From the NCBI RefSeq assembly GCF_030418305.1, contig NZ_JAUHPX010000001.1:558001-622000 (forward strand): a stretch of 64,000 bases of DNA. Reading direction: 5' to 3'. A program made the translations under genes and the position numbers. Below are positions 1 to 64,000 of this stretch, piece after piece (position 1 is the stretch's first letter; each line of letters opens with the position of its first letter). A model generated the notes under the pieces. It saw only the letters and a list, made by a program, of their open reading frames with translations, was not told where the DNA came from and did no database searches. Source of the DNA: Demequina lignilytica. GTDB lineage: Bacteria; Actinomycetota; Actinomycetes; Actinomycetales; Demequinaceae.

Positions 1-3000
1 GCGCCCATCAGGTAGGCGGGCACCCCCATGAAGCTGGCGAAGAGCGCCGTGTGGTACGAGGAGGACAGCGCGAGATCCACGTCGAGCACGGGTCGCAGCG
101 CGTCGGGAAGCCCCGCGCCGAACCGGTACTCCAGCGACGCCTTCGCGATGTCGATCACCTCGAAGCGGGAGAAGGGCATGTCCTCCGCCAGCGCCGCGAC
201 CGTGTCCAGCGTGTCCCGGACGTCGAGGCGCGGGTCGTCGTAGGCATGCAGGAGCAGGAGCTCGCAGCCGGGCAGCTCCTCCGCGACCTGGCGCAGGACG
301 TCGCGCCACAGGTCGAGCGCCACGTCTCCCCCGGCGTAGTCCGAGGTGTTCATGTGGACGGCGACGCGCGTGGGGCCGTCGAGGCGCACGTGACCGTCAC
401 GGGCGCGCGCCCAGTCCTGGAAGGTCTCGGTCAGGTCGTCGAAGGTGAAGCGCACCGGCACGTCGAGCGCCTCCGTCGCGAGAGCATGCGAGACGTGGTC
501 GCGCAGCCCGACGCTGACGATGCGGTGGTGGCGGGCGAGCTCCGTGAAGCCGGCGAGCGCCGGCTCGTCCACCTGCAGGCCCGAGAACAGGATCGGGGCG
601 CCGCAGCCCGACGCGACCGCGTCGATGACCGGGAAGTGCTCGCCGCCCCAGCGGGCGTTGAGATAGCCGCCGCCGACCACGTGCACGAGCGTGCCACCGG
701 CAGGCGCGGGGATCTCGACGAGGCCAGCGCCGCGGACGTCGACCGCGGTGGTCGAGACGAAGACGACGTCGTCGGCCGGGTACCAGGCCTCGAGCTCCGC
801 GGAGCGCCCGGCGGGAAGCGCCGCGTACGCGGGCATCACCAACGTGGTGCGGCGGCCCGCGCGACCCGCCCAGTACGCGAGGATGTTCTTGGTCTGGAGG
901 ATGTCGCCGAAGTTCGAATGGCCGTTGGACCCCGTGTACACGACGACATCGGCGTCGCGCGCCGCCAGCCGCTCCGCCGCCTCGGGCGACGCGAACCAGC
1001 GCACGCCGAGCCGCGCCCACGCACCGGGCCCGGTCACGCGCGGGAGGTAGCCCGGCAGCCGCTCGAGCGTCCGGTCGAAGGCGGCGCGCGACGAGGTCTG
1101 CTCCAGGCGGGAGCGTGCCGCCGCGACGCGCGCGGCGACCTCGTCGGGCGCGTCGCGGAGCAGGTGGACGCGGTCGAGGTAGCCGGCGATGCCCTCCTCG
1201 GGATCGACCGGGAGCCCGGTGTTCGCGTCGAGCGCCTCCCCCACGCCGCCGACCAGCGGCGCGATCACCGGCAGGCCCGACGCCATGGCCTCCAGCATGA
1301 CCATGGGCACACCCTCGTAGTCGGAGGTCATCAGGAGCGCGTCGTAGCGCTCCGGGTGGGCGCTCGGGAAGCCGTCCCGGTAGGCCTCTCCCCGCACCGC
1401 GACGCCGGCGAGCGCGCGGTCGAGGTGGTCCTGCCAGTCGGGATCCGAGCCCACCAGGGGCTCGCCGATGATGGTGATCTCGACGTCCGCGCCTTCCGCG
1501 GCGAGCGCCTCGGAGATGTCCGCGAGCCGGTCGAGTCGCTTCTGGAGGTCGAAGCGGCCGACCCACAGGAGGCGCAGGGTGCGTCCCGCCGGGGCGGCCA
1601 TGCCCGCGCGGGCCTCCGCCGAGGGCGCGAGCGCCACCGTGTCGACCACCGTGTGCACGGTGAACAGCTCCCGCGGGATCCCCTGGGTCTCGACGACGTG
1701 GTCGACGAAGGCCTCGCTGTCCGTGAGGATCCCGGTGAAGCGGTCGAAGTAGTCGCGGGAGCGGTTGTAGAGGAAGGACCACTCCGAGCCGTCGTCGAAG
1801 CGGTCGACCACGAAGGTCTGGGCGTAGACGCGGCTGTGCCGGGCGATCTGGACGCCCCAGCGCTCCATCATCCAGAAGCCGCGCTCGGCATTGTTGATGT
1901 GGATGGTCTCCGGCCGGAGCTGCGCGCAGACCATCGCGAGCACCTGCTCGAGGAACTCGGGCCACAACCGGAAGCGGCCGAGCTCGACCACGGTCACGCC
2001 CTCGGGCAGCAGGTGGAGGTGCTCGGAGAGCTCCTCCTCCGTGGTGATGAGCGCGATGGAGGCGTCGGGCCGCAGCCGTCGCACCGCGTGGATGTGCTCG
2101 AGGAGCATCCGGTCGCCGCCGCTCGCCCGCACCCACAGCCCCACGAAGAGCACGTCGACGCGCTCGGGCAGCTCGTCGATCGCGGTCCAGTACGCGGCCC
2201 GGTCGGGCACGGATCGCTCGTCGTGGTCGGCGCCGTCCACGACGTAGGAGGCGAGATGGCGCTCGACGGGGGTGCGCAGCAGCGGCTGAAGACGATGCGC
2301 GTCCTGCCAGTCGGCGACCTCCTCGGGCGCCAGGGCGGCCAAGGGCGCCGGCACCGCCGCATCGTCCGCCGGCCGCACCACCCTCGCGGCCGCGCGTGCG
2401 GCCCGGCCGGCGAGGCCGACCGCGCGATCCACGACGGGCGATGCGCCGCGCACCGCGCCGATCACCGAGCGGGCTCCGCGCCCGGCCGGCGATGCGCCGA
2501 CGAGCCGCGCGGCGAGCCGGGGTGCCTCGACCGCGGCCAGCTCCTTCGACCGGAGCAGGTCGTTGCGCGGCAGCAGCGATCCGCGATGCGCCTCGGCCAG
2601 CGAGGCGGACGTCCGCGACCAGTAGTAGAGGGACGTCCCCGGAACGGTGAGGTGCGGGACGCCCGCCGCGACGGTCTCGCAGTTCCAGGCCCAGTCCTCC
2701 GGGCCGAACCCCTCCCAGGGGCGGCACTCGCGGTACGGATGAGCCTCCCATACCTCGCGGTCCATGAGCGCGAAGGCGTCCCACGCGTTGCTCCAGGCGA
2801 GCGTGCCCGGCTGGAAGGCGGGCGAGTCGGTCCCGGTGAGGGGCCACACCTCGAGCCGCTCACCGAACCGGATGATGCGCTCGGGATGCACGATCGCGGG
2901 CTCACCCGCCGCCGCGAGGCGCGCGAGGCCCTCCGTGATCCACGCGGCGGACGGGAGGTTGTCCGCGTCGAGCACGCCCACCACCGGGGCGCTCGACGCC

Positions 3001-3278
3001 GCGATGCCGGAGTTGCGGGACAGCCCCAGGTCGCCGTGATCGACGTCGACCACCAGCGTGGCGGTCGCGAGCTCCAGAGCCCCCTCCGCCACCAGCGAGT
3101 CCACCTGCTCGACGGTGCGGCGGTCGGCGCGGTCGCGCACGATCACCACCTCGACGCCGATGCCGTGCTCATGGGCATGCGCGATCGCGCGCGCGAGACC
3201 CCGCACCGTCGGGATCATGAGCCGCCCCTCGCGATGGGTGGTCACGACGACGGCTGCGGCGGGCACGGGGGAGGTCAC
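1..3278 (-). CDS. Multidomain glycosyltransferase (GT2 + GT4 + pyruvyltransferase-like), partial at left edge
   Basis: A long minus-strand frame runs from a GTG at 3278 off the left edge with no stop, giving at least 1,092 codons. Residues about 5-240 look like a GT-A family 2 transferase: an N-terminal beta strand is followed by a DAD metal-binding motif in VGVLDADN. Residues about 340-700 look like a GT-B family 4 transferase, with a WVGRFDLQKR-type donor-site strand and an EAMASGLPV motif. The last part, with SSSYHTALFASFMGVPAY, resembles the polysaccharide pyruvyltransferase fold. It probably builds or decorates a cell-surface glycan. GTG was chosen because the next ATG (3218) would remove the first strand of the GT-A fold. 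A TAGCAT -10 lies 6 nt upstream, so the mRNA may be leaderless. The acceptor and sugar are unknown. Confidence 0.85.
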   Translation of the reverse strand, partial: MTSPVPAAAVVVTTHREGRLMIPTVRGLARAIAHAHEHGIGVEVVIVRDRADRRTVEQVDSLVAEGALELATATLVVDVDHGDLGLSRNSGIAASSAPVVGVLDADNLPSAAWITEGLARLAAAGEPAIVHPERIIRFGERLEVWPLTGTDSPAFQPGTLAWSNAWDAFALMDREVWEAHPYRECRPWEGFGPEDWAWNCETVAAGVPHLTVPGTSLYYWSRTSASLAEAHRGSLLPRNDLLRSKELAAVEAPRLAARLVGASPAGRGARSVIGAVRGASPVVDRAVGLAGRAARAAARVVRPADDAAVPAPLAALAPEEVADWQDAHRLQPLLRTPVERHLASYVVDGADHDERSVPDRAAYWTAIDELPERVDVLFVGLWVRASGGDRMLLEHIHAVRRLRPDASIALITTEEELSEHLHLLPEGVTVVELGRFRLWPEFLEQVLAMVCAQLRPETIHINNAERGFWMMERWGVQIARHSRVYAQTFVVDRFDDGSEWSFLYNRSRDYFDRFTGILTDSEAFVDHVVETQGIPRELFTVHTVVDTVALAPSAEARAGMAAPAGRTLRLLWVGRFDLQKRLDRLADISEALAAEGADVEITIIGEPLVGSDPDWQDHLDRALAGVAVRGEAYRDGFPSAHPERYDALLMTSDYEGVPMVMLEAMASGLPVIAPLVGGVGEALDANTGLPVDPEEGIAGYLDRVHLLRDAPDEVAARVAAARSRLEQTSSRAAFDRTLERLPGYLPRVTGPGAWARLGVRWFASPEAAERLAARDADVVVYTGSNGHSNFGDILQTKNILAYWAGRAGRRTTLVMPAYAALPAGRSAELEAWYPADDVVFVSTTAVDVRGAGLVEIPAPAGGTLVHVVGGGYLNARWGGEHFPVIDAVASGCGAPILFSGLQVDEPALAGFTELARHHRIVSVGLRDHVSHALATEALDVPVRFTFDDLTETFQDWARARDGHVRLDGPTRVAVHMNTSDYAGGDVALDLWRDVLRQVAEELPGCELLLLHAYDDPRLDVRDTLDTVAALAEDMPFSRFEVIDIAKASLEYRFGAGLPDALRPVLDVDLALSSSYHTALFASFMGVPAYLMG

Positions 3279-3290
3279 CGAAGAATGCTA
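3279..3290 (-). promoter_or_regulatory. Putative -10 element of a leaderless promoter
   Basis: On the minus strand TAGCAT (3290-3285) is followed by 6 nt and then the GTG of the glycosyltransferase fusion. The spacing fits a transcript that starts at, or within a base or two of, the start codon. No Shine-Dalgarno sequence is visible. Confidence 0.4.
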
Positions 3291-3313
3291 CCGGCGAGCC
3301 CGTCGACGTCGCC

Positions 3314-4150
3314 TCAGGCGGTCTGGGTGATCGCGACCTTCACGTCGAGCTCGGTGGTGCTGCCCGCCACCACGCCGGTCAGCGGCGGGATGTCCGTGTA
3401 CTCCCGGGCGCGCGCGACGATCACGTGGTGGTCCCCCACCTCGCGATCGTTGGTCGGGTCGAAGCCGTACCAGTCCCCGGTCCACCACTCGACCCAGGCA
3501 TGCGACTCCCCGACCACCGTCTCGCCGATGTCGGCGTCGCGCTTCGGGTGCAGGTAGCCCGACACGTAGCGCGCCGGGATCCCGATGGACCGCAGCGCGC
3601 CGATGGCCAGGTGGGCGAAGTCCTGGCAGACCCCCGAGCGCGCGTCCCAGGCCTCGAAGGCCGGGGTGTGCACGGTGGTCGCGCCGGGCACGTACTTCAT
3701 CTCCTCGTGGAGGAAGTCGCAGATCGCGTGCGCCGCGCCGTCGGGGTCGAGGCGCCCGGCCGCGTCCTTCGCGAACGCCGCGAGCTCCTCGGTGGGCTCG
3801 ACGGTGGGGCTCAGGCCGAGGTACTCGCTGAGCAGGTCCTGGAACCGCGGTCCGGCGAGCGTGTCCCACGACGCGCGGTCCTCGCGCGCCGGCTGCCCGG
3901 TCACCTCGACGATGCTCGAGCTGGACACCGTCAGGCTGTCGTGGGGCTGGAGCACCTCGAACACCGCGACCTCCGCCTCCCAGTAGTCGCGGTACGTCGA
4001 CCGCCACGTGAGCGGGGAGATCTCGATCTTGGAGTCGAGGACGCGCTGACGCGGCAGCCACGCCGGCGTCAGCCGGGCCTCGTTGTACGAGGACACGATG
4101 GGAGTGGCGTAGCGGAAACGGGTCCGGTGCTCGATCTTCAGCGTGCTCAC
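3314..4150 (-). CDS. Transglutaminase-like cysteine protease
   Basis: 278-aa protein with an N-terminal beta-rich transglutaminase-associated region and a C-terminal transglutaminase-like core. The catalytic triad is visible: Cys near residue 175 in SGVCQDF, His near 217 in GESHAWVEW and Asp near 231 in GFDPTND. There is no signal peptide. The GTG start overlaps the stop of the alpha-E gene by 4 bases, so the two are translationally coupled. In many actinobacteria this family sits with a circularly permuted ATP-grasp protein and an alpha-E protein. Published comparative genomics proposed that the trio makes and cleaves a peptide or amide linkage, with this enzyme as the hydrolase or transferase. 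The substrate is not known. Confidence 0.93.
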   Translation of the reverse strand: MSTLKIEHRTRFRYATPIVSSYNEARLTPAWLPRQRVLDSKIEISPLTWRSTYRDYWEAEVAVFEVLQPHDSLTVSSSSIVEVTGQPAREDRASWDTLAGPRFQDLLSEYLGLSPTVEPTEELAAFAKDAAGRLDPDGAAHAICDFLHEEMKYVPGATTVHTPAFEAWDARSGVCQDFAHLAIGALRSIGIPARYVSGYLHPKRDADIGETVVGESHAWVEWWTGDWYGFDPTNDREVGDHHVIVARAREYTDIPPLTGVVAGSTTELDVKVAITQTA

Positions 4151-5070
4151 AGCGCCTCCTGGCTCCACAGCACGGTCGACGCCGGCAGGAAGTAGCGGTC
4201 TCGGATCAGGTCGGAGGCGGTGGCGCAGGCGCGCTGCACCTCCTGCATCTGCGCGGGAAGGTCGTCGAGGACCTCGCGCACGTCGCGGTACTCGAGGTTG
4301 GTGCGGGCGCGGCCCAGGGCGAGGCGGGCCCGGTCCGACAGCGCGCGCGAGTTCGACGCGCCCTCGATCAGCCCCAGCGTGTCCTCCGCCTTCTGGAGGC
4401 TGTAGGCGATCGAGCGCGGGAACAGGTGGTCCACCAGCAGGAACTCCGCGGCGCGCTCCTCGGTCACCAGCGCGCGCACGGTGCGCAGGTAGGCCTCGTG
4501 CGCGGAGCACGACCTCAGGAGCGTGGTCCAGTTGGGGCCGGTGGTGCCCTCGAAGTGACGGGTCATGAGGAGGCGCGCGATCATGTCGGCACGCTCGAGC
4601 GAGCGGCCCAGCTCCATGAAGTGCCAGGCGTCGTCGCGCGACGTGGTCGCAGAGTGGAGCCCCCACACCACCGCGGCCCGCTCGCGCGCCCACACGAAGT
4701 ACTCGTGCGGACGGGCCGCGGCCGTCCAGCGGGGCAGCTGGTTGCGCGTGGTGTTGAGCGACTCCCACACCTCGGTGCTGATGACCTCGCGCGCCCGGCG
4801 CGCGTTCTCGCGCGCCGCCGCGAGCGTCCACGCGATGGACGACGACTGCTCGGGGTCGAACGCGAGGGTCGCCAGCACGTCGGGGCGCGACACGGGCGTC
4901 TCGAACACGCAGTTCATCACCGACAGCAGCGACGCGTTGGCGCTGGGCTCGTCGACCCACGGGTCCTCGAGCAGCACGTTGAGATGGACGTCGAGCAGGC
5001 GCGCGGTGTTGTCGGCGCGCTCGACGTAGCGCCCGATCCAGAAGAGCGACTCGGCGATGCGGCTCAGCAT
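4147..5070 (-). CDS. Alpha-E domain protein (DUF403)
   Basis: 307-aa, mostly helical protein beginning MLSRIAESLFWIGRYVERAD, the typical opening of the alpha-E family. ATG at 5070 was chosen because it gives this conserved N-terminus and overlaps the stop of the upstream ATP-grasp gene by 7 bp. Regularly spaced charged and hydrophobic helices (ENARRAREVIS, ARTNLEYRDVREVL) run the full length and no membrane segment is seen. The family almost always occurs next to a circularly permuted ATP-grasp enzyme and is thought to be its partner, but its biochemical role is unestablished. It is the middle gene of a three-gene overlapping operon. Confidence 0.93.
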   Translation of the reverse strand: MLSRIAESLFWIGRYVERADNTARLLDVHLNVLLEDPWVDEPSANASLLSVMNCVFETPVSRPDVLATLAFDPEQSSSIAWTLAAARENARRAREVISTEVWESLNTTRNQLPRWTAAARPHEYFVWARERAAVVWGLHSATTSRDDAWHFMELGRSLERADMIARLLMTRHFEGTTGPNWTTLLRSCSAHEAYLRTVRALVTEERAAEFLLVDHLFPRSIAYSLQKAEDTLGLIEGASNSRALSDRARLALGRARTNLEYRDVREVLDDLPAQMQEVQRACATASDLIRDRYFLPASTVLWSQEAL

Positions 5071-6680
5071 GATGCGCCCCCGTCCTCCGCCTGCTGCTGT
5101 TGCTGCTGCTGTTGCTGCTGCTGTTGCTGCTGGCCGTGCTCGATGTCGTCGGGGTGGGCCGCCTGCGGGACGGCGCCGATCCCGGCGAGCTCGACGCGGG
5201 ACTCGGGCGGCGGCGACGCCTTGCCGCGCTGGCGCACCCCGCCGAGCACCCACGTGTCCTTCGAGCCGCCGCCCTGCGACGAGTTGACGATCAGCTGGCC
5301 ACGCGCGAGCGCCACGCGGGTCAGGCCGCCCGGGAGCACCCAGACGTCGTCGCCGTCGTTGATCGCGAACGGCCGGAGGTCGACGTGACGGGGCTCGAGG
5401 CCGTCGTCCGTGAGCGTCGGCACGGTGGAGAGCTGGATGACCGGCTGGGCGATCCACCCGCGCGGGTCCTCGCGGATCTGGGAGCGGACCTGGTCGAGCT
5501 CCTCCTTCGAGGCCTTGGGGCCGATGATCACCCCCTTGCCGCCGGCGCCGTCGACGGGCTTCACCACCAGCTCGTCGAGGCGGTCCATGACCTCCTCGCG
5601 CGCGTCCGGCTCCTCGAGCCGCCAGGTGTCCACGTTGGGCAGGATCGGCTCCTCGCCCAGGTAGTAGCGGGTCAGCTCAGGCATGTACGTGTAGATCAGC
5701 TTGTCGTCGGCGACGCCGTTGCCGATCGCGTTGGCGATGGTGACGTTGCCCATGCGGGCGGCGTGGACGATGCCGGGGGCGCCGAGGGCGGAGTCCGGCC
5801 GGAAGGCCACGGGGTCCAGGTAGTCGTCGTCGACGCGGCGGTAGATGACGTCGACGCGCTTGCGCCCCGCGGTGGTGCGCATGTACACGCGGCCGTTGTG
5901 GGTCTCGAGGTCGCGCCCCTCGACCAGCTCGACGCCCATGGTGCGCGCGAGCAGGGAGTGCTCGTAGTAGGCCGAGTTGAAGACGCCGGGCGTCAGCACC
6001 ACGATCGTCGGGTCGTCGACCCCGTCGGGCGCCGACTTCGCGAGCGCCGCGCGCAGCCGCTGCGAGTACTCGAGCACGGGGCGCACGCCCATCGCGCCGA
6101 ACATGTCGGGGAACATCTGCGACATCGCGCGCCGGTTCGACAGCACGTAGCTCACGCCGGACGGGACGCGCACGTTGTCCTCGAGCACGCGCCAGATGCC
6201 GTGCTGGTCGCGCACCAGGTCGATGCCCGACACGTGCACGCGCACGCCGTTGGCCGGGTCGATGCCCGATGCGGCGCGGTAGAAGTACTGCGAGGTCGCG
6301 ATCAGACGGCGCGGCACCAGGCCCTCGTTCACGCAGTGCTGCGACCCGTACACGTCCGCGAGGAACGCCTCCAGGGTCTTGACGCGCTGCGCGACGCCGG
6401 GCGAGATGATGTCCCACTCGTCGGCCCCGACCACGCGGGGCACGATGTCGAGCGGGAACGGCCGCTCCTCGCCCGCATGGTCGAAGGTCACGCCCTGCGC
6501 GAGGTACGTCGACGCGAGCGCCTCGGCCCGCGAGTAGAGATCGTCGCCCGAGAGGCGATCGATCTCGTCGTACACACGGGCGTAGGGCTCTCTGACCTTG
6601 CCCTCGATGTCCATGGCCTCGTCCCAGGCCTGGACAGGGGCGTATCCGGTCCACGGAGTTGGCGATTCCTTGCCGCTCAT
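5064..6680 (-). CDS. Circularly permuted ATP-grasp protein with C-terminal polyglutamine tract
   Basis: 538-aa protein of the circularly permuted ATP-grasp family (formerly DUF404/DUF407). Recognisable segments are DPANGVRVHVSGIDLVRD, LEDNVRVPSGVSYVL, ELVVKPVDGAGGKGV (the ATP-grasp nucleotide loop) and DLRPFAINDGDDVWVLPGGLTRVA. By family it should be an ATP-dependent carboxylate-amine ligase, first in the operon with alpha-E and transglutaminase partners. The start at 6680 has a G-rich leader (GGGTGGGG) upstream. The tail is odd: after the conserved VNSSQGGGSKDTWVL segment, about 55 residues of low complexity follow, including 14 consecutive glutamines before AEDGGASC. The core looks complete, so the tract is probably a species-specific extension rather than a frameshift. 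Confidence 0.93.
   Translation of the reverse strand: MSGKESPTPWTGYAPVQAWDEAMDIEGKVREPYARVYDEIDRLSGDDLYSRAEALASTYLAQGVTFDHAGEERPFPLDIVPRVVGADEWDIISPGVAQRVKTLEAFLADVYGSQHCVNEGLVPRRLIATSQYFYRAASGIDPANGVRVHVSGIDLVRDQHGIWRVLEDNVRVPSGVSYVLSNRRAMSQMFPDMFGAMGVRPVLEYSQRLRAALAKSAPDGVDDPTIVVLTPGVFNSAYYEHSLLARTMGVELVEGRDLETHNGRVYMRTTAGRKRVDVIYRRVDDDYLDPVAFRPDSALGAPGIVHAARMGNVTIANAIGNGVADDKLIYTYMPELTRYYLGEEPILPNVDTWRLEEPDAREEVMDRLDELVVKPVDGAGGKGVIIGPKASKEELDQVRSQIREDPRGWIAQPVIQLSTVPTLTDDGLEPRHVDLRPFAINDGDDVWVLPGGLTRVALARGQLIVNSSQGGGSKDTWVLGGVRQRGKASPPPESRVELAGIGAVPQAAHPDDIEHGQQQQQQQQQQQQQQAEDGGASC
5091..5132 (-). repeat. Interrupted CAG/CAA microsatellite encoding Q14
   Basis: Fourteen glutamine triplets form a higher-order 12-bp unit. 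On the plus strand it reads three CTG then one TTG, repeated three times, then two more CTG. The run is in frame inside the ATP-grasp gene and ends 27 bases before its stop codon, close to the start of the alpha-E gene. Gain or loss of a unit would keep the frame. Confidence 0.97.
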
Positions 6681-6780
6681 GGCCCCACCCTATCCGCGGC
6701 ATGTTTCGTGTCCATGTGCGCGGCGTTTCACCGTCGCACGCCCCTCATCGCCCCCCTATGCCGCGGGCCGCACGCGCCGA

Positions 6781-6786
6781 TACGCT
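6781..6786 (+). promoter_or_regulatory. Putative -10 box, leaderless PH-domain gene
   Basis: TACGCT lies 6 nt before the ATG at 6793, and no Shine-Dalgarno sequence precedes that ATG. This matches the TANNNT-plus-short-gap pattern of leaderless actinobacterial genes. Confidence 0.4.
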
Positions 6787-6792
6787 CGGACC

Positions 6793-7413
6793 ATGGCCTA
6801 CCCGCGCAACCTGCTCTCCCCCGGCGAGACCGTCGTCATCGACAGCCACCCCCATTGGAAGGCGCTGCTCGGGCCCGTGATCATCGCGCTGCTGGCGGTG
6901 GCCGCGATGATCACCACGGTCGTGTGGACCGGGAACGCCGCGATGAGCGACACCGCCCGCACCACGATCCTGATCGTGGTGGCGGTGGTGCTCGGGATCA
7001 TCGTCATCTGGTGGGCGCTGTCCCCGTTCATCCGCTGGTTCACCACCCACTTCGTGGTCACGGACCGCCGCGTGATCTACCGGTCGGGCGTCTTCACCAA
7101 GAGCGGCATCGACATCCCGATCGCGCGCATCGCTACGGTGCAGTTCCGCCACGGGATGATCGACCGGATGTTCCGCACCGGGAAGCTGATCGTCGAGTCG
7201 GCCTCGGACGACCCGCTGGAGTTCGACGACATCCCCGACGTCGAGAAGGTCCACGCGCGCCTGTACGAGATCATCATCGACACGATCGAGTCCGACGACG
7301 ACCGGCGCGGCTCGCGCGAGACGCCGACCGCCCCGCCGGTCGCGCCGCCGGCGGCGCCTCAACGGCCGGCGACACCGCCGGCACCGCCGCAGGAGCCGGG
7401 CCCGACCGCCTGA
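6793..7413 (+). CDS. bPH_2 (DUF304) membrane protein
   Basis: 206-aa protein. After a short cytoplasmic start (MAYPRNLLSPGETVVIDSHP) come two membrane helices at about residues 25-47 and 55-77. A bacterial PH-like domain follows (FVVTDRRVIYRSGVFTKSG, IPIARIATVQFRH), with a Pro/Ala-rich disordered tail from about 180. The family motif TDRRVIYRSG is intact. Such proteins are common in actinobacteria next to membrane or cell-envelope genes, but their function is not settled. The start was taken at the ATG preceded by a -10-like TACGCT rather than upstream in-frame codons, because homologues begin with this ETV(V)xxxHPHW segment. It diverges from the ATP-grasp operon. Confidence 0.9.
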   Translation: MAYPRNLLSPGETVVIDSHPHWKALLGPVIIALLAVAAMITTVVWTGNAAMSDTARTTILIVVAVVLGIIVIWWALSPFIRWFTTHFVVTDRRVIYRSGVFTKSGIDIPIARIATVQFRHGMIDRMFRTGKLIVESASDDPLEFDDIPDVEKVHARLYEIIIDTIESDDDRRGSRETPTAPPVAPPAAPQRPATPPAPPQEPGPTA

Positions 7414-7438
7414 CCGCGCGCCGCGCATCGTCCCTGGT

Positions 7439-7444
7439 TAGCCT
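7439..7444 (+). promoter_or_regulatory. Putative -10 box, leaderless ATPase gene
   Basis: TAGCCT lies 7 nt before the ATG at 7452, within the 38-bp gap after the PH-domain gene. There is no convincing ribosome-binding site, so a separate leaderless transcript is plausible. Confidence 0.35.
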
Positions 7445-7451
7445 GAGGCGC

Positions 7452-9044
7452 ATGGACGCCTCCTCCCCCGAGTACGCCGCGCTTGTCGCGGAGGGCTACA
7501 CGTTCGACGGTCCCGCGATCACGCTGGGCGCGCTGGTCCAGGGCGAGGACGCGATCGAGAGCGCCCAGGTGCGTCTGCCGCTCGCGATGATGAACCGGCA
7601 CGGGCTCATCGCGGGCGCCACCGGCACCGGCAAGACCCGGACGCTGCAGGGCATGGCGGAGGCGCTGTCGGACGCCGGCGTGCCCGTGTTCGTCACCGAC
7701 ATCAAGGGCGACCTGTCCGGCATGGCCCGCGAGGGCGAGCCGAAGGACTTCATCGCGACGCGCGCCGCCGACATCGGCCAGGAGTGGGAGCCGCGGGCGT
7801 ACCCGATGGAGTTCTACGCGCTCGGCGCGCCCGACCTGAGCGCGGGGATCCCGCTCCGCACCACGGTGACGGACTTCGGGCCGCTGCTGATGGCGAAGGT
7901 GCTGGGGCTCACGGACATCCAGGAGTCCGCGCTCGGGCTGGTGTTCCACTGGGCCGACACCAACGGTCTGGCGCTGCTCGACCTCAAGGACCTGCGCGCC
8001 GTCATCCAGCACCTCACCTCCGACGAGGGCAAGGCGGAGCTGAAGGGGATCGGCGGGGTGTCCTCGCAGACGGCCGGCGTGCTGCTGCGCGAGATCGCCA
8101 ACCTGCAGGCGCAGGGCGGCGACGAGTTCTTCGGCGAGCCCGCCTTCGACACCATGGACCTGCTGCGCACCACGCCGGAGGGCCGCGGCGTGATCTCGGC
8201 GCTCGAGCTGCCGGATCTGATCAGCAGGCCGCAGCTGTTCTCGACGTTCCTCATGTGGCTGCTCGCGGACCTGTTCGCGGATCTGCCGGAGGTGGGCGAC
8301 GCGGACCGCCCGCGGCTGGTGTTCTTCTTCGACGAGGCGCACCTGCTGTTCGCGGACGCCTCCAAGGAGTTCCTCCAGCAGGTGGTCCAGACGGTGCGGC
8401 TGATCCGGTCGAAGGGGGTGGGCATCTTCTTCTGCACGCAGACCCCGAAGGACGTGCCGGCCGACGTGCTCGGGCAGCTCGGATCCCGCGTCCAGCACGC
8501 CCTGCGCGCGTTCACCCCCGACGACGCGAAGGCCATGAAGGCGACCGCGCGCACATTCCCGAACTCCCCGTACGACCTCGAGGAGGTGCTCACCACCATG
8601 GGCATCGGCGAGGCCGTGGTGACGGTGCTCTCCGACAGGGGCGCGCCGACCCCCGTGGCGTGGACGCGGCTGTGCGCGCCGCGCGGGCTGATGGATCCGG
8701 CTCCCGCGGGGGTGATCGCGGACACGGTGAAGGCGAGCACGCTGTCCGCACGGTACGGCCAGGACGTCGATCGCGAGAGCGCGCACGAGCTGCTGGCCGC
8801 CCGCGCGGAGAAGGCGGCCGCCGCGGCGGCCGAGAAGGAGGAGGCCGCCGGGCAGGGCGGGCAGCGAGACGATGCGCGGGCCGGGTCGGGATCGCCGTCC
8901 CGGTCGCGCTCCGGCTCGCGTGCGGAGAGGTCGGGCGTCGAGAAGGTGCTCGAGTCTGCGCCCGTGCGCGACTTCGCGCGCACCGCCGGCCGGGAGATCG
9001 GGCGGTCGGTGATGCGGTCCATCCTCGGAGTCCTCAAGCGCTGA
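7452..9044 (+). CDS. HerA/FtsK-like ATPase, DUF853 family
   Basis: 530-aa P-loop protein of the DUF853 family (helicase HerA-like C-terminal domain). Walker A is GATGTGKT at residues 55-62 and Walker B is LVFFFDEAH with the DE at 294-295. The conserved FCTQTPKDVP and LGSRVQHALRAFTP segments follow. An Ala/Glu/Lys-rich helix starts near 445 and leads to a Ser/Arg-rich linker and a short C-terminal helix (SVMRSILGVLKR). The family is widespread and annotated as a DNA-translocase-like ATPase, but its substrate is unproven. No NurA nuclease partner is nearby, so it is not evidently a resection helicase. Confidence 0.92.
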   Translation: MDASSPEYAALVAEGYTFDGPAITLGALVQGEDAIESAQVRLPLAMMNRHGLIAGATGTGKTRTLQGMAEALSDAGVPVFVTDIKGDLSGMAREGEPKDFIATRAADIGQEWEPRAYPMEFYALGAPDLSAGIPLRTTVTDFGPLLMAKVLGLTDIQESALGLVFHWADTNGLALLDLKDLRAVIQHLTSDEGKAELKGIGGVSSQTAGVLLREIANLQAQGGDEFFGEPAFDTMDLLRTTPEGRGVISALELPDLISRPQLFSTFLMWLLADLFADLPEVGDADRPRLVFFFDEAHLLFADASKEFLQQVVQTVRLIRSKGVGIFFCTQTPKDVPADVLGQLGSRVQHALRAFTPDDAKAMKATARTFPNSPYDLEEVLTTMGIGEAVVTVLSDRGAPTPVAWTRLCAPRGLMDPAPAGVIADTVKASTLSARYGQDVDRESAHELLAARAEKAAAAAAEKEEAAGQGGQRDDARAGSGSPSRSRSGSRAERSGVEKVLESAPVRDFARTAGREIGRSVMRSILGVLKR

Positions 9045-9055
9045 CCCTTGCCCGC

Positions 9056-9069
9056 GCCGCAGATGCGGC
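9056..9069. promoter_or_regulatory. Perfect palindrome upstream of the molybdenum operon
   Basis: GCCGCA-GA-TGCGGC lies 3 bp upstream of the presumed -10 (TAACGT, 9072-9077) of the HTH-Mop gene. The position suits an operator, possibly for the regulator itself. It could also be part of a terminator for the ATPase gene, but no T-run follows. Confidence 0.4.
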
Positions 9070-9071
9070 AG

Positions 9072-9077
9072 TAACGT
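9072..9077 (+). promoter_or_regulatory. Putative -10 box of the mod/moa operon
   Basis: TAACGT is followed by 7 nt and the ATG at 9085, consistent with leaderless transcription of the molybdenum operon. Confidence 0.4.
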
Positions 9078-9084
9078 CCGCATC

Positions 9085-9486
9085 ATGCCGGATATGAGGA
9101 TCTCCGAGGCGGCCGAGCTGCTTGGAGTGAGCGACGACACGGTGCGCCGCTGGGTGCAGGCGCAGGGCATTCCCACGTGGAAGGACGAGTCGAACCGGAC
9201 GGTGATCCCGAGCCTCGCGGTCGCCCAGCTCGCCCGCGAGTCGCGGCGGGTGGCCGAGGACGCCGGAGTGCGCCGGTCCGCGCGCAACCAGTTCGTCGGC
9301 ATCGTCACCGCCGTGACGGTCGACACCGTGATGGCGCAGGTGGAGATGCAGTGCGGGCCGCACCGCGTGGTGTCCCTCATGAGCGCGGAGGCGGTCCGCG
9401 AGCTGGGGCTCGAGCCCGGCTCCGTGGCGACCGCGGTGGTGAAGGCGACCACCGTCATCGTCGAGACGCCGGCGGCGAAGGCGTGA
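9085..9486 (+). CDS. HTH-Mop molybdate-binding regulator
   Basis: 133-aa protein. The N-terminus (MRISEAAELLGVSDDTVRRWV) is an excisionase/MerR-like helix-turn-helix at about residues 4-25. Residues about 65-130 form a Mop/TOBE domain (NQFVGIVTAVTVDTVMAQVEM, VVSLMSAEAVRELGLEPGS, VVKATTVIVE) that binds molybdate in ModE and molbindins. It is shorter than ModE and uses a different DNA-binding domain. It leads the operon and overlaps modA by 4 bases, so the inferred role is molybdate-responsive control of the operon, with the palindrome just upstream as a candidate site. Whether it represses or activates cannot be told. Confidence 0.9.
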   Translation: MPDMRISEAAELLGVSDDTVRRWVQAQGIPTWKDESNRTVIPSLAVAQLARESRRVAEDAGVRRSARNQFVGIVTAVTVDTVMAQVEMQCGPHRVVSLMSAEAVRELGLEPGSVATAVVKATTVIVETPAAKA

Positions 9487-10253
9487 GGCGGGTCGCCGGG
9501 ATCGTCGTCCTGGTGCTGCTCGTCGCGACCATCGGTGCGGTGCTGGCGGGCTCGTTCATCGACCGCGGCGAGGTGGGGCCGGCGCACGACGGCATCACGG
9601 TGTTCGCGGCGGCGTCGCTCACGGACGTGGTCGAGCAGGTGGTCGATGAGATCCACGCCGATCTGCCGTGGGCCGACATCACCGTGGCCTACGGGGGCTC
9701 GTCGGATCTGGCAGCGCAGATCCTCGAGGGCGCGCCGGCCACCATCTTCCTGTCCGCCGACGAGGCCCAGGGAGACGCCGTCGCCGACGGCTTGGGCCTG
9801 GACGAACCCGCCGCGTTCGCGACCAACACGCTCACCATCGTGGTCCCGGAGGGCAACCCGGCCGCGGTGGACGGTCTCGCGGACCTCGAGCGCGGGGACG
9901 TCACGAGCGTGATCTGCGCGCCGCAGGTCCCGTGCGGAGCCGCGACGGCGGAGCTCGCGTCCCTCGAGGGCCTGACGCTCTCCCCCGCGTCCGACGAGCA
10001 GTCGGTCACGGACGTGCTGAGCAAGGTCGCCGCAGGCCAGGCCGATGCGGGGGTGGTGTACGTGACCGACGTCGCGCGGGCGTCGGGCGTGGAGGAGGTG
10101 CCGATCGCGGGAGCGGAGCGCGTGGTGAACACGTACGTCGCGGTCGCGATCCCCGGCGACCACGATCCCTCCCTCGCCGCGCGGTTCTGGGACGACCTCG
10201 TGGGCGCCCCCGGGCGGGCGATCCTCGCGGACGCCGGGTTCGGGCTGCCGTGA
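9483..10253 (+). CDS. modA: Molybdate ABC transporter substrate-binding protein
   Basis: 256-aa periplasmic-type binding protein. GTG at 9483 overlaps the regulator's stop. An N-terminal hydrophobic stretch at about residues 6-22 is followed by the mature domain DGITVFAAASLTDVVEQVV, the typical ModA opening in which the Ser of AAASL contacts the oxyanion. YGGSSDLAAQI, PEGNPA and GVVYVTDVA are also typical. Most Gram-positive ModA proteins are lipoproteins. Here no lipobox cysteine is visible, so it may be released or held by an uncleaved anchor. It would deliver molybdate to ModBC. Confidence 0.95.
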   Translation: MRRVAGIVVLVLLVATIGAVLAGSFIDRGEVGPAHDGITVFAAASLTDVVEQVVDEIHADLPWADITVAYGGSSDLAAQILEGAPATIFLSADEAQGDAVADGLGLDEPAAFATNTLTIVVPEGNPAAVDGLADLERGDVTSVICAPQVPCGAATAELASLEGLTLSPASDEQSVTDVLSKVAAGQADAGVVYVTDVARASGVEEVPIAGAERVVNTYVAVAIPGDHDPSLAARFWDDLVGAPGRAILADAGFGLP

Positions 10254-11014
10254 CGGGTCCGCGCTGGCTCGCGCCCCTCGCCGTGCTCGGCGGGCTGCTG
10301 GTGCTGCTGCCCCTCGTGGGTCTCGCCTCGCGGGTGCCCTGGGAGGACTTCTGGTCGCTGGTGGCGTCGGACGCGTCCCTGACCGCGCTCGGGCTCTCGC
10401 TGCGCACCGCCGCGGTCGCGACCGCGCTCGTGGTCGCGCTCGGGGTGCCGCTCGGATTCGCGCTGCACCGCCTGCGAGGGCCCGTGCGTGGACTGGTGCG
10501 TGCGGTGGTGCTCGCGCCCCTGGTGCTGCCCCCCGTGGTCGGCGGCCTCGCGCTGCTGTACGCGTTCGGGCGTCGCGGCCTTCTGGGCGAGCAGCTCGGC
10601 GGGGCGATCGCGTTCTCGACGGTCGCAGTGGTGATCGCGCAGACGTTCGTGGCGATGCCCTTCATGGTCGTGAGCGTGGAGTCGGCGCTCGATGCGCGGT
10701 CGGGGCGTCACGAGGCGATGGCCGCCACGCTCGGGGCCTCACGCACCCGGACGCTGCTGGCGGTCACGCTGCCCGCTTTGGGGCCGGCGCTCGCGACGGG
10801 CGCGGTGCTGGCCTTCGCCCGGGCGCTCGGGGAGTTCGGCGCCACGCTGACCTTCGCCGGCTCGCTCGCCGGCGTGACCCGCACCGCGCCGCTCGAGATC
10901 TACCTCGCGCGGGAGACCGACCCGGCCGCGGCCGCGGCCCTGTCCCTGGTGCTCGTAGCCGTGGCGATAGCCGTGGTCGCCCTCGCCTACCGGCCGCTGA
11001 GGGGCTCACGATGA
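10250..11014 (+). CDS. modB: Molybdate ABC transporter permease
   Basis: 254-aa integral membrane protein with about five or six hydrophobic segments. The permease EAA-type loop is visible as HEAMAATLGASRTRTLLAVTLPALGPAL, followed by ALGEFGATLTFAGSL, the classic ModB signature. GTG at 10250 overlaps the modA stop by 4 bases, and its own stop overlaps the modC ATG in the same way. The three subunits are therefore translationally coupled. Confidence 0.96.
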   Translation: MTGPRWLAPLAVLGGLLVLLPLVGLASRVPWEDFWSLVASDASLTALGLSLRTAAVATALVVALGVPLGFALHRLRGPVRGLVRAVVLAPLVLPPVVGGLALLYAFGRRGLLGEQLGGAIAFSTVAVVIAQTFVAMPFMVVSVESALDARSGRHEAMAATLGASRTRTLLAVTLPALGPALATGAVLAFARALGEFGATLTFAGSLAGVTRTAPLEIYLARETDPAAAAALSLVLVAVAIAVVALAYRPLRGSR

Positions 11015-12069
11015 GCGGGCTCGACGCGCGTGTGGCCATCGCCTCCCGTGGGGTCGACGTGCGGCTCGGCGTCGCCACCGGACGCACCCTGGTCCTGCTG
11101 GGCCCGAACGGATCGGGCAAGTCCACGCTGCTCGAAGGGATCGCGGGGATCCTGCCCGGCGCCGTGGGCGAGGTCCGGCTCGACGGGGCGGCGCTGGGCG
11201 AGGCCCGCACCCGCGGGGTCGGACTGCTGTCGCAGGACGATGCGCTGTTCCCCACGATGAGCGTCCTGGGCAACGTGGCCTTCGGGCCGCGCGCCCGCGG
11301 CGCGGCCCGCCTCGAGGCCGACGCGGTCGCGCGACGCTGGCTCGACCGCGTCGGGCTCGCGGGGCTCGAGGACCGCCGGCCCGGCGCGCTCTCGGGCGGT
11401 CAGGCGCGTCGCGTCGCGATCGCTCGGGCGCTCGCCGCGGATCCGCGCGTGCTGCTCCTGGACGAGCCGTTCGCCGGCCTCGACGTGCCCGCCGCGAGCG
11501 GCGTCCGCGCGCTTGTCGCCGAGCTGCTGCGGGAGCGCACCGCGATCATCGCGACCCACGAGGTGCTGGACGCCTACGCCTTCGCCGACGACGTCGCCGT
11601 GATGGACGCGGGTCGCGTGGTCGAGCACGGAACGGCCTCCGAGGTGCTGTCGCGACCGCGGACGCCGTTCGCGGCCCGCATGGCGGCGAGGGTGCTGCTC
11701 ACCGGCGAGATGCGGGGCGGGACACTCGCCCTCGGCGGCGGGATACGCCTGCCGGTCACGGGCGGACCGGGCGCCGGCGAGGTGGCGGCGGTCGCCGTGC
11801 GGCCCGCCCAGGTCGTCGTGGGCGGCGCGGCGGATCCGCGTCTGACCTGGGTGGACGATGCGGTGGTCACCGTCGAGCCGCGCGGTGACGAGCTCCGCGT
11901 CACCGGACGGGTGGCCGCGGCGGACGTCGACGTGTCCCGCGCGGGCGAGCTCGTGGTCGGCGGACCGGTGAGGTTCGGGCTCCCGCACGGGCTGGACGCC
12001 TACCCGCTCACCGCTCCCGAGCCGCGCGCGCCAGGCGACGGCAACCCCGACGAAACACCCGCTTCGTAG
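11011..12069 (+). CDS. modC: Molybdate ABC transporter ATP-binding protein
   Basis: 352-aa ABC ATPase. Walker A GPNGSGKST is at residues 31-39, a Q-loop sits in LLSQDDALF, the signature LSGGQ is at about 127-131, and Walker B (VLLLDEPFAGLD) and the switch histidine (ATHEVLDAY) follow. The last third holds a TOBE-like region (VAVRPAQVVV, VEPRGDELRV) typical of ModC. The stop codon TAG forms part of the putative -10 hexamer (TAGACT) of the next gene. Confidence 0.96.
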   Translation: MSGLDARVAIASRGVDVRLGVATGRTLVLLGPNGSGKSTLLEGIAGILPGAVGEVRLDGAALGEARTRGVGLLSQDDALFPTMSVLGNVAFGPRARGAARLEADAVARRWLDRVGLAGLEDRRPGALSGGQARRVAIARALAADPRVLLLDEPFAGLDVPAASGVRALVAELLRERTAIIATHEVLDAYAFADDVAVMDAGRVVEHGTASEVLSRPRTPFAARMAARVLLTGEMRGGTLALGGGIRLPVTGGPGAGEVAAVAVRPAQVVVGGAADPRLTWVDDAVVTVEPRGDELRVTGRVAAADVDVSRAGELVVGGPVRFGLPHGLDAYPLTAPEPRAPGDGNPDETPAS

Positions 12070-12072
12070 ACT
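12067..12072 (+). promoter_or_regulatory. Putative internal -10 box overlapping the modC stop
   Basis: TAGACT begins with the modC stop codon TAG. Seven nt separate it from the mogA ATG at 12080, so the moa genes may also be transcribed from an internal leaderless promoter. Confidence 0.4.
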
Positions 12073-12079
12073 CGGGTCC

Positions 12080-12571
12080 ATGTCCCCGGATCTCGCCGGC
12101 GTCCCCGCGCACGTGATCACCGTCTCCGATCGGAGCGCGGCGGGCGCACGTCCGGACGCATCGGGCCCGATCCTCGTCCAGGCCCTGATGACGCTCGGCG
12201 CGCAGGTGACCGCGCGCATCGTGCCGGACGGGATCGACAGCGTGAGGGGCGCGATCCGGGCGGCGGTCGAGGCCGGCGCCCGCGCCGTGGTGACCACGGG
12301 CGGCACCGGGCTCGCCCCGCGCGACCTCACGCCGGAGGCGACGGCGCCGCTTCTTGCCCGACCGCTGCCCGGGGTGGCCGAGCGCCTGCGCGCGGTCGAC
12401 GCCGAGGCCGTGCCGACCGCGGCGCTGTCGCGCGGGCTCGCGGGGGTGACCGAGGAGGGCGTCGTGGTCGTCAACGTCGCGGGCTCGACGGGCGCGGCCC
12501 GATCGGCCGCCGTGGTGCTCGGGGCCGTGCTCCCCCACGCGCTCGCCCAGCTGGCGGGAGGGGACCACTGA
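12080..12571 (+). CDS. Molybdopterin adenylyltransferase-type protein (MogA/MoaB family)
   Basis: 163-aa protein of the MoCF_biosynth fold. It opens AHVITVSDRSAAGARPDASGP and contains VTTGGTGLAPRDLTPEAT, the pterin-binding motif of MogA/MoaB. It adenylylates molybdopterin before molybdate insertion by MoeA, which is encoded in the opposite-strand cluster. The length is normal. The stop overlaps the moaE ATG by one base. MogA and MoaB cannot be told apart by eye. Confidence 0.94.
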   Translation: MSPDLAGVPAHVITVSDRSAAGARPDASGPILVQALMTLGAQVTARIVPDGIDSVRGAIRAAVEAGARAVVTTGGTGLAPRDLTPEATAPLLARPLPGVAERLRAVDAEAVPTAALSRGLAGVTEEGVVVVNVAGSTGAARSAAVVLGAVLPHALAQLAGGDH

Positions 12572-12990
12572 TGCCCGCGCTTGCGGCGGTCACCGCATCG
12601 TCCCTGTCGCTCGACGCGCATGTCGCGGCGGTCTCCTCGCCGCGCCACGGCGCGGTGGCGACGTTCGTCGGCATGGTGCGCGATCACGACCCCAGCGTTG
12701 TGGGTGAGGTGACTCACTTGGAATATTCGGCGCATCCGGATGCGGAGGCGGTGCTGGCGCGGATCGTCGCCGAGGTGGAGGACGCGTACGGCGCGGTGCT
12801 CGCCGTCACGCACCGGGTCGGGCTGCTCGGCGTGGGCGACGTCGCGATCGTCGGTGCCGCCGGCGCCGGGCACCGCGCGCAGGCCTTCGAGGCGTGCCGC
12901 GAGGCAGTGGAGCGAGTGAAGGCGGAGGTGCCGATCTGGAAGCGCGAGATCCTGGCGGACGGCAGCCACACGTGGGTGGGTCTGCGATGA
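12571..12990 (+). CDS. moaE: Molybdopterin synthase large subunit
   Basis: 139-aa MoaE. Conserved segments are GAVATFVGMVRDHD, LEYSAHPDAEAVL, HRVGLLGVGDVAIVGAAGAGHRAQAFEACREAVERVKAEVPIWKRE, and the active-site lysine is in the IWKRE segment. It transfers sulfur from the C-terminal thiocarboxylate of MoaD to cPMP. Its partner moaD lies in the minus-strand cluster at 17001-17264, not next to it as is usual. The stop overlaps the moaA start. Confidence 0.96.
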   Translation: MPALAAVTASSLSLDAHVAAVSSPRHGAVATFVGMVRDHDPSVVGEVTHLEYSAHPDAEAVLARIVAEVEDAYGAVLAVTHRVGLLGVGDVAIVGAAGAGHRAQAFEACREAVERVKAEVPIWKREILADGSHTWVGLR

Positions 12991-13982
12991 GCGGGCTTGT
13001 CGACGGCTTCGGGCGCGTGCACCGCGACCTGCGGATCTCGCTGACCGACCGCTGCTCCCTGCGGTGCACGTACTGCATGCCCGCCGACGGGGTGCCGTGG
13101 CTGCAGAAGGACTCGCTGCTCAGCACCGAGGAGCTGGTGAGGCTCGCGTCGGTGGCGGTCGGGCTCGGCGTGACCGAGATCCGCCTGACCGGCGGGGAGC
13201 CGCTGCTGCGCCCGGACGTGGTCGACGTGGTCGGGCGGCTGGCGTCGCTGACGGGACCCGCCGGGCCGGTGGAGCTGTCCCTCACCACGAACGCCCTGCG
13301 GCTGCCCGCGCTGGCCGCGCCGCTGGTCGACGCCGGCCTGCGCCGCGTGAACATCTCGCTCGACACCCTGCGTCGCGATCGCTTCCTCGAGCTGACGCGG
13401 CGCGACCGGCTCGTCGACACGCTCGCGGGCATCGCGGCGGCCGACGCCGCCGGCCTGTCCCCGATCAAGATCAACGCCGTCGCGATGCGGGGGGTGAACG
13501 ACGACGAGATCGTCGACCTCACCGCCTACGCCGCCGACCGCGGCTATCAGATGCGGTTCATCGAGCAGATGCCCCTCGACGCGGGCCACACGTGGGACCG
13601 CGCGTCGATGGTGACGCGTGAGGAGATCCTCGACGCCCTCGGCGACCGGTGGTCGCTCTCCCCCGCAGACGCCGATCCTCACGCGCCCGCCCGCCTGTTC
13701 TCGCTCGACGGCGGGCCCGCGACGGTCGGCGTGATCGCGTCGGTGACGCGACCGTTCTGCGGGACCTGCGACCGCATCCGCCTCACGGCCGACGGGCAGA
13801 TCCGTAACTGCCTGTTCGCGCGCGAGGAGTCGGACCTGCGGGCGCTGCTGCGGTCCGGGGCGGACGATGCGGCGCTGGCCGACGCCATGCAGGCCGCGCT
13901 GCGGCTCAAGAAGGCCGGGCATGGGATCGACGACCCCGGCTTCCTCCAGCCGGACCGCCCGATGAGCGCGATCGGCGGCTAG
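12987..13982 (+). CDS. moaA: GTP 3',8-cyclase
   Basis: 331-aa radical SAM enzyme for the first step of Moco synthesis. The N-terminal SAM cluster motif is C23-x3-C27-x2-C30 (CSLRCTYC). The second cluster is in the C-terminal CGTCDRIRLTADGQIRNCLF segment. The protein ends in the Gly-Gly tail required in MoaA. ATG at 12987 was chosen for the 4-base overlap with moaE and the fit to the family N-terminus (GRVHRDLRISLTDRC). The downstream neighbour is convergent, so this is the last gene of the operon. Confidence 0.97.
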   Translation: MSGLVDGFGRVHRDLRISLTDRCSLRCTYCMPADGVPWLQKDSLLSTEELVRLASVAVGLGVTEIRLTGGEPLLRPDVVDVVGRLASLTGPAGPVELSLTTNALRLPALAAPLVDAGLRRVNISLDTLRRDRFLELTRRDRLVDTLAGIAAADAAGLSPIKINAVAMRGVNDDEIVDLTAYAADRGYQMRFIEQMPLDAGHTWDRASMVTREEILDALGDRWSLSPADADPHAPARLFSLDGGPATVGVIASVTRPFCGTCDRIRLTADGQIRNCLFAREESDLRALLRSGADDAALADAMQAALRLKKAGHGIDDPGFLQPDRPMSAIGG

Positions 13983-13987
13983 CGGCC

Positions 13988-15205
13988 TCAGGTTCTCGCC
14001 GCGGCCTCGTCCGTCGCCGGCTCGACCACCGCATCGTCCCCGCCCCGCGTCTCCCTCGGCGTGCCGTGGGTGAACTGGCTGGCCCGCTCCTCGGCGGAGG
14101 CGCTGCCGGTGAACAGGCCGGACTCCCCCGCCTGCTCCGCGGCCTGCCGGGCGCCTCGGCGACCGGGACGACCGGCCGCCTGCTCCGTGACCAGGACGCG
14201 CTGGGCGGGGGCAGCGTCGGGCATCACGCTCTGGATCCAGAGGACCATCGCCTCGCGCACGAAGCACCGCAGGTCGTACAGGGTGGGCGCGTCGTGGGCG
14301 GTGACCAGGATGCGGACGCGGACGTAGCCCTGGGTGGCCTCCGTGACCTGCAGGACGGACGCGCGGCCGTCGTAGAGGGGCGTCTCCGTCAGGACCTGCT
14401 CGAGGTGCTCGCGCATCCGCTGCGGGGACACGCGCCAGTCCAGGTCGAACTCGACGGAGCCGAGCAGCTCGGAGCCCTGGCGGGTCCAGTTCTCGTACGG
14501 CGTGGTGGTGAAGTAGGTGCAGGGCAGGACCAGGCGGCGGTCGTCCCACAGGTCGAGCACCACATAGCTCAGGGTGATCTCGCCCACGCGACCCCACTCG
14601 CCCTGGGCCACGATCACGTCGTCGACACGCAGCGCGTCGCTGAAGACCAGCTGGATCCCCGCGAACATGTTGCCCAGCACCGACTGCGCCGCGAGGCCCG
14701 CGACGATCGAGGCGATGCCCGCGGACGCGAGGACGCTCGCCCCGAGCGCGCGCACCTCGTCGAACGTGAAGAGCGACGCTCCGACCGCGATGACGACGAT
14801 CAGGGCGATCGCGAGGCGCTTGACGATCAGGGTCTGGGTGCGCAGCCGCCGGGCGAGACGGTTGTCGGGCACGTCGATCCGGTTGTGCTCGAGCGCCAGA
14901 TCGGCGAGGAAGCGCACGAAGCCGATGAGCAGCCACGCGAGGGTGGCGATCACCGCGATGGTGAAGATCCGCATGACGGCGGCCCACCAGTCGATGCCCT
15001 GGAGCGGCGCGCGCACCCCGATCCACAGGCCGAGCAGGATGCTCAGCATCCAGAAGGGTCGACGCGCATGGACCATCAGGGAGCGCGCCCAGGCCGTGCG
15101 CTTGGCGATGAGGCGCATGACGGTCTCGACCGCGAGGGCGACGAGCACCGCCACTCCCAGCCCGACGCCCGCGGCGACTCCGAATCCGAACCAGTCCTCG
15201 AGCAT
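13988..15205 (-). CDS. MscS-family mechanosensitive ion channel
   Basis: 405-aa membrane protein. There are about four hydrophobic segments, the last being the pore-lining helix GASVLASAGIASIVAGLAAQSVLGNMFAGIQLVFSD with the small-residue packing typical of MscS TM3. The cytoplasmic beta domain follows (DVIVAQGEWGRVGEITLSYVVLDLWDDRRLVLPCTYF). The C-terminal 70 residues are polar and low in order. It would act in osmotic down-shock release. A strong ribosome-binding site (GAGAGGAGAG) precedes the ATG at 15205. It converges on moaA with a 5-bp gap and is unrelated to the molybdenum genes on both sides. Confidence 0.93.
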   Translation of the reverse strand: MLEDWFGFGVAAGVGLGVAVLVALAVETVMRLIAKRTAWARSLMVHARRPFWMLSILLGLWIGVRAPLQGIDWWAAVMRIFTIAVIATLAWLLIGFVRFLADLALEHNRIDVPDNRLARRLRTQTLIVKRLAIALIVVIAVGASLFTFDEVRALGASVLASAGIASIVAGLAAQSVLGNMFAGIQLVFSDALRVDDVIVAQGEWGRVGEITLSYVVLDLWDDRRLVLPCTYFTTTPYENWTRQGSELLGSVEFDLDWRVSPQRMREHLEQVLTETPLYDGRASVLQVTEATQGYVRVRILVTAHDAPTLYDLRCFVREAMVLWIQSVMPDAAPAQRVLVTEQAAGRPGRRGARQAAEQAGESGLFTGSASAEERASQFTHGTPRETRGGDDAVVEPATDEAAART

Positions 15206-15323
15206 GTCTCTCCTCTCGGGGTGGAGGTGGGATCTCGACCGTACGTGAGGGGTGTTTCAGGCGTGTGACCGCCGGCCACCGCGACCGATGTCCCCAGGCA
15301 CGATCGGAACGCCCACAATTCAC

Positions 15324-15336
15324 ATGTCTACCAGGG
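15324..15336 (+). repeat. 13-bp sequence shared with 31750-31762
   Basis: ATGTCTACCAGGG here, 47 bp before the DUF222-HNH start, is repeated exactly at 31750-31762 in the narK upstream region. Both copies are followed by GATGAT a few bases later. The inner part TCTACC-AG-GGTGGA is a near palindrome. The function is unknown. Confidence 0.5.
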
Positions 15337-15382
15337 TGGATGATCCGTCGGCGATGTCAGACGGTGGTGATCTGATGGTGTC

Positions 15383-16960
15383 ATGAGCCTCTCGACCTCT
15401 CGATTCGCCTCCGGCGTCAGCGGCGTGCTGACGTTGGACGGGGTCGACGTGCGCGACCTCGCGGGAGGAGAGCTCGTGAGCGCGAACAGGACATTCGCCG
15501 AGGTGTTCGTCGAGCTCAAGAGGCTCTATGCCCCCGTCGCGGCTCAGATCGCCGCTCGGTCCGCGCCGGGAGCAGGAGGGCTGGCCCGGAGTCAGGGCTT
15601 CGGCTCGCCGGAGCAGATGGTCGCGGCCGGCCTCGGCGGCACGCTCGCCGAGGCTCGGATGCTCATCGAGGCCGGACGCACCGTCCTGGACGCGGAGCCC
15701 GAGAATGACGATGACGACGAGGATTCAGGCGGCGAGGACGCGCCCTCGTACGACGACGAGGAGCTCGAGGAGGCCGAGCGCGAGCGGCAGCGCCTGGAGA
15801 CGGAGCGACGCGAGGCCGAACGCGAGCGGGCGCGCGAGGAGCGCGCGCGTGCTCGCGAGGCAGCACGGCGAGCCGCGCTGACACCGCTGGCACGCGCGCT
15901 CGAGGACGGCGAGATCACGGCGGACGCCGCGGCGGTGATCCGCACGACCCTCGAGGGGCTGATCGCGGACACGGACGACCTGCGGGCACGCAAGGCCGAC
16001 GTCGAGGCGACCCTCGTGCGTCGCGCCCTGCGATCGAACCTCGGACGGCTCCGCAGCGCGTGCGACCGTGCTGCGGCCGGCTTCGACGCGGCGCAGACGC
16101 ACGCCCGCGCGACGCGGCTGTTCGAGGGACGCGGGGTGTTCTTCACCCCGCAGGCCGACGGCTCCGTCCGCCTGTCGGGCTCGCTGGACCCCTCCACCGC
16201 GGCCGGCGTGATGGCATTCTGCACGGCCTACGTCACCCGCGAGTTCCGCGCCGCGCGCGACCTGGACATCCCGGAGACGCGAACTGCCCCGCAGATGCGA
16301 GCCGATGCGCTCGCGCTGATGGCGGAGCACCTGATCGGCTGCACGGCGGCGCCCACCGGGGTCACCACCACGATCCTGGTCGAGGTCGATCTCGACAGCC
16401 TGGTCGCGCGCGCCGGGCTCGCGACCAACCACACCACCGGCACCACCATGGACGCCGGGCACCTGCGGCGGTGGTGTGCGGAGACGGGGGTCATCCCCGC
16501 CGTCCTGGGCGGCCCGTCGCAGCCTCTCGATCTCGGCCGGGCACAGCGCCTGGCATCGCCTGCGCAGAAGCTCGCGCTCGTCGCGCGCGACGGCGCCTGC
16601 GTCTGGTGCGGAGCGCCGCCGGCCTGGTGCGATGCCCACCACCTTCGTCACTGGTCGGACGGCGGCGGCACCGATCTCGACAACATGGCGCTGCTCTGCC
16701 GGTCCTGCCACACGCGCATCCACACCACGGACTGGACCATCACGCGCCGTCACGGCAGGACATGGATCATCCCACCGGCGCACGTCGACCCGGATCGCAC
16801 GCCGATGCCGGCCGCCCGCGAGCGCACCGGGACCGACGGGAACAGACCGGGAGCACCCCCGCCCGCCGCCTCGACGCAGGACGCCGATGCCCCGCCGGGC
16901 GGTGACGGGGCACCTGAAGAAGAGAGATCACCCAGCGATGGAGGCGCCCACCTCTTCTAG
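15383..16960 (+). CDS. DUF222 and HNH endonuclease domain protein (13E12-repeat family)
   Basis: 525-aa protein. Residues about 1-380 are DUF222-like (LVSANRTFAEVFVELKRL, VRLSGSLDPSTAAGVMAF, PQMRADALALMAEH). A strongly acidic stretch (ENDDDDEDSGGED) and a long Arg/Glu-rich, probably coiled-coil insert lie at about 115-175. A C-terminal HNH motif starts at the CVWC pair (C406, C409), continues with DAHHLRHWSDGGGTDLDNMALLC and ends RSCHTRIH. The tail is disordered. This family is multicopy in actinobacteria and was first noted in the mycobacterial REP13E12 elements. It is presumably a nuclease, with unknown biology. It sits alone between two molybdenum clusters, and no inverted repeats or target duplication were found around it. 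Confidence 0.92.
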   Translation: MSLSTSRFASGVSGVLTLDGVDVRDLAGGELVSANRTFAEVFVELKRLYAPVAAQIAARSAPGAGGLARSQGFGSPEQMVAAGLGGTLAEARMLIEAGRTVLDAEPENDDDDEDSGGEDAPSYDDEELEEAERERQRLETERREAERERAREERARAREAARRAALTPLARALEDGEITADAAAVIRTTLEGLIADTDDLRARKADVEATLVRRALRSNLGRLRSACDRAAAGFDAAQTHARATRLFEGRGVFFTPQADGSVRLSGSLDPSTAAGVMAFCTAYVTREFRAARDLDIPETRTAPQMRADALALMAEHLIGCTAAPTGVTTTILVEVDLDSLVARAGLATNHTTGTTMDAGHLRRWCAETGVIPAVLGGPSQPLDLGRAQRLASPAQKLALVARDGACVWCGAPPAWCDAHHLRHWSDGGGTDLDNMALLCRSCHTRIHTTDWTITRRHGRTWIIPPAHVDPDRTPMPAARERTGTDGNRPGAPPPAASTQDADAPPGGDGAPEEERSPSDGGAHLF

Positions 16961-17000
16961 CCGCGATGGCCCGTCCATGCCCGGAACGGAGGCGACGAGG

Positions 17001-17264
17001 TCAGCCGCCCGCGAAGGGAGGGAGCACATCGACGGTCGCGCCCGGTTCGATCACGGCGCCCTCCTCGAGGCGCCCACCCCCGCTCATCATCGAGCACTGG
17101 GTGAGCACCCGCTCGAGCTCGGCGCCGTAGCGGTCGGCGAGCGCGGCGCGCAGGTCGGCGACCGTGCCGGCCTCGGCGAGGGTCTGGTCCTCGCCCGCCG
17201 CCTCCGCCGCGCCGGCGAAGAAGCGCACGGTGACGCTCCCACGGACCGTGGCCGAGGGGATCAT
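17001..17264 (-). CDS. moaD: Molybdopterin synthase sulfur carrier subunit
   Basis: 87-aa ubiquitin-fold protein ending in the diagnostic Gly-Gly (DVLPPFAGG), which is adenylylated and thiocarboxylated. VTVRFFAGAAEAAG and TVADLRAALADRYG are typical of MoaD. ATG at 17264 overlaps the stop of the DUF6457 gene by 4 bases. It is the last gene of the long nitrate/Moco run. Its partner MoaE is encoded on the other strand 4 kb away. Confidence 0.94.
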   Translation of the reverse strand: MIPSATVRGSVTVRFFAGAAEAAGEDQTLAEAGTVADLRAALADRYGAELERVLTQCSMMSGGGRLEEGAVIEPGATVDVLPPFAGG

Positions 17265-17518
17265 CCGGGCATCTCCTCGGTCCACCTGGCCGCCAACCGC
17301 TCGACGGCGGCGACGCCCTGGTCGACCGTCACCCTCCCGGTGCCGACCGCCCACCCGACCAGGAAGGTCGTCAGGGGCGCCGCCGGACGCGCCACGGCAT
17401 GCGCGGCGTCGCGCGCGACGTCGAGCAGCGCGCCGGTGTGGCCGAGCGACTCCTCCTCGATGCCGAGCTCCCGCGCGAGCGCGGCGCTCCACGCGTCCAG
17501 CTGTGACGGCTCGCTCAT
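17261..17518 (-). CDS. DUF6457 small protein
   Basis: 85-aa helical protein (MSEPSQLDAWSAALARELGIEE, then LLDVARDAAHAVARPAAPLTTFLVGWAVG). The DUF6457 family is found as a C-terminal extension of, or partner to, MobA-type nucleotidyltransferases in actinobacteria. Here it is a separate gene overlapping mobA by 4 bases. It probably assists MobA or Moco delivery, but no direct role is known. Confidence 0.8.
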   Translation of the reverse strand: MSEPSQLDAWSAALARELGIEEESLGHTGALLDVARDAAHAVARPAAPLTTFLVGWAVGTGRVTVDQGVAAVERLAARWTEEMPG

Positions 17519-18102
17519 GGTGCGCTCCCTCCCGCCCGGGCCAGTGCCTCGGGCGTGTCGATGTCGATCGCGGCGGCGCCGCACGGCACCTCCACCAGGG
17601 TCATGGAACGGGTCAGCGCGCGCATCGCCGCTCCGGCGGGCTCCCCGAGCGCCGCCAGCGCGTCGCTCAGCGCCCGTGTGCGATACACCGCGAGCAGCGG
17701 CTGGCGTCGGCCCTCGGTGTCGACCGCGCAGGCGCCGTCGATCCCGTCGCTCGAGGCGATTGCGGCCACGAGCACCGCGAGGGCGTCTCCCGCGAAGGGC
17801 ATGTCGGCCGCGACCACGGCGACCAGGTCCGCCTCGTCGAGCCGCGACAACCCGGCGGCGATCGCCGCGACCGGACCACCGAACGGCGGCTCCTCCCACG
17901 CGCCGACGGTGCCGGGCACCGCGTTCTCGGGCGGGCCGACCACGACGATCGGCTCCGCGCCCGCCGCACGGCATGCGTCGACCGCGCGGCCGACCAGGGT
18001 GGCACCGCCGATCGACGCGAGGGTCTTGTCCGATCCGAACCGGCGCGCGCGCCCTCCCGCCGGCACGATCGCGGCGATCGACGCGCGTGCGGCATCCCTC
18101 AC
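17515..18102 (-). CDS. mobA: Molybdenum cofactor guanylyltransferase-like protein
   Basis: 195-aa nucleotidyltransferase. The opening SIAAIVPAGGRARRFGSDKTLASIGG is the MobA NTP-binding signature (usually LAGG; here VPAGG). FGGPVAAIAAGLSRL and VAADMPFAGDALAVLV (Mg-binding Asp) follow. It would attach GMP to Moco to make MGD, which the NasA-type nitrate reductase in this operon requires. GTG at 18102 overlaps the moaC stop. A related purine or sugar nucleotidyltransferase is less likely given the context. Confidence 0.9.
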   Translation of the reverse strand: MRDAARASIAAIVPAGGRARRFGSDKTLASIGGATLVGRAVDACRAAGAEPIVVVGPPENAVPGTVGAWEEPPFGGPVAAIAAGLSRLDEADLVAVVAADMPFAGDALAVLVAAIASSDGIDGACAVDTEGRRQPLLAVYRTRALSDALAALGEPAGAAMRALTRSMTLVEVPCGAAAIDIDTPEALARAGGSAP

Positions 18103-18572
18103 GGCTCGCGCCTCCACGACCCGGACTTGCCGCCCACCTTGGCGATCAGCCGCACGCCCTCGACCGAGACCGACTTGTCGATCCCCTTGACCATGTCGAC
18201 CACGTTGAGCGCCGCGACCGAGACCGCGGTGAACGCCTCCATCTCGACCCCGGTCCGGTCCGCGGTCCGCACCGTCGCGACGATCCTCACCCCGCCATCC
18301 TCGACCGCGAGATCCACGACCACGCCGTGGACGCCGATCACGTGGGCGAGCGGCAGCAGCTCGGGGGTGCGCTTGGCCGCCGCGATCCCCGCCACCCGCG
18401 CGACCGCGAGCACGTCCCCCTTGGGAACCGTGCCGTCCCGCAGCGCCGCGACCACGTGAGCGGGGCACGCGACGAAGCCCTCGACGGTGGCCGCCCTGAC
18501 AGTGGGCTGCTTCTCGGTGACGTCCACCATGCGGGCGTGACCCGAGTCGTCCAGGTGCGTGAAGCGGGTCAT
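18099..18572 (-). CDS. moaC: Cyclic pyranopterin monophosphate synthase
   Basis: 157-aa MoaC. It shows MVDVTEKQPTVRAATVEGFV, GDVLAVARVAGIAAAKRTPELLPLAHVIGVHGV and TGVEMEAFTAVSVAALNVVDMVKGIDKSV, with the catalytic lysine in the GIDKS segment. It completes cPMP formation after MoaA. It overlaps both neighbours (moeA stop, mobA start) by 4 bases. Confidence 0.97.
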   Translation of the reverse strand: MTRFTHLDDSGHARMVDVTEKQPTVRAATVEGFVACPAHVVAALRDGTVPKGDVLAVARVAGIAAAKRTPELLPLAHVIGVHGVVVDLAVEDGGVRIVATVRTADRTGVEMEAFTAVSVAALNVVDMVKGIDKSVSVEGVRLIAKVGGKSGSWRREP

Positions 18573-19768
18573 GGGAGGAACCTCATGAGGCCCACGCTAT
18601 CGCCCGCCTCGACGCGCTGGACGTCGGGCGGGACGATCGCCCAGCCCTCCGCCACCGCGAGCCGGAGCCCGAGGTGCGAGCGCGAGCCGCCCGCGGTCGC
18701 GGGACGCACCACCGGCGCCGCCGTGCCGCCCGGCACCGGGGGCTCGATCACCACCGGGATCCGCTGCTCGCGTCCCGGCGGAGACACCCAGCCCTCGCCC
18801 GCGACCGCGGCCTCGGGCTCGCGCGCGGGCAACCCGAGCATCGTCCGCAGCAACGGCTCGACGAAGGCGGTGAACGATGCGGCGACGGAGACCGGGTTCC
18901 CGGGAAGGCATGCGATCGGGACCCGACCCACGCGTCCCAGCCCCTGCGGCTTCCCCGGCTGCATCGCGACAGGGACGAACTCGACGCCGGCGTCGGCGAG
19001 CGCAGCCTTGACCACGTCGTAGGCGCCCACGCTCACCCCGCCGGCGGTGAGGATCAGGTCGCACCCCGCGGACGCCGTCTCGACCGCCGCGAGGAAGGCG
19101 ACCGGGTCGTCGCCCAGCCGCAACGCCGCCGCGACCTCCCCACCGGCCTGCTCGACCAGCGCCGCCATCAACGTCGAGTTGGAGTCGAAGATCTGACCGG
19201 GTGCGAGCTCCTCGCCGGGCGCGCGGAGCTCGTCGCCCGTGCTCACCACCACCACGCGGGGCCGGGCCCGCACCGACACCTCCGCGTGGCCGGCCCCCGC
19301 GATCGCGGCGAGCCTCGGCGGCGTGAGGACCGTCCCGGCGCCGAGCACCAGGTCCCCCGCCCGCGCGTCCTCTCCCGCGAGCCGGATGTGCGCACCCGGC
19401 GCCGGAGCCACGGTGACGCGGACCCGCTCCAGGCCGTCGTCGGTGACCTCGCGCGGCACCACCGCATCGGCCCCCTGCGGCACCGGGGCGCCGGTCATGA
19501 TCCGCGCGGCGGTGCCGGGCGCCAGCGGAGCCGGGAACACCCCCGCGGGGATGTCGGCCGAGACCGGCAGGATCGCGCCGGCCGCGGCCTCCGCGACGCG
19601 CACCGCGTAGCCGTCCATCGCCGAGTTGGTGAAGGACGGCACGTCGACCAGGGTCCTCACGTCATGCGCGAGCACCCGACCGAGGGCCGCGGCCGCCGGA
19701 ACCTGCTCGCTCCGCGGCGCGCCCGCGAGCGTGAGCGCGGCGGCACGATGCTCGACGACCGATCGCAT
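18569..19768 (-). CDS. moeA: Molybdopterin molybdenumtransferase
   Basis: 399-aa MoeA with the family's domain order. The N-terminal part contains VPSFTNSAMDGYAVR, then PVPQGADAVVPREV, then the MoCF core VVVSTGDELRAPGEELAPGQIFDSNSTLMAALVEQAGGE with TAGGVSVGAYDVVK, then PIACLPGNPVSVAASF and the C-terminal beta domain. It inserts molybdate into adenylylated molybdopterin. ATG at 19768 gives the usual length, and 5 nt separate it from the moeB stop. Confidence 0.96.
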   Translation of the reverse strand: MRSVVEHRAAALTLAGAPRSEQVPAAAALGRVLAHDVRTLVDVPSFTNSAMDGYAVRVAEAAAGAILPVSADIPAGVFPAPLAPGTAARIMTGAPVPQGADAVVPREVTDDGLERVRVTVAPAPGAHIRLAGEDARAGDLVLGAGTVLTPPRLAAIAGAGHAEVSVRARPRVVVVSTGDELRAPGEELAPGQIFDSNSTLMAALVEQAGGEVAAALRLGDDPVAFLAAVETASAGCDLILTAGGVSVGAYDVVKAALADAGVEFVPVAMQPGKPQGLGRVGRVPIACLPGNPVSVAASFTAFVEPLLRTMLGLPAREPEAAVAGEGWVSPPGREQRIPVVIEPPVPGGTAAPVVRPATAGGSRSHLGLRLAVAEGWAIVPPDVQRVEAGDSVGLMRFLP

Positions 19769-19773
19769 GACGC

Positions 19774-20493
19774 TCAGCGTCCCACCGCCTGCCGGCTGCG
19801 CGCGACCGCGATGTCGCGCCACCGGCCGGAACGGCCGTCGAGCATCGCGATGGTCCCGGCCAGGGTCTCGCCCGCTCCGGTCACCGCCTTGATCGCCTCG
19901 GTGGCCATCGCCGACCCGACCTGCGCGCAGACGGGGCCCATCACGGCGCCGCCCTCGCATGCCCCCAGCTCCGCGCGGGGCGGCTCGGGGAAGACGTCGC
20001 GCAGCCCCACGGCCGTGTCGAACACGGTGACCTGCCCGTGCCAGCCCTGCACCGCGCCCCAGACCACGGGCACGCCGGAGGCCGCCGCCGCGTCCGCGAC
20101 CGCGTACCTCGCCTCGAAGTTGTCGGTGCAGTCGAGCACCGCGTCGGAGCCGCAGAGCAGCCCCTGCGCCGACGCCTCCGTCAGCCGCTCGCTGACCGCC
20201 GTCACCCTCAGCCCCGGCGCGATCCGGCGAAGGGCGCGCTCGGCCGCGACGACCTTGAGGGAGCCGACGTCGTCGGGACCGTACAGCGTCTGCCGGTGAA
20301 GGTTGGTGATGCTCACGTGATCCGAGTCGACCAGCACCAGCTCGCCCACGCCGGCGGCCGCGAGCGCGAGAGCGGCCGGGCAGCCCAGGCCGCCGACGCC
20401 GACGACGACGACGGCCGCCTCGGACAGCGCCCGCTGACCCTCGGGGCCGAAGCCTCCGAGCGCCCGCTGCCGCACGTAGGGGTCAGGCCCCAT
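19774..20493 (-). CDS. moeB: E1-like adenylyltransferase (MoeB/ThiF family)
   Basis: 239-aa single-domain E1-like enzyme. VVVGVGGLGCPAALALAAAGVGELVLVDSDHVSITNLHRQTLYGPDDVG holds the nucleotide-binding Gly-rich loop and the conserved Asp. DAVLDCTDNFEARYAV and a GACEGGAVMGPVCAQVGSAMATEAIK segment follow. There is no C-terminal rhodanese domain and no clear zinc CxxC pair. From its place between cbiX and moeA it should activate MoaD; ThiS or other ubiquitin-fold carriers are alternatives. It overlaps cbiX by 11 bp. Confidence 0.88.
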   Translation of the reverse strand: MGPDPYVRQRALGGFGPEGQRALSEAAVVVVGVGGLGCPAALALAAAGVGELVLVDSDHVSITNLHRQTLYGPDDVGSLKVVAAERALRRIAPGLRVTAVSERLTEASAQGLLCGSDAVLDCTDNFEARYAVADAAAASGVPVVWGAVQGWHGQVTVFDTAVGLRDVFPEPPRAELGACEGGAVMGPVCAQVGSAMATEAIKAVTGAGETLAGTIAMLDGRSGRWRDIAVARSRQAVGR

Positions 20494-21175
20494 AACCGTC
20501 GTGATAGCGCTCGAGGATGATCTCGACCAGCTTCGGGTGCGGCGCGAGCGAACCCGTCACCTGGTCGGCGCCGGAGTCCTCGAGCCGCTTCTGGAAGAAG
20601 CCGGGAGCGAGCAGGAACGATGCGACCGCCACCGGCTCCTCCTCGCCGAACTGCCGCGCCTCGGCGACCGCCTCCGCGACCGTCGGGCTGATCCCCGCCG
20701 CGTATCCCACGCGCACCGGGCCGTCCCACCGGGCGCGGAGCATCTCCGCCGCCTCGGCCGTGTCCGCCTGGCTCCGCGGGTCCGAGGACCCGGCCGCCGC
20801 CAGGATCACGGTCGACGTCGGGTGGACGCCCGCCTCGTGGATCCTCTCCATGACGATGTCGATGAGCCGCGGGTCGGGGCCGAGGGCGGGGGCAGGCGAG
20901 ATGTCCTCCCTGCTCTCCACCGCCTTCGCGATGTCGTGATAGACGTGATAGCCGCCCGCGAGCAGCAGCGGCACCACCACGGCGGCCGTGCCGAGGGAGG
21001 AGGGCGTGACCTCGTCGACCACGTCCTGCAGCTCGGGACCGTGCACGTCGACATACGCCTCGCGCACGTCGACGTCCGGCATGGCAGTCCGCACCGCCTC
21101 GATCACCGCGTGGATGGTGGCCTGCCCGTCGGGGTCGCGCGTGCCGTGCGCGCACGCGATCAGCACCGGCTTCAT
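20483..21175 (-). CDS. Sirohydrochlorin ferrochelatase (CbiX/SirB family)
   Basis: 230-aa protein with two CbiX-like halves. It opens PVLIACAHGTRDPDGQATIHAV with the metal-binding His. VVPLLLAGGYHVYHDIAKAV provides the second conserved histidines, and VAVASFLLAPGFFQKRLEDSGAD is the repeated pattern in the second half. It would insert iron into sirohydrochlorin to finish siroheme for NirB. The cysG product here appears to lack the dimerisation/chelatase segment, so a separate chelatase is needed. It overlaps hemD/wHTH by 4 bases. Confidence 0.9.
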   Translation of the reverse strand: MKPVLIACAHGTRDPDGQATIHAVIEAVRTAMPDVDVREAYVDVHGPELQDVVDEVTPSSLGTAAVVVPLLLAGGYHVYHDIAKAVESREDISPAPALGPDPRLIDIVMERIHEAGVHPTSTVILAAAGSSDPRSQADTAEAAEMLRARWDGPVRVGYAAGISPTVAEAVAEARQFGEEEPVAVASFLLAPGFFQKRLEDSGADQVTGSLAPHPKLVEIILERYHDGYGA

Positions 21176-22287
21176 GCGGCCGTCACCGCCAGCGCGTAGC
21201 CCCGCTTGACCACGGTGCGCACCAGCGTGGGCGCACCCGAGTTCTCGCGCAGGCGGTTGATGGCGGCCTCGACGGCATGCGGACCGGCCTGCGCGCCGGG
21301 GAGCACCGCGCCGAGCTGCTCGCGGGTGAGCACGTTGCCCTTGGCGCGGGCGAGCGCGCGCAGGATCTCGAGCCCGGTCGGCGTCAGCGGCAGCACCCTG
21401 CCCTCGAGCACGGCGGCCGTGGCGCGCATGACGAGAGGACCGTCGGGTGTCGGCACCCCCACCGCGCTGTCCGTGAACTGCTGGACGAGCATCCGCACCA
21501 GCGCGCCGAGGCGCCACCGGTCCGGGAACGCCACGAGCAGGCCCGCCTCGCGCAGCGGCGCCGCCGTGACCGGACCCACCGCGGCGAGCACCAGCTCGCC
21601 CGCCGCCGCCCGTGCGGCGATCGTCGCGAGCACGCCCTGCGCTCGCGCCTCCGCGAGCCAGGACTCCGCGCCCGGGGCGGAGGTGAAGAGCACGGCGTCG
21701 CAGCCACCCGCCGCCGCCTGACCGACCCACTCGCGGTGCAGGTCGGCCTGGAGAGGCTCGCCCCAGCCGTAGACGAGGAGGCTCTGGACGTCGGCGCCCG
21801 CCTGGGTGAACGCCTCGTCGAGGCCGTCCGAGCCGTTGCCGTGGTGCTGGACCGCGACCCGCAGCCCCGCGACCCCCTCCGCGAGCAGGTAGTCGCGGAG
21901 CTCGGCCGCGGTCTCCGACTCGGCGACCCAGTCAGCCTCGAGCCCCGCCTGCTGGATCGCGCCCCGAGCCTTGGGGCCGCGCGCGACCAGGCGCGCACCG
22001 CGCATGGCATCGATGAGGTCCTCGGCGAGCCCCGCGGCATCGGCCGCCTCGATCCACCCCCGGAAGCCGATGCCGGTGGTCGCGACCACGATGTCCGGAG
22101 GGCTCGCGATGAGCGCACGGGTGTCGGCGATCAACCGCTCGTCGTCCATGTGCGGGATGGTGCTGAGCGCCGGCGCGTGACGGACGATCGCCCCACGCCG
22201 CTCCAGCGCCGACGCCAGCTCACGCTTGCGCCGATCCGCCGTGATCACCATCACGCACCCCGCGAGTGGCTCCCCCACCACGCTCAC
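21172..22287 (-). CDS. Uroporphyrinogen-III synthase fused to an OmpR-type winged helix
   Basis: 371-aa two-domain protein. Residues about 10-260 form a HemD-type fold (MVITADRRKRELASALERRGA, IVVATTGIGFRGWIEAADAAG, DAVLFTSAPGAESWL, VLAAVGPVTAAPLREAGL). Residues about 275-368 match the transcriptional regulatory C-terminal domain (LTPTGLEILRALARAKGNVLTREQLGAVLPG, VEAAINRLRENSG, LVRTVVKRGYAL). The same fusion occurs in mycobacteria next to nitrite-reductase genes, so it may regulate the operon as well as, or instead of, catalysing. The GTG start at 22287 has the best Shine-Dalgarno in the window (AAGGAGGT, 5-nt spacing), unlike its overlapping neighbours. Confidence 0.92.
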   Translation of the reverse strand: MSVVGEPLAGCVMVITADRRKRELASALERRGAIVRHAPALSTIPHMDDERLIADTRALIASPPDIVVATTGIGFRGWIEAADAAGLAEDLIDAMRGARLVARGPKARGAIQQAGLEADWVAESETAAELRDYLLAEGVAGLRVAVQHHGNGSDGLDEAFTQAGADVQSLLVYGWGEPLQADLHREWVGQAAAGGCDAVLFTSAPGAESWLAEARAQGVLATIAARAAAGELVLAAVGPVTAAPLREAGLLVAFPDRWRLGALVRMLVQQFTDSAVGVPTPDGPLVMRATAAVLEGRVLPLTPTGLEILRALARAKGNVLTREQLGAVLPGAQAGPHAVEAAINRLRENSGAPTLVRTVVKRGYALAVTAA

Positions 22288-22311
22288 CGGGACCTCCTTG
22301 GGCTCGTCGGG

Positions 22312-23526
22312 CTAAGGCGTCGCGGCGATCTCGGAGGCCAGGAGCTCCGGTCGTGCCACGTCTCCGATGACGATAACGGCGGGAGGTTTCACACCGGTTT
22401 CCGTTGCATTGTCGGCGATGTCCGCAAGGTTTCCGCGCGTGACCCGCTCCCCCTGCATCGTCCCCTTCTCGATGATCGCCACCGGTGTCTCGGGGCTCGC
22501 GCCCCCGGCGAGACCGGCGGCCACGATCTCCGGCAGCGCCGAGACGCCCATGAGGATCACCACCGTCGCCCCCGACACCATCGCCGCGACCGCGGCGCGA
22601 TCCGCACCCGCGTGCCCCGACGTCACCAGGACCGACGTCGCCACGCCGCGCTGCGTCACGGGGATCCCCGCCCGTGCCGGGACCGAGAGCGCCGACGTGA
22701 CGCCCGGCACCACCTCGACGTCAACGCCGGCGACGATGCACGCGTGCGCCTCCTCGCCGCCACGGCCGAACACGAACGGGTCGCCGCCCTTGAGCCGGAC
22801 CACCGTGCGGCCCGCCAGGGCGTGCTCGACCAGGATGCGGTTGATCTCGGCCTGCGGGACCGGGTGGTTGTCGGGAGACTTGCCGACGTTGATCACCTCG
22901 ACGTCGTAGGGCACGGTCACGAGCAGCTCGGTGGCGCCCAGGCGATCGGTGACCACCACGTCGGCCTCCGCGAGCGCCTGCCGACCTCTCACCGTGATCA
23001 GACCCGGGTCGCCGGGACCGGAGCCCACCAGGATGACGCGACCGGTCCCGTCGCGGTGACGGCGCAGATCCACGGCGCCCGCGTCGACGTGCGCGGCGAG
23101 CGCGTCGCGCACCGCGCGGATGCGGGCCGGGTCGGGCGCGTCCGTGCTGATGACCCCGATCGCGAGGTCGCCGTGCGTCGACGCCGCCGCCTGACGCGCG
23201 GTGCCGCGCGACGCGTCGGAGGCGTCGATGCAGAACACTCGCCGAGCCTCGGCCCACGCCGCGACCTGGTCGTTGAGCCCCGCATCGTCCGTCGCCGCGA
23301 GCACGAACCAGGCGTCGTTGAGGTCCTCCTCGACGATCCCCCGGTCACGCCACTCGAGGTCGCCGTGCTGGGCGTGGCGGCGCAGGTCGTCGCTCGCGTC
23401 CGGGGCGACCACGACCACGGCGGCCCCCTCGCTGAGGAACCTGCGCACGCGCCGGGACGCGACGGTGCCTCCGCCGGCGACCACCACGCGGCGGCCGCGC
23501 AGGTCGAGTCCGAAGAGAGCCGTCAC
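22312..23526 (-). CDS. cysG: Siroheme synthase: precorrin-2 dehydrogenase plus uroporphyrinogen-III methyltransferase
   Basis: 404-aa fusion. Residues about 1-110 are the NAD-dependent precorrin-2 dehydrogenase (RRVVVAGGGTVASRRVRRFLSEGA, WFVLAATDDAGLNDQVA, RVFCIDASDASRGTARQAA). Residues about 160-404 are the SUMT domain (ILVGSGPGDPGLITVRGRQAL, TVVRLKGGDPFVFGRGGEE, VVPGVTSALSVPARAGIPVTQRG). The region between is short compared with enterobacterial CysG, consistent with chelation being left to the CbiX-like protein. The GTG start overlaps the nirD stop. Confidence 0.95.
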   Translation of the reverse strand: MTALFGLDLRGRRVVVAGGGTVASRRVRRFLSEGAAVVVVAPDASDDLRRHAQHGDLEWRDRGIVEEDLNDAWFVLAATDDAGLNDQVAAWAEARRVFCIDASDASRGTARQAAASTHGDLAIGVISTDAPDPARIRAVRDALAAHVDAGAVDLRRHRDGTGRVILVGSGPGDPGLITVRGRQALAEADVVVTDRLGATELLVTVPYDVEVINVGKSPDNHPVPQAEINRILVEHALAGRTVVRLKGGDPFVFGRGGEEAHACIVAGVDVEVVPGVTSALSVPARAGIPVTQRGVATSVLVTSGHAGADRAAVAAMVSGATVVILMGVSALPEIVAAGLAGGASPETPVAIIEKGTMQGERVTRGNLADIADNATETGVKPPAVIVIGDVARPELLASEIAATP

Positions 23527-23906
23527 CTGTCACCCGCAAGATCGATCCACACGGCGCCATTGTCGAGGCGAACCGTGTGAACGACCAAGTCGGGCGCGTG
23601 TCCGGGCTTGGGCGACTTGTCCATGGTGACCAGGCACGTGCCGTCGACCAGCGAGAACACCTGCTTGTACAGCGGCGAGGCGATGGTCGGGACCTCGCCG
23701 CGCGAGCCGGTGATGCCGCGCGACAGCACGTACGCCCCCGAGAAGGGGTCGAGGTTCTGGACGCAGTGGACCGAGCCGTCTCCCAGCAGGAAGATCGCGA
23801 CCTGCTCCCCTCCCACGAGGGCCGCGACGCCCAGGTCGGGGGTGAGGTCCTCCACCCGGCACACGAGAGTGGCGGCGGACGATGCGACGTCGGGCGCGGC
23901 GGTCAT
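23523..23906 (-). CDS. nirD: Nitrite reductase small subunit (Rieske-like fold)
   Basis: 127-aa NirD: LVCRVEDLTPDLGVAALVGGEQVAIFLLGDGSVHCVQNLDPFSGAYVLSRGITG and IASPLYKQVFSLVDGTC. As usual for NirD, the Rieske iron-sulfur ligands are not conserved. It forms the NADH-dependent assimilatory nitrite reductase with NirB, whose stop overlaps this ATG by 4 bases. Confidence 0.95.
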   Translation of the reverse strand: MTAAPDVASSAATLVCRVEDLTPDLGVAALVGGEQVAIFLLGDGSVHCVQNLDPFSGAYVLSRGITGSRGEVPTIASPLYKQVFSLVDGTCLVTMDKSPKPGHAPDLVVHTVRLDNGAVWIDLAGDR

Positions 23907-26476
23907 GAGCGGACCTCCAGGGTGGTCGGGGCGATGAGGACGGGGCCGTTCTCCCGCTCCGCGGGGGTGGCGGGGCGGCGCTGGCCGCGCTGCTCGACGT
24001 ACGCGAGCGACGGGTCCGGCTGGTCGGGGGCGTTGACGAAGGAGGCGAACTGGCGGAGCCGCACCGGGTCGCTCAGCACCGCCTTCCACTCGTCCTCGTA
24101 GGTGTCGATGTGGCGGGACATGTGCGCGTCGAGCTCCTCGCCGAGGCCGAGCGAGTCGTCGACGACGATCTCGCGGATGCGGTCGAGGCCCCCCTCGTGG
24201 TCCTGCTGCCAGGGCGCCGTGCGCTGCAGGCGGTCCGCGGTCCGGATGTAGTACATGAGGTAGCGGTCGATCACGCGGAACACCTCCTCGTCGCTGACGT
24301 CCTCCACCAGCAGCTGCGCGTGGACCGGCGTGAAGCCGCCGTTGCCGCCGACGTAGACGTTCCAGCCGTTGTCCGTGGCGATGACGCCGACGTCCTTGCC
24401 GCGGGCCTCGGCGCACTCGCGCGCGCAGCCGGACACTCCGAGCTTGAGCTTGTGGGGGCTGCGCAGGCCGCGGTAGCGCAGTTCGAGTGCGATCGCCATG
24501 CCGACGGAGTCCTGGACGCCGTAGCGGCACCAGGTGGATCCCACGCAGGACTTCACCGTGCGGAGCGACTTGCCGTACGCGTGGCCGGACTCGAAGCCCT
24601 CGTCCACGAGCCGCTTCCAGATCTTCGGGAGCTCCTCGAGCCGGGCGCCGAACATGTCGATCCGCTGACCGCCGGTGATCTTCGTGTAGAGCCCGAAGTC
24701 GCGGGCCACCTCGCCGATGGTGATGAGGCCCTCGGGGGTGATCTCGCCGCCGGGGATGCGCGGGACCACCGAGTAGGTGCCGTCCTTCTGCATGTTCGCC
24801 ATCATGCGGTCGTTGGTGTCCTGCAGGGCCGCCCGGTCGCCCGCGAGCACGTGCTCGTTGTACAGCGAGGCGAGGATCGAGCCGACCGTCGGCTTGCAGA
24901 TGTCGCAGCCCCGGCCGGTGCCGAAGCGGTCGATGATCTCGGTGAACGTGGTGAGCTCGGAGACCTTGATCGCGTTGAAGAGCTGCGCCCGGGAGATCGA
25001 GAAGTGCTCGCACAGGGCGTTCGAGACCTCGATGCCCGACTTCTCCAGCTCGGTGGCCATGATCTTCTTCACCAGCGGCAGGCAGGAGCCGCAGGAGGTG
25101 CCGGCCTTGGTGCAGGCCTTGACCGCGCCCAGGTCGTGGCAGTCGTGGTCGTTGACGGCGCCGCGGATGGAGCCGGCGGAGACGTTGTTGCAGGAGCAGA
25201 CCCCCGCCTCGTCGGGAAGGTCCACGTTGGGGCGCTCGATCGCTCCCTCGGGGAGCAGCCAGCCCGCCGGGTCGCCCGGCAGGTGGGCGCCCACCATGGG
25301 GCGCAGCGAGGCGTAGGCCGAGGCGTCGCCCACGAGGATGCCGCCCAGCAGGGTGCTCGCGTCGTCGGTCAGGACCAGCTTCTTGTACACGCCGTTGACC
25401 GGGTCCGCATAGACCATCTCGAGCGCGCCGGGCGTGGTGGCGAAGGCGTCGCCGAAGGAGGCGACGTCCACGCCGAGCAGCTTGAGCTTGGCGGCGGTGT
25501 CCGCGCCCGGGAAGGTCGAGGCGCCGCCGAGGAGGCGGTCGACGGCGATCTCGGCCATGGTGTTGCCGGGCGCGATCAGGCCGATGCAGGCGCCCTGGAT
25601 GCAGGCGACCTCGCCGATCGCGGAGACCGCCGGGTCGGCGGTGAGGCACGTGTCGTCGACGACGACCCCGCCGCGGGCGCCCATCTCGAGACCCGACTCC
25701 TTGCCGAGCTCGTCGCGCGGGCGCACGCCGGTGGCGAAGACGACCACGTCGCACAGCTGCTCGGCGCCGTCCGCGAACAGCAGGCTGCCGACGTGGCCGT
25801 CCTTGCCCGCCTTGATCTCCTGGGTGGCGGTGCTGCAGCGCACCGTGACGCCGAGGTTCTCGATGAGCCGCTTGAGGGCCTCGCCGCCGCCCTCGTCCAC
25901 CTGCAGGTTCATCAGCCGGTCGGCGAACTGGATGACGGTGCTGGTGGCGCCGAGCTCCTGGAGCGCGCCGGCGGCCTCGAGGCCGAGGAGGCCGCCGCCG
26001 ATCACGGCGCCGCGCACCGTGCGGCCGAGCTTCTCGCGTCGCTCCTGGACGTAGTGCCGCAGCGCCGCCACGTCGTCGAGCGTGCGGTAGACGAACACGC
26101 CCGGCAGCTCGCTGCCCGCGGTCGGCGGGGTCCAGGCGTACGAGCCGGTCGCGAGGACCAGGTGGTCGTAGCCGAACTCGCGGCCGCCCTCGACCTCGAC
26201 GACCTGACGGTCGCGGTCGATGCCGGTCGCGCGGGTGTCGCGGTGCAGCGTCACGAGGGGGTCGTGCCACAGGGCGGGGTCGCCCAGGTGCAGGTCCTCG
26301 GGGCTCGCTCCCTTGAAGTAGCTGGTCAGCGCGACCCGGTCGTACGGCGCGCGCGGCTCCTCCGCGAGCACCTCGACCGAGAAGCGCCCCTCGGCGTCGC
26401 GCGCGCGCAGCGCCTCGGTGAACCGGTGGGCGACCATTCCGCCGCCCACGACGACGATCCGCTCGGTGGTCATCAT
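23903..26476 (-). CDS. nirB: NAD(P)H-dependent nitrite reductase large subunit
   Basis: 857-aa NirB in standard order. An FAD/NAD(P) reductase is at about 1-410 (IVVVGGGMVAHRF, GAVIGGGLLGLEAAGALQELG). BFD-like [2Fe-2S] segments follow (CSCNNVSAGSIRGAV, GTSCGSCLPLVKK, GRGCDICKPTVG). The siroheme-[4Fe-4S] domain comes last, with cysteines at 644, 650, 684 and 688 (KSCVGSTWC, SGCARECAEA). It reduces nitrite to ammonium with electrons from NAD(P)H. Two in-frame ATGs lie at 26476 and 26473; the first gives the 4-base overlap with the upstream reductase gene. Confidence 0.97.
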   Translation of the reverse strand: MMTTERIVVVGGGMVAHRFTEALRARDAEGRFSVEVLAEEPRAPYDRVALTSYFKGASPEDLHLGDPALWHDPLVTLHRDTRATGIDRDRQVVEVEGGREFGYDHLVLATGSYAWTPPTAGSELPGVFVYRTLDDVAALRHYVQERREKLGRTVRGAVIGGGLLGLEAAGALQELGATSTVIQFADRLMNLQVDEGGGEALKRLIENLGVTVRCSTATQEIKAGKDGHVGSLLFADGAEQLCDVVVFATGVRPRDELGKESGLEMGARGGVVVDDTCLTADPAVSAIGEVACIQGACIGLIAPGNTMAEIAVDRLLGGASTFPGADTAAKLKLLGVDVASFGDAFATTPGALEMVYADPVNGVYKKLVLTDDASTLLGGILVGDASAYASLRPMVGAHLPGDPAGWLLPEGAIERPNVDLPDEAGVCSCNNVSAGSIRGAVNDHDCHDLGAVKACTKAGTSCGSCLPLVKKIMATELEKSGIEVSNALCEHFSISRAQLFNAIKVSELTTFTEIIDRFGTGRGCDICKPTVGSILASLYNEHVLAGDRAALQDTNDRMMANMQKDGTYSVVPRIPGGEITPEGLITIGEVARDFGLYTKITGGQRIDMFGARLEELPKIWKRLVDEGFESGHAYGKSLRTVKSCVGSTWCRYGVQDSVGMAIALELRYRGLRSPHKLKLGVSGCARECAEARGKDVGVIATDNGWNVYVGGNGGFTPVHAQLLVEDVSDEEVFRVIDRYLMYYIRTADRLQRTAPWQQDHEGGLDRIREIVVDDSLGLGEELDAHMSRHIDTYEDEWKAVLSDPVRLRQFASFVNAPDQPDPSLAYVEQRGQRRPATPAERENGPVLIAPTTLEVRS

Positions 26477-27966
26477 GCCTTCTCCCCCGCCCCCGCGAGC
26501 GCGGGGACCTTCTCGGCCGTGGCGTTCGCCCCGACCTGCGTACCGATCAGCTCCTTCACCAGCGGCTTGCAGTCGCCGCAGCCGGTGGATGCGCGTGTCG
26601 CGCGCGAGATGTCCTCGAGGGACGTGCAGCCGTCCGCGATCGCGTCGCAGATCCGGCCCTTGGACACGCCGTTGCACTGGCAGACGGTGTCGTCCGGCTC
26701 CAGCTCGGCCGCGCTCCTGCGCGCCGGCGCCGCCCCCGGGATGGGGCGGACGATCAGGTGGGCCGGGTCTGTCGGCACCGGCAGCATGCGCGTGTAGAGC
26801 GCGGAGAGCTCGGTCGCGGTGGCCTTGTCCCCCACGACCGTCGCGCCGACGAGGATCCCATGCGAGACGACCACCTCGACGAAGCGCCCCACCGCGGGGT
26901 CCGAGATCCGCACCGCGCGCAGCTCGCGCTCGCCGTGGTCGAACTTGCCCGACAGCCCCATGGTGACCACCTCGAGCCCGGGCGACTTCACCCGGACCAC
27001 GTTGGTGATGTCGTGCTCCGCATCGTCGCCGTGCGGGCGCGCGGTGGTGGTGCCCGCCCACGCGTCGACCAGCCGCGCCGCCTGGTCCCAGCCCTGCGCG
27101 ACGAGACCCGTGCCGCCCTCGGGCGGCTGCGCGCAGTCGCCGATCGCGAAGACGTCGGGGTCGGCGGGCGAGGCGAGGTCCTCGCCCACGAGCACGCCGC
27201 GCTCGCACGGCAGGCCTGCGCGGCGCGCGAGGGCCGTCTCGGGGATGGTGCCGGCGCACATCACCAGGAGGTCGGTCAGGAGCTCGGATCCGTCGCTCAG
27301 CTGGACGGCGCTGATCCGTCCGCGACGCTCGATCACCCGGCTCACCGAGCTCTGCGTGTGCACCGTGATGCCGAGGCGGTTGAGGGAGCCGGTGGCGATC
27401 TGCGAGGCGACCGAGCCGAGCTGGCGCTCCATCAGGCGGTCGGCGTGGTGCACCAGCGTGACGGCGACGCCGCGCGATGCGAGGCCGGTCGCCACCTCGA
27501 GGCCGAGCACGCCCGCGCCGAGCACGACGGCGCGGCGCGTGCGCGGCAGCCCCTGGACGATCCCGCGGGCATCGGCGAGGTCCTTGAGCACGCTCACGCC
27601 CGGGACGAGTGCATCCGGGCCGGCGACGTGCTGGATCTGGGGGATGCGCGCCGCGGAGCCGGTGGCGAGCACCAGGCGGTCGTAGCGATACGTCTCGCCG
27701 TCCGAGCCGGTCACGGCGCGCGCCTCGCGGTCGATGGCCACGGCGTGGACGCCCTGACGGACCTGCAGGCACGGCACCTCGGGGGCCTCGAGGGCGATCG
27801 ACCGCTCGTCGGTCTTGCCTGCGACCACGCTGGAGAGCAGCACGCGGTTGTAGGGCGCGCAGTCCTCCTTGCCCAGGACGGTGACCTCGGCTCCGTGGAC
27901 CCGGAGGGCCGCCTCCTGCGCGAAGTGCGAGCCGACCATGCCGTTGCCCAGCACGACGATCCTCAT
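26473..27966 (-). CDS. FAD-dependent reductase with C-terminal [2Fe-2S] BFD domain (nitrate reductase electron-transfer type)
   Basis: 497-aa protein related to the N-terminal half of NirB. The FAD motif is IVVLGNGMVGSHFAQE and the NAD motif is AVVLGAGVLGLEVATGLASRG. A second FAD contact is DPDVFAIGDCAQPP, and a BFD-type cluster is at the C-terminus (CQCNGVSKGRICDAI, TGCGDCKPLVKELIG). It lies between nasA and nirB, overlapping both by 4 bases. It therefore most likely passes NAD(P)H electrons to the nitrate reductase, like NasC/NasB-type subunits. It could instead be a second nitrite-reductase flavoprotein. Confidence 0.9.
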   Translation of the reverse strand: MRIVVLGNGMVGSHFAQEAALRVHGAEVTVLGKEDCAPYNRVLLSSVVAGKTDERSIALEAPEVPCLQVRQGVHAVAIDREARAVTGSDGETYRYDRLVLATGSAARIPQIQHVAGPDALVPGVSVLKDLADARGIVQGLPRTRRAVVLGAGVLGLEVATGLASRGVAVTLVHHADRLMERQLGSVASQIATGSLNRLGITVHTQSSVSRVIERRGRISAVQLSDGSELLTDLLVMCAGTIPETALARRAGLPCERGVLVGEDLASPADPDVFAIGDCAQPPEGGTGLVAQGWDQAARLVDAWAGTTTARPHGDDAEHDITNVVRVKSPGLEVVTMGLSGKFDHGERELRAVRISDPAVGRFVEVVVSHGILVGATVVGDKATATELSALYTRMLPVPTDPAHLIVRPIPGAAPARRSAAELEPDDTVCQCNGVSKGRICDAIADGCTSLEDISRATRASTGCGDCKPLVKELIGTQVGANATAEKVPALAGAGEKA

Positions 27967-30161
27967 CGCACCGCTCCTTCCAGCTGCGGGGTGGTGCGCA
28001 GCTGGTGGGCCGCGCGGATCTCGACGGCCGTGACCTTGAACTCGGGCATCGCCGAGGTCGGATCCGTGACGTCGTTGGTGAGGCGGTTCGCGGAGCCCGC
28101 GCCCGCCCAGTGGAACGGCATGAACACCGTGTCGACGCGGATGTCGGTGGTGAGGCGCACCCGCGCCATGGCCTCGCCGCGCTCGCTCGCGAGGAACGCG
28201 ACCGCGCCCTCGGACAGCCCGTACCGCTCGGCGAGAAGGGGGTGCATCTCCACGAACGGCTCGGGCTGCGCCTGCACCAGCTCCTTCACCCGGCGCGTCT
28301 GCGCCCCGGACTGGTAGTGCTGGAGGACGCGCCCGGTGACCAGGTACGTGGTCATCCCCGGGCGGACGTCGTCGGCGGGGCCGTGGTGGGCGACGGCGTG
28401 CATGGTGGCCCTGCCGTCGGGCGTCGGGAAGCGGTCGAGGAACGGACGTGGCGTGCCGGGGTGCGGTGCGTCGCCCGCGGGGGCCGCGGGAACCGGCCAG
28501 AAGAGCTCCTCGCCTGCGTCGAGGCGAGCGTAGGTGACGCCGCTGTAATCGGCCTTGCCGCCTGCTGACGCGCGGGCCATCTCGTCGAACATCACCTCGG
28601 GCTCGTCGGAGAACACCGCGTCGCAGCCGAGCCGGCGGGCCAGCTCGCCCAGGATCCAGAGCTCGGACCTGGCCTCGCCCGGGGCGTCGACCGCCGCGCG
28701 GCGGCGGATGATCCGGCCCTCGAGGTTGGTCATGGTGCCGTCCTCCTCCGCCCACTGCGTGACGGGGAGGATCACGTCGGCGAGCAGCGCGGTCTCGGAG
28801 GGGACCAGGTCGCAGACCACCAGCAGGTCGAGGGCCTTGAGGCGCTCCTCGACGCGGGTCGCGTTGGGGGCGCTCACGACGACGTTGCTGCCGTGGACCA
28901 TCAGCGCGCGCGGCCCGCCGGGGGTCCCGAGGGAGCTCAGCAGCTGGACGGCGGGCACGCCGGGCCCGGGGATCCGCGCGGGGTCGACGCCCCAGACCGC
29001 CGCCACGTGCGCGCGGGTCGCGGGGTCCGTGATCATCCGATAGCCGGGCAGCTGGTCCGACTTCTGGCCGTGCTCGCGGCCGCCCTGGCCGTTGCCCTGG
29101 CCGGTGACCGGGCCGTATCCCGAGCCCTCGCGGCCGACCAGGCCGAGCGCGAGCGCGAGGTTGATCGCGGCGCTCACGCACGCGGTGCCCTGGGACATCT
29201 GCTCGACGCCGCGTCCCGTGAGGATGTACGCCCCCCGGCCGCCGCGCGATGGGGAGGCGGCGGCGAGGAGGCGCGCGACCTCGCGGAGGGTGTCGGCGGG
29301 GATGCCGGTCTCCGCCTCGGCGCGCTCGGGCCACCACTGGGCGACGGAGCGGCGGACCGCGTCGAGGCCGTTCACGCGGACCTCCAGGTAGTCGAGATCG
29401 GCGAGGCCCTCGGCGAGGACGATGTGCAGCAGCGCCAGCAGCACGACCATGTCCGACCCGGGGACGGGGGCCAGGTGGACGCCGGCGCCGTTCGCCGCGA
29501 GCTTCGCGGTGACGGTGGCGCGCGGGTCGACCACGATCAGGCCGCCGCGCTCGCGCACCCCCGCGAGGTGCTGGACGAAAGGCGGCATGGTCACGCCCAT
29601 GTTCGACCCGAGGATCAGGATCGCGTCGGCGCCGCCCAGGTCGGACAGCGGGAACGCCAGGCCGCGGTCCATGCCGAGCGTGCGGTTCGAGGCAGCCGCC
29701 GCCGAGGACATGCAGAACCGGCCGTTGTAGTCGATGAGGCGGGTGTGAAGCGCGAGCCGCGCGAACTTGCCCAGCGCGTAGGCCTTCTCGTTGGTGAGGC
29801 CGCCGCCGCCGAAGACGGCCACCGCATCGTCCCCCGACTCGGCCTGGATCTGGCGGATCCGGCCCGCGACCAGGTCGAGCGCCTCGACCCAGGTCGCGGT
29901 CCGGAAGCCGCCGTCCGCCGTGCGGATCCGGGGGGTGGTGATGCGGTCGGAGGCCCGCAGCACCTCGGCGGAGGTCCAACCCTTCTGGCACAGGCCGCCC
30001 CGGTTGGTGGGGAACTGCCGTCCGCTGACCGCGACGGGGAGGCGCTCCCCCGGTGTCGAGGTGAGCGTCTGCGCGCACTGGAGCGCGCAGTAGGGGCAGT
30101 GGGAGGCGACGGCGGCGCCGGGAGCGGATCCCGGCGCCGCCACGCCCTGAGGGGTGGTCAT
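27963..30161 (-). CDS. nasA: Assimilatory nitrate reductase catalytic subunit
   Basis: 732-aa molybdopterin oxidoreductase. The N-terminal [4Fe-4S] ligands are C22, C25, C29 and C58 (CPYCALQC, GGLCQKG). NGRFCMSSAAAASNRTLGMDRG contains the Cys expected to ligate Mo in the Nas/Nap class. The MGD-binding C-terminal domain includes LVTGRVLQHYQSGAQTRRV and FHWAGAGSANRLTNDVTDP. There is no Tat signal, so it is cytoplasmic. It depends on the Mo-bis-MGD that MobA makes in the same operon. The stop overlaps the FAD reductase ATG, and narK ends 1 nt upstream. Confidence 0.96.
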   Translation of the reverse strand: MTTPQGVAAPGSAPGAAVASHCPYCALQCAQTLTSTPGERLPVAVSGRQFPTNRGGLCQKGWTSAEVLRASDRITTPRIRTADGGFRTATWVEALDLVAGRIRQIQAESGDDAVAVFGGGGLTNEKAYALGKFARLALHTRLIDYNGRFCMSSAAAASNRTLGMDRGLAFPLSDLGGADAILILGSNMGVTMPPFVQHLAGVRERGGLIVVDPRATVTAKLAANGAGVHLAPVPGSDMVVLLALLHIVLAEGLADLDYLEVRVNGLDAVRRSVAQWWPERAEAETGIPADTLREVARLLAAASPSRGGRGAYILTGRGVEQMSQGTACVSAAINLALALGLVGREGSGYGPVTGQGNGQGGREHGQKSDQLPGYRMITDPATRAHVAAVWGVDPARIPGPGVPAVQLLSSLGTPGGPRALMVHGSNVVVSAPNATRVEERLKALDLLVVCDLVPSETALLADVILPVTQWAEEDGTMTNLEGRIIRRRAAVDAPGEARSELWILGELARRLGCDAVFSDEPEVMFDEMARASAGGKADYSGVTYARLDAGEELFWPVPAAPAGDAPHPGTPRPFLDRFPTPDGRATMHAVAHHGPADDVRPGMTTYLVTGRVLQHYQSGAQTRRVKELVQAQPEPFVEMHPLLAERYGLSEGAVAFLASERGEAMARVRLTTDIRVDTVFMPFHWAGAGSANRLTNDVTDPTSAMPEFKVTAVEIRAAHQLRTTPQLEGAVR

Positions 30162-30162
30162 C

Positions 30163-31563
30163 TCAGACGTTCCGCATCGTCGCGTTCTTGCGGAGGTAGG
30201 CCACGTACGTGACGAGGGCCATGACCAGGAAGACGCCCACGTAGATCTGGAGGGCCGGGACGATCGTGCCCGACATGTCCTTCGAGAGCTTGTAGACGAA
30301 CGGGATCGCGAAGCCGCCGAAGGCGCCGATCGCGGAGATGATGCCGACGGCGCCGGCGGACTGGCGCTTGAAGTCGAGGCGGCTGGCCTCGGTGTCCTCG
30401 CCCTTGGACTTGTGGAGGCGGGCGAAGATCGACGGGATCATGCGGTAGGTCGAGCCGTTGCCGATGCCGGTCGCGAGGAACAGCACCATGAAGCTGACGA
30501 AGAACAGCGGCAGCGACTTCTGCTGGACCCCGAGCACCGCGGTGAAGCCCGCGCCGGCCATCACCAGGAAGGACGCGAGCGTGATGACGGAGCCGCCGAC
30601 ACGGTCGGCGAGCTTGCCGCCGTACGGGCGGGCCAACGAGCCGATGAGGGCGCCGAGGAAGCCCCAGCCGAGGGCGATGTCGGCGCGCTCGAAGACCACG
30701 GTGAGCAGCGTGGGGAACGCCGCCGAGTAGCCGATGAACGAGCCGAAGGTGCCGATGTAGAGGAACGCCATCAGCCAGGTGTGGCCGTGCTGGAGCGACT
30801 TGGCGGTGGGCTTCGGGTCGGCCTTCGCCTCGCGAAGGTTGTCCATGAACAGGAACGCGAGGATCGCTGCCGCGAGGGACAGCGGGACGTAGACGAGGCC
30901 CGCGGCCGAGAGGCCCAGGGCGCCGATGCCGATCGCGAGGGGCACGATCTTCTGCGCGACCGCGACACCGATGTTGCCGCCAGCGGCGTTGAGTCCGAGC
31001 GCCCAGCCCTTCTCCTTCTCCGGGTAGAAGAAGGTGATGTTCGCCATCGAGGAGGCGAAGTTGCCGCCGCCGAAGCCGGCGGTCGCGGCGATGAGGACCA
31101 GGATGCCGAACGGCGTGGTCGGGTCCTGCACCACCCAGGCGAGGCCCAGGGTCGGGATCAGCAGCAGGAGCGCCGAGATGACGGTCCAGTTGCGGCCGCC
31201 GAAGATCGGCACCGCGAAGGTGTAGGGGATGCGCAGGAACGCGCCGACTCCGGAGGCCACCGCGAGGAGCGTGAAGCCCTGGCTGGCCGTCAGCGCCCAG
31301 CCGTTCGCGCCGGCGGCGACGAGCTCGCCCGTGGCGGCGTCGTAGGTGCCGTACATGCGCACGACGACGATCGACCAGAGCAGCCACACGGAGAATCCGA
31401 TGTGCTCGGCGATGATGGAGAACACAAGGTTGCGGAACGCGATGGCCTTGCCGCGGGCCTCCCAGAACAGCTCGTTCTCGGGCTCCCAGCGCTCGATCCA
31501 GCGCCCCTTGCCGACGACGCCCGGCTCGACGGCCGTGAGGTCGGTCTTGTCAGTGGTGGTCAT
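30163..31563 (-). CDS. narK: Nitrate/nitrite MFS transporter
   Basis: 466-aa membrane protein with about 12 hydrophobic segments. The nitrate-signature loops are AGFGGGNFASSMANITFFYPEKEKGWALGLNAAGGNIGVAVAQ and the second-half equivalent ATGIGNGSTYRMIPSIFA. It imports nitrate or exchanges nitrate for nitrite for the downstream NasA. ATG at 31563 follows a good ribosome-binding site (GGGAGGGG). It is the first gene of the 14-gene run. A DosR-like palindrome lies about 165 bp upstream. Confidence 0.95.
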   Translation of the reverse strand: MTTTDKTDLTAVEPGVVGKGRWIERWEPENELFWEARGKAIAFRNLVFSIIAEHIGFSVWLLWSIVVVRMYGTYDAATGELVAAGANGWALTASQGFTLLAVASGVGAFLRIPYTFAVPIFGGRNWTVISALLLLIPTLGLAWVVQDPTTPFGILVLIAATAGFGGGNFASSMANITFFYPEKEKGWALGLNAAGGNIGVAVAQKIVPLAIGIGALGLSAAGLVYVPLSLAAAILAFLFMDNLREAKADPKPTAKSLQHGHTWLMAFLYIGTFGSFIGYSAAFPTLLTVVFERADIALGWGFLGALIGSLARPYGGKLADRVGGSVITLASFLVMAGAGFTAVLGVQQKSLPLFFVSFMVLFLATGIGNGSTYRMIPSIFARLHKSKGEDTEASRLDFKRQSAGAVGIISAIGAFGGFAIPFVYKLSKDMSGTIVPALQIYVGVFLVMALVTYVAYLRKNATMRNV

Positions 31564-31726
31564 AGCCCCTCCCAGGACTTGGGTCCGACCGGGGCGGGGA
31601 CCCCGATGCGAATCGGACATTCCTGAAGGTAGGGAGCGAGTGTTTCGCCACCAGGCGCGCCAGATGAAACTTGGGAGAACTTTCCCTCACACCTCGAGGG
31701 CCGCCCAGGTGAGAACTTCTGCACCC

Positions 31727-31740
31727 GGGACCAAGGTCCG
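31727..31740. promoter_or_regulatory. DosR/DevR-like palindrome upstream of narK
   Basis: GGGACCAAGGTCCG matches the core of the DosR consensus (GGGACTWWAGTCCC) with the outer GGGAC/GTCC arms and the AA centre kept. It is about 165 bp upstream of the narK ATG. A near-identical site lies at 60946-60959. No DosR gene is in the window. Confidence 0.45.
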
Positions 31741-31749
31741 TGAAGAAGG

Positions 31750-31762
31750 ATGTCTACCAGGG
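31750..31762 (+). repeat. 13-bp sequence shared with 15324-15336
   Basis: Exact copy of ATGTCTACCAGGG from the DUF222-HNH upstream region, again followed closely by GATGAT. The meaning is unknown. Confidence 0.5.
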
Positions 31763-31856
31763 ATGATGATGCTCACCGCGCGCGACCGCTCGGTGTGAGC
31801 AGACAGTAACCCCGTAACATCCCCCGCCGCCCACCATCTCGCCCCCCCATCTCGCC

Positions 31857-31914
31857 GGGACGCTCAGGACCGATCTTCGGCGCCGGTTGCGCGCCACGGG
31901 ACAGTCAGTACCGG
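31857..31914 (+). repeat. Paired 16-bp direct repeat, copy A
   Basis: GGGACGCTCAGGACCG (31857) and GGGACAGTCAGTACCG (31898) are direct repeats with starts 41 bp apart. The spacer ends GTTGCGCGCCAC. The element is an inverted copy of the one at 31954-32011. Confidence 0.75.
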
Positions 31915-31953
31915 AGGGAGATCCGGCACCTCCCAGCTCCACGCCCGCCGCGA

Positions 31954-32011
31954 GAAGTACTCACAGTCCCGTGCCGCGCAACGACCTCGAGAAACCAGTA
32001 CTGAGTGTCCC
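31954..32011 (-). repeat. Paired 16-bp direct repeat, copy B (inverted)
   Basis: Read on the minus strand, GGGACACTCAGTACTG starts at 32011 and GGGACTGTGAGTACTT starts at 31970, again 41 bp apart. The spacer ends GTTGCGCGGCAC, nearly identical to copy A. It lies 44 bp downstream of the hemL stop, in the direction of hemL transcription. Confidence 0.75.
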
Positions 32012-32054
32012 GGCGGGGGGGAGGGTGGGAGGGACGAGGGAGGGAGGGCTGGGC

Positions 32055-33359
32055 TCAGGCCGCCTCGGTCGCCGCCCAGGCGTCGACCGCCGCGACGATC
32101 GCCTCCACGTCCGCCGCGGTGTGCGCCGCGGTGAGGAACCACGCCTCGTACGCGCTGGGGGGCAGGGAGATCCCCGCGTCCCGCAGCGCGTGGAACAGCC
32201 GCGCGAACTGCGCCGTGTCCTGCGTGGACACCTCGTCGAAGGTGGCCGGCGGCTCCGAGAGGCCCAGGAAGATCGAGAACAGCGTCCCCGCCCGGCCCAC
32301 CGCGTGGACGATGCCGTGCCGGCTGAGCGCCTCGCTCACCCCCGTGACCGTCGCGTCCGCCAGCGCCGCGAGGCGCTCGTGCGCGGCCTGGTCCAGCAGG
32401 CCCATGGTCGCGATGCCCGCGGCCACCGCGACCGGGTTCCCCGACAGCGTGCCCGCCTGATAGACGGGTCCGAGCGGCGCGAGCTGCTCCATGAGGTCAC
32501 GGCGTCCACCGATCGCGGCGACCGGCATGCCGCCGCCGATGACCTTGCCGAACGTGACCAGGTCGGGTGTCCACGGGTCGAGGCCGGCCTCAAGGTCGTG
32601 GGCGCGCTCGACGCCCCACCAGCCGGCGGGCCCCGCGCGGAAGCCGGTCAGCACCTCGTCGAGGATCATGACCGCGCCCTCGTTGCGGCACAGCGTCGCG
32701 ATCAGGCGGTTGAAGCCCACCGGCGGTCGCACCACGCCCATGTTGCAGGGCGCCGCCTCGGTGATCACCGCCGCGATGCGCGAGCCGTGCTCCGCGAAGG
32801 CGTCGGTGAGCGCCGCCTCGTCGCCGTAGGGCAGCACCAGCGTGTCCTGCGCGGCGCCCCGCGTCACGCCGGCGGAGTCGGGCACCCCCGCGGTCGCGAG
32901 ACCGGAGCCCGCAGCCACCAGGAGCGCGTCCGAGTGGCCGTGGTAGCAGCCCGCGAACTTCACGATCACCTCGCGACCGGTCGCGGCGCGCGCCAGACGG
33001 ATCGCGGTCATGGTCGCCTCGGTGCCGGTCGAGACCAGCCGCACGCGCTCGGCCGGGGCGTACCGGTCGCGGATGAGCTCCGCGAGCTCGACCTCCGCCT
33101 CGGTGGTCGCCCCGAAGGACAGGCCGCGCGCCGCCGCCTCCTGGACAGCCGCGATGACCTCGGGATGGCCGTGCCCGAGGATGGCCGGACCCCACGAGGC
33201 GACCAGGTCGATCAGCTCGCGCCCCTCGGCGTCGACCACCCGGGCGCCGCGCGCCGCCGCGATCGGCACCGGCTCCCCCCCGACGCCGTTCCAGGCGCGC
33301 ACCGGCGAGTTCACGCCGCCGGGCAGGATCGCGCGGGCGCGCTCCGAATAGCTGCTCAC
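32055..33359 (-). CDS. hemL: Glutamate-1-semialdehyde 2,1-aminomutase
   Basis: 434-aa PLP enzyme. Typical segments are PGGVNSPVRAWNGVGG, VRLVSTGTEATMTAIRLARAATGR, KFAGCYHGHSDALLVAAGSG, ILDEVLTGFR and the PLP lysine in VTFGKVIGGGMPVAAIGG. It makes 5-aminolevulinate, so this organism uses the glutamate (C5) route; hemA is not in the window. The GTG start overlaps the hemB stop by 4 bases. Last gene of the hem run. Confidence 0.97.
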   Translation of the reverse strand: MSSYSERARAILPGGVNSPVRAWNGVGGEPVPIAAARGARVVDAEGRELIDLVASWGPAILGHGHPEVIAAVQEAAARGLSFGATTEAEVELAELIRDRYAPAERVRLVSTGTEATMTAIRLARAATGREVIVKFAGCYHGHSDALLVAAGSGLATAGVPDSAGVTRGAAQDTLVLPYGDEAALTDAFAEHGSRIAAVITEAAPCNMGVVRPPVGFNRLIATLCRNEGAVMILDEVLTGFRAGPAGWWGVERAHDLEAGLDPWTPDLVTFGKVIGGGMPVAAIGGRRDLMEQLAPLGPVYQAGTLSGNPVAVAAGIATMGLLDQAAHERLAALADATVTGVSEALSRHGIVHAVGRAGTLFSIFLGLSEPPATFDEVSTQDTAQFARLFHALRDAGISLPPSAYEAWFLTAAHTAADVEAIVAAVDAWAATEAA

Positions 33360-34327
33360 AGGTCCTCCAGCCAGGCGGCGAGCTCGAGCGCCGCGTAGGT
33401 CACCACGATGTCCGCGCCTGCCCGGCGCATCGACGTCAACGCCTCGAGGTGCGCGGCGCGACGGTCGATCCAGCCGTTCGCCGCCGCCGCCTCGATCTGC
33501 GCATACTCCCCGCTCACGTGGTAGGCCGCGACGGGCACCCGCGACTCCGCGGCCACCTCGGCGACCACGTCGAGGTAGGGCAGCGCGGGCTTGACCATGA
33601 CGATGTCGGCGCCCTCGAGCGCGTCGAGCTCCGCCTCGCGCAGACCCTCGCGGCCGTTGGCGGGATCCATCTGGTAGGTCCGCCGGTCGCCCTCGAGCTG
33701 GCTCTCGACCGCGTCGCGGAAGGGCCCGTAGAACGCCGAGGCGTACTTGGCGGCGTACGCGAGCAGGGACACGTCGGTGAGGCCGGCCGCGTCGAGCTCC
33801 GCGCGCACGGCCGCGGTCTGGCCGTCCATCATGCCGCTGAGGCCGAGCACGTGGGCGCCGGCGCGCGCCTGTGCGACGCCCATCTGCGCGTACACCTCGA
33901 GCGTCGCGTCGTTGTCGACGGAGCCGTCCGCGGCGAGCACGCCGCAGTGGCCGTGGTCGGTGAACTCGTCCAGACACAGGTCGGCCATGACCACCAGCCG
34001 CTCCCCGGAAGCCTCCGCGGCCGACGCGATCGCGCGGTTGAGGATCCCGTCCGCGGCGCAGGCGCCCGAACCCTCGGCGTCGCGCACGGACGGGATCGCG
34101 AACAGCATGATCCCTCCGATGCGCGCCGCGACGCAGGCCGCCACCAGCTCCGGCACCGCGCTCAGCGGGTGCTGCGACACGCCCGGCAGCGACGCGATGG
34201 GACGCGACTCCGCGAGGTCCTCGTGGATGAACACCGGCAGCACCAGCTCGGCGGCGTGCGGGCGCACCTCGCGCACCAGGCGCCGCATCGCGGGCGTGGT
34301 ACGCAGGCGGCGGGGACGATGCTGCAT
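33356..34327 (-). CDS. hemB: Porphobilinogen synthase
   Basis: 323-aa ALA dehydratase. It contains RPRRLRTTPAMRRLVREV, LPVFIHEDL, VMADLCLDEFTDHGHCGVL and the two active-site lysine regions (SLLAYAAKYASAFYGPFRDA and ADIVMVKPALPYLDVV). A single cysteine in the DLCLDE/HGHCG region suggests Mg rather than full Zn ligation. It overlaps hemD by 1 base and hemL by 4. Confidence 0.97.
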   Translation of the reverse strand: MQHRPRRLRTTPAMRRLVREVRPHAAELVLPVFIHEDLAESRPIASLPGVSQHPLSAVPELVAACVAARIGGIMLFAIPSVRDAEGSGACAADGILNRAIASAAEASGERLVVMADLCLDEFTDHGHCGVLAADGSVDNDATLEVYAQMGVAQARAGAHVLGLSGMMDGQTAAVRAELDAAGLTDVSLLAYAAKYASAFYGPFRDAVESQLEGDRRTYQMDPANGREGLREAELDALEGADIVMVKPALPYLDVVAEVAAESRVPVAAYHVSGEYAQIEAAAANGWIDRRAAHLEALTSMRRAGADIVVTYAALELAAWLEDL

Positions 34328-35124
34328 CACGCGTTCTCCTGGGGTTCCTGGGCGTCGATCGCCGCGTCGAGCGCGGCCCGGATCCCACCGTACGACGGCT
34401 CGGTCGCCACGGCGTCCACGCGCAGCCCGGCGGCCCGCGCCGAGGCCTCCGTGGTGCGCCCGATCGCGACGATGCGCGTGCCGGGTCCGACCACCGGGCA
34501 TGCCGCGGCGACCCGCTCCGCGACCGAGCCCGACGTCAGCAGGATCGCGTCGACCTCGCCGGCGGCGACGGCGGCGACCACCGCATCGTCGATCCCCGGG
34601 CCGTCGACGGTCCGGTAGGCCTCGACCGCGTCCACCGCCCAGCCTTTCCGCGCGAGGCCGCGCGCCAGCACGGGCGACGCGAGGTTGCCCAGGGGCGCGA
34701 GCACGCGGCCCGTCCCCTCGGGCATCTCGGCCACGATGCCACGGGCGTCGGCGCGCGACGTCGGCACCAGGTCCACCGTCAGTCCGACGGAGGCGCACAC
34801 GCCGCGGGTCGCCTCGCCCACGGTGGCCACCCGCGCGCCGGGCTGCGGCTCGCCGAGCGCGCGGCCGTGCGATCGGGCGATCCGGTCCATCGCGATCACG
34901 GCGTTGCGGCTCGTCACCGTCATCCAGTCGTACGCGCCGTCGAGCCAGGCGAGGGTCGCCTCCGCGAGAGCGGCGGGGTCCTCGGGCGGCGCGATCGCGA
35001 TGAGCTCGACCGCGTCCACGGCCGCGCCCTCCGCCTCGAGCTGCTCGGCGAAGGCCCGGCGCTCCGCGGTGACGGGGACCACCAGGCGTCGGCCTGCGAG
35101 CGGTCCGGCGCCCGGCGCGGTCAC
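34327..35124 (-). CDS. hemD: Uroporphyrinogen-III synthase
   Basis: 265-aa stand-alone HemD: RRLVVPVTAERRAFAEQLEAEGA, WMTVTSRNAVIAMDRI, VATVGEATRGVCASVGL, DAILLTSGSVAERVA and RIVAIGRTTEASARAAGL. It cyclises hydroxymethylbilane for the heme branch. It is a different protein from the winged-helix fusion at 21172-22287. The GTG start overlaps the hemC stop by 4 bases. Confidence 0.93.
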   Translation of the reverse strand: MTAPGAGPLAGRRLVVPVTAERRAFAEQLEAEGAAVDAVELIAIAPPEDPAALAEATLAWLDGAYDWMTVTSRNAVIAMDRIARSHGRALGEPQPGARVATVGEATRGVCASVGLTVDLVPTSRADARGIVAEMPEGTGRVLAPLGNLASPVLARGLARKGWAVDAVEAYRTVDGPGIDDAVVAAVAAGEVDAILLTSGSVAERVAAACPVVGPGTRIVAIGRTTEASARAAGLRVDAVATEPSYGGIRAALDAAIDAQEPQENA

Positions 35125-36038
35125 GAGCTCCTCATGAGGCGCTCGGCGCCGCGGCCCAGCAGCGAGTAGCCGGAGGACCGGCCCAGCGAGGCCGCCTCCG
35201 ACGGCACGCCGATGTTGCGCTCGTTGAGCGCCAGCCGCCCGTCGGCGCCGATCACGCGGGTATGAAGCGTCAGGCGTCCGCGCGCGACGGTGCCGTACGC
35301 GGCGACCGGGGCCGCGCATCCCGCCTCGAGCGTCGCGAGCGCGGATCGCTCCGCGGTGACGGCCGCGCGGGTGTCGGCGTGATCGAGCGAGCCGAGCAGG
35401 TCGCGCAGCGCGGGCGCGGCGTCGCTGCGGATCTCGACCGCGAGCGCACCCTGGCCAGGCGCGGGTACCATCCGGTCGACGCTGAGCGGTTCCGTCGCCT
35501 CGGCACCGCGGCCCAGGCGGTTGAGCCCCGCCGCCGCCAGCACCACGCCGTCGAGCTCCTCGCCGACCTTGCCCAGGCGGGTGTCGACGTTGCCGCGGAT
35601 CGGCACCACCTCGAGGTCCGGGCGCAGCGCGAGCAGCTGGGCGGCGCGACGCGGCGAGCCCGTTCCCACCCGCGCGCCGTGCGGCAGCTCCTCGAGCGTC
35701 TCGCCCTCCGTGCAGAGCACGTCGCGAGGGTCCTCGCGCTCGGGGATCGCGACCGTCTCGAGCCCGTCGAACGGCGCGGTCGGCATGTCCTTGAGCGAGT
35801 GCACCACGAAGTCGCACTCGTCGGCGAGCAGCGCCTCGCGCAGGGCGGTCACGAACACGCCGGTCTGGCTCAGCCCGACGAGCGAGCCCTTGTCCACGTC
35901 GCCCTTGGTGGTCACCGTCACCAGCTCGACCGAGACCTCGACACCCTGGGCGGCGCCGGCGGCGACCACGGCGTCCGCGAACTGTCCCGCCTGAGCCGTG
36001 GCGAGCGCGGATCCTCGGGTGCCCAGGCGCAGATTCAT
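35121..36038 (-). CDS. hemC: Hydroxymethylbilane synthase
   Basis: 305-aa porphobilinogen deaminase. It starts LRLGTRGSALATAQAGQFADAV and has FVVHSLKDMPTAPFDGLETVAIPEREDPRDVL and GTGSPRRAAQLLALRPDL. The dipyrromethane-binding cysteine is C241 in EAGCAAPVAAYG. It is first in the hemC-D-B-L run. A TACCCT hexamer ends 7 nt before the ATG, suggesting a leaderless transcript. Confidence 0.97.
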   Translation of the reverse strand: MNLRLGTRGSALATAQAGQFADAVVAAGAAQGVEVSVELVTVTTKGDVDKGSLVGLSQTGVFVTALREALLADECDFVVHSLKDMPTAPFDGLETVAIPEREDPRDVLCTEGETLEELPHGARVGTGSPRRAAQLLALRPDLEVVPIRGNVDTRLGKVGEELDGVVLAAAGLNRLGRGAEATEPLSVDRMVPAPGQGALAVEIRSDAAPALRDLLGSLDHADTRAAVTAERSALATLEAGCAAPVAAYGTVARGRLTLHTRVIGADGRLALNERNIGVPSEAASLGRSSGYSLLGRGAERLMRSS

Positions 36039-36045
36039 GCGGTCC

Positions 36046-36051
36046 AGGGTA
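36046..36051 (-). promoter_or_regulatory. Putative -10 box of the hemCDBL operon
   Basis: Minus-strand TACCCT (36051-36046) followed by 7 nt and the hemC ATG. There is no Shine-Dalgarno in the 7-nt gap. Confidence 0.4.
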
Positions 36052-36064
36052 GTGGGCGTCGCGG

Positions 36065-37285
36065 TCACCGCGCGCCGCGGTACCCGGGTCCCAGGAACGC
36101 GAGCACGAGCGCGACGAGCGCCAGCGCCATCGCGATCCAGGCGGGCGCCAGGTAGCCCAGGCCGGCCCCGATGACCACCGCGCCCAGGCCGGTGCCCACC
36201 ACCGTCGCCGCGTTCAGCGAGGAGTGCGCGAGCGCGGCGCCGAGGGACGGCGAGGTGTGCACCACGTCCATGAGATGCGCCTGTGCGGCCTGCGAGAAGG
36301 TCTGGATGCACACCCCGAGCAGCACGAGCGCCGGCACCACCGGCCAGCCGTCGTCGCCCACCACGCCGAGCACGGCGAGCATGATCGCGATGCCCGCCAG
36401 CGACAGGCGCGCCGTGCCGACCACCGACCAGTCCGTGAGGCGCCCGCCCACGAAGGCGCCCGCGGTCATGCCGACGCCGAACACCGCGAGCACCAGGGTG
36501 ACGGTCGACGTCGCGAACCCGTTGGTCTCCTCGAGCAGCGGCACCATGTAGGACTGCACGGCGCCCAGACCCGCGAAGCCGACCGTCACCGTGATGATCG
36601 CCGTCCACAGCAGCCGCCCGCGCAGCGCGGCCATCTCGAGCCGGAACCCGCCCCCCGCCGCCCCGGGGACCGAGGGCACGAAGGCCCACATGAGCCCGAA
36701 CCCGGCGAGGCCCACCACCGTCACCACCACGTACGAGAGGCGCCAGCCCGCGGCCTCGGAGAGCCATTGCATGCCCGGCACCCCGATCACCGTCGCGGCC
36801 GTCAGCCCGTACATCACGGTCGCGATGACCTGGCCGCGGCGCTCCTGGCCCAGCACGAGCACCCCGACGTACAGGGCGGTGCCGAGCAGCGCGCCGTGCG
36901 GCAGGCCCGCCAGGAAGCGGATCACGAGCAGCGCCTGCACCGACGGCGCGATCACCGTGAGCAGGGAGGTGACGACGAACACCGCGGACATCGCGAGCAG
37001 CAGCCGGCGCCGGTTCCACCGGGCCAGCCCGACCATCAGGACCGGGGCCCCGACCACCACGCCGAGCGCGTACGCGACGATCGTGTAGCCGATCATGTCC
37101 ACCGTGGTGCCGAAGGACCTGACCTGGTCCTGGATCACGCCGGCGGCGCCCTGCTGCGACAGCCCGATCGCCAGGCCCGCGATGACGAACCCCGCCAGCA
37201 CCAGCCCGGGGTGGGCCGCGTGAGCGGTCCGGGGCAGCAGCCAGCGCGGGGCGCCGGCCTCGGAGGCCGGGGGCAGAGCGGTCAT
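36065..37285 (-). CDS. MFS transporter
   Basis: 406-aa membrane protein with about 12 segments, including GYTIVAYALGVVVGAPVLMVGLARWNRRRLLLAMS, the loop typical of DHA1 drug-efflux members, and FLAGLPHGALLGTALYVG. The start MTALPPASEAGAPRW at 37285 lies 7 nt after the stop of the DtxR-type gene, so co-transcription with a metal-dependent regulator is likely. Substrate unknown; metal-chelate or drug export are both possible. Confidence 0.88.
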   Translation of the reverse strand: MTALPPASEAGAPRWLLPRTAHAAHPGLVLAGFVIAGLAIGLSQQGAAGVIQDQVRSFGTTVDMIGYTIVAYALGVVVGAPVLMVGLARWNRRRLLLAMSAVFVVTSLLTVIAPSVQALLVIRFLAGLPHGALLGTALYVGVLVLGQERRGQVIATVMYGLTAATVIGVPGMQWLSEAAGWRLSYVVVTVVGLAGFGLMWAFVPSVPGAAGGGFRLEMAALRGRLLWTAIITVTVGFAGLGAVQSYMVPLLEETNGFATSTVTLVLAVFGVGMTAGAFVGGRLTDWSVVGTARLSLAGIAIMLAVLGVVGDDGWPVVPALVLLGVCIQTFSQAAQAHLMDVVHTSPSLGAALAHSSLNAATVVGTGLGAVVIGAGLGYLAPAWIAMALALVALVLAFLGPGYRGAR

Positions 37286-37292
37286 GAGCGTC

Positions 37293-37967
37293 CTAGCGGA
37301 TGAGCCAGACGGCCACCGCGGTGGCCGGAGGGATGGTGGCGGTCTCCGCCTCACCATCGACGGCGACCTGGACACCCTCCGAGGTCCTCCCCAGCACCCG
37401 GATCGTTGCGTCCGGCACCAATCCTAGGGCCGAGAGGTCCCGCAGAACCGCGGGGTCGGCGTCGGACAGGCGGGTGACGCGCCACTGCCCCGCGTCGGCT
37501 GCGTCGAGGCCGGTGCCGTCGAGCACCTCGATGCGCCCGGAGCGGGTCGGGATCGGGTCGCCGTGCGGATCCCGGGTCGGGTGGCCCAGCATGCGGTCGA
37601 GCGCATCGATCATGCGGGTGGAGCACGCGTGCTCGAGCACCTCCGCCTCGTCGTGGACCTCGTCCCAGCCGTAGCCGAGCTGCGTGACCAGGAACGTCTC
37701 GATCAGGCGGTGCCGCCGCACCATGTCGAGCGCGCACCGCTCGCCGTCGGCGGTGAGCGTGATCGCCCCGTAGGGCTCGTGATCGAGCAGGCCCGCGGCC
37801 GCCAGCTTGCGCACGTTCTCGGACACGGTCGGGGCGGACACCCCGAGGCGCTCCGCGAGCATCTTGGTGGTCACGGGCGCGTCCGACCACTCGGTGGCGC
37901 CCCACACGATCTTCACGTAGTCCTGCGCCGTGGCGGAGAGGGTCTGCGGGTCGATCGGCATCGTCAC
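37293..37967 (-). CDS. DtxR/MntR-family metal-dependent regulator
   Basis: 224-aa regulator. An N-terminal winged helix comes first (AQDYVKIVWGATEWSDAPVTTKMLAERLGVSAPTVSENVRKLAAAGLLDHEPYGAITLT). A dimerisation/metal-binding region follows (RRHRLIETFLVTQLGYGWDEVHDEAEVLEHACS) and a C-terminal SH3/FeoA-like domain ends the protein. The EVHDEAE...HACS pattern holds likely metal ligands. GTG at 37967 overlaps the copC stop; an ATG two codons later (37961) is an alternative. Iron or manganese would be the expected signal, but the ligand set cannot be settled by eye. Confidence 0.92.
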   Translation of the reverse strand: MTMPIDPQTLSATAQDYVKIVWGATEWSDAPVTTKMLAERLGVSAPTVSENVRKLAAAGLLDHEPYGAITLTADGERCALDMVRRHRLIETFLVTQLGYGWDEVHDEAEVLEHACSTRMIDALDRMLGHPTRDPHGDPIPTRSGRIEVLDGTGLDAADAGQWRVTRLSDADPAVLRDLSALGLVPDATIRVLGRTSEGVQVAVDGEAETATIPPATAVAVWLIR

Positions 37968-38578
37968 CCCCGTCCCGCGCCGCGACCTCGCATCAGGATC
38001 ACCGCGGTGGCGACCACGGCGATGGCGCCCGCGCCCCCCAGGATCCAGCCCCAGCCGGGCACCCCCGCGGTCGCGGCGACAGCGTCGGGCGTCGCCGACG
38101 GGGTCGGCGAGGACGACTCCGGGGTCTCCGAGGCCGAGGGGGACGATCCGGGCGTCGCCGTCGCCGTCACCGTCACCACGGGCGCGGGGCTCGGCGTGGG
38201 CTCCTCGGGCGCGTAGGTGAACGCGATCGATCCCTCGATCGGGTGGCCGTCTGCCGACACGACGCGGAACCGCAGCGTGTTCTCCCCCGGCGCGATCGCT
38301 CCCTCCGGCACGGGCGCGGTGACGGTCTCGGTCACGTCACCGATCTCGAGCTCGGTGGGGGTGCCGTCGGGCGCCACCAGCACCAGCTCGTTGCCGATGT
38401 CGAGCAGCTGCTCGGTGAACTCGAGGGAGACCTCCGTGAGCTCTGTGACGGTGTCGCCGTCGGCGGGGCTGGAGGAGACGAGCGCGGTGTGGGCGGCCGC
38501 CGGCGCCGCGAGCGCGAGCGCGGCCAGCAGCGCCGCCGCCGCGGCGAGGCCGTGACGGACCAGAGCAGTGACGGACAT
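37964..38578 (-). CDS. CopC-domain copper resistance protein
   Basis: 204-aa exported protein. The signal peptide (hydrophobic core to about residue 28) ends AAPAAAHTALVSSSPADG, so cleavage would expose the Cu-binding N-terminal His typical of CopC. The second conserved site is in VSADGHPIEGSIAFTY. A Ser/Thr/Pro linker at about 125-165 is followed by a C-terminal membrane helix and an Arg-rich tail, so it is anchored on the outer face. It overlaps the metal regulator downstream by 4 bases. Confidence 0.93.
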   Translation of the reverse strand: MSVTALVRHGLAAAAALLAALALAAPAAAHTALVSSSPADGDTVTELTEVSLEFTEQLLDIGNELVLVAPDGTPTELEIGDVTETVTAPVPEGAIAPGENTLRFRVVSADGHPIEGSIAFTYAPEEPTPSPAPVVTVTATATPGSSPSASETPESSSPTPSATPDAVAATAGVPGWGWILGGAGAIAVVATAVILMRGRGAGRG

Positions 38579-38613
38579 GGGGCAAGTCTGGCACGGGCCG
38601 CATCGGCGGCCTC

Positions 38614-38687
38614 GTCACCGGATGGTCACCCGATGGTCACCGGCGCTCAAGCGGGCGGTCACCGTTCCGTCGTCCGCGGCTGTCACC
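38614..38687. promoter_or_regulatory. 11-bp-phased GTCACC iterons (PhoP-box-like)
   Basis: GTCACC occurs at 38614, 38625, 38636, 38658 and 38682. The first three starts are exactly 11 bp apart and the fourth is 22 bp further. The site lies between copC (minus) and the mannosyltransferase pair (plus). The arrangement resembles Streptomyces PHO boxes, which are 11-nt direct repeats with a GTTCACC core. Confidence 0.5.
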
Positions 38688-38695
38688 GTGAGGGT

Positions 38696-39817
38696 GTGAA
38701 GATCGCGCTGGTCGCAGAGTCCTTCCTCCCCCACACCAACGGGGTCACCCACTCGCTCCTGCGGGTCCTGGATCACCTCGCCGCCCGCGGCGACGACGCC
38801 GTGGTGATCGCACCCGAGGCACCCGGGGCGCCCGACCGCGTGGGCGACGCCCCGGTGGTCCACGTGCCCGCCGTCGGCTGGCCGGGCTACCGCGACGTGC
38901 GGGTCGCCACCCGCGGCGTCCGCACCCTCGCGCGGGTGCTCGAGCGGACCGCGCCGGACGTGGTCCACCTCGCGTCGCCGTTCGTGCTCGGCTGGGCCGC
39001 GGTGCGCGCGGCCGCCGCGGTCCGCGTGCCGGCTGTCGCCGTGTACCAGACGGACGTGCCGTCCTACGCGGCGGCGTACGGCGCCCCCTGGGGCGAGCCG
39101 CTCCTCTGGAATCGCGTGCGCAGCATCCACACCGCAGCCGACCTCACCCTCGCGCCGTCGACCGCGGCGATCGCCCAGCTCGGGGCTCTCGGCGTCGACC
39201 GGCTCGCGCTCTGGCCCCGCGGCGTGGACACGGTGCGGTTCGACCCGTCCCGCCGCGACGCCGCGCTCCGCGCGCGGTGGGCGCCGGGCGGCGAGGTCGT
39301 CGTGGGCTACGTCGGGCGCCTCGCCCCCGAGAAGCGCGTGGGCGACCTGGCGAGGATCGCCCGGATGCCGGGCGTCCGGGTGGTGGTGATCGGCGAGGGA
39401 CCCGAGGGGGCCCGCCTCCGCCGCCGGGTCCCCGAGGCGGAGTTCGCAGGGTTCCTCGGTGGCGGCGAGCTCGCCCGCGCCGTCGCGAGCCTCGACGTCA
39501 TGGTGCACCCGGGCGAGCTCGAGACCTTCGGGCAGTCGGTGCAGGAGGCGCTGGCCGCCGGGGTGCCGGTGATCGCGCCTCGTGCCGGCGGCCCGGTGGA
39601 TCTCATCCGGCACGGTGAGAACGGGTTCCTCTACGCGCCGGGACGGCTCGACCAGATGGCTCACGCCGTCCAGTCCCTGGTGGACGACCCGTACCTGCGC
39701 CTCCTGATGGGCGCTCATGCCCGCGTCTCGGTGGAGGGCCGCACCTGGCCGCGCGTGTGCGCCACCCTGGTCGACCACTACCGCGCCGTCACGGCGCCCA
39801 CGGGAGCGCACCGATGA
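38696..39817 (+). CDS. GT4 glycosyltransferase, MgtA/PimB-like alpha-mannosyltransferase
   Basis: 373-aa GT-B enzyme. The N-terminus KIALVAESFLPHTNGVTHSLLRVLDHL closely resembles actinobacterial GDP-mannose-dependent MgtA. GYVGRLAPEKRVGDLARI, VVVIGEGPEGARLRR and the donor-site EALAAGVPVIAPRAGGPVDLI motif (with HPGELETFGQSVQEA before it) follow. It probably mannosylates a lipid acceptor at the inner membrane face. The GTG start at 38696 lacks an obvious ribosome-binding site. The stop overlaps the next glycosyltransferase by 4 bases. Confidence 0.92.
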   Translation: MKIALVAESFLPHTNGVTHSLLRVLDHLAARGDDAVVIAPEAPGAPDRVGDAPVVHVPAVGWPGYRDVRVATRGVRTLARVLERTAPDVVHLASPFVLGWAAVRAAAAVRVPAVAVYQTDVPSYAAAYGAPWGEPLLWNRVRSIHTAADLTLAPSTAAIAQLGALGVDRLALWPRGVDTVRFDPSRRDAALRARWAPGGEVVVGYVGRLAPEKRVGDLARIARMPGVRVVVIGEGPEGARLRRRVPEAEFAGFLGGGELARAVASLDVMVHPGELETFGQSVQEALAAGVPVIAPRAGGPVDLIRHGENGFLYAPGRLDQMAHAVQSLVDDPYLRLLMGAHARVSVEGRTWPRVCATLVDHYRAVTAPTGAHR

Positions 39818-40938
39818 GGATCGCCCAGGTCGCCAACTTCCACGGCCCCCGCTCCGGCGGCCTGCGGACGGCGCTGCGCGCGCTGGGACGCGGCTACGTC
39901 GACAGCGGCGACGACGTGCTGCTCGTGGTGCCGGGCGACCGCGATCACGCCGAGGACACGCCGCAGGGGCACCTCGTGACCCTGCACAGCCCGGCGCTGC
40001 CCGGCTCCGGCGGCTATCGCGTGATCACGAGGCTCGCCGCCGTGAAGGAAATCCTGGCGAGGTTCGCTCCCGACGCGCTCGAGGTCCACGATCGCACCAC
40101 GCTGATCCCGCTCGCGGACTGGGCGCGACGGCGCCGCGTCGTGACCGCCTTCGTCGCGCACGAACGGGCCGACGGGGTCCTCGCCGGCCTCGCGCCGCGC
40201 GCCGGGGTGGCAGCCGCACGGCGGCTGGCCGCCGCTCACTCCCGCGACGTCGCCCGCCGGTTCGACCTCGTGGTCGCCACCACCTCGTTCGCCGGCGAGG
40301 AGCTCGCTCGGGCGGGCGCGCGCGTCGACACCGTCCCGTTGGGCGTCGACCTCCTGACGTTCGATCCGCGGCGGCACTCGCCCCTCGCGCGCCGCGCACT
40401 TGCGCGCCCCGAGGAGACGCTCGTGGTGCTCGCGTCCCGGCTGTCCTCGGAGAAGCGGCCCGAGATCGCGGTGGAGGCCGTGCGCGAGCTCGCCGCGCGA
40501 GGGCGCCCCGTCCGGCTCGTCGTCGCAGGCTCCGGCCCGCTGGACCGTCGCCTGCGCCGCCGGGCGCGCGACCTGCCGGTGGAGTTCGTCGGCTTCGTCG
40601 ACGACCGCCGCACCTATGCCGCCCTGCTCGCCAGCGCGGACGTGCTGGTCGCACCGGGTCCCATCGAGACCTTCGGGCTCGCGGCGCTCGAGGGGCTCGC
40701 CTCGGGCACCCCGGCGGTGGTGAATCGCGCGTCGGCGCTTCCCGAGGTGGTCGGCGCCGCCGGGATCGGCGCCGAGGGCACGCCCGACGCGTTCGCCGAC
40801 GGCGTCGAGGCGATCCTCGCGCGGGACGGGCGCGAGCGCCGGCTCGCCGCACGCTCGCGCGCGGAGGAGCTGCCGTGGCACGCGACCGTCGCGCGGATGC
40901 GGGCGCTCCACGTCGGCGCGCTGGCGGGCCTGCGATGA
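39814..40938 (+). CDS. GT4 glycosyltransferase
   Basis: 374-aa GT-B enzyme, coupled to the previous gene by an ATGA overlap. RIAQVANFHGPRSGGLRTALRALGRGYVDSGDDVLLVVPG forms the acceptor-side start. LVVLASRLSSEKRPEIAVEAVREL and GPIETFGLAALEGLASGTPAVVNRASALPEV form the nucleotide-sugar side with the catalytic-site Glu pair. It probably acts in sequence with its neighbour on one glycolipid or glycan. The sugar donor is not known. Confidence 0.91.
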   Translation: MRIAQVANFHGPRSGGLRTALRALGRGYVDSGDDVLLVVPGDRDHAEDTPQGHLVTLHSPALPGSGGYRVITRLAAVKEILARFAPDALEVHDRTTLIPLADWARRRRVVTAFVAHERADGVLAGLAPRAGVAAARRLAAAHSRDVARRFDLVVATTSFAGEELARAGARVDTVPLGVDLLTFDPRRHSPLARRALARPEETLVVLASRLSSEKRPEIAVEAVRELAARGRPVRLVVAGSGPLDRRLRRRARDLPVEFVGFVDDRRTYAALLASADVLVAPGPIETFGLAALEGLASGTPAVVNRASALPEVVGAAGIGAEGTPDAFADGVEAILARDGRERRLAARSRAEELPWHATVARMRALHVGALAGLR

Positions 40939-41729
40939 CGGGGCCCCGCGTGGTCGCGCTCGGCGACTCGATCACGCTCGGCGTCGGTGACGGGGTGCAG
41001 GACGCGCGCGGCGACGTCGGATGGGCGGCGCTGGCCGCCCGCGCGCTCGGCGCGGCCTCGTTCCTGAACCTGGCCCGCAACGGCGCACGCGCGCGCGATC
41101 TCCGCGACCGTCAGCTCCCCGCCGCGCTGGCGGCCATGCCCGACCTCGCGCTCATCACCGTCGGCGGCAACGATGCGCTGCGGGGCGACTTCTCCCCGGT
41201 CGAGCTGGAGACCGCGCTCGGGCAGGTCATCGACGTCCTGGAGGATGCGGGCTGCCGCGTGGTGACCGTCTCCCTCGACCGGATCGGGCTGTTCGACCTC
41301 GCCCCGAAGGCCGTCGCGGAGGCCATGGCGGCGCGCATCGGCGCCGTGAACGGGGCGATCGCGCGGGCGGTGGCACCCACCGACGCGGTCGTGATCGACG
41401 GGGCGACGCTCCTGGCGTCGCTGGGTCGCCGCGCGTGGCACGTCGACCGGATCCATCCCTCGCCGGCCGGACACCGCGCGCTCGCTCGCGCCGGCGCGCG
41501 GGCGGTCGAGGGCGAGTGGCCCGCCGTGGAGGGGATCCCCGCGGCACCGGCGCCGCCCGGCGCTCTCGCCGTGGTCGCGTGGCTCGTGGTCAACGGCCTG
41601 CCGTGGGCGGTGAAGCGCTCCCGTGACCTGCTGCCCCAGGTCACCCTGGTGGTCGCGCGCGAGCTGAGGCACGAACGGCGGGCGCGCCGCGAGGGGCGCA
41701 CCCGCCGTACGTTGCCCGGAGCCGGCTGA
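40935..41729 (+). CDS. SGNH/GDSL hydrolase
   Basis: 264-aa protein with the four SGNH blocks: GDSITLG (nucleophile Ser), the NLARNGARARDL Gly block, TVGGNDALRG (Asn block) and DRIHPSPAGHRALA (Asp-His pair). After about residue 205 comes a hydrophobic segment (ALAVVAWLVVNGLPWAVK) and a basic tail. There is no signal peptide. It is coupled by ATGA overlap to two glycosyltransferases, so it may deacylate or acylate their glycolipid product. Confidence 0.92.
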   Translation: MTGPRVVALGDSITLGVGDGVQDARGDVGWAALAARALGAASFLNLARNGARARDLRDRQLPAALAAMPDLALITVGGNDALRGDFSPVELETALGQVIDVLEDAGCRVVTVSLDRIGLFDLAPKAVAEAMAARIGAVNGAIARAVAPTDAVVIDGATLLASLGRRAWHVDRIHPSPAGHRALARAGARAVEGEWPAVEGIPAAPAPPGALAVVAWLVVNGLPWAVKRSRDLLPQVTLVVARELRHERRARREGRTRRTLPGAG

Positions 41730-41750
41730 GGAGGCCCCGGGCGGCTGGGC

Positions 41751-42305
41751 TCAGACCAGCCAGCTCTTCTCGCCGACCATCCCGCGCCACCATCGGCCGA
41801 GGCCGATCGACTGGTGCTCGAGCTCCACCAGCACGATCGCAGGGATCGCGAGGCCCATGATGATGTGGTCGTCCAGGAACGGGTTCGTGGTCGGCCACAG
41901 GTGCGACGTGTACATCATGAGCAGCATGAGCGGCGCCGTCCACGCGGCGACCTTGGTGCCGATGCCCAGCATCAGCGCGAGCCCGATGCCGGCGAGACCG
42001 ATCATGAAGATCCAGTCGGTCCACCTGTACTGTCCGAGGTTCGAGTAGAAGTCGGCGAGGGGCCCGGTGGCCGAGCCGAGGTAGCCCTCGGTCACGTGAC
42101 CGCCGGAGAGCCAGGCGCGGTCGCACATGACGGTGGTGACGCCGGTCTCCGAGTCCTTGCAGGTCGAGTAGCCGAGCCCGATCAGCTTGTCGAAGAACGG
42201 CCAGAGGAAGTAGAAGCCCAGCGCGATGCGCGTGATGCTGAGGAGCGCCCATCCCGCGCGGCTGCGCGTGACCTCGCTCGTGGTGGTCGGTTCCGCTGTT
42301 GCCAT
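41751..42305 (-). CDS. DoxX-like membrane protein 1
   Basis: 184-aa protein with about four membrane segments: ALLSITRIALGFYFLWPFFDKLIGLGYS, WIFMIGLAGIGLALMLGIGTKVAAW, PLMLLMMYTSHL and IIMGLAIPAIVLVELEH. The FYFLWPFFDK motif is typical of DoxX. A Cys-containing extracytoplasmic loop (STCKDSE to VMCDRAW) separates the first two. It is a close paralogue of the gene at 42476-43057. A GGGGGAT ribosome-binding site precedes the ATG. Function unknown; DoxX proteins are linked to redox and quinone-related roles. Confidence 0.9.
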   Translation of the reverse strand: MATAEPTTTSEVTRSRAGWALLSITRIALGFYFLWPFFDKLIGLGYSTCKDSETGVTTVMCDRAWLSGGHVTEGYLGSATGPLADFYSNLGQYRWTDWIFMIGLAGIGLALMLGIGTKVAAWTAPLMLLMMYTSHLWPTTNPFLDDHIIMGLAIPAIVLVELEHQSIGLGRWWRGMVGEKSWLV

Positions 42306-42421
42306 GACTGCATCCCCCTTCATGAGACGGCACGGCGCCAGGTGCGACACCGGTGTCCGCAAGGTCCACGGTACTCCGCGTACACGGATTTTCCAGGGCA
42401 CACGCGACCGCCACACGCGAC

Positions 42422-42462
42422 GAGCCCCCGGTCCGCCGCGGAGGGTGGCGGACCGGGGGCTC
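42422..42462 (-). terminator. Strong hairpin between the two DoxX genes
   Basis: A perfect 16-bp inverted repeat (GAGCCCCCGGTCCGCC and its complement) surrounds a 9-nt loop. It starts 14 bp downstream of the stop of the second DoxX gene. No T-run follows, as is common in GC-rich genomes. It suggests the two DoxX genes are not simply co-transcribed. Confidence 0.75.
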
Positions 42463-42475
42463 GACGAGCGGTCGG

Positions 42476-43057
42476 CTAGACCAACCAGCCGTTCTTCTGC
42501 ACGACCGGCAGCGAGCGCCACCAGCGGCCGAGGCCGACCGACTGGCGCTCCTTCTCGACCAGCACGATCGCGGCGATCGCGAGGATGTAGATGAGGTGCT
42601 CGTCGAGGATCGGGTTGGTGACCGTCGGCATCTGCGTCAGGTACATGAAGAACAGCATGAGGCCGGCCGACCACGCGCCGATCTTGGTGCCGATGCCGAG
42701 CATCAGGGCGACGCCGACGCCGGCGAGGCCGAGCATGAACGGCCAGTCGGTCCAGCGCTCGGCGCCGAGGTTCACGAAGAACTCGTGGAACGGGCTGTTG
42801 ACGTTGCCGCCGTAGACCAGGTAGCCCTCGGTCACGGACCCGCCGTTGACCCACGCCCTCTCGCAGAAGGCGTCGATCGTGAAGGTCCCGTCCTCGGCGA
42901 CGGTCCGGCACACGGAGTAGCCGAGGCCCAGGAGCTTGTCGAGGAAGGCCCACAGGAAGTAGAAGCCGAGCGCGATGCGGGTGACGCTCAGCAGCGTCCA
43001 GCCGACCTTCGAGCGGGTGACGACCGCGGCCTCCGCGGTCTGAACGGTGTCTGCCAT
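42476..43057 (-). CDS. DoxX-like membrane protein 2
   Basis: 193-aa paralogue of the previous gene with the same layout: TLLSVTRIALGFYFLWAFLDKLLGLGYS, a Cys-containing loop (SVCRTVAED to AFCERAW), SVTEGYLVYGG and three further membrane segments. Both end in a GLGRWWR...WLV tail. An SD-like GGAGAG precedes the ATG at 43057. The two Cys residues in the first loop are conserved in both copies and may form a disulfide. Confidence 0.9.
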   Translation of the reverse strand: MADTVQTAEAAVVTRSKVGWTLLSVTRIALGFYFLWAFLDKLLGLGYSVCRTVAEDGTFTIDAFCERAWVNGGSVTEGYLVYGGNVNSPFHEFFVNLGAERWTDWPFMLGLAGVGVALMLGIGTKIGAWSAGLMLFFMYLTQMPTVTNPILDEHLIYILAIAAIVLVEKERQSVGLGRWWRSLPVVQKNGWLV

Positions 43058-43125
43058 TGTTCTCTCCAGATGAGGTGCGGGCCGGGGCCCGGCGGCGCTG
43101 GGGGTAGCGCCTGCGGCCAACTTAT

Positions 43126-43135
43126 TGATGCATCA
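43126..43135. promoter_or_regulatory. Palindrome TGATGCATCA in the DoxX promoter region
   Basis: A perfect 10-bp palindrome beside a candidate minus-strand -10 (TAAGTT), about 65 bp before the DoxX2 ATG. Its position suits an operator, but the binding protein is unknown. Confidence 0.35.
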
Positions 43136-43146
43136 TCCAGTTATCG

Positions 43147-43162
43147 CGGGACCTCCGTCCCG
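43147..43162 (-). terminator. Possible hairpin terminator of the TetR gene
   Basis: CGGGAC-CTCC-GTCCCG forms a 6-bp stem with a 4-nt loop, 28 bp past the TetR stop codon. There is no T-run, so the call is weak. Confidence 0.35.
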
Positions 43163-43190
43163 ACTTCTGGACGTCCGTCGAAAAGGGTCG

Positions 43191-43787
43191 TCAACCAGGA
43201 GTGACGATGTGAGCGCTCACCTGCGCCGCCACGCCCGCCGCCATGTCCACCGAGCGGTCGAGGAGCCACTGGACCTGGAGCCCGTCCATCACGGCGACGA
43301 GGCGGCGCGCCGCGTCCGCCGGGTCGACGCCGGGCGTCAGCCGGCCGTCCTCCGCGAGCTCGCGGTAGGCGCGCTCGACCATCCCGAGCAGGCTCGCGTA
43401 GCGGGCGACGAAGAAGTCGTGGGCGGGATGGGACGGCGCGGTCGCCTCGCCCGCGAGCGTGGCGAACAGTTCGACGATCCCGGGCGCCGCGGCGTTGCGG
43501 GCGGCCGTCTCGACCAGGTGCGCGAGCAGGTCCTCGCCGTGGAGCGCGTCCATGCCGCCGCCCGGCGCACCCACGCTGTCGCGGCGCTCGAGCACCGCCA
43601 TGAGCAGCGCCGCCTTGGTCGGGAAGTGGTAGAGCAGCGCCGGATGCGTGAGCCCGCAGCGCGCGGCGATCTCGCGGACCGAGGCCGCGGCGTAACCGGA
43701 CTCGGCGAAGGCGTCGACGGCCGCGTCCAGGATGAGCGCCCGCGTCCCCGCGCCCCTCGCGCTGAGCTCGTGCCCGCCCATCTCCAC
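43191..43787 (-). CDS. TetR-family transcriptional regulator
   Basis: 198-aa regulator. The N-terminal HTH is GTRALILDAAVDAFAESGYAAASVREIAARCGLTHPALLYHFPTKAALLMAVLERRD, a textbook TetR domain, followed by a variable helical ligand domain. GTG at 43787 or ATG at 43781 could start it. It is divergent from the GH3 glycosidase gene, and a 20-bp near-palindrome lies between them, so local control of the glycosidase and of itself is the simplest inference. The ligand may be a sugar or aglycone. Confidence 0.92.
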   Translation of the reverse strand: MEMGGHELSARGAGTRALILDAAVDAFAESGYAAASVREIAARCGLTHPALLYHFPTKAALLMAVLERRDSVGAPGGGMDALHGEDLLAHLVETAARNAAAPGIVELFATLAGEATAPSHPAHDFFVARYASLLGMVERAYRELAEDGRLTPGVDPADAARRLVAVMDGLQVQWLLDRSVDMAAGVAAQVSAHIVTPG

Positions 43788-43847
43788 CCCCGCATCGTCC
43801 GTCGCGCCGAGCGCGTCGCGGACCGCTGTCGCAACGTTTCGACTTCT

Positions 43848-43867
43848 GTTTTACCATGTGGTAGAAC
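43848..43867. promoter_or_regulatory. 20-bp near-palindrome between tetR and the GH3 gene
   Basis: GTTTTACCATGTGGTAGAAC has 9-bp arms (one mismatch) around a 2-bp centre. It is 40 bp before the GH3 start codon and 60 bp from the TetR start. Candidate operator for the TetR protein. Confidence 0.55.
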
Positions 43868-43906
43868 TCTGACACCAGCAGCCCTCACCGCGCGAAAGGA
43901 CCCGCC

Positions 43907-46150
43907 GTGACCGCACCCCAGTACCTGGACGCCTCGCTCCCCGTCGCCGACCGCGTCGCCGACCTGCTGGAGAGGATGACGCTGCCCGAGAAGGTGGGGC
44001 AGATGATCCAGATGCACACCTATTCGGGCGTCCCGCACCTGATCGAGGAGCTGCACGTCGGCTCGATCCTCCACGCGTCGCCCGAGCGTCTCGAGCTCGC
44101 CCACGCGCTGGTCGAGCAGACCCGGCTGCGGATCCCGCTGCTGATCGGCGAGGACTGCATCCACGGCCACTCCTTCTTCAAGGGCGCGACCATCTTCCCG
44201 ACCCAGCTGGGCATGGCGGCGACCTGGGACCCGGCGCTGGTCGAGCGGGTCGCCCGCGCCACGGCGGTCGAGGTCTCGGCGACCGGGATCCACTGGACCT
44301 TCTCCCCCGTCCTGTGCATCGCGCGCGACCTGCGCTGGGGACGTGTCTCCGAGACGTTCGGCGAGGATCCGTACCTGCTCGGCGAGCTGGGCGCCGCGAT
44401 GGTGAGCGGCTACCAGGGCGACGGGCTGTCGGACCCGACGGCGATCCTCGCGACCGCCAAGCACTTCGCGGGCTATTCCGAGACGCAGGGCGGACGCGAC
44501 GCCTCCGAGGCCGACATCTCCCCGCGCAAGCTCCGCTCCTGGTACCTGCCGCCGTTCGAGCGCGTCGCGCGCGCCGGCTGCGGGACGTTCATGCTCGGCT
44601 ACCAGGCGATCGACGGGGTCCCGATCACCGTCAACGAGTGGCTGCTCAAGGACGTCCTCCGCGACGAGTGGGGCTACGGCGGCACCCTCATCACGGACTG
44701 GGACAACGTCGGCAACCTGGTCCGCGAGCAGCGCCTGTTCCCGGACTACGCGCACGCCGCCGCCGCCGCGGTGAACGCCGGCAACGACATGATCATGACC
44801 ACGCCGGCCTTCTTCCAGGGCGCGCAGGACGCGGTCGCGCAGGGGCTCCTGGAGGAGTCGCGCATCGACCAGGCCGTCGCGCGCATCCTCACCCTGAAGT
44901 TCGAGCTCGGGCTCTTCGAGGACCGCCGCGCCGCCGACCCCGAGCGCCAGGCCGCGGTGATCCAGGCTCCCGCCCACCGCGAGCTCAACCTCGAGGTGGC
45001 GCGCCGATCGCTGGTGCTGCTCGAGAACGACGGGCTGCTCCCTCTCCCCGACGACCGTCCGCTCACCCTCGCCGTCGTGGGCCCCAACGCCGACGACGCG
45101 GACTGGATGCTCGGCGACTGGGCGGGCCGCTCGGGGCAGGCCGACTGGCTCGCGGAGGGCCACCCGCGCGAGCTGACGACGACCGTCCTCGACGGCCTCC
45201 GCGCCGCCGCTCCGGCCGGCAGCGAGGTCCGCCACGCACGCGGCGCCGAGATCATCACCACCGGCCCCGACCCGAAGGGCGCGTTCTTCCCCGACGGGCA
45301 GCCGCGCCCGCACATCGCGATGCCCGTCGAGCCGGACAGCGAGATGATCGACGCGGCCGTCGCGGCGGCCGCGGGCGCGGATGCCGTGGTCGCGGTGCTC
45401 GGCGACCGCATCGAGCTGGTGGGCGAGGGCAAGTCGACGGCGACGCTCGAGCTGCTCGGCGGTCAGGTCGCGCTGCTCGACGCGCTCGTCGAGACCGGCA
45501 CCCCGGTGATCCTGGTGGTCCTCGCGTCGAAGCCGCACGTGCTGCCCCCGTCTGCCGAGCGTACGGCCGCGGTGATCTGGGCGGCGAACCCCGGGATGGC
45601 CGGCGGCACCGCCCTCGCCGAGCTGCTGCTCGGCGCGATCGAGCCCTCGGGCCGCCTGCCGATCTCCTGGCCCCGCCACGTGGGCCAGCAGCCGACGTTC
45701 TACAACCAGATCGAGGCGCAGCACGGATACCGCTACGCCGACCTCACGCAGGAGCCCCGCTGGGTGTTCGGCGAGGGCCTGTCGTACTCGAGCGTCGCCT
45801 ACGCGGACCTCCGTCTCGCCGCCGGCAGGCTGACCCTCGCGGACACCATCCAGGCGACCGTCACCGTCACCAACACCGGCACCCGTCCCGTGCGGGAGAC
45901 GGTGCAGGCCTACGTCCGCGACGTCACCACGTCCGCGACCTGGGCCGACCGCGAGCTCAAGGGCTTCACGCAGGTCGACCTCGCCGCCGGCGAGAGCGTC
46001 GAGGCGACCGTCGCGATCCCCGTGGCGGACTGCACCATGGTGACCGCGCGCGGCGAGCGCATCGTCGAGCCGGGCGCCTTCCAGGTGCTCGTCGGCCCGT
46101 CCTCGCGCCCGGACGCCCTGCTGGTCGCCGACGTCGAGATGGTCGCGTGA
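43907..46150 (+). CDS. Glycoside hydrolase family 3 (beta-glucosidase type)
   Basis: 747-aa intracellular GH3. The (alpha/beta)8 domain holds IPLLIGEDCIHGHSFFKGATIFPTQLG, AKHFAGYSETQGGRD and the nucleophile Asp264 in TLITDWDN. The C-terminal alpha/beta sandwich begins near 365 (RSLVLLENDGLLPL), and a fibronectin III-like domain lies at about 650-745. No signal peptide. The GTG start is preceded by an SD (GAAAGGA). A beta-glucosidase or beta-xylosidase acting on imported oligosaccharides fits best. Exact specificity cannot be told. Confidence 0.94.
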   Translation: MTAPQYLDASLPVADRVADLLERMTLPEKVGQMIQMHTYSGVPHLIEELHVGSILHASPERLELAHALVEQTRLRIPLLIGEDCIHGHSFFKGATIFPTQLGMAATWDPALVERVARATAVEVSATGIHWTFSPVLCIARDLRWGRVSETFGEDPYLLGELGAAMVSGYQGDGLSDPTAILATAKHFAGYSETQGGRDASEADISPRKLRSWYLPPFERVARAGCGTFMLGYQAIDGVPITVNEWLLKDVLRDEWGYGGTLITDWDNVGNLVREQRLFPDYAHAAAAAVNAGNDMIMTTPAFFQGAQDAVAQGLLEESRIDQAVARILTLKFELGLFEDRRAADPERQAAVIQAPAHRELNLEVARRSLVLLENDGLLPLPDDRPLTLAVVGPNADDADWMLGDWAGRSGQADWLAEGHPRELTTTVLDGLRAAAPAGSEVRHARGAEIITTGPDPKGAFFPDGQPRPHIAMPVEPDSEMIDAAVAAAAGADAVVAVLGDRIELVGEGKSTATLELLGGQVALLDALVETGTPVILVVLASKPHVLPPSAERTAAVIWAANPGMAGGTALAELLLGAIEPSGRLPISWPRHVGQQPTFYNQIEAQHGYRYADLTQEPRWVFGEGLSYSSVAYADLRLAAGRLTLADTIQATVTVTNTGTRPVRETVQAYVRDVTTSATWADRELKGFTQVDLAAGESVEATVAIPVADCTMVTARGERIVEPGAFQVLVGPSSRPDALLVADVEMVA

Positions 46151-46167
46151 CCCACGGACCGCGCCGG

Positions 46168-46173
46168 TAGGGT
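46168..46173 (+). promoter_or_regulatory. Putative -10 box, leaderless MFS gene
   Basis: TAGGGT followed by 6 nt and the GTG at 46180, located 18 bp after the GH3 stop. No ribosome-binding site is seen. Confidence 0.4.
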
Positions 46174-46179
46174 CTCGCT

Positions 46180-47421
46180 GTGACCGCTCCCCGCGAGCGG
46201 GGCATGGTCGCCCCGCACCTCCGCCGCGCCCGCCTGGGCGTGACGCTGCTGTTCTTCACCAACGCCGTCGCCTGGGCGAACCTGGTGCCCCGCCTGCCCG
46301 AGGTGAGGACCGAGCTCGGGCTGAGCTACACGCAGTTCGGCCTCGCCATCGCGATGATGCCGGTGGGCGCGCTCACGCTCGGCCTCGCCGCCGCACCGCT
46401 GATCCGCCGCTTCCACTCGGGCAACGTGGCGACGGCGGGCGCGATCGCGCTCGCGGTGGCGTCCGCGCTGGCGGGCGTCGCGCCCACGGGGATCCTGTTC
46501 GCCGGAGCCCTGTTCCTCGCCGGCGCCTTCGACTCGCTCACCGACGTCGCGCAGAACTCCCACGGGCTGCGGGTGCAGCGCGGCTACGGGCGCTCGATCC
46601 TCAACGCGATGCACGGCGTCTGGTCGATGGGCGCGGTGGTCGGCGGCCTCACGGGCGGGGCCGCGGCGGGGCTCGGGCTGCCGCTGAGCGCCCACCTGGG
46701 CGTGGTCGCGGCGCTCGTGGCGATCATCAACGTCGCGGGTCACCGCCTGCTGATGCGCGGACCCGATCCGCGCGGGGACGTCAGCGCCTCGACCCCCGAG
46801 GCGCACGGCTCCCCGTCGGACGCGCCCGCCGGGCCGGGCCCGCGCGGCGCTCGGACCTCCGTCTCGGGCCGGACCTGGGCGCTGCTGGTGGCGCTCGGGA
46901 TCATCGCCATGTCGGGCACCTGGGTCGAGGACGCGGGCGCGACGTGGGGCGCGAGCTACCTGCGAGACGAGCTGGGCGCCATCGCCTCGATCGCCGCGCT
47001 CGGCTTCGTGTCGCTCCAGGCGATGCAGATGGTCGGCCGCCTGACGGGAGACCGCATGGTGGACCGCTGGGGGCAGCGGGCCGTCGCCCGCGCCGGCGCC
47101 GCGATCGGCCTGGCCGGCATGGGCACGGCGCTCGCCTTCCCGACCGTGTGGGGCACGGTGATCGGATTCGGCGCCGCCGGCTTCGGGGTCGCGACGCTCA
47201 TCCCGTCCGCGATGGCCGCGGCCGACGACCTCCCCGGCTTCAAGCACGGCTCCGCGCTGACCTACATGGGCTGGCTGCTGCGCGCGAGCTTCCTGGTCTC
47301 GCCCCCGCTGGTGGGTCTGATCGCGGACGCCACGGGAATCCGCTACGGCCTCATGCTCATGCCGCTGTCCGCGGTGGCGGTGCTGATCCTGGCGCGCGTG
47401 CTGCCGCGCGCCGCCACCTGA
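46180..47421 (+). CDS. MFS transporter
   Basis: 413-aa protein with about 12 membrane segments: GVTLLFFTNAVAWANLVPRLPEVRTELGLSYTQFGLAIAMMPVGALTLGLAAAPLIRRF, then FDSLTDVAQNSHGLRVQ. A central Pro/Ala/Gly-rich loop lies at about 195-225. It resembles the YbjJ-like MFS group rather than known sugar importers. It follows the GH3 gene by 29 bp but has its own candidate promoter. Substrate unknown. Confidence 0.88.
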   Translation: MTAPRERGMVAPHLRRARLGVTLLFFTNAVAWANLVPRLPEVRTELGLSYTQFGLAIAMMPVGALTLGLAAAPLIRRFHSGNVATAGAIALAVASALAGVAPTGILFAGALFLAGAFDSLTDVAQNSHGLRVQRGYGRSILNAMHGVWSMGAVVGGLTGGAAAGLGLPLSAHLGVVAALVAIINVAGHRLLMRGPDPRGDVSASTPEAHGSPSDAPAGPGPRGARTSVSGRTWALLVALGIIAMSGTWVEDAGATWGASYLRDELGAIASIAALGFVSLQAMQMVGRLTGDRMVDRWGQRAVARAGAAIGLAGMGTALAFPTVWGTVIGFGAAGFGVATLIPSAMAAADDLPGFKHGSALTYMGWLLRASFLVSPPLVGLIADATGIRYGLMLMPLSAVAVLILARVLPRAAT

Positions 47422-47439
47422 CCCCCCCACCAACCCGCC

Positions 47440-47496
47440 AAGACACTCAGGACCGCTGAGAGCGCCGCGGCGCGCGCTGCGGGACACTGAGGACCG
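47440..47496 (+). repeat. Paired 16-bp direct repeat, copy C
   Basis: AAGACACTCAGGACCG (47440) and GGGACACTGAGGACCG (47481) are direct repeats with starts 41 bp apart, the same period as the two copies near 31.9 kb. It begins 19 bp after the MFS stop and runs up to the ATG of the next gene. Confidence 0.75.
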
Positions 47497-48267
47497 ATGG
47501 ACACTCATCTCAAGACCGACCCCGGCGCCCCATCGGGCTTCTACGAGGCCGAGGCGGCGGGCCTCGCCTGGCTCGCCACGGCTCCCGGCGGCGCGCGCAC
47601 CGTGACGGTCGTCGAGGTCGCGCCGGGGCGCATCGTCCTGGAGCGCATCGTCCCGGCACGGCCGTCGCCGGCCGCCGCCCACGCCTTCGGCGGTGCCCTC
47701 GCCCGCACGCACGCCGCGGGGGCGCACGCGTTCGGCGCCCGCCCCGCCGGCTGGGACGGACCGCTCTTCATCGGCAGCCGGGAGATGCCCACGACCGCCG
47801 CGGACAGCTGGGGCGCGTTCTACGCCGAGGCACGTGTGCTGCCGTTCCTCGCGCCGGCGCTCGCCGCCGGCTACCTGCACGACGGCGAGGCGCGCATCGT
47901 CCGCGACGCCTGCGACCTGATCGCCTCGGGCGCGTTCGACGACCCCGCGCCTCCCGCACGGATCCACGGCGATCTCTGGTCGGGCAACGTGCTCTGGTCG
48001 CCCGACGGCGTGGTGCTGATCGACCCGGCCGCGCACGGCGGGCACCCCGAGACCGACCTCGCGATGCTCGCCCTGTTCGGGCTGCCGTTCCTGGACGATG
48101 CGGTGGCCGGCTACGCGGAGGCGGCGCCGCTGCGGGCAGGGTGGAGGAGCAGGGTCCCCGTGCACCAGCTGCATCCCCTCGCCGTCCACGCGGCGGGGCA
48201 CGGCCGCGCCTACGGGGCGGCCCTGGCCGACGCGGCGCGCGCGACCCTCGCGCTGCGTGACGCCTAG
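47497..48267 (+). CDS. Fructosamine kinase family protein
   Basis: 256-aa kinase-fold protein. The catalytic loop is ARIHGDLWSGNVLW and the metal-binding Asp is in GVVLIDPAAHGGHPETDLAML, the fructosamine/ketosamine-3-kinase signature. The N-terminus starts at the HLKTDPGAPSGFYEAEAAGLAWLA segment, so the beta strands before the ATP-binding Lys of longer homologues are missing; actinobacterial members are often this short. It would phosphorylate glycated amines for repair. The ATG abuts repeat copy C and has no SD. Confidence 0.87.
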   Translation: MDTHLKTDPGAPSGFYEAEAAGLAWLATAPGGARTVTVVEVAPGRIVLERIVPARPSPAAAHAFGGALARTHAAGAHAFGARPAGWDGPLFIGSREMPTTAADSWGAFYAEARVLPFLAPALAAGYLHDGEARIVRDACDLIASGAFDDPAPPARIHGDLWSGNVLWSPDGVVLIDPAAHGGHPETDLAMLALFGLPFLDDAVAGYAEAAPLRAGWRSRVPVHQLHPLAVHAAGHGRAYGAALADAARATLALRDA

Positions 48268-48284
48268 CTCGTGACGCCTAGCTC
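48257..48284 (+). repeat. Perfect 14-bp tandem duplication over a stop codon
   Basis: GTGACGCCTAGCTC occurs twice without a gap. The first copy contains the stop codon (TAG) of the fructosamine-kinase gene; the second lies just after it. This looks like a recent slippage event. Confidence 0.9.
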
Positions 48285-48303
48285 GCGGCGCCGACCACGC
48301 GGA

Positions 48304-49944
48304 TCAGCCCGCGGACACGACCGCCCTGGCCTTCGCGACCGCGGCATCGAGATCGTCGACCAGGTGGTCGGTGTCGGCGAGCGCATCGAGCGCGCCCGTG
48401 TGCTCGAGCAACGGCAGATGGCGAGGCTGGACACCCTTGACGAGCACGGTGACGCCTCGCCTCTCCAGCGACGCCACCACCTCGCCGAGCACCTGTGCGC
48501 CCGTGGTGTCGAGCATGCGCACCTGCGACATGCGCAGGATCACCACCTCGACCCCGTGGACGCGAGCCACGCGCTCGAGCACCCGGTCCGCGGCGCCGAA
48601 GAACAGGGCTCCGTCGAGGCGAAGGAGCGCGATGCGCTCGTCGCCGTGCGCCGCGTCACCCGGGAGCTCCTCGCGGTGGACTCCCGCGGCCCGCGCAACC
48701 GCGCGCAGCGCGAACAGCGCCGCACCGGCGACGCCGATCGCGATCGCATAGATCAGGTCGACGCTCACCGTGACGAGCGCGGTCACGACGAAGAGGACGG
48801 CATCCTGTCGCGACGCCCGCATCACGGAGCGCACCACGGCCGGGCGGACCATGGTGACCGCGGTGACCATCAGCACCCCCGCGAGCGCCGCGAGCGGCAC
48901 CCGCGCGACCGCCGCGGAAGCGACCACCACCACGCCGAGCAGCACCAGGGCGTGCGTCACGGCCGCGAGCCGCGTCCGCGCGCCGGATCGCACGTTGACC
49001 GCGGTCCGCGCGATCGCACCCGTGGCGGGCATCCCGCCGACGAGGCCCGAGGCGATCGAGGCGAGCCCCTGACCGACGAGCTCGCGGTCCGCGTCGTAGC
49101 CGCTCACAACGGCGCGCGCATGCGCCACGCGCGCGGACAGCAGCGACTCGATCGCCGCGAGCGCAGCGATGGCGAGCGCCGGCATCGCGAGGGCCTCGAG
49201 CGCGCCCAGGCTCGTCTCGGGCAGAGCCGGCGCCGGCAGCCCCGCGGGCAGCTCGCCGATGACGGGAACCTCCCAGCCGAGCACCACGACGGCGCCGGTC
49301 GCGACGACGATCGCGACGATCGTGCCGGGCACCACCCGCGAGACCCGCGGCCAGACGGCCATGATGACCACCACGGACGCCACGAGCGCGAGCGTCCGCC
49401 ACGCCGCCGACCAGTCGGCGTGCGTCACGGCCGCGAATGCCGCGGCCCACGCCTTCGCCCCGTGCGCGCCCTCCGTGCTCCCCACGGCGGCAGGGACCTG
49501 CTGCAGGAGGATGATGAGCGCGATGCCGAGCGTGAAGCCCTCGATCACCGGCCACGGGATCAGGCCGACGAGCCGGCCCAGCCGCAGCGCTCCGGCGGCG
49601 ATCACGATCACTCCGGCCATGACGGTGACGAGCGCGAGCGCACCCGCGCCCTCCTTGGCGAGGATCGGGGCGAGCACCACCACCATCGCGCCGGTGGGCC
49701 CCGACACCTGGATGCCCGACCCGCCGAACACGGCGGCGACCAGGCCGGCGACGATCGCGGTGATCAGGCCCGCCTCGGCTCCCGCGCCCGAGGTCACGCC
49801 GAACCCGAGCGCGAGCGGCAGCGCCACGACGCCGACGCTGACGCCCGCCAGCAGGTCCCCTCGCCACGAGCGGCGCAACCCGGCGTAGTCCGTGGGACCG
49901 GGCAGCAGCCCGCGGATCCCGGCGATCATGGATCCTCCGGTCAT
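48304..49944 (-). CDS. SulP-family anion transporter with STAS domain
   Basis: 546-aa protein. The N-terminal SulP transporter (GDLLAGVSVGVVALPLALGFGVTSGAGAEAGLITAIVAGLVAAVFGGSGIQVSGPTGAMVVVL) has 10 or more membrane segments. A C-terminal STAS domain starts at about 430 (ERIALLRLDGALFFGAADRVLERV, VVILRMSQVRMLDTTGAQVL). Sulfate or bicarbonate are likely substrates. ATG at 49944 overlaps the arsR stop by 4 bases; an ATG five codons later (49929) is possible. Confidence 0.93.
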   Translation of the reverse strand: MTGGSMIAGIRGLLPGPTDYAGLRRSWRGDLLAGVSVGVVALPLALGFGVTSGAGAEAGLITAIVAGLVAAVFGGSGIQVSGPTGAMVVVLAPILAKEGAGALALVTVMAGVIVIAAGALRLGRLVGLIPWPVIEGFTLGIALIILLQQVPAAVGSTEGAHGAKAWAAAFAAVTHADWSAAWRTLALVASVVVIMAVWPRVSRVVPGTIVAIVVATGAVVVLGWEVPVIGELPAGLPAPALPETSLGALEALAMPALAIAALAAIESLLSARVAHARAVVSGYDADRELVGQGLASIASGLVGGMPATGAIARTAVNVRSGARTRLAAVTHALVLLGVVVVASAAVARVPLAALAGVLMVTAVTMVRPAVVRSVMRASRQDAVLFVVTALVTVSVDLIYAIAIGVAGAALFALRAVARAAGVHREELPGDAAHGDERIALLRLDGALFFGAADRVLERVARVHGVEVVILRMSQVRMLDTTGAQVLGEVVASLERRGVTVLVKGVQPRHLPLLEHTGALDALADTDHLVDDLDAAVAKARAVVSAG

Positions 49945-50294
49945 CGCGCCGGCGTCACGGCGTCGGCACGGTCGAGCTCGGCGAGCGCGCCGCGCGCCTC
50001 GAGGACGTCGCGCAGGACGATGCGGGCGGCGGCGAGCAGACCGGCGACGGACGGGTGGGCCAACCGGTAGGACACGGAGCTCCCGGTGCGCTCGGACAGG
50101 ACGAGTCCGTAGCCCCGCAGCACGCGCAGGTGCTGGGACAGGTGCGACGGCTCGAGCCCGGTGCGATCGAGCAGGTCGGCGACCGTGGTCTCGTCCGACT
50201 CGGCGAGCAGCTCGAGGACCCGGATGCGCACCGGATGGGCGAGCCCCTTGAACAGGTCCGCCTTGACCTCGTTGAGCGGCCGCCCCGTGTGCAT
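49941..50294 (-). CDS. ArsR-family regulator
   Basis: 117-aa winged-helix repressor: ADLFKGLAHPVRIRVLELLAESDETTVADLLDRTGLEPSHLSQHLRVLRGYGLVLSERTGSSVSYRLAHPSVAGLL. It contains no cysteine, so a classic arsenic or zinc thiolate site is absent and another signal is likely. It is coupled to the SulP transporter, which it probably controls from the palindrome at 50327-50358. Confidence 0.92.
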   Translation of the reverse strand: MHTGRPLNEVKADLFKGLAHPVRIRVLELLAESDETTVADLLDRTGLEPSHLSQHLRVLRGYGLVLSERTGSSVSYRLAHPSVAGLLAAARIVLRDVLEARGALAELDRADAVTPAR

Positions 50295-50326
50295 GACCCA
50301 CCTCGTCCCCGCGCCGCCCGGTGGCG

Positions 50327-50358
50327 CGACTTGATGATTTCATCATGCCACCAAGTCG
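50327..50358. promoter_or_regulatory. Nested palindromes upstream of arsR-sulP
   Basis: TGATGATTTCATCA (50332-50345) has 6-bp arms and a TT centre. It sits inside CGACTTG/CAAGTCG outer arms (50327-50333 and 50352-50358). It lies about 32-64 bp upstream of the ArsR start and is a good candidate ArsR operator. Confidence 0.5.
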
Positions 50359-50392
50359 GGAGTGCCATTGCCATGCCCTCGACCGCGCTCCG

Positions 50393-51037
50393 CTACAGCT
50401 CGACCAGCTCCCCGGGCGCGGGCAGCTCGAGCGGGATCTCCACGAGCCCGCCCGGCCGGAAGTGCGAGCCGAGCAGCCGCAGCCCGATCTCGCTCGTGGC
50501 ACGCTCGTGGATCCCGATCACCCGCGCCGGAGCCACGGCCCGGACGTAGTCGATCGCCTCGGACAGCTTCATCCACGGACCCGAGACCGGGAGCAGCAGG
50601 ACGTCGATCAGGACGCCGGGCACCTCGAACGAGTCTCCGGGGTGGAACACGGTGCCGTCGATGAGGTAGCCGACGTTCGCCACGCGCGGCAGGTCGCGAT
50701 GCACGATCGCGTGCAGGCCCCCGTGCACGGTGACCTCGATCCCGTCGATCAGCAGGGCGTCGCCCGGCGCCACCACCTTCGCCTGGGCGGGCAGGCGCTC
50801 GGCCCACTCGCCCACGACCGCCTGCGGCCCGTAGACCCGCAGGTCCTGACGCGACTCGAGCGCCTCTCCGATCGCCCCCACGTTGGCGTGGTCCATGTGC
50901 TCGTGCGTGATGAGGATCACCGAGGTCCGCGCGATCAGCTCGTCGGCGTCCGGCGTGAAGCCGCCCGGGTCGATCAGGAGGTGCCCGTCGCCGGCGTCGA
51001 TCTCCACGCACGCGTGGGCGTGCTTCGTGAGGCGCAT
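50393..51037 (-). CDS. Metallo-beta-lactamase-fold hydrolase (UlaG-like)
   Basis: 214-aa MBL-fold protein. HLLIDPGGF and the metal motif ITHEHMDHANVG (HxHxDH) are clear, with a further His in TVHGGLHAIVH and the Asp in GTVFHPGDSFEV. The substrate is unknown; the UlaG-like subgroup is diverse. A strong ribosome-binding site (AGAGAGGAG, 6-nt spacing) supports ATG at 51037. Confidence 0.92.
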   Translation of the reverse strand: MRLTKHAHACVEIDAGDGHLLIDPGGFTPDADELIARTSVILITHEHMDHANVGAIGEALESRQDLRVYGPQAVVGEWAERLPAQAKVVAPGDALLIDGIEVTVHGGLHAIVHRDLPRVANVGYLIDGTVFHPGDSFEVPGVLIDVLLLPVSGPWMKLSEAIDYVRAVAPARVIGIHERATSEIGLRLLGSHFRPGGLVEIPLELPAPGELVEL

Positions 51038-51106
51038 GCGCGCTCCTCTCTTCCAGCCCAAGCCAACCACGCCGCGCCGGGAATGAATACCGCGACCTGG
51101 CGTTAG

Positions 51107-51127
51107 TTACATGCAAATGCATATAAT
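51107..51127 (+). promoter_or_regulatory. Operator-like palindrome overlapping a TATAAT -10
   Basis: TTACATGCAAATGCATATAA (51107-51126) has 9-bp arms with one mismatch around AA. Its right end is part of TATAAT (51122-51127), 40 bp before the monooxygenase ATG. It is an AT-rich island in GC-rich DNA and a likely site for the MarR protein encoded in the same operon. Confidence 0.6.
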
Positions 51128-51166
51128 CGGCGGCGAAGACCCCGCCCTCGCGTCAGGAGAGAGATC

Positions 51167-52354
51167 ATGCAGTTCGGCATCATGTCCGTCTCGGACATCA
51201 CCCGCGACCCCGTCAGCGGCCACACGCCCTCCGAGGCCGAGCGCATCGACGCGATCGTCAGGATCGCGGTGCACGCGGAGGAGGTGGGCCTCGACGTCTT
51301 CGCGATCGGCGAGCACCACAACCCGCCGTTCTTCTCGAGCTCGCCGACGACGCTGCTGGCGCACATCGCGGCGCTCACCGAGCGCCTCCAGGTGACCACG
51401 AGCACCACGCTCATCACCACCAACGACCCGGTGCGCCTGGCCGAGGACTACGCGATGCTCCAGCACCTCGCGAAGGGCCGCATGGACCTGATGCTCGGCC
51501 GCGGCAACACCGCGCCCGTGTACCCGTGGTTCGGCCAGGACATCCGCCAGGGGCTGCCGCTGGCGCTCGAGAACTACAACCTGCTGCACCGCCTGTGGCG
51601 CGAGGACGTCGTGGACTGGGAGGGTCAGTTCCGCACTCCGCTGCAGGGATTCACCTCGACCCCGCGCCCGCTCGACGACGTCCCGCCGTTCGTGTGGCAC
51701 GGCTCGATCCGCACGCCGGAGATCGCCGAGCAGGCCGCGTTCTACGGCAACGGCTACTTCGCCAACAACATCTTCTGGCCCAAGGAGCACTACCAGCGCC
51801 TGATCCGCTTCTACCGCCAGCGCTTCGAGCACTACGGCCACGGCACCCAGAAGCAGGCGGTGGTGGGCCTCGGCGGGCAGTCGTTCATCGCGAAGAACAG
51901 CCAGGACGCGCATGCGCAGTTCCGCCCCTACTTCGACGAGGCTCCCGTGTACGGACACGGCCCGTCCATGGAGGACTTCGAGAAGATGACGCCGCTGAGC
52001 GTCGGCTCGCCGCAGGAGGTCATCGACAAGACGCTGACGTTCCAGGAGTTCTTCGGCGACTACCAGCGCCAGCTGTTCCTGGTCGACCACGCCGGCCTGC
52101 CGCTGAAGACCGTGCTCGAGCAGCTCGACCTGCTGGGCGAGCACGTGGTGCCGGTGCTGCGCGAGGAGCTCGAGAAGCGCCGCGACCCCGAGTCGCCCGC
52201 GAACCCGCCGTCGCACGCCGACCTGGTGAAGGCCAAGTACGGCGACGCCGGCGCCCGCCAGCCGCGCCCGAACGCCAACCGCGGCGACAACGTCACCGGA
52301 GGCTCGCCCTACCAGGACTCGGAGACCGAGGTCTCCGCCTACCCCACCCTGTAG
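51167..52354 (+). CDS. Luciferase-like flavin-dependent monooxygenase
   Basis: 395-aa protein of the bacterial luciferase-like family. It has QFGIMSVSDITRDP, AEEVGLDVFAIGEHHNPPFFSSSPTTLLAHIAALTERLQVTTSTTLI, and DLMLGRGNTAPVYPWFGQD. The C-terminal about 60 residues are polar. It needs reduced flavin, which the NADPH:FMN reductase two genes downstream could supply. The SD (AGGAGAG) is strong. Substrate unknown. Confidence 0.93.
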   Translation: MQFGIMSVSDITRDPVSGHTPSEAERIDAIVRIAVHAEEVGLDVFAIGEHHNPPFFSSSPTTLLAHIAALTERLQVTTSTTLITTNDPVRLAEDYAMLQHLAKGRMDLMLGRGNTAPVYPWFGQDIRQGLPLALENYNLLHRLWREDVVDWEGQFRTPLQGFTSTPRPLDDVPPFVWHGSIRTPEIAEQAAFYGNGYFANNIFWPKEHYQRLIRFYRQRFEHYGHGTQKQAVVGLGGQSFIAKNSQDAHAQFRPYFDEAPVYGHGPSMEDFEKMTPLSVGSPQEVIDKTLTFQEFFGDYQRQLFLVDHAGLPLKTVLEQLDLLGEHVVPVLREELEKRRDPESPANPPSHADLVKAKYGDAGARQPRPNANRGDNVTGGSPYQDSETEVSAYPTL

Positions 52355-52364
52355 GGACGATGCG

Positions 52365-52835
52365 ATGACCGCCACCGCACCCGCCGCGGCCCCCGCGCGC
52401 GCACGCTCGCATCTCGCGAACGACGCCTGGGAGGCGACGATGGCCGCGCACGCGACGCTCATGCGCCGCTTCGCCGCCGAGGACCTGTGGTCCGACGTGT
52501 CGATGCGCGAGTACGACGTCCTGTACACGCTGTCCAAGTGCGACGAGCCCCAGCGGCTGTCCGAGCTGGGGCGCCACGTCCTGCTGAGCCAGCCGGCGCT
52601 GTCGCGCCTGGTCGACCGGCTGGTCGAGCGCGGGCTGGTGGCACGATGCGCGGATCCGTCCGATGCGCGTGCCGCCCACCTGACCCTCACCCCGACGGGC
52701 CGCGACCTCCAGCGCCGCATCGGGCGCCGGCACGGCGCCTCGGTCGCCAGGGCGATGACCGCGGCCCTCACCGAGGAGGAGCTCACGCTCCTCGAGTCCC
52801 TCACCCACAAGCTGTCCCAGGAGCACCGATCATGA
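52365..52835 (+). CDS. MarR-family regulator
   Basis: 156-aa winged-helix protein: LWSDVSMREYDVLYTLSKCDEPQRLSELGRHVLLSQPALSRLVDRLVERGLVARCADPSDARAAHLTLTPTGRDL. The single Cys in LSKCDE could be redox-sensitive, as in OhrR-type members, but this is speculative. It is 10 bp after the monooxygenase gene and overlaps the FMN reductase start. Confidence 0.93.
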   Translation: MTATAPAAAPARARSHLANDAWEATMAAHATLMRRFAAEDLWSDVSMREYDVLYTLSKCDEPQRLSELGRHVLLSQPALSRLVDRLVERGLVARCADPSDARAAHLTLTPTGRDLQRRIGRRHGASVARAMTAALTEEELTLLESLTHKLSQEHRS

Positions 52836-53533
52836 CCGACTTCCGGCTCGTCATCGTGAGCGCGGGCGTGTCCGACCCGTCGTCGACGCGCCTGCTCGCC
52901 GACCGCGCCACCCAACGAGTGAGTTCACTCGCTGAAAAGCGTGGCCACACCGTCACCACCACCGTCATCGACCTGCGGGAGCTCCTGCCCGAGCTGCCTG
53001 CGGCCATGTCCAGCCAGCTGCTCGGGCCGCGCTTCACCCGTGCGGTCGACGCCCTGGTCCGGGCGGACGGCCTGGTGGTCGCCTCCCCCGTCTACAAGGC
53101 GGGCCTGTCCGGCCTGTTCACCAGCTTCTTCCAGGTCATCGACAACGACCTGCTGATCGGCAAGCCGGTGATCCTCGGCGCCACCGCGGGCACCGCCCGC
53201 CACGCCCTGGTGGTCGACGAGGAGATGCGTGCCCTGTTCGCCTACCTGCGCACGCTGCCCGTGCCGACCAGCCTGTTCGCCTCCACCGAGGACTGGACGG
53301 ACAAGGCGCTCGGAGCTCGGATCGAGCGCGCCGGACGCGAGCTGGTGCTGCTCATGGAGTCCGGCTTCGCCCGCGCCGTGCGCGACGAGTCGTGGGACTC
53401 GTATCAGCACTCCTACGGCTCCGCCGGCGGCACGGAGCTCGACATCGACCTGTCCTCGGACATGATGCGCCTCGCGACAGGCGGCTCGCTCCGCGACTCC
53501 GACGACGACCCGTTCGACCCGCGGCGGGCCTGA
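52832..53533 (+). CDS. NADPH-dependent FMN reductase
   Basis: 233-aa flavodoxin-fold protein: FRLVIVSAGVSDPSSTRLLADRATQ (FMN phosphate loop) and DGLVVASPVYKAGLSGLFTSFFQVIDNDLLIGKPVILGATAGTARHALVVDEEMRALFAYL, typical of the CE1759-like reductases paired with luciferase-like monooxygenases. It should supply reduced FMN to the enzyme two genes upstream. It overlaps marR by 4 bases and the GNAT gene by 1. Confidence 0.94.
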   Translation: MTDFRLVIVSAGVSDPSSTRLLADRATQRVSSLAEKRGHTVTTTVIDLRELLPELPAAMSSQLLGPRFTRAVDALVRADGLVVASPVYKAGLSGLFTSFFQVIDNDLLIGKPVILGATAGTARHALVVDEEMRALFAYLRTLPVPTSLFASTEDWTDKALGARIERAGRELVLLMESGFARAVRDESWDSYQHSYGSAGGTELDIDLSSDMMRLATGGSLRDSDDDPFDPRRA

Positions 53534-53820
53534 TGGCGGACGTCACCTGGAACGAGGACGAGTCGCGCTACGAGCTGCGCGCCGACGGCGCCTTCGCGGG
53601 CTTCGCGGATGTCGCCGTCGCCGACGGCGTCGCGACCTTCACGCACACCGAGATCTCCCACGGCTTCCAAGGCAAGGGGCTGGCGGGCGTGCTGGCTCAC
53701 GGCGCGCTGACGGACGCGACCGCGCGGGGGCTCGCGGTGCGCGCGCAGTGCCCCTACATCCGCGCGTACCTCAAGAAGCACACCGTCGAGGGCGTGCGCG
53801 TGGTGCCCAACCGGGCATGA
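53533..53820 (+). CDS. Short GNAT N-acetyltransferase (COG2388 type)
   Basis: 95-aa minimal GNAT: WNEDESRYELRADGAFAGFADV, THTEISHGFQGKGLAGVLAHGALTDATARGL, where FQGKGLAG is the acetyl-CoA pyrophosphate loop, then QCPYIRAYLKKHTVE. It overlaps both neighbours, so it belongs to the monooxygenase operon. The substrate of this small family is not known. Confidence 0.9.
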   Translation: MADVTWNEDESRYELRADGAFAGFADVAVADGVATFTHTEISHGFQGKGLAGVLAHGALTDATARGLAVRAQCPYIRAYLKKHTVEGVRVVPNRA

Positions 53821-54755
53821 CGGTGCCGGCTGGGCCAGTGACGCGCGTCCTCGCACCACGCGAGGTGCCGCTGGGCGGCCTGCGCGCGATGAGCGTGCAG
53901 CGCTCGCTCCCCCAGCGGGGGATGCCGAGCATCGGGGCATGGTGCTTCGTGGACCGTTTCGGCCCCGAGGACTCGCTCATGCGGGTCGACCCGCATCCTC
54001 ACATCGGCCTCCAGACCGTCACGTGGCCGCTGCTCGGAGAGATCCGCCACCGGGACGGGCTCGGCTCCGACGTGGTCCTGCGCCCAGGCCAGCTCAACCT
54101 GATGACAAGCGGCGCGGGGATCGCCCACTCCGAGTACGCCACCGGCGCCGTCCCGTCTCCGGCCGACGGCGTCCAGCTCTGGGTCGCGCTCCCCGACCAT
54201 GCGCGCCACCGGGCTCCCGCGTTCGAGACCCACACCGAGCTGCCCCGGGTCGCGCTCCCCTCGACGGCCGGGGGCGCCGTGGCGACGGTGATGCTGGGCG
54301 AGCTGGCCGGTGCGCTCTCCCCTGCCACGGTGCACACCCCGATCGTCGGAGCCCAGATCGATCTCGCCGCGGGCACCTCCACCGAGCTCCCGTTGAACCC
54401 GAGCTGGGAGCACGGCATCCTGCTGCTGTCCGGCGACGTGAGCCTCTCGGCGGACGGGTCTCCCCTCCCCGGCCCCCCGACGAGCGGCATCCTGTTCCTG
54501 GGCGAGGGGATCTCAGCGGTGACGGCCGCGTCCGAGGCAGGCGCGACCATGATGCTGATCGGCGGGGAGCCTTTCGGCGAGGACCTCGTGATGTGGTGGA
54601 ACTTCGTGGGCCGCTCGCACGAGGAGATCGTCGCCGCCCATCACGACTGGACAGCGCGGACCGGGCGCTTCGCCGAGGTCCCGGGGCACACGTCGCGCAT
54701 CCCCGCACCCGGCCTCCCGACGGCTCGGCTCACGGCGCGACGCCGGGCGATCTGA
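53817..54755 (+). CDS. Pirin family protein
   Basis: 312-aa bicupin. The N-terminal cupin has the iron-ligand set in VDPHPHIGLQTVTWPLLGEIRHRDGLG plus TSGAGIAHSEYATG (three His and a Glu), and the C-terminal pirin domain starts near 180. It may be a quercetinase-like dioxygenase or a redox-linked regulator. It ends inside the 3' end of the convergent glycerate kinase gene (26-bp overlap). Confidence 0.93.
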   Translation: MTVPAGPVTRVLAPREVPLGGLRAMSVQRSLPQRGMPSIGAWCFVDRFGPEDSLMRVDPHPHIGLQTVTWPLLGEIRHRDGLGSDVVLRPGQLNLMTSGAGIAHSEYATGAVPSPADGVQLWVALPDHARHRAPAFETHTELPRVALPSTAGGAVATVMLGELAGALSPATVHTPIVGAQIDLAAGTSTELPLNPSWEHGILLLSGDVSLSADGSPLPGPPTSGILFLGEGISAVTAASEAGATMMLIGGEPFGEDLVMWWNFVGRSHEEIVAAHHDWTARTGRFAEVPGHTSRIPAPGLPTARLTARRRAI

Positions 54756-55752
54756 CGGCGGCCCACGGCTGGCCGGCGGCGAGCGCTCCTGCCCGCTCGA
54801 GCCAGTGCTCGGGTGCGGCCATCGCTGCCTCGGCGGACCCCGCGAGCGCCGTCAGCGACACCGACCAGCACCCCGGGTCCGCGGCCACCTCGCCGGCGAT
54901 CACCGCGACGCGTGGGAACGCGTCGAGCGCGTGCCCGGCCACCTTGCCCGTCCTGGACTGCGCGTCGAAGCGGCCCTCGCCGGTGATCACGAGGTCGGCG
55001 GCCACGCCCGCCTGCGCGAGCCCGGTGATCCGGGCCACCGCCGCCGCGCCCGGCGTGAGCGTCGCCCCCCAGTGGAGCAGCGCGTACCCCACGCCGCCGG
55101 CGGCACCCGCGCCGGGGGCCGTCGGGTCCGACCCCAGGCGCGCGGCCACCGCCTCGAGGCGGCTCTCGAGCGCCTCGACCTGCGCGGGTGACGCGCCCTT
55201 CTGAGGCCCGAAGACCGCCGCCGCGCCGCTCGGCCCGAGCAGCGGTGCCGTCACGTCGGTGAGCACCACCGCGCCCCCGACCGGCGGGCGACGCGACCCG
55301 AGCGCCTCGAGCACCGGCATCCCGCCGTCCGTGGAGGCCGACCCGCCGATCGCGACCACCAGCCTCTCGCATCCCGCGTCGATCGCCGCGGCGATCACCT
55401 CGCCGAGCCCCCGTGAGGTCGCCGCCAGGGCGTCGAGCGCGGGCATGAGGTGCAGTCCTGCCACGACGGCGAGCTCGCACAGTGCCGTGCCGTCGCCCAG
55501 GTCGAGCCAGACTCCCGGGACGGGTGATCCCGCCGGCCCCGTCACCGTGCCGCCGGGCACCGCGCGCAGCTCAGCGCCCGGCACCGCGCGCCTCACGCAG
55601 GCGAGGGTCCCCTCCCCGCCGTCCGCCTGCGGGATCTCGGCCACCGCATCGTCCGGTCGCACGGACCGCCAGCCCCGGGCGATGGCCGCCGCCGCGCGCT
55701 CGGACGGGCACGTGCCCTTGAACGAGTCGGGCGCGATCACCACGGTGGCCAT
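54730..55752 (-). CDS. Glycerate kinase
   Basis: 340-aa GlxK/GarK-type kinase. It starts VVIAPDSFKGTCPSERAAAAIARGW and has PQADGGEGTL, VAIGGSASTDGGMPVLEALG, GPQKGASPAQVEALE, GAAGGVGYALLHWGATLTPGAAAV and TGEGRFDAQSRTGKV, all family signatures. It converts glycerate to phosphoglycerate. Its 3' end overlaps the pirin gene tail to tail. 15 bp separate it from the GH43 gene upstream on the same strand. Confidence 0.95.
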   Translation of the reverse strand: MATVVIAPDSFKGTCPSERAAAAIARGWRSVRPDDAVAEIPQADGGEGTLACVRRAVPGAELRAVPGGTVTGPAGSPVPGVWLDLGDGTALCELAVVAGLHLMPALDALAATSRGLGEVIAAAIDAGCERLVVAIGGSASTDGGMPVLEALGSRRPPVGGAVVLTDVTAPLLGPSGAAAVFGPQKGASPAQVEALESRLEAVAARLGSDPTAPGAGAAGGVGYALLHWGATLTPGAAAVARITGLAQAGVAADLVITGEGRFDAQSRTGKVAGHALDAFPRVAVIAGEVAADPGCWSVSLTALAGSAEAAMAAPEHWLERAGALAAGQPWAAVRSPGVAP

Positions 55753-55767
55753 GGGATCACCCTGGCA

Positions 55768-57036
55768 CTACGCGCGCGGACCCACCAGGGTCGCGCGCAC
55801 CCGGATCGCGGTGGTGCTGAGCGGGACCTTGCCCGGCGCGTCCCACGCGGTCGAGCCACCCTCGCCCACCCAGGCGTTCAGGTTCGCGCCGAGCGTCCCG
55901 GCCAGGACGCCCTCGACGGACCCGTCGGCCGCGGCCGCTCCCCACACGACGGGGAACGACGCGGTGCCGCCGCCGTGAAGGTGCGCCTGCACGGTCGGCG
56001 GAAGGACCGCGACGGCCCCGAGGTCGGGCGTCACCGCCGCGCGCGCGTCGGCGCGCCGTAGCGCCTCGTGCTGCGCCCGGGTCAGCCCGATGACTCCGCC
56101 GTGCTTGGTGGCGGGCGGGAGGTCGAATCCGGGGCTGTCCAGGATCCTCCAGGGGCGTTCCGCGTCGAGGTCGGCGGCCACCAGCGGTCGGTAGCCGCCG
56201 TCGGGGATCACATCGACGTAGAGGTACCACCGGTCCCGGCCATGCGCGCGGAACATCAGCGGCCCCTCGACGCCGTGGCCGCGCGCGTGCTCCTCGCCGA
56301 GCCGGTCCTGCACGGGCTCCCACACCGCGTCGGCCTCCCACCAGCGCGCCGCCTCGGTGCGCTCCATGACGATGCCCCGCGCGGTCGCGCCGTTGTCCTT
56401 GGTGACGCGGTACGTGCGGCCCGCGTGCTCGATCATCGAGCAGTCGATCGCGTGGTCGCCGGTGTCGAGGAGGATGCCGCCGTACCGCCACGTCTCCTGG
56501 GTGAAGTCCGTGGTAGTGCCCCAGACGATGCGGTGGTGACCGCCGGCGACGCCGGCGGAGAAGTAGACGACGAAGCCGCCCTCGCCCGGGCCGAGCAGGT
56601 CCGGCACCCAGGTGCTCTCCGGCGCCCACATCATGTCGAGCGCGGGCACCCCGGGGGCGGGTGCGCCGTCCGCGCCCCGGCACACGTCGAGCTGGCGCAG
56701 GGGGCTCCAGACGATCAGGTCGCGCGACTCCCACACGTTCATCAGCGTCGAGGAGCCGTGCGTCCAGGCGTCCCAGCCCAGGTCGTCGCCGCCGAACACC
56801 CGCAGGTCGGTGGCGATGATGAAGTACCGGCCGGTGGCCGGGTCGAACGTCAGGTGGGGGTCGCGGACCCCGGTGGTACCCAGGTGGGAGGCGAGCACCG
56901 GCTCCCCGCCGTTGAGGCGGTCCCAGGCCTCCGCATCGTCGCCCCGCGACAGCGACAGGTGGACCTTCTCGCGGTAACCCTCGGCGTCCTCGACGAAGTG
57001 CACCATGAGGTAGCCGTAGGGCTCCTCGCCGCTCAT
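55768..57036 (-). CDS. Glycoside hydrolase family 43 protein (cytoplasmic)
   Basis: 422-aa protein without a signal peptide. The beta-propeller repeats include TTGVRDPHLTFDPATGRYFIIATD (catalytic-base Asp region), DMMWAPESTWVPDLLGPGEGGFVVYFSAG, AIDCSMIEHAGRTYRVTKD and the Glu region VEGPLMFRAHGRDRWYLYVD. A C-terminal domain of about 100 residues ends the protein. It likely cleaves arabinose- or xylose-containing oligosaccharides. ATG at 57036 overlaps the preceding GH43 gene by 4 bases. Confidence 0.9.
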   Translation of the reverse strand: MSGEEPYGYLMVHFVEDAEGYREKVHLSLSRGDDAEAWDRLNGGEPVLASHLGTTGVRDPHLTFDPATGRYFIIATDLRVFGGDDLGWDAWTHGSSTLMNVWESRDLIVWSPLRQLDVCRGADGAPAPGVPALDMMWAPESTWVPDLLGPGEGGFVVYFSAGVAGGHHRIVWGTTTDFTQETWRYGGILLDTGDHAIDCSMIEHAGRTYRVTKDNGATARGIVMERTEAARWWEADAVWEPVQDRLGEEHARGHGVEGPLMFRAHGRDRWYLYVDVIPDGGYRPLVAADLDAERPWRILDSPGFDLPPATKHGGVIGLTRAQHEALRRADARAAVTPDLGAVAVLPPTVQAHLHGGGTASFPVVWGAAAADGSVEGVLAGTLGANLNAWVGEGGSTAWDAPGKVPLSTTAIRVRATLVGPRA

Positions 57037-59000
57037 CGCACGCGCACCGTCACGCTGACGTCGCGGAGCTCCGGGAGCAGCTCCTCCTCGGTCTCCATGT
57101 CGAGCACCGGCATGCCGTCGGCGGCCCAGTGCACCCTCCGCACGAAGGTGTCGCGACCCGTCAGGCCCTTGTGGTCCGTGCGGGCGTGGAACACGTAGAG
57201 CAGGTTGCCGTGCTCGTCCTCCGACCACATGCCGTGACCGGTGCCGAGCTGCATCTCGCCGTTGTAGGGCCCCGACTTCTGGATCGGGTGGCCCAGCCGG
57301 CGCCACGCGGCGGGGTCGGTGAGGTCGACGCCGGCCCCGGCGGGCGCGGTCGCGAGGCCCGTGGTGTAGCTGTCGCCCACCGACGAGCCGGAGTAGAGCA
57401 GGTGGAGGGTGTCACCGCGGCGATGGATGTTCGGGCCCTCCGCGATGAGGTTGTCCCACGCGAACTCCGGCGCCAGGATCCGCACGGGGTCGGAGGTCAG
57501 CCGCGTCGGATCCGCGGGGTCGAACGTCGCGATGAACACCGAACCGAGCATCTGCCAGGAATAATAGTGCGTGCCAGAGTCCTCGAGGTAGGTCATGTCG
57601 AGGGAGATGCCCTGGAGGTGGTTGAGCGCGGATCCGTCCGCGCGGACCACCTGGCGCGCCGCGGTCCAGTGGGCGGGCACCGTCGGGTCGAGGTGCCGGC
57701 CGTCGGCGGCCTTGCGCAGCTGGACGATGCTCGCGCGCCCCGTCCACATGTCCGTCGGGTCGCCGTAGCTCGGCATGAAGAGGATCGACAGGGTGCCGTC
57801 GATCAGGTGGATCTCGGGCGCCCAGAAGCATCCGGTCATCGCCTCCCCGCGGGCGTCGAGCGAGCCGTGGACCAGCAGGTCGACCTCGGCGACGCGGCCC
57901 GCCTCGAGCGCCTCGTCGGAGAGGTCCTCGATGCGCGCGGCCATCCGGATCGGCATCCCGACGGGCTCGCCCGAGTTCGCGACCGGGTCCATGTGGAGAT
58001 CCTTGGTCGCGATCATGAGGAAGCGCCGCTCGCCGTCCACCTCGACGGGGACGATGCTCGGGTCGGCCCGCTCGTCGGCGAACGGCGTCGGATACACGGG
58101 CTGGATCACGGCGCCGGGCACCTCGTGGTCGCCAGCGGCCGCGGTGTCGATCGCGGCGAGCGCGTCGAGGTCCCAGGCGATCGCGAGCGAGCCGGTGGAG
58201 CCGTCGTCGTAGGTCAGGTGGAGGCGCGCGGGGAGCATCGCCGGTGCGAGCGTCGCGCCGGCCGGGACCTCGATCGCGGCCAGGGGCTCGGCGCCCGTGT
58301 TGCGGATGGGGCCGAGGCGGATCTCGAGCGCCCGCGCCACGTCAGCGGGCACGCGCAGGGTGCTCGCACGGTCGGCGGCTCCGGGGATGCCCGCGGCGTC
58401 GATCAGGCCGGGGATCGCGGCCTCGCCGGGCACGGGCGCGCCGACCGTCGACGCGTCGCCCAGGTCTCCGACCGTGCAGTGGAACGGGCTCCCCGCCTCG
58501 TCCACCCAGGTGAGGACGTACGCGCCGGCCGCGGCGTCGTAGGCGGCAGCGGGGCGGTGCACGCCCGCCGCCGTCGGCAGCTCGAGCAGCCCGACCTCGC
58601 GGAACTCGAGCAGGTCGGGCGAGACCGCCACCAGCACGCTCGACCTCTCCGTGCCGTCCGGCCCGCCGCCGCGCGCGACCCGGGTGGCGACGACCGCGTA
58701 GCCGCCGTCCGGCGTCGCGAGCAGGCACGGGTCGACGAGCGAGCGGATGATCTCATCGGAGGTACCGAGCGCGGGCGGCGTCTCCGAGGTGCGGGCGAAG
58801 AACACCCCGTAGTTGTCGAACAGCGGCTCCCAGCCCGCCTCGCGCTCGATCGCGAGGTGCAGGCTGAGCGCGATGTCCGCGTTGTTCGCCTCCGCCTCCG
58901 AGGTGGGCGCTCGGTGGTAGGCCGCGAGCCTCACGGACGTGTCGGATGCGGGTGCGTCGGGAGTGGCGCCCTCATCGGCGCCGGGCGGATTTCCGGTCAC
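57033..59000 (-). CDS. Large glycoside hydrolase family 43-like protein (cytoplasmic)
   Basis: 655-aa protein without a signal peptide. A front region (LFDNYGVFFARTSETPP, RSLVDPCLLATPDGGYAVVATR) looks like a partial propeller. It is followed at about 300 by a full GH43-like propeller: FADERADPSIVPVEVDGERRFLMIATKD, GCFWAPEIHLIDGTLSILFMPSYGD, DNLIAEGPNIHRRGDTLHLLYSGSS. In the second propeller the Asp and Glu candidates are present. The GTG start is 9 nt after a TAGACT -10, whose -35 (TTGTAA) lies within the LacI-like site at 59033-59048. It forms an operon with the second GH43 gene and perhaps glycerate kinase. Confidence 0.88.
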   Translation of the reverse strand: MTGNPPGADEGATPDAPASDTSVRLAAYHRAPTSEAEANNADIALSLHLAIEREAGWEPLFDNYGVFFARTSETPPALGTSDEIIRSLVDPCLLATPDGGYAVVATRVARGGGPDGTERSSVLVAVSPDLLEFREVGLLELPTAAGVHRPAAAYDAAAGAYVLTWVDEAGSPFHCTVGDLGDASTVGAPVPGEAAIPGLIDAAGIPGAADRASTLRVPADVARALEIRLGPIRNTGAEPLAAIEVPAGATLAPAMLPARLHLTYDDGSTGSLAIAWDLDALAAIDTAAAGDHEVPGAVIQPVYPTPFADERADPSIVPVEVDGERRFLMIATKDLHMDPVANSGEPVGMPIRMAARIEDLSDEALEAGRVAEVDLLVHGSLDARGEAMTGCFWAPEIHLIDGTLSILFMPSYGDPTDMWTGRASIVQLRKAADGRHLDPTVPAHWTAARQVVRADGSALNHLQGISLDMTYLEDSGTHYYSWQMLGSVFIATFDPADPTRLTSDPVRILAPEFAWDNLIAEGPNIHRRGDTLHLLYSGSSVGDSYTTGLATAPAGAGVDLTDPAAWRRLGHPIQKSGPYNGEMQLGTGHGMWSEDEHGNLLYVFHARTDHKGLTGRDTFVRRVHWAADGMPVLDMETEEELLPELRDVSVTVRVR

Positions 59001-59009
59001 AAGGCCAGG

Positions 59010-59039
59010 AGTCTAGCCCCGGAAGACCCGAATTTACAA
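59010..59039 (-). promoter_or_regulatory. Promoter of the GH43 operon
   Basis: Minus-strand TTGTAA (59039-59034) and TAGACT (59015-59010) are separated by 18 bp. The start codon is 9 nt further on, so the leader is absent or very short. Confidence 0.5.
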
Positions 59040-59048
59040 CGATTACCA
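59033..59048. promoter_or_regulatory. LacI-type operator-like site, GH43 operon
   Basis: TTTACAACGATTACCA shares TTTACA(A/T)CG with the better palindrome at 62553-62568 ahead of the secreted GH43 gene. It overlaps the -35 of the GH43 operon and the TAA stop of the next gene upstream. No LacI gene is in the window. Confidence 0.5.
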
Positions 59049-59696
59049 AAGCGCCGGCAGCCGCGAGGGGTCGACGCCGCGTGCGCGCGCGATCACCCTC
59101 CCCCGCTGCGACCGCGGGAAGCGGGCGATGATCTCCCGCAGCTCCTCCGCGCCCACGTCGGCACCGAACGTCTCCGTGCCGGGCTCGACCATCGCGCCGG
59201 CGGCGAGCGGGCCGATCGGCACGGGATCGAACCCGAGGGCGTCCACCAGCGCGCCCACGCGGGCGACGTCGTCCGGGTGGTCCCCCGCGATCGCGAGGGC
59301 GCGGCGGGCGGGATCCCCGGCGGGCCGCCCCAGGTTCTCGAGCTCCCATGCGCTCGCATGGCCGAACGCCTTCACCACCCGGGACTCCGCCAGCCACCGC
59401 TGCACGGACTCGGACGTCGAGGTGCGCGGGTCCTCGAGGTCGGGACGCGCCCCGTCGAGCTCCCACCAGTAGTTGGTCGCATCCACCACGAGCGCTCCCG
59501 CGAGGGCGTGCGGCGGCACCGTCTCCAGCCTCCCGAGCGGGAGCGCGAGGATCACGATGTCAGCCGTCGCCACCCGCGCCAACGCATCGGCGTCGCCCGA
59601 CCCGGTCGAGTCGACCTCCAGGCCCGCGCGCACGCACAGGCCCGCGATCACGCCGCCGAAGCGGCCCCTGCCGAGGATGCCGACGCGTGGTGCCAT
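59043..59696 (-). CDS. NADPH-dependent F420 reductase-like oxidoreductase
   Basis: 217-aa Rossmann protein: PRVGILGRGRFGGVIAGLCVRAGLEVDSTGSGD, then ADIVILALPLGRLETVPPHALAGALVVDATNYWWE, VVKAFGHASAWELENLG and RALAIAGDHPDDVARVGALVDALGFDPV. It belongs to the F420:NADP oxidoreductase/YwfM-like coenzyme-binding family. Whether it uses F420 cannot be told. The loop GRGRFGG differs slightly from the usual GTGxxG. The stop codon lies inside the LacI-like site. Confidence 0.88.
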   Translation of the reverse strand: MAPRVGILGRGRFGGVIAGLCVRAGLEVDSTGSGDADALARVATADIVILALPLGRLETVPPHALAGALVVDATNYWWELDGARPDLEDPRTSTSESVQRWLAESRVVKAFGHASAWELENLGRPAGDPARRALAIAGDHPDDVARVGALVDALGFDPVPIGPLAAGAMVEPGTETFGADVGAEELREIIARFPRSQRGRVIARARGVDPSRLPALW

Positions 59697-59722
59697 GCGC
59701 GCATCGTGCCATGCACGCGCGG

Positions 59723-60808
59723 TCAGAGCTTGCGCACCTCGATCACGGCGTGCAACCCCTCGGGGGTCAGGCACGCCATCGCGTCGCGCACGTCGATCCC
59801 CGCCGACTCGAGCATGGCGGCCGCCTTCTCGAGCGAGCGAGGGTGCGAGCCCGCGAAGCCGATCCCGTACTCGAGCATGAGCGGCAGCGGACGGTCGGGA
59901 AGGGAGACCGAGAACATGAGGACACCCCCCGGGCGCACCGCGGCGTAGCCCCGACGCAGCAGCTCGACCGCTCGCCCGTCGGCGAGCAGGTCCGTCACGG
60001 CGACCAGGTCGACCAGATCCTGCGACTCCGGCCCGACCACGCCGTCCAGGCCCTCGCGGGACGCGATGCGCCAGTTGAGCAGGCGATGGCAGGACGGGTC
60101 CACGCCGGCGGCCGCCAGCGCGCGCCGCGCCAGCTCCCGCGCGTCGCCGCACCCGTCGAAGAAGCCGGCGGTGACGGACGCGCCCGACTCGCCGGCGTCG
60201 GCCACCGCGCCCACCATCGGCAGCGCGGCCCCGCAGCCGACTGAGGTCCACGCCTGCGGGCGGTTGACGTCGAGCAGGGTGCGCGCCGCGAGCCACTGCT
60301 GGATCCGGGCGCGTGCCCGCGCGCCGCGCGCGTCGATCGCGTGCAGGAAGAATCCCCGCTCGAAGTCGTCGAGCTCCTGGCCGGCGAACAGCGAACCGTC
60401 ATCGCCCAACGCGAGCAGGCGCCGCTGATGGGGCAGGAACACGTTCGCGAGGGCCCCGCCGGAGACCAGCCTGCGCGCCCAGTGCGCGAGCGCCGGCGAG
60501 TGGTAGATCCGTGCAGCGACGCCGTTGAGCGATCCGATCACGATCCCGCCGCTGCGGATCTCGGGGCGCGCGGGCCGGCGCATCGCGCGCAGATCCGCCT
60601 CCCACTGCTCGAACATGGCGGCGTAGGCGGCGCCGCCGGCCGGATCATCGTCCGACTCGTCGGCGACGCTCATCCGCAGCACACGCAGCCCGCTGGGCTC
60701 GATCGACGCGCTCCCGACGTGCACCGCGAGCGCGCTCATGCGCTCGTCCTGCCCGATCCTGTCCCGGAGAGCCCCCTCAGGCATCCGTGCCACGATCCAC
60801 CTCCGCAT
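59723..60808 (-). CDS. Class I SAM-methyltransferase-like protein
   Basis: Up to 361 aa. The first about 175 residues are not recognised. The C-terminal half resembles a methyltransferase: TSVGCGAALPMVGAVADAG (SAM motif I), DLVDLVAVTDLLADGRAVELLRRGYAAVRPGGVLMFSVSLPD (motifs IV to post-IV) and a final beta hairpin. ATG at 60808 is given, but ATGs at 60784 and 60739 (MSALAVHVGS) are plausible and none has a strong SD. It is 26 nt upstream of the oxidoreductase gene. Substrate unknown. Confidence 0.75.
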   Translation of the reverse strand: MRRWIVARMPEGALRDRIGQDERMSALAVHVGSASIEPSGLRVLRMSVADESDDDPAGGAAYAAMFEQWEADLRAMRRPARPEIRSGGIVIGSLNGVAARIYHSPALAHWARRLVSGGALANVFLPHQRRLLALGDDGSLFAGQELDDFERGFFLHAIDARGARARARIQQWLAARTLLDVNRPQAWTSVGCGAALPMVGAVADAGESGASVTAGFFDGCGDARELARRALAAAGVDPSCHRLLNWRIASREGLDGVVGPESQDLVDLVAVTDLLADGRAVELLRRGYAAVRPGGVLMFSVSLPDRPLPLMLEYGIGFAGSHPRSLEKAAAMLESAGIDVRDAMACLTPEGLHAVIEVRKL

Positions 60809-60922
60809 TCTCCCGGCCCGTAGGCCGCCCCCATTTGAGACGCGAGATCCGGAGGCTCCTCAGCGTGTCGCTCCCCCGGCGTGTCGAGAACGATGCTATG
60901 CATGGTCACCCGCCCAGGACAA

Positions 60923-60939
60923 CCCCCTACTTTCGGGGG
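60923..60939. promoter_or_regulatory. Small GC hairpin upstream of the DHA2 pump gene
   Basis: CCCCC-TACTTTC-GGGGG lies 6 bp before the DosR-like palindrome in the 182-bp gap between the divergent methyltransferase-like and MFS genes. Its role is unclear. Confidence 0.3.
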
Positions 60940-60945
60940 GCGCCA

Positions 60946-60959
60946 GGGACCAAGGTCCC
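60946..60959. promoter_or_regulatory. DosR/DevR-like palindrome upstream of the DHA2 pump
   Basis: GGGACCAAGGTCCC has perfect 6-bp arms around AA and fits the DosR core. It is centred about 38 bp before the GTG at 60991, i.e. over the expected -35 if the gene is leaderless. This is where DosR-class activators bind. Confidence 0.5.
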
Positions 60960-60978
60960 CGATGTCGGCCGCCCCTGC

Positions 60979-60984
60979 GACAAT
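60979..60984 (+). promoter_or_regulatory. Putative -10 box, leaderless DHA2 pump gene
   Basis: GACAAT followed by 6 nt and the GTG at 60991. No ribosome-binding site is visible. Confidence 0.4.
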
Positions 60985-60990
60985 CGACCG

Positions 60991-62466
60991 GTGGATGCCA
61001 CCCCTGCCCCGGTCGAGACCGCCGCCCAGCCCGACGCCCCGCACGACCTGAGGCGACGCCACGCGGTCGTCATCTGGACCCTGATCATCGCGGCCTTCGT
61101 GGTGATCCTGAACGAGACGGTGATGGGCGTCGCCATCCCTCATCTGAAGGACGACCTCGGGATCTCCGCCGTCGACGCCCAATGGCTCACCACGGCCTTC
61201 CTGCTGACCATGGCGGTGGTGATCCCGATCACCGGCTTCCTCCTGCAGCGGTTCCACACCCGGCCGGTGTACCTCACGGCGATGGCGCTCTTCACCCTCG
61301 GGACGCTGGTCGCCGCCCTCGCGCCGGGCTTCGAGGTCCTGCTCGCGGCGCGCGTGATCCAGGCGAGCGGCACCGCGATCATGATGCCGCTGCTCATCAC
61401 CACGGTGATGCAGCTCGAGCCGCCCGCGACGCGCGGCCGGCGCATGGGATCGATCACGGTGGTGATCGCCGTCGCCCCGGCGATCGGCCCCACCATCTCC
61501 GGGTTGATCCTCAACGCGTTCAGCTGGCGCTTCATGTTCGTGTTCGTGCTGCCGATCGCGGTGGCGGTCCTCGCGATCGGCTGGCGCCTGATGGAGAACG
61601 TCACGGAGCCGCGCAAGGCCCCGCTCGACCTCCTCTCGGTGGCGCTGTCCGCGGTCGGCTTCGGCGGGCTCGTGTACGGCCTCAGCACGGTCGGCGAGGG
61701 CGGAGGCGGCGTGGCTCCCGAGACCGTGGTCGCGCTCGCGGTCGGCGGGCTCGGGGTGGGCGCCTTCATCTGGCGGCAGCTGGTGCTGCAGCGGGTGGAC
61801 GACGCGCTCCTGGACCTGCGCACGTTCCGCACGCCGACGTTCTCGGTCGCGGTGGTGATGTTCATCGTGAGCATGATGGCGCTGTTCGGGATGATCATCC
61901 TGCTGCCGCTCTTCATGCAGGACGTGCTGGGCCTCAGCGTGCTCCAGAGCGGCCTGATGCTGCTGCCAGGAGGCCTCGTGATGGGGCTCATGGGTCCGAT
62001 CGTGGGCCGCGCGTACGACCGCATCGGGGCACGCCCGCTGGTGCTGCCCGGCGCGATCGTCACCGCCGGCGTGCTCTGGGTGCTGGCCGCGATCCTCTCC
62101 CCGACCACACCGTGGTGGCAGCTGGTCGCGGCGCACTCCGCGATGTCGGTGGGGCTGGCGCTCCTGTTCACGCCGCTGTTCTCGGCCAGCCTGGGGTCGC
62201 TTCCGGCGCGCCTGTACTCGCACGGGTCCGCGACGGTCTCGGCGCTGCAGCAGGTGGCGGGCGCGGCGGGCACGGCCCTCTTCGTGTCCACGATGGCGTC
62301 GATCGGTGCCGCGCGCGTCGCCGAGGGGGTCGACCCTGCCGCGGCGCAGTCGGCCGGCATGCGAGGCGCCTTCACCATCGCCGCGATCCTCGCGACGGTG
62401 TCGATCGGCGCGGCCCTCGCGGTGCGCACCCCGGACGACGCCGCCTCCGCGCCGGTCGGTCACTGA
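60991..62466 (+). CDS. DHA2-family MFS efflux pump
   Basis: 491-aa protein with about 14 membrane segments. Diagnostic motifs are LNETVMGVAIPHLKDDLGISAVDAQWLTTAFLLTMAVVIPITGFLLQRF, RVIQASGTAIMMPLLITTVMQLEPPATRGRRMG and VAPAIGPTISGLILNAFSWRFMFVFVLP (motif C region of antiporters). It resembles EmrB-type multidrug exporters. GTG at 60991 was preferred to upstream starts because the preceding residues are Arg/Pro-rich and non-conserved and a -10 fits just ahead. Confidence 0.92.
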   Translation: MDATPAPVETAAQPDAPHDLRRRHAVVIWTLIIAAFVVILNETVMGVAIPHLKDDLGISAVDAQWLTTAFLLTMAVVIPITGFLLQRFHTRPVYLTAMALFTLGTLVAALAPGFEVLLAARVIQASGTAIMMPLLITTVMQLEPPATRGRRMGSITVVIAVAPAIGPTISGLILNAFSWRFMFVFVLPIAVAVLAIGWRLMENVTEPRKAPLDLLSVALSAVGFGGLVYGLSTVGEGGGGVAPETVVALAVGGLGVGAFIWRQLVLQRVDDALLDLRTFRTPTFSVAVVMFIVSMMALFGMIILLPLFMQDVLGLSVLQSGLMLLPGGLVMGLMGPIVGRAYDRIGARPLVLPGAIVTAGVLWVLAAILSPTTPWWQLVAAHSAMSVGLALLFTPLFSASLGSLPARLYSHGSATVSALQQVAGAAGTALFVSTMASIGAARVAEGVDPAAAQSAGMRGAFTIAAILATVSIGAALAVRTPDDAASAPVGH

Positions 62467-62540
62467 CGCCGCGGCGCGGGTCCGGTGTCGCAGGCACACC
62501 GCCGGGCACGCGCCCGACGCCACCCCCTCCCGCCGTCGCT

Positions 62541-62570
62541 TTGACCCGCCGATTTACATCGTTGTAGAGT
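62541..62570 (+). promoter_or_regulatory. Promoter of the secreted GH43 gene
   Basis: TTGACC (62541-62546) and TAGAGT (62565-62570) are separated by 18 bp. The spacer holds the LacI-like operator. The start codon with its SD is about 50 bp downstream. Confidence 0.6.
62553..62568. promoter_or_regulatory. LacI-type operator between -35 and -10
   Basis: TTTACATCGTTGTAGA is an imperfect palindrome with a central CG (5 of 7 arm positions match), the classic LacI/GalR design. It lies between the -35 and -10 hexamers, an ideal place for repression. Confidence 0.6.
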
Positions 62571-62622
62571 AATCCCCGGCGCGCCACCTCGCGCCCTGTC
62601 CGACGACGAACAGGAGAGCACC

Positions 62623-64000
62623 GTGACCCGCCGCGCCGCCGCTGCGATCGCCCTCATCGCCCTGGCCGGCGCCACCCTCGCGGGATGCGCCGGGCCCGCG
62701 GATCCGCCCCCCGCCCCCGAGCTCGCCGACGTCACCGTCCACGATCCCTCCGTGGTCACGTCGGACGACCGGGTCTGGATCTTCGGCTCCCACGGCGCGT
62801 CCGCGCACTCCTCCGACCTCATCGCGTGGACCCAGCACACCGTCGACCTGCATGCGGACCCCGACAACGCGCTGTTCGGGGACGTCTACGCCGAGCTCGC
62901 GGAGACCTTCGAGTGGGCCCAGACGGACACCCTCTGGGCGGCCGACGTGATCGAGCTCCCGGACGGCCGCTACGCGATGTACTACAACGCCTGCAAGGGC
63001 GACTCCCCCCGCTCCGCGCTCGGGCTCGCGATCGCCGACACGGTCGACGGCCCCTACGTCGACCAGGGGATCCTGCTGAGGTCCGGGATGTGGGACCAGG
63101 AGTCCGAGAACCCCGGCGAGATGTACGACGCGACCGTCCATCCCAACGCGGTCGACCCCGACGCGTTCTACGACGCCGACGGCGCCATGTGGATGGTCTA
63201 CGGCTCGTACTCCGGCGGCATCTTCATCCTCGAGATGAACCCCGCCACCGGCCTGCCGCTCGAGGGCCAGGGCTACGGCACCCACCTGCTCGGCGGCAAC
63301 CACGCCCGCATCGAGGGCCCGACCGTCCAGTACGCGCCCGAGACCGGGTACTACTACCTCTACGTGTCCTTCGGCGGCCTCGACGCGTCCGGCGGCTACG
63401 AGGTGCGCGTGTTCCGCTCGGAGCATCCCGGCGGCCCGTACGTCGACGCGCAGGGCAACCCCGCCGCGGACGTCGCCGGCGCGCCGGGCACCGTGTTCGA
63501 CGATGCGTCGATCGAGCCGTACGGGGTCAAGATCCTGGGCGGGTACGAGTGGGCGGACGCCCCGGCGGTCGGCGTCGAGGCCGGATACGTGTCGCCGGGC
63601 CACAACTCCTGGTACCGCGCCCCCGAGACGGGCGCGACCTCGCTGGTCTTCCACTCGCGGTTCCCCGGCACGGGCGAGATGCATCAGGTCCGGGTCCACC
63701 GGACGTACCTGACCGTCGACGGCTGGCCGGTGGTGTCCCCGGGCCGCTACGCCGGCGAGGCGTCGGAGACCGCGTCACCCGACGACCTCGCGGGGACATG
63801 GCAGGCGATCACCTTCGACCGCGTGATCTCACCGCTGACGCCGATGTCCGCCCCCCTGGCGCTCGAGCCCGACGGCAACGTGAGCGGCGTCCTCGACGGC
63901 ACGTGGACCCTCGAGGACGGCGGGCACGTGACCATCGAGACCTCGGAGGCGACATTCACGGGCGTCGCGATGCGCGCGTGGAACCCCACGGCCGACGCGT
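62623..64000 (+). CDS. Secreted GH43 lipoprotein (endo-arabinanase-like), partial at right edge
   Basis: At least 459 codons, open at the right edge. The lipoprotein signal is VTRRAAAAIALIALAGATLAGC with the lipobox Cys at residue 22. The GH43 propeller follows: DVTVHDPSVVTSDDRVWIFGSH (base Asp), NAVDPDAFYDADGAMWMVYGSYSGG, ARIEGPTVQYAPETGYYYLYVS (acid Glu) and SPGHNSWYRAPETG. A C-terminal domain begins at about 385 (LAGTWQAITFDRVISPL), as in extracellular arabinanases. The GTG start has a good SD (CAGGAGAG). It would cut arabinan outside the cell for the cytoplasmic GH43 enzymes. Confidence 0.92.
   Translation, partial: MTRRAAAAIALIALAGATLAGCAGPADPPPAPELADVTVHDPSVVTSDDRVWIFGSHGASAHSSDLIAWTQHTVDLHADPDNALFGDVYAELAETFEWAQTDTLWAADVIELPDGRYAMYYNACKGDSPRSALGLAIADTVDGPYVDQGILLRSGMWDQESENPGEMYDATVHPNAVDPDAFYDADGAMWMVYGSYSGGIFILEMNPATGLPLEGQGYGTHLLGGNHARIEGPTVQYAPETGYYYLYVSFGGLDASGGYEVRVFRSEHPGGPYVDAQGNPAADVAGAPGTVFDDASIEPYGVKILGGYEWADAPAVGVEAGYVSPGHNSWYRAPETGATSLVFHSRFPGTGEMHQVRVHRTYLTVDGWPVVSPGRYAGEASETASPDDLAGTWQAITFDRVISPLTPMSAPLALEPDGNVSGVLDGTWTLEDGGHVTIETSEATFTGVAMRAWNPTADA

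Follow-up and report, generated by a model that had tools for sequence, protein, structure and literature searches.

Two glycosyltransferase genes and a hydrolase gene were found head to tail in a 64-kb stretch of Demequina lignilytica DNA (C1:558001-622000 of a 2.9-Mb assembly of 18 contigs), which is referred to as the window. They are preceded by a repeat array that reads toward the first gene, mgtA (Table 1). The strand opposite to the operon carries genes for CopC, an MntR/DtxR-type regulator, and an MFS transporter.

Table 1. Features of the mgtA locus (positions in the window).
Feature	Position	Strand	Evidence
CopC-domain protein, divergent neighbour	37964..38578	-	Pfam
Core PHO-box-like array, 3 direct repeat units GTCACCGGATG GTCACCCGATG GTCACC, 11-bp phased	38614..38641	+	Pattern searches; matrix trained on pstS
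Fourth GTCACC, in register, 22 bp past the third; possible ancillary unit	38658..38663	+	Sequence
GTCGTCC, putative weak in-register unit	38669..38675	+	Inferred from sequence and by-eye comparison with relatives
Predicted -10 element (CACCGT), six bases ahead of GTG	38684..38689	+	Consensus of upstream regions
MgtA-like GT4 glycosyltransferase, GTG start	38696..39817	+	Pfam Glyco_transf_4 and Glycos_transf_1
Second GT4 glycosyltransferase, overlapping the first by ATGA	39814..40938	+	Pfam; overlap read in sequence
SGNH/GDSL hydrolase, overlapping the second glycosyltransferase by ATGA	40935..41729	+	Pfam; overlap read in sequence

The MgtA-like protein contains N- and C-terminal GT4 domains and the EX7E motif typical of GT4 enzymes (ETFGQSVQE); its counterparts in the nearest named species of Demequina share 79-82% identity with it. 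Over 349 columns, the two glycosyltransferases of the operon are 32% identical. An earlier note, made from the sequence alone, had described an MgtA-like enzyme, a second GT4 enzyme, and an SGNH hydrolase downstream of the array; the Pfam domains agree with two GT4 enzymes and a hydrolase of this kind. The best NCBIfam match of both glycosyltransferases was NF053787, an N-acetylglucosaminyl phosphatidylglycerol synthase (171.3 and 158.8 bits); the assignment of both as GlcN-PG synthases was rejected because these scores are far below the curated cut-off of 480 bits. Two adjacent minus-strand genes of the window (41754-42305 and 42479-43102) appear by eye to encode DoxX-like membrane proteins; they gave no Pfam match at 0.001 and are retained next to it in the majority of Demequina loci.

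The divergent CopC gene and the second glycosyltransferase gene were present in all 14 Demequinaceae loci compared, and the SGNH hydrolase gene in 13. A divergent CopC gene was not seen in 63 other loci, some of which have little upstream sequence; CopC-like matches were located about 3.4 kb downstream in loci L050 and L107. That CopC may share the control of the operon, as raised in the earlier note, is conjectural. Both a glycosyltransferase and an SGNH hydrolase gene follow mgtA in Nakamurella (L058) and Rugosimonospora (L065) among these 63 loci, and a glycosyltransferase gene only in Spirilliplanes (L095). Among 20 order-level loci, genome G048 has both partners, G041 the glycosyltransferase only, and G076 a weak SGNH match. 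Outside the Demequinaceae, the two partners are found behind mgtA in some lineages only.

The hexamer GTCACC starts at positions 38614, 38625, 38636, 38658, and 38682, that is, at steps of 11, 11, 22, and 24 bp, which agrees with the earlier description of five copies, three of them at exact 11-bp steps. Four copies share one 11-bp register. That all five are iterons was rejected, since the fifth copy is out of register and overlaps the -10-like element (38682-38687 and 38684-38689, respectively); of the five iterons proposed earlier, the first three form the core array, the fourth may be an ancillary unit, and the fifth is not supported. Because it overlaps a modestly conserved -10-like hexamer, the fifth copy is probably part of the promoter and not of the operator. 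Close relatives carry GCAACC or GACACC at the position of the fourth copy, and several have a GTTCGCC-like sequence in place of GTCGTCC. Examined as a PHO box, the array contained at least two 11-nt direct repeat units with a conserved TCACC core.

It was considered whether a common hexamer had clustered here by chance, as GTCACC is about twice as frequent in the window as predicted by shuffling (101 copies, 52.8 expected). However, when the observed 51 plus-strand and 50 minus-strand copies were scattered at random over the window, one strand-trial in 40,000 produced an exact 11-bp triple, and one in 40,000 packed five copies into 74 bp. Weaker evidence came from a looser test allowing up to three mismatches to the three-unit GTCACC pattern: 0.23 matches were expected per shuffle and 21 of 100 shuffles contained at least one; the match in the window itself has zero mismatches. 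GTCACC-N5-GTCACC occurs three times in the whole genome; two of these are the overlapping pairs of the array and the third lies within a predicted ORF on contig C14. Recurrence of 11-bp TCAY pairs, which 24 of 30 Demequina genomes contain, and a preferred site position in other families, both described below, also argue against coincidence. The array is not a product of chance, and we give next to no credence to a random cluster.

Upstream regions were aligned at the start codon, with L215 excluded, to obtain a -10 consensus. Positions -12 to -7 read AACAAT in 29 Demequina sequences (45-55% per base) and AACCTT in 66 others (35-58% per base); a G at -6 was found in 83% and 79%, respectively. 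The spacing of CACCGT suggests a leaderless mRNA beginning with the GTG codon.

The same kind of repeat was searched for at the phosphate genes of this genome. The pstS gene is located at C13:215523-216473 and phoU at C13:218810; between them lie genes for an OmpR-family regulator and a PnpS/PhoR-like kinase. The best NCBIfam scores of the regulator were those of YycF and MtrA, with PhoB fifth and all under the cut-off, as were all scores of the kinase; we call the regulator PhoP/RegX3-type because of its place between pstS and phoU. Exact matches to GKTCAYC-N4-GKTCAYC were found five times in 2.9 Mb, namely at the mgtA locus, upstream of pstS, in the senX3/phoU intergenic region, and at two places lacking a convincing promoter position (C13:27168, between two minus-strand ORFs, and C16:97375); the reversed-pattern control gave two matches at up to one mismatch. 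The three-unit pattern KTCAY-N6-KTCAY-N6-KTCAY, with one mismatch allowed, occurred genome-wide only at the mgtA locus (no mismatch) and at pstS (one mismatch), and its reversed control gave none. The earlier note had proposed a scan of the pst and phoU regions and had named absence of the iteron from canonical pho genes as refutation; the same kind of 11-bp repeat is present at the pstS and phoU promoters, so the PHO reading survives.

Matches with one or two mismatches numbered 25 and 23 in two pattern searches of this genome (reversed controls, 1 and 2). Of these, 22 loci were examined with crude GC3 gene calls, and most fall within an ORF or at a distance from any gene of matching orientation. 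Two-mismatch pairs were also observed 97 bp before an ORF resembling a histidine phosphatase (L014) and 115 bp before one resembling a response regulator (L025), both identified by eye. The exact pair at C16:97375-97392 (L033:1501-1518; GGTCATC-N4-GTTCACC) is located 3 bp before an EfeB-like ORF that is preceded by an EfeO-like ORF, as labelled by eye; this pair is probably due to chance.

Conservation within the genus was analyzed in 41 Demequina genomes, including the present one, of which 37 contain a match to the MgtA-like enzyme at E ≤ 1e-60 and 30 provided loci. Exact GKTCAYY-N4-GKTCAYY pairs were present upstream of pstS in 21 of 30 loci, of phoU in 4 of 31, and of mgtA in 1 of 30. Given the poor counts at mgtA and phoU, a weight matrix was used, trained on the pstS boxes of 29 of the 30 Demequina loci with all mgtA sequences excluded; coding stretches of the same loci (122,304 positions) served as background. 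The best site upstream of mgtA exceeded 99.99% of the background on the gene strand in 29 of 30 genomes, as compared to 1 of 30 on the other strand, and exceeded the maximum of all 122,304 positions in 20 of the 30. None of 300 dinucleotide shuffles of the present mgtA upstream region attained its score; across all shuffled mgtA upstream regions, 505 of 9,000 surpassed the 99.99% level and 206 of 9,000 reached the score of the locus from which they were derived. The top site on both strands of the 64-kb window was 38613 with a score of 3.4, followed by the next independent site at -5.6. The fit to the matrix is imperfect, as the pstS site, itself in the training set, scores 43.

In a matrix-free count, the 30 Demequina upstream regions contain 41 TCAY pairs at 11 bp and 24 at 22 bp. 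No other spacing between 5 and 24 was represented more than four times, and the reverse strand gave two in all. Sixteen of the 30 have an 11-bp triple, and six have no 11-bp pair.

Conservation beyond the genus was assessed with reverse strands, column-permuted matrices, shuffles, coding stretches, and whole-locus ranks as controls. At the order level, 77 of 149 genomes contain a match; 72 upstream regions were fetched, 71 of them from outside Demequina, after two of 73 non-Demequina places had been left out (alignments starting at residue 40 or 45). The best two-unit forward site was located between -88 and -58 in 42 of the 71 regions (43 of 72 with the one from Demequina), and on the reverse strand in 15 of 72, where uniform placement predicts 9. 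After deduplication to 69 non-Demequina regions, 41 had their best site in this interval and 35 at -61 to -63, -72 to -74, or -83 to -85, as compared to maxima of 26 and 15 with 300 column-permuted matrices. At the class level, 101 of 197 genomes match; from 88 places outside the order 60 were fetched, picked by family before scoring, and one region of 99 bases was dropped. Here, 38 of 59 best forward sites fell into the interval (reverse strand 10, expectation 7), and 35 of 57 deduplicated regions were in register, the permuted maximum being 13. In both sets none of 300 permuted matrices attained the observed counts. Permutation counts are not to be read as probabilities, since sequences within each set are related.

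Two further sets were treated in the same way. Loci L110 and L111 were excluded as distant relatives. For Nocardia, 18 of 20 deduplicated regions (from 41) had the best site at the preferred position, a count equalled by one of 300 permuted matrices; for a set of Propionibacteriaceae and others it was 16 of 20, equalled by none of 300. The latter set remained at 20 on deduplication, L048 having been excluded beforehand for its short upstream region. Pairs of TC[AG][CT] at spacings from 5 to 19 were commonest at 11 bp in the order and class sets, with 25 and 17 occurrences (next spacing, 5 and 6); the reverse strands gave 5 and 0 pairs at 11 bp.

At least one locus with a site in the interval was found in 12 of 13 families at the order level and 11 of 13 at the class level, although multi-locus families could match by chance; the in-interval loci of families f18 and f19 score poorly. 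The matrix scan found no site between -88 and -58 in families f15, f26, and f35. The assumed start is a non-start codon in f15 and f35, and ATG in f26, which is represented by one genome; many misses in f15, f35, f44, and f45 lack a start codon at that place. Ranks within whole loci were mixed outside Demequina. With the three-unit matrix, the site came first in 30 of 41 Nocardia loci, 7 of 20 others, and 13 of 14 from Demequina; with the two-unit matrix, this was so in 2 of 41, 5 of 20, and 11 of 14, respectively. Single loci outside the genus are often weak and the signal is the shared position. A conserved position before the homologous gene was thus found for the set as a whole, with exceptions among single genomes. 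The resemblance to a PHO box claimed earlier is supported by matching units at pstS and phoU and by recurrence before mgtA in the genus and beyond.

A review defines the PHO box as a pair of 11-nt units, each with seven conserved bases (GTTCACC in Streptomyces coelicolor) and four that are less so (PMC4415409), and the box of pitH2 has four core and two further units (PMC7866108). The Demequina array agrees in its 11-nt head-to-tail units, its TCACC core, and its combination of core and putative weaker ancillary units as in pitH2; in contrast, its units read GTCACC or GGTCACC more than GTTCACC, and it is located 55-83 bp before an apparently leaderless start codon. The array is very probably a PHO box, and PHO control of the mgtA operon is strongly supported.

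It was nevertheless considered that another OmpR-family regulator with 11-bp half-sites (GlnR, MtrA, or a copper regulator) binds the array, and that the likeness to pstS reflects family resemblance. The GlnR box is GTnAC-N6-GnAAC, and GTCAC-N6-GTCAC fits this box as well. Cross-talk of PhoP and GlnR is tabulated at glnA, amtB, and pstS in a review (PMC4415409). However, the sole other three-unit match in the 2.9-Mb genome is that at pstS, and in Demequina the 11-bp pairs of all three genes share an A at unit position +7 (mgtA 28 of 41, pstS 27 of 59, phoU 28 of 34) above the base frequency of 15.5%. Binding of a different regulator is therefore improbable. A more serious alternative accepts PHO control and assigns the operon to envelope polymers, i.e. 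a lipomannan anchor or a wall polysaccharide taking the place of phosphate-rich polymer, instead of bulk replacement of membrane lipid. MgtA of Corynebacterium glutamicum (NCgl0452) acts in ManGlcAGroAc2 synthesis and feeds the lipomannan pool, and inactivation of rv0557 in Mycobacterium tuberculosis lowers LM and LAM (PMC6016242); dimannosyldiacylglycerol is the lipomannan anchor precursor in Micrococcus luteus according to a reference title. Yet M. tuberculosis deprived of phosphate replaces phospholipids by phosphorus-free lipids, with a massive build-up of glucuronosyl-diacylglycerols by a mean of 4100-fold (PMC12722247). We regard a role in envelope polymers in place of lipid replacement as rather unlikely; both roles can be true at once.

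We thus return to PHO-controlled glycolipid synthesis. The earlier note had suggested a phosphate-starvation lipid-remodelling operon; PHO control is supported by the boxes of the own genome, conservation, and the mycobacterial literature, and the lipid product is retained as a presumption. A function as a phosphate-starvation glycolipid operon has moderate probability, and the reading as a whole, a PhoP/RegX3-activated promoter for a glycolipid synthesis operon, appears probable to us. The computation itself shows the repeat, its likeness to the pst and phoU boxes, its conservation and register, and the overlaps of the genes; protein binding, low-phosphate induction, the leaderless start, sugar donor, lipid product, and the role of the hydrolase are what we infer in the following model. 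When phosphate is limiting, the PhoP/RegX3-type regulator whose gene lies between pstS and phoU would, in its phosphorylated form, bind the 11-bp units head to tail. The core would comprise three units between about -83 and -55, with probably weaker ones at -38 and -27. The bound regulator would activate the promoter with its -10 element six bases before GTG and give rise to a leaderless mRNA for two GT4 glycosyltransferases and the SGNH hydrolase, coupled through ATGA overlaps. The first enzyme would be an MgtA-type glycolipid glycosyltransferase, and the operon would most likely build phosphorus-free glycosyl-diacylglycerols that replace phospholipid; the products may be glucuronosyl-diacylglycerol, mannosyl-diacylglycerol, or both, and a lipomannan anchor might be made from them.

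Nocardia MgtA homologues are 47-52% identical to the Demequina protein, and in Nocardia locus L073 a UbiE-family gene directly follows mgtA. We take a UbiE-family gene to be next in order to rv0557 in M. tuberculosis as well. By this analogy of gene order, rv0557 is likely the M. tuberculosis orthologue. Deletion of pstA1 raises rv0557 (mgtA) almost 14-fold (PMC6016242), and Rv0557, udgA, regX3, and pstS3 are raised in one strain with a phosphate-starvation response (PMC3338549). In the RegX3 regulon, an MgtA-type gene is raised when the Pho system is active, as would be predicted for Demequina from its array; the Demequina gene differs in heading an operon with a second GT4 enzyme and an SGNH hydrolase beside copC. 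C. glutamicum MgtA is likened to the Demequina enzyme by the role of glycolipid glycosyltransferase presumed for the latter and not by sequence. Concerning the sugar donor, one nucleotide-sugar dehydrogenase scored above its subfamily cut-off, which makes UDP-glucuronate plausible; the nearest equivalog, TuaD (UDP-glucose 6-dehydrogenase), remained under cut-off. A matrix scan of the dehydrogenase locus (L290) revealed no PHO-like site above a score of -8.

According to abstracts and titles, Agrobacterium, Mesorhizobium, SAR11, and Caulobacter respond to low phosphate with phosphorus-free glycoglycerolipids made by glycosyltransferases; Demequina belongs to a different lineage and is likened by its predicted lipid response, not by enzyme sequence. 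In S. coelicolor, ornithine lipids become major when phosphorus is limited (PMC4686642); there is thus more than one route to phosphorus-free lipids among actinobacteria. Polar lipids of Demequina capsici from TSB cultures comprise DPG, PG, PI, PIMs, and unidentified lipids (PMC11233565); low-phosphate lipid data for Demequina were not found in the literature searched.

The kind of system is already known, and what is notable is the breadth and register of the operator before mgtA. A conserved PHO box at mgtA was not found in the titles and beginnings of abstracts that made up the literature search, subscription papers and supplementary tables being outside its scope. We see equal grounds for and against the wider view that mgtA is an ancestral and nearly class-wide member of the Pho regulon with a fixed 11-bp register (about -62, -73, and -84) and a leaderless promoter. 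If this holds, MgtA-type glycolipid synthesis would be an ancient actinobacterial phosphorus-sparing membrane route, and mgtA would become a candidate for the route to glucuronosyl lipids, the enzymes of which Gray et al. (2025) name as future work. In their view, drug targets could emerge once the enzymes are identified by which M. tuberculosis under phosphate restriction assembles phosphorus-free lipids; neither mgtA nor rv0557 is mentioned in their main text (PMC12722247). A PHO-type operator recurring at one position before a single glycosyltransferase gene in many actinobacterial families provides a candidate that can be tested in a harmless genus. It also suggests an old and general response that is not peculiar to mycobacteria.

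Two minor observations concern the distribution of mgtA. Genomes of 1.2-1.5 Mb in the class-level family f44 (L359-L366) retain the gene; clear repeats at -72 were present in two of the eight regions fetched, and in most others the assumed start is not a start codon. Seven order-level genomes contain two mgtA copies. G139 and G152 have no well-scoring site in the interval at either copy; the other five (G052, G069, G084, and G099 of family f13, and G107 of family f6) have a well-scoring PHO-like site at one copy only and thus offer a natural comparison of paralogues.
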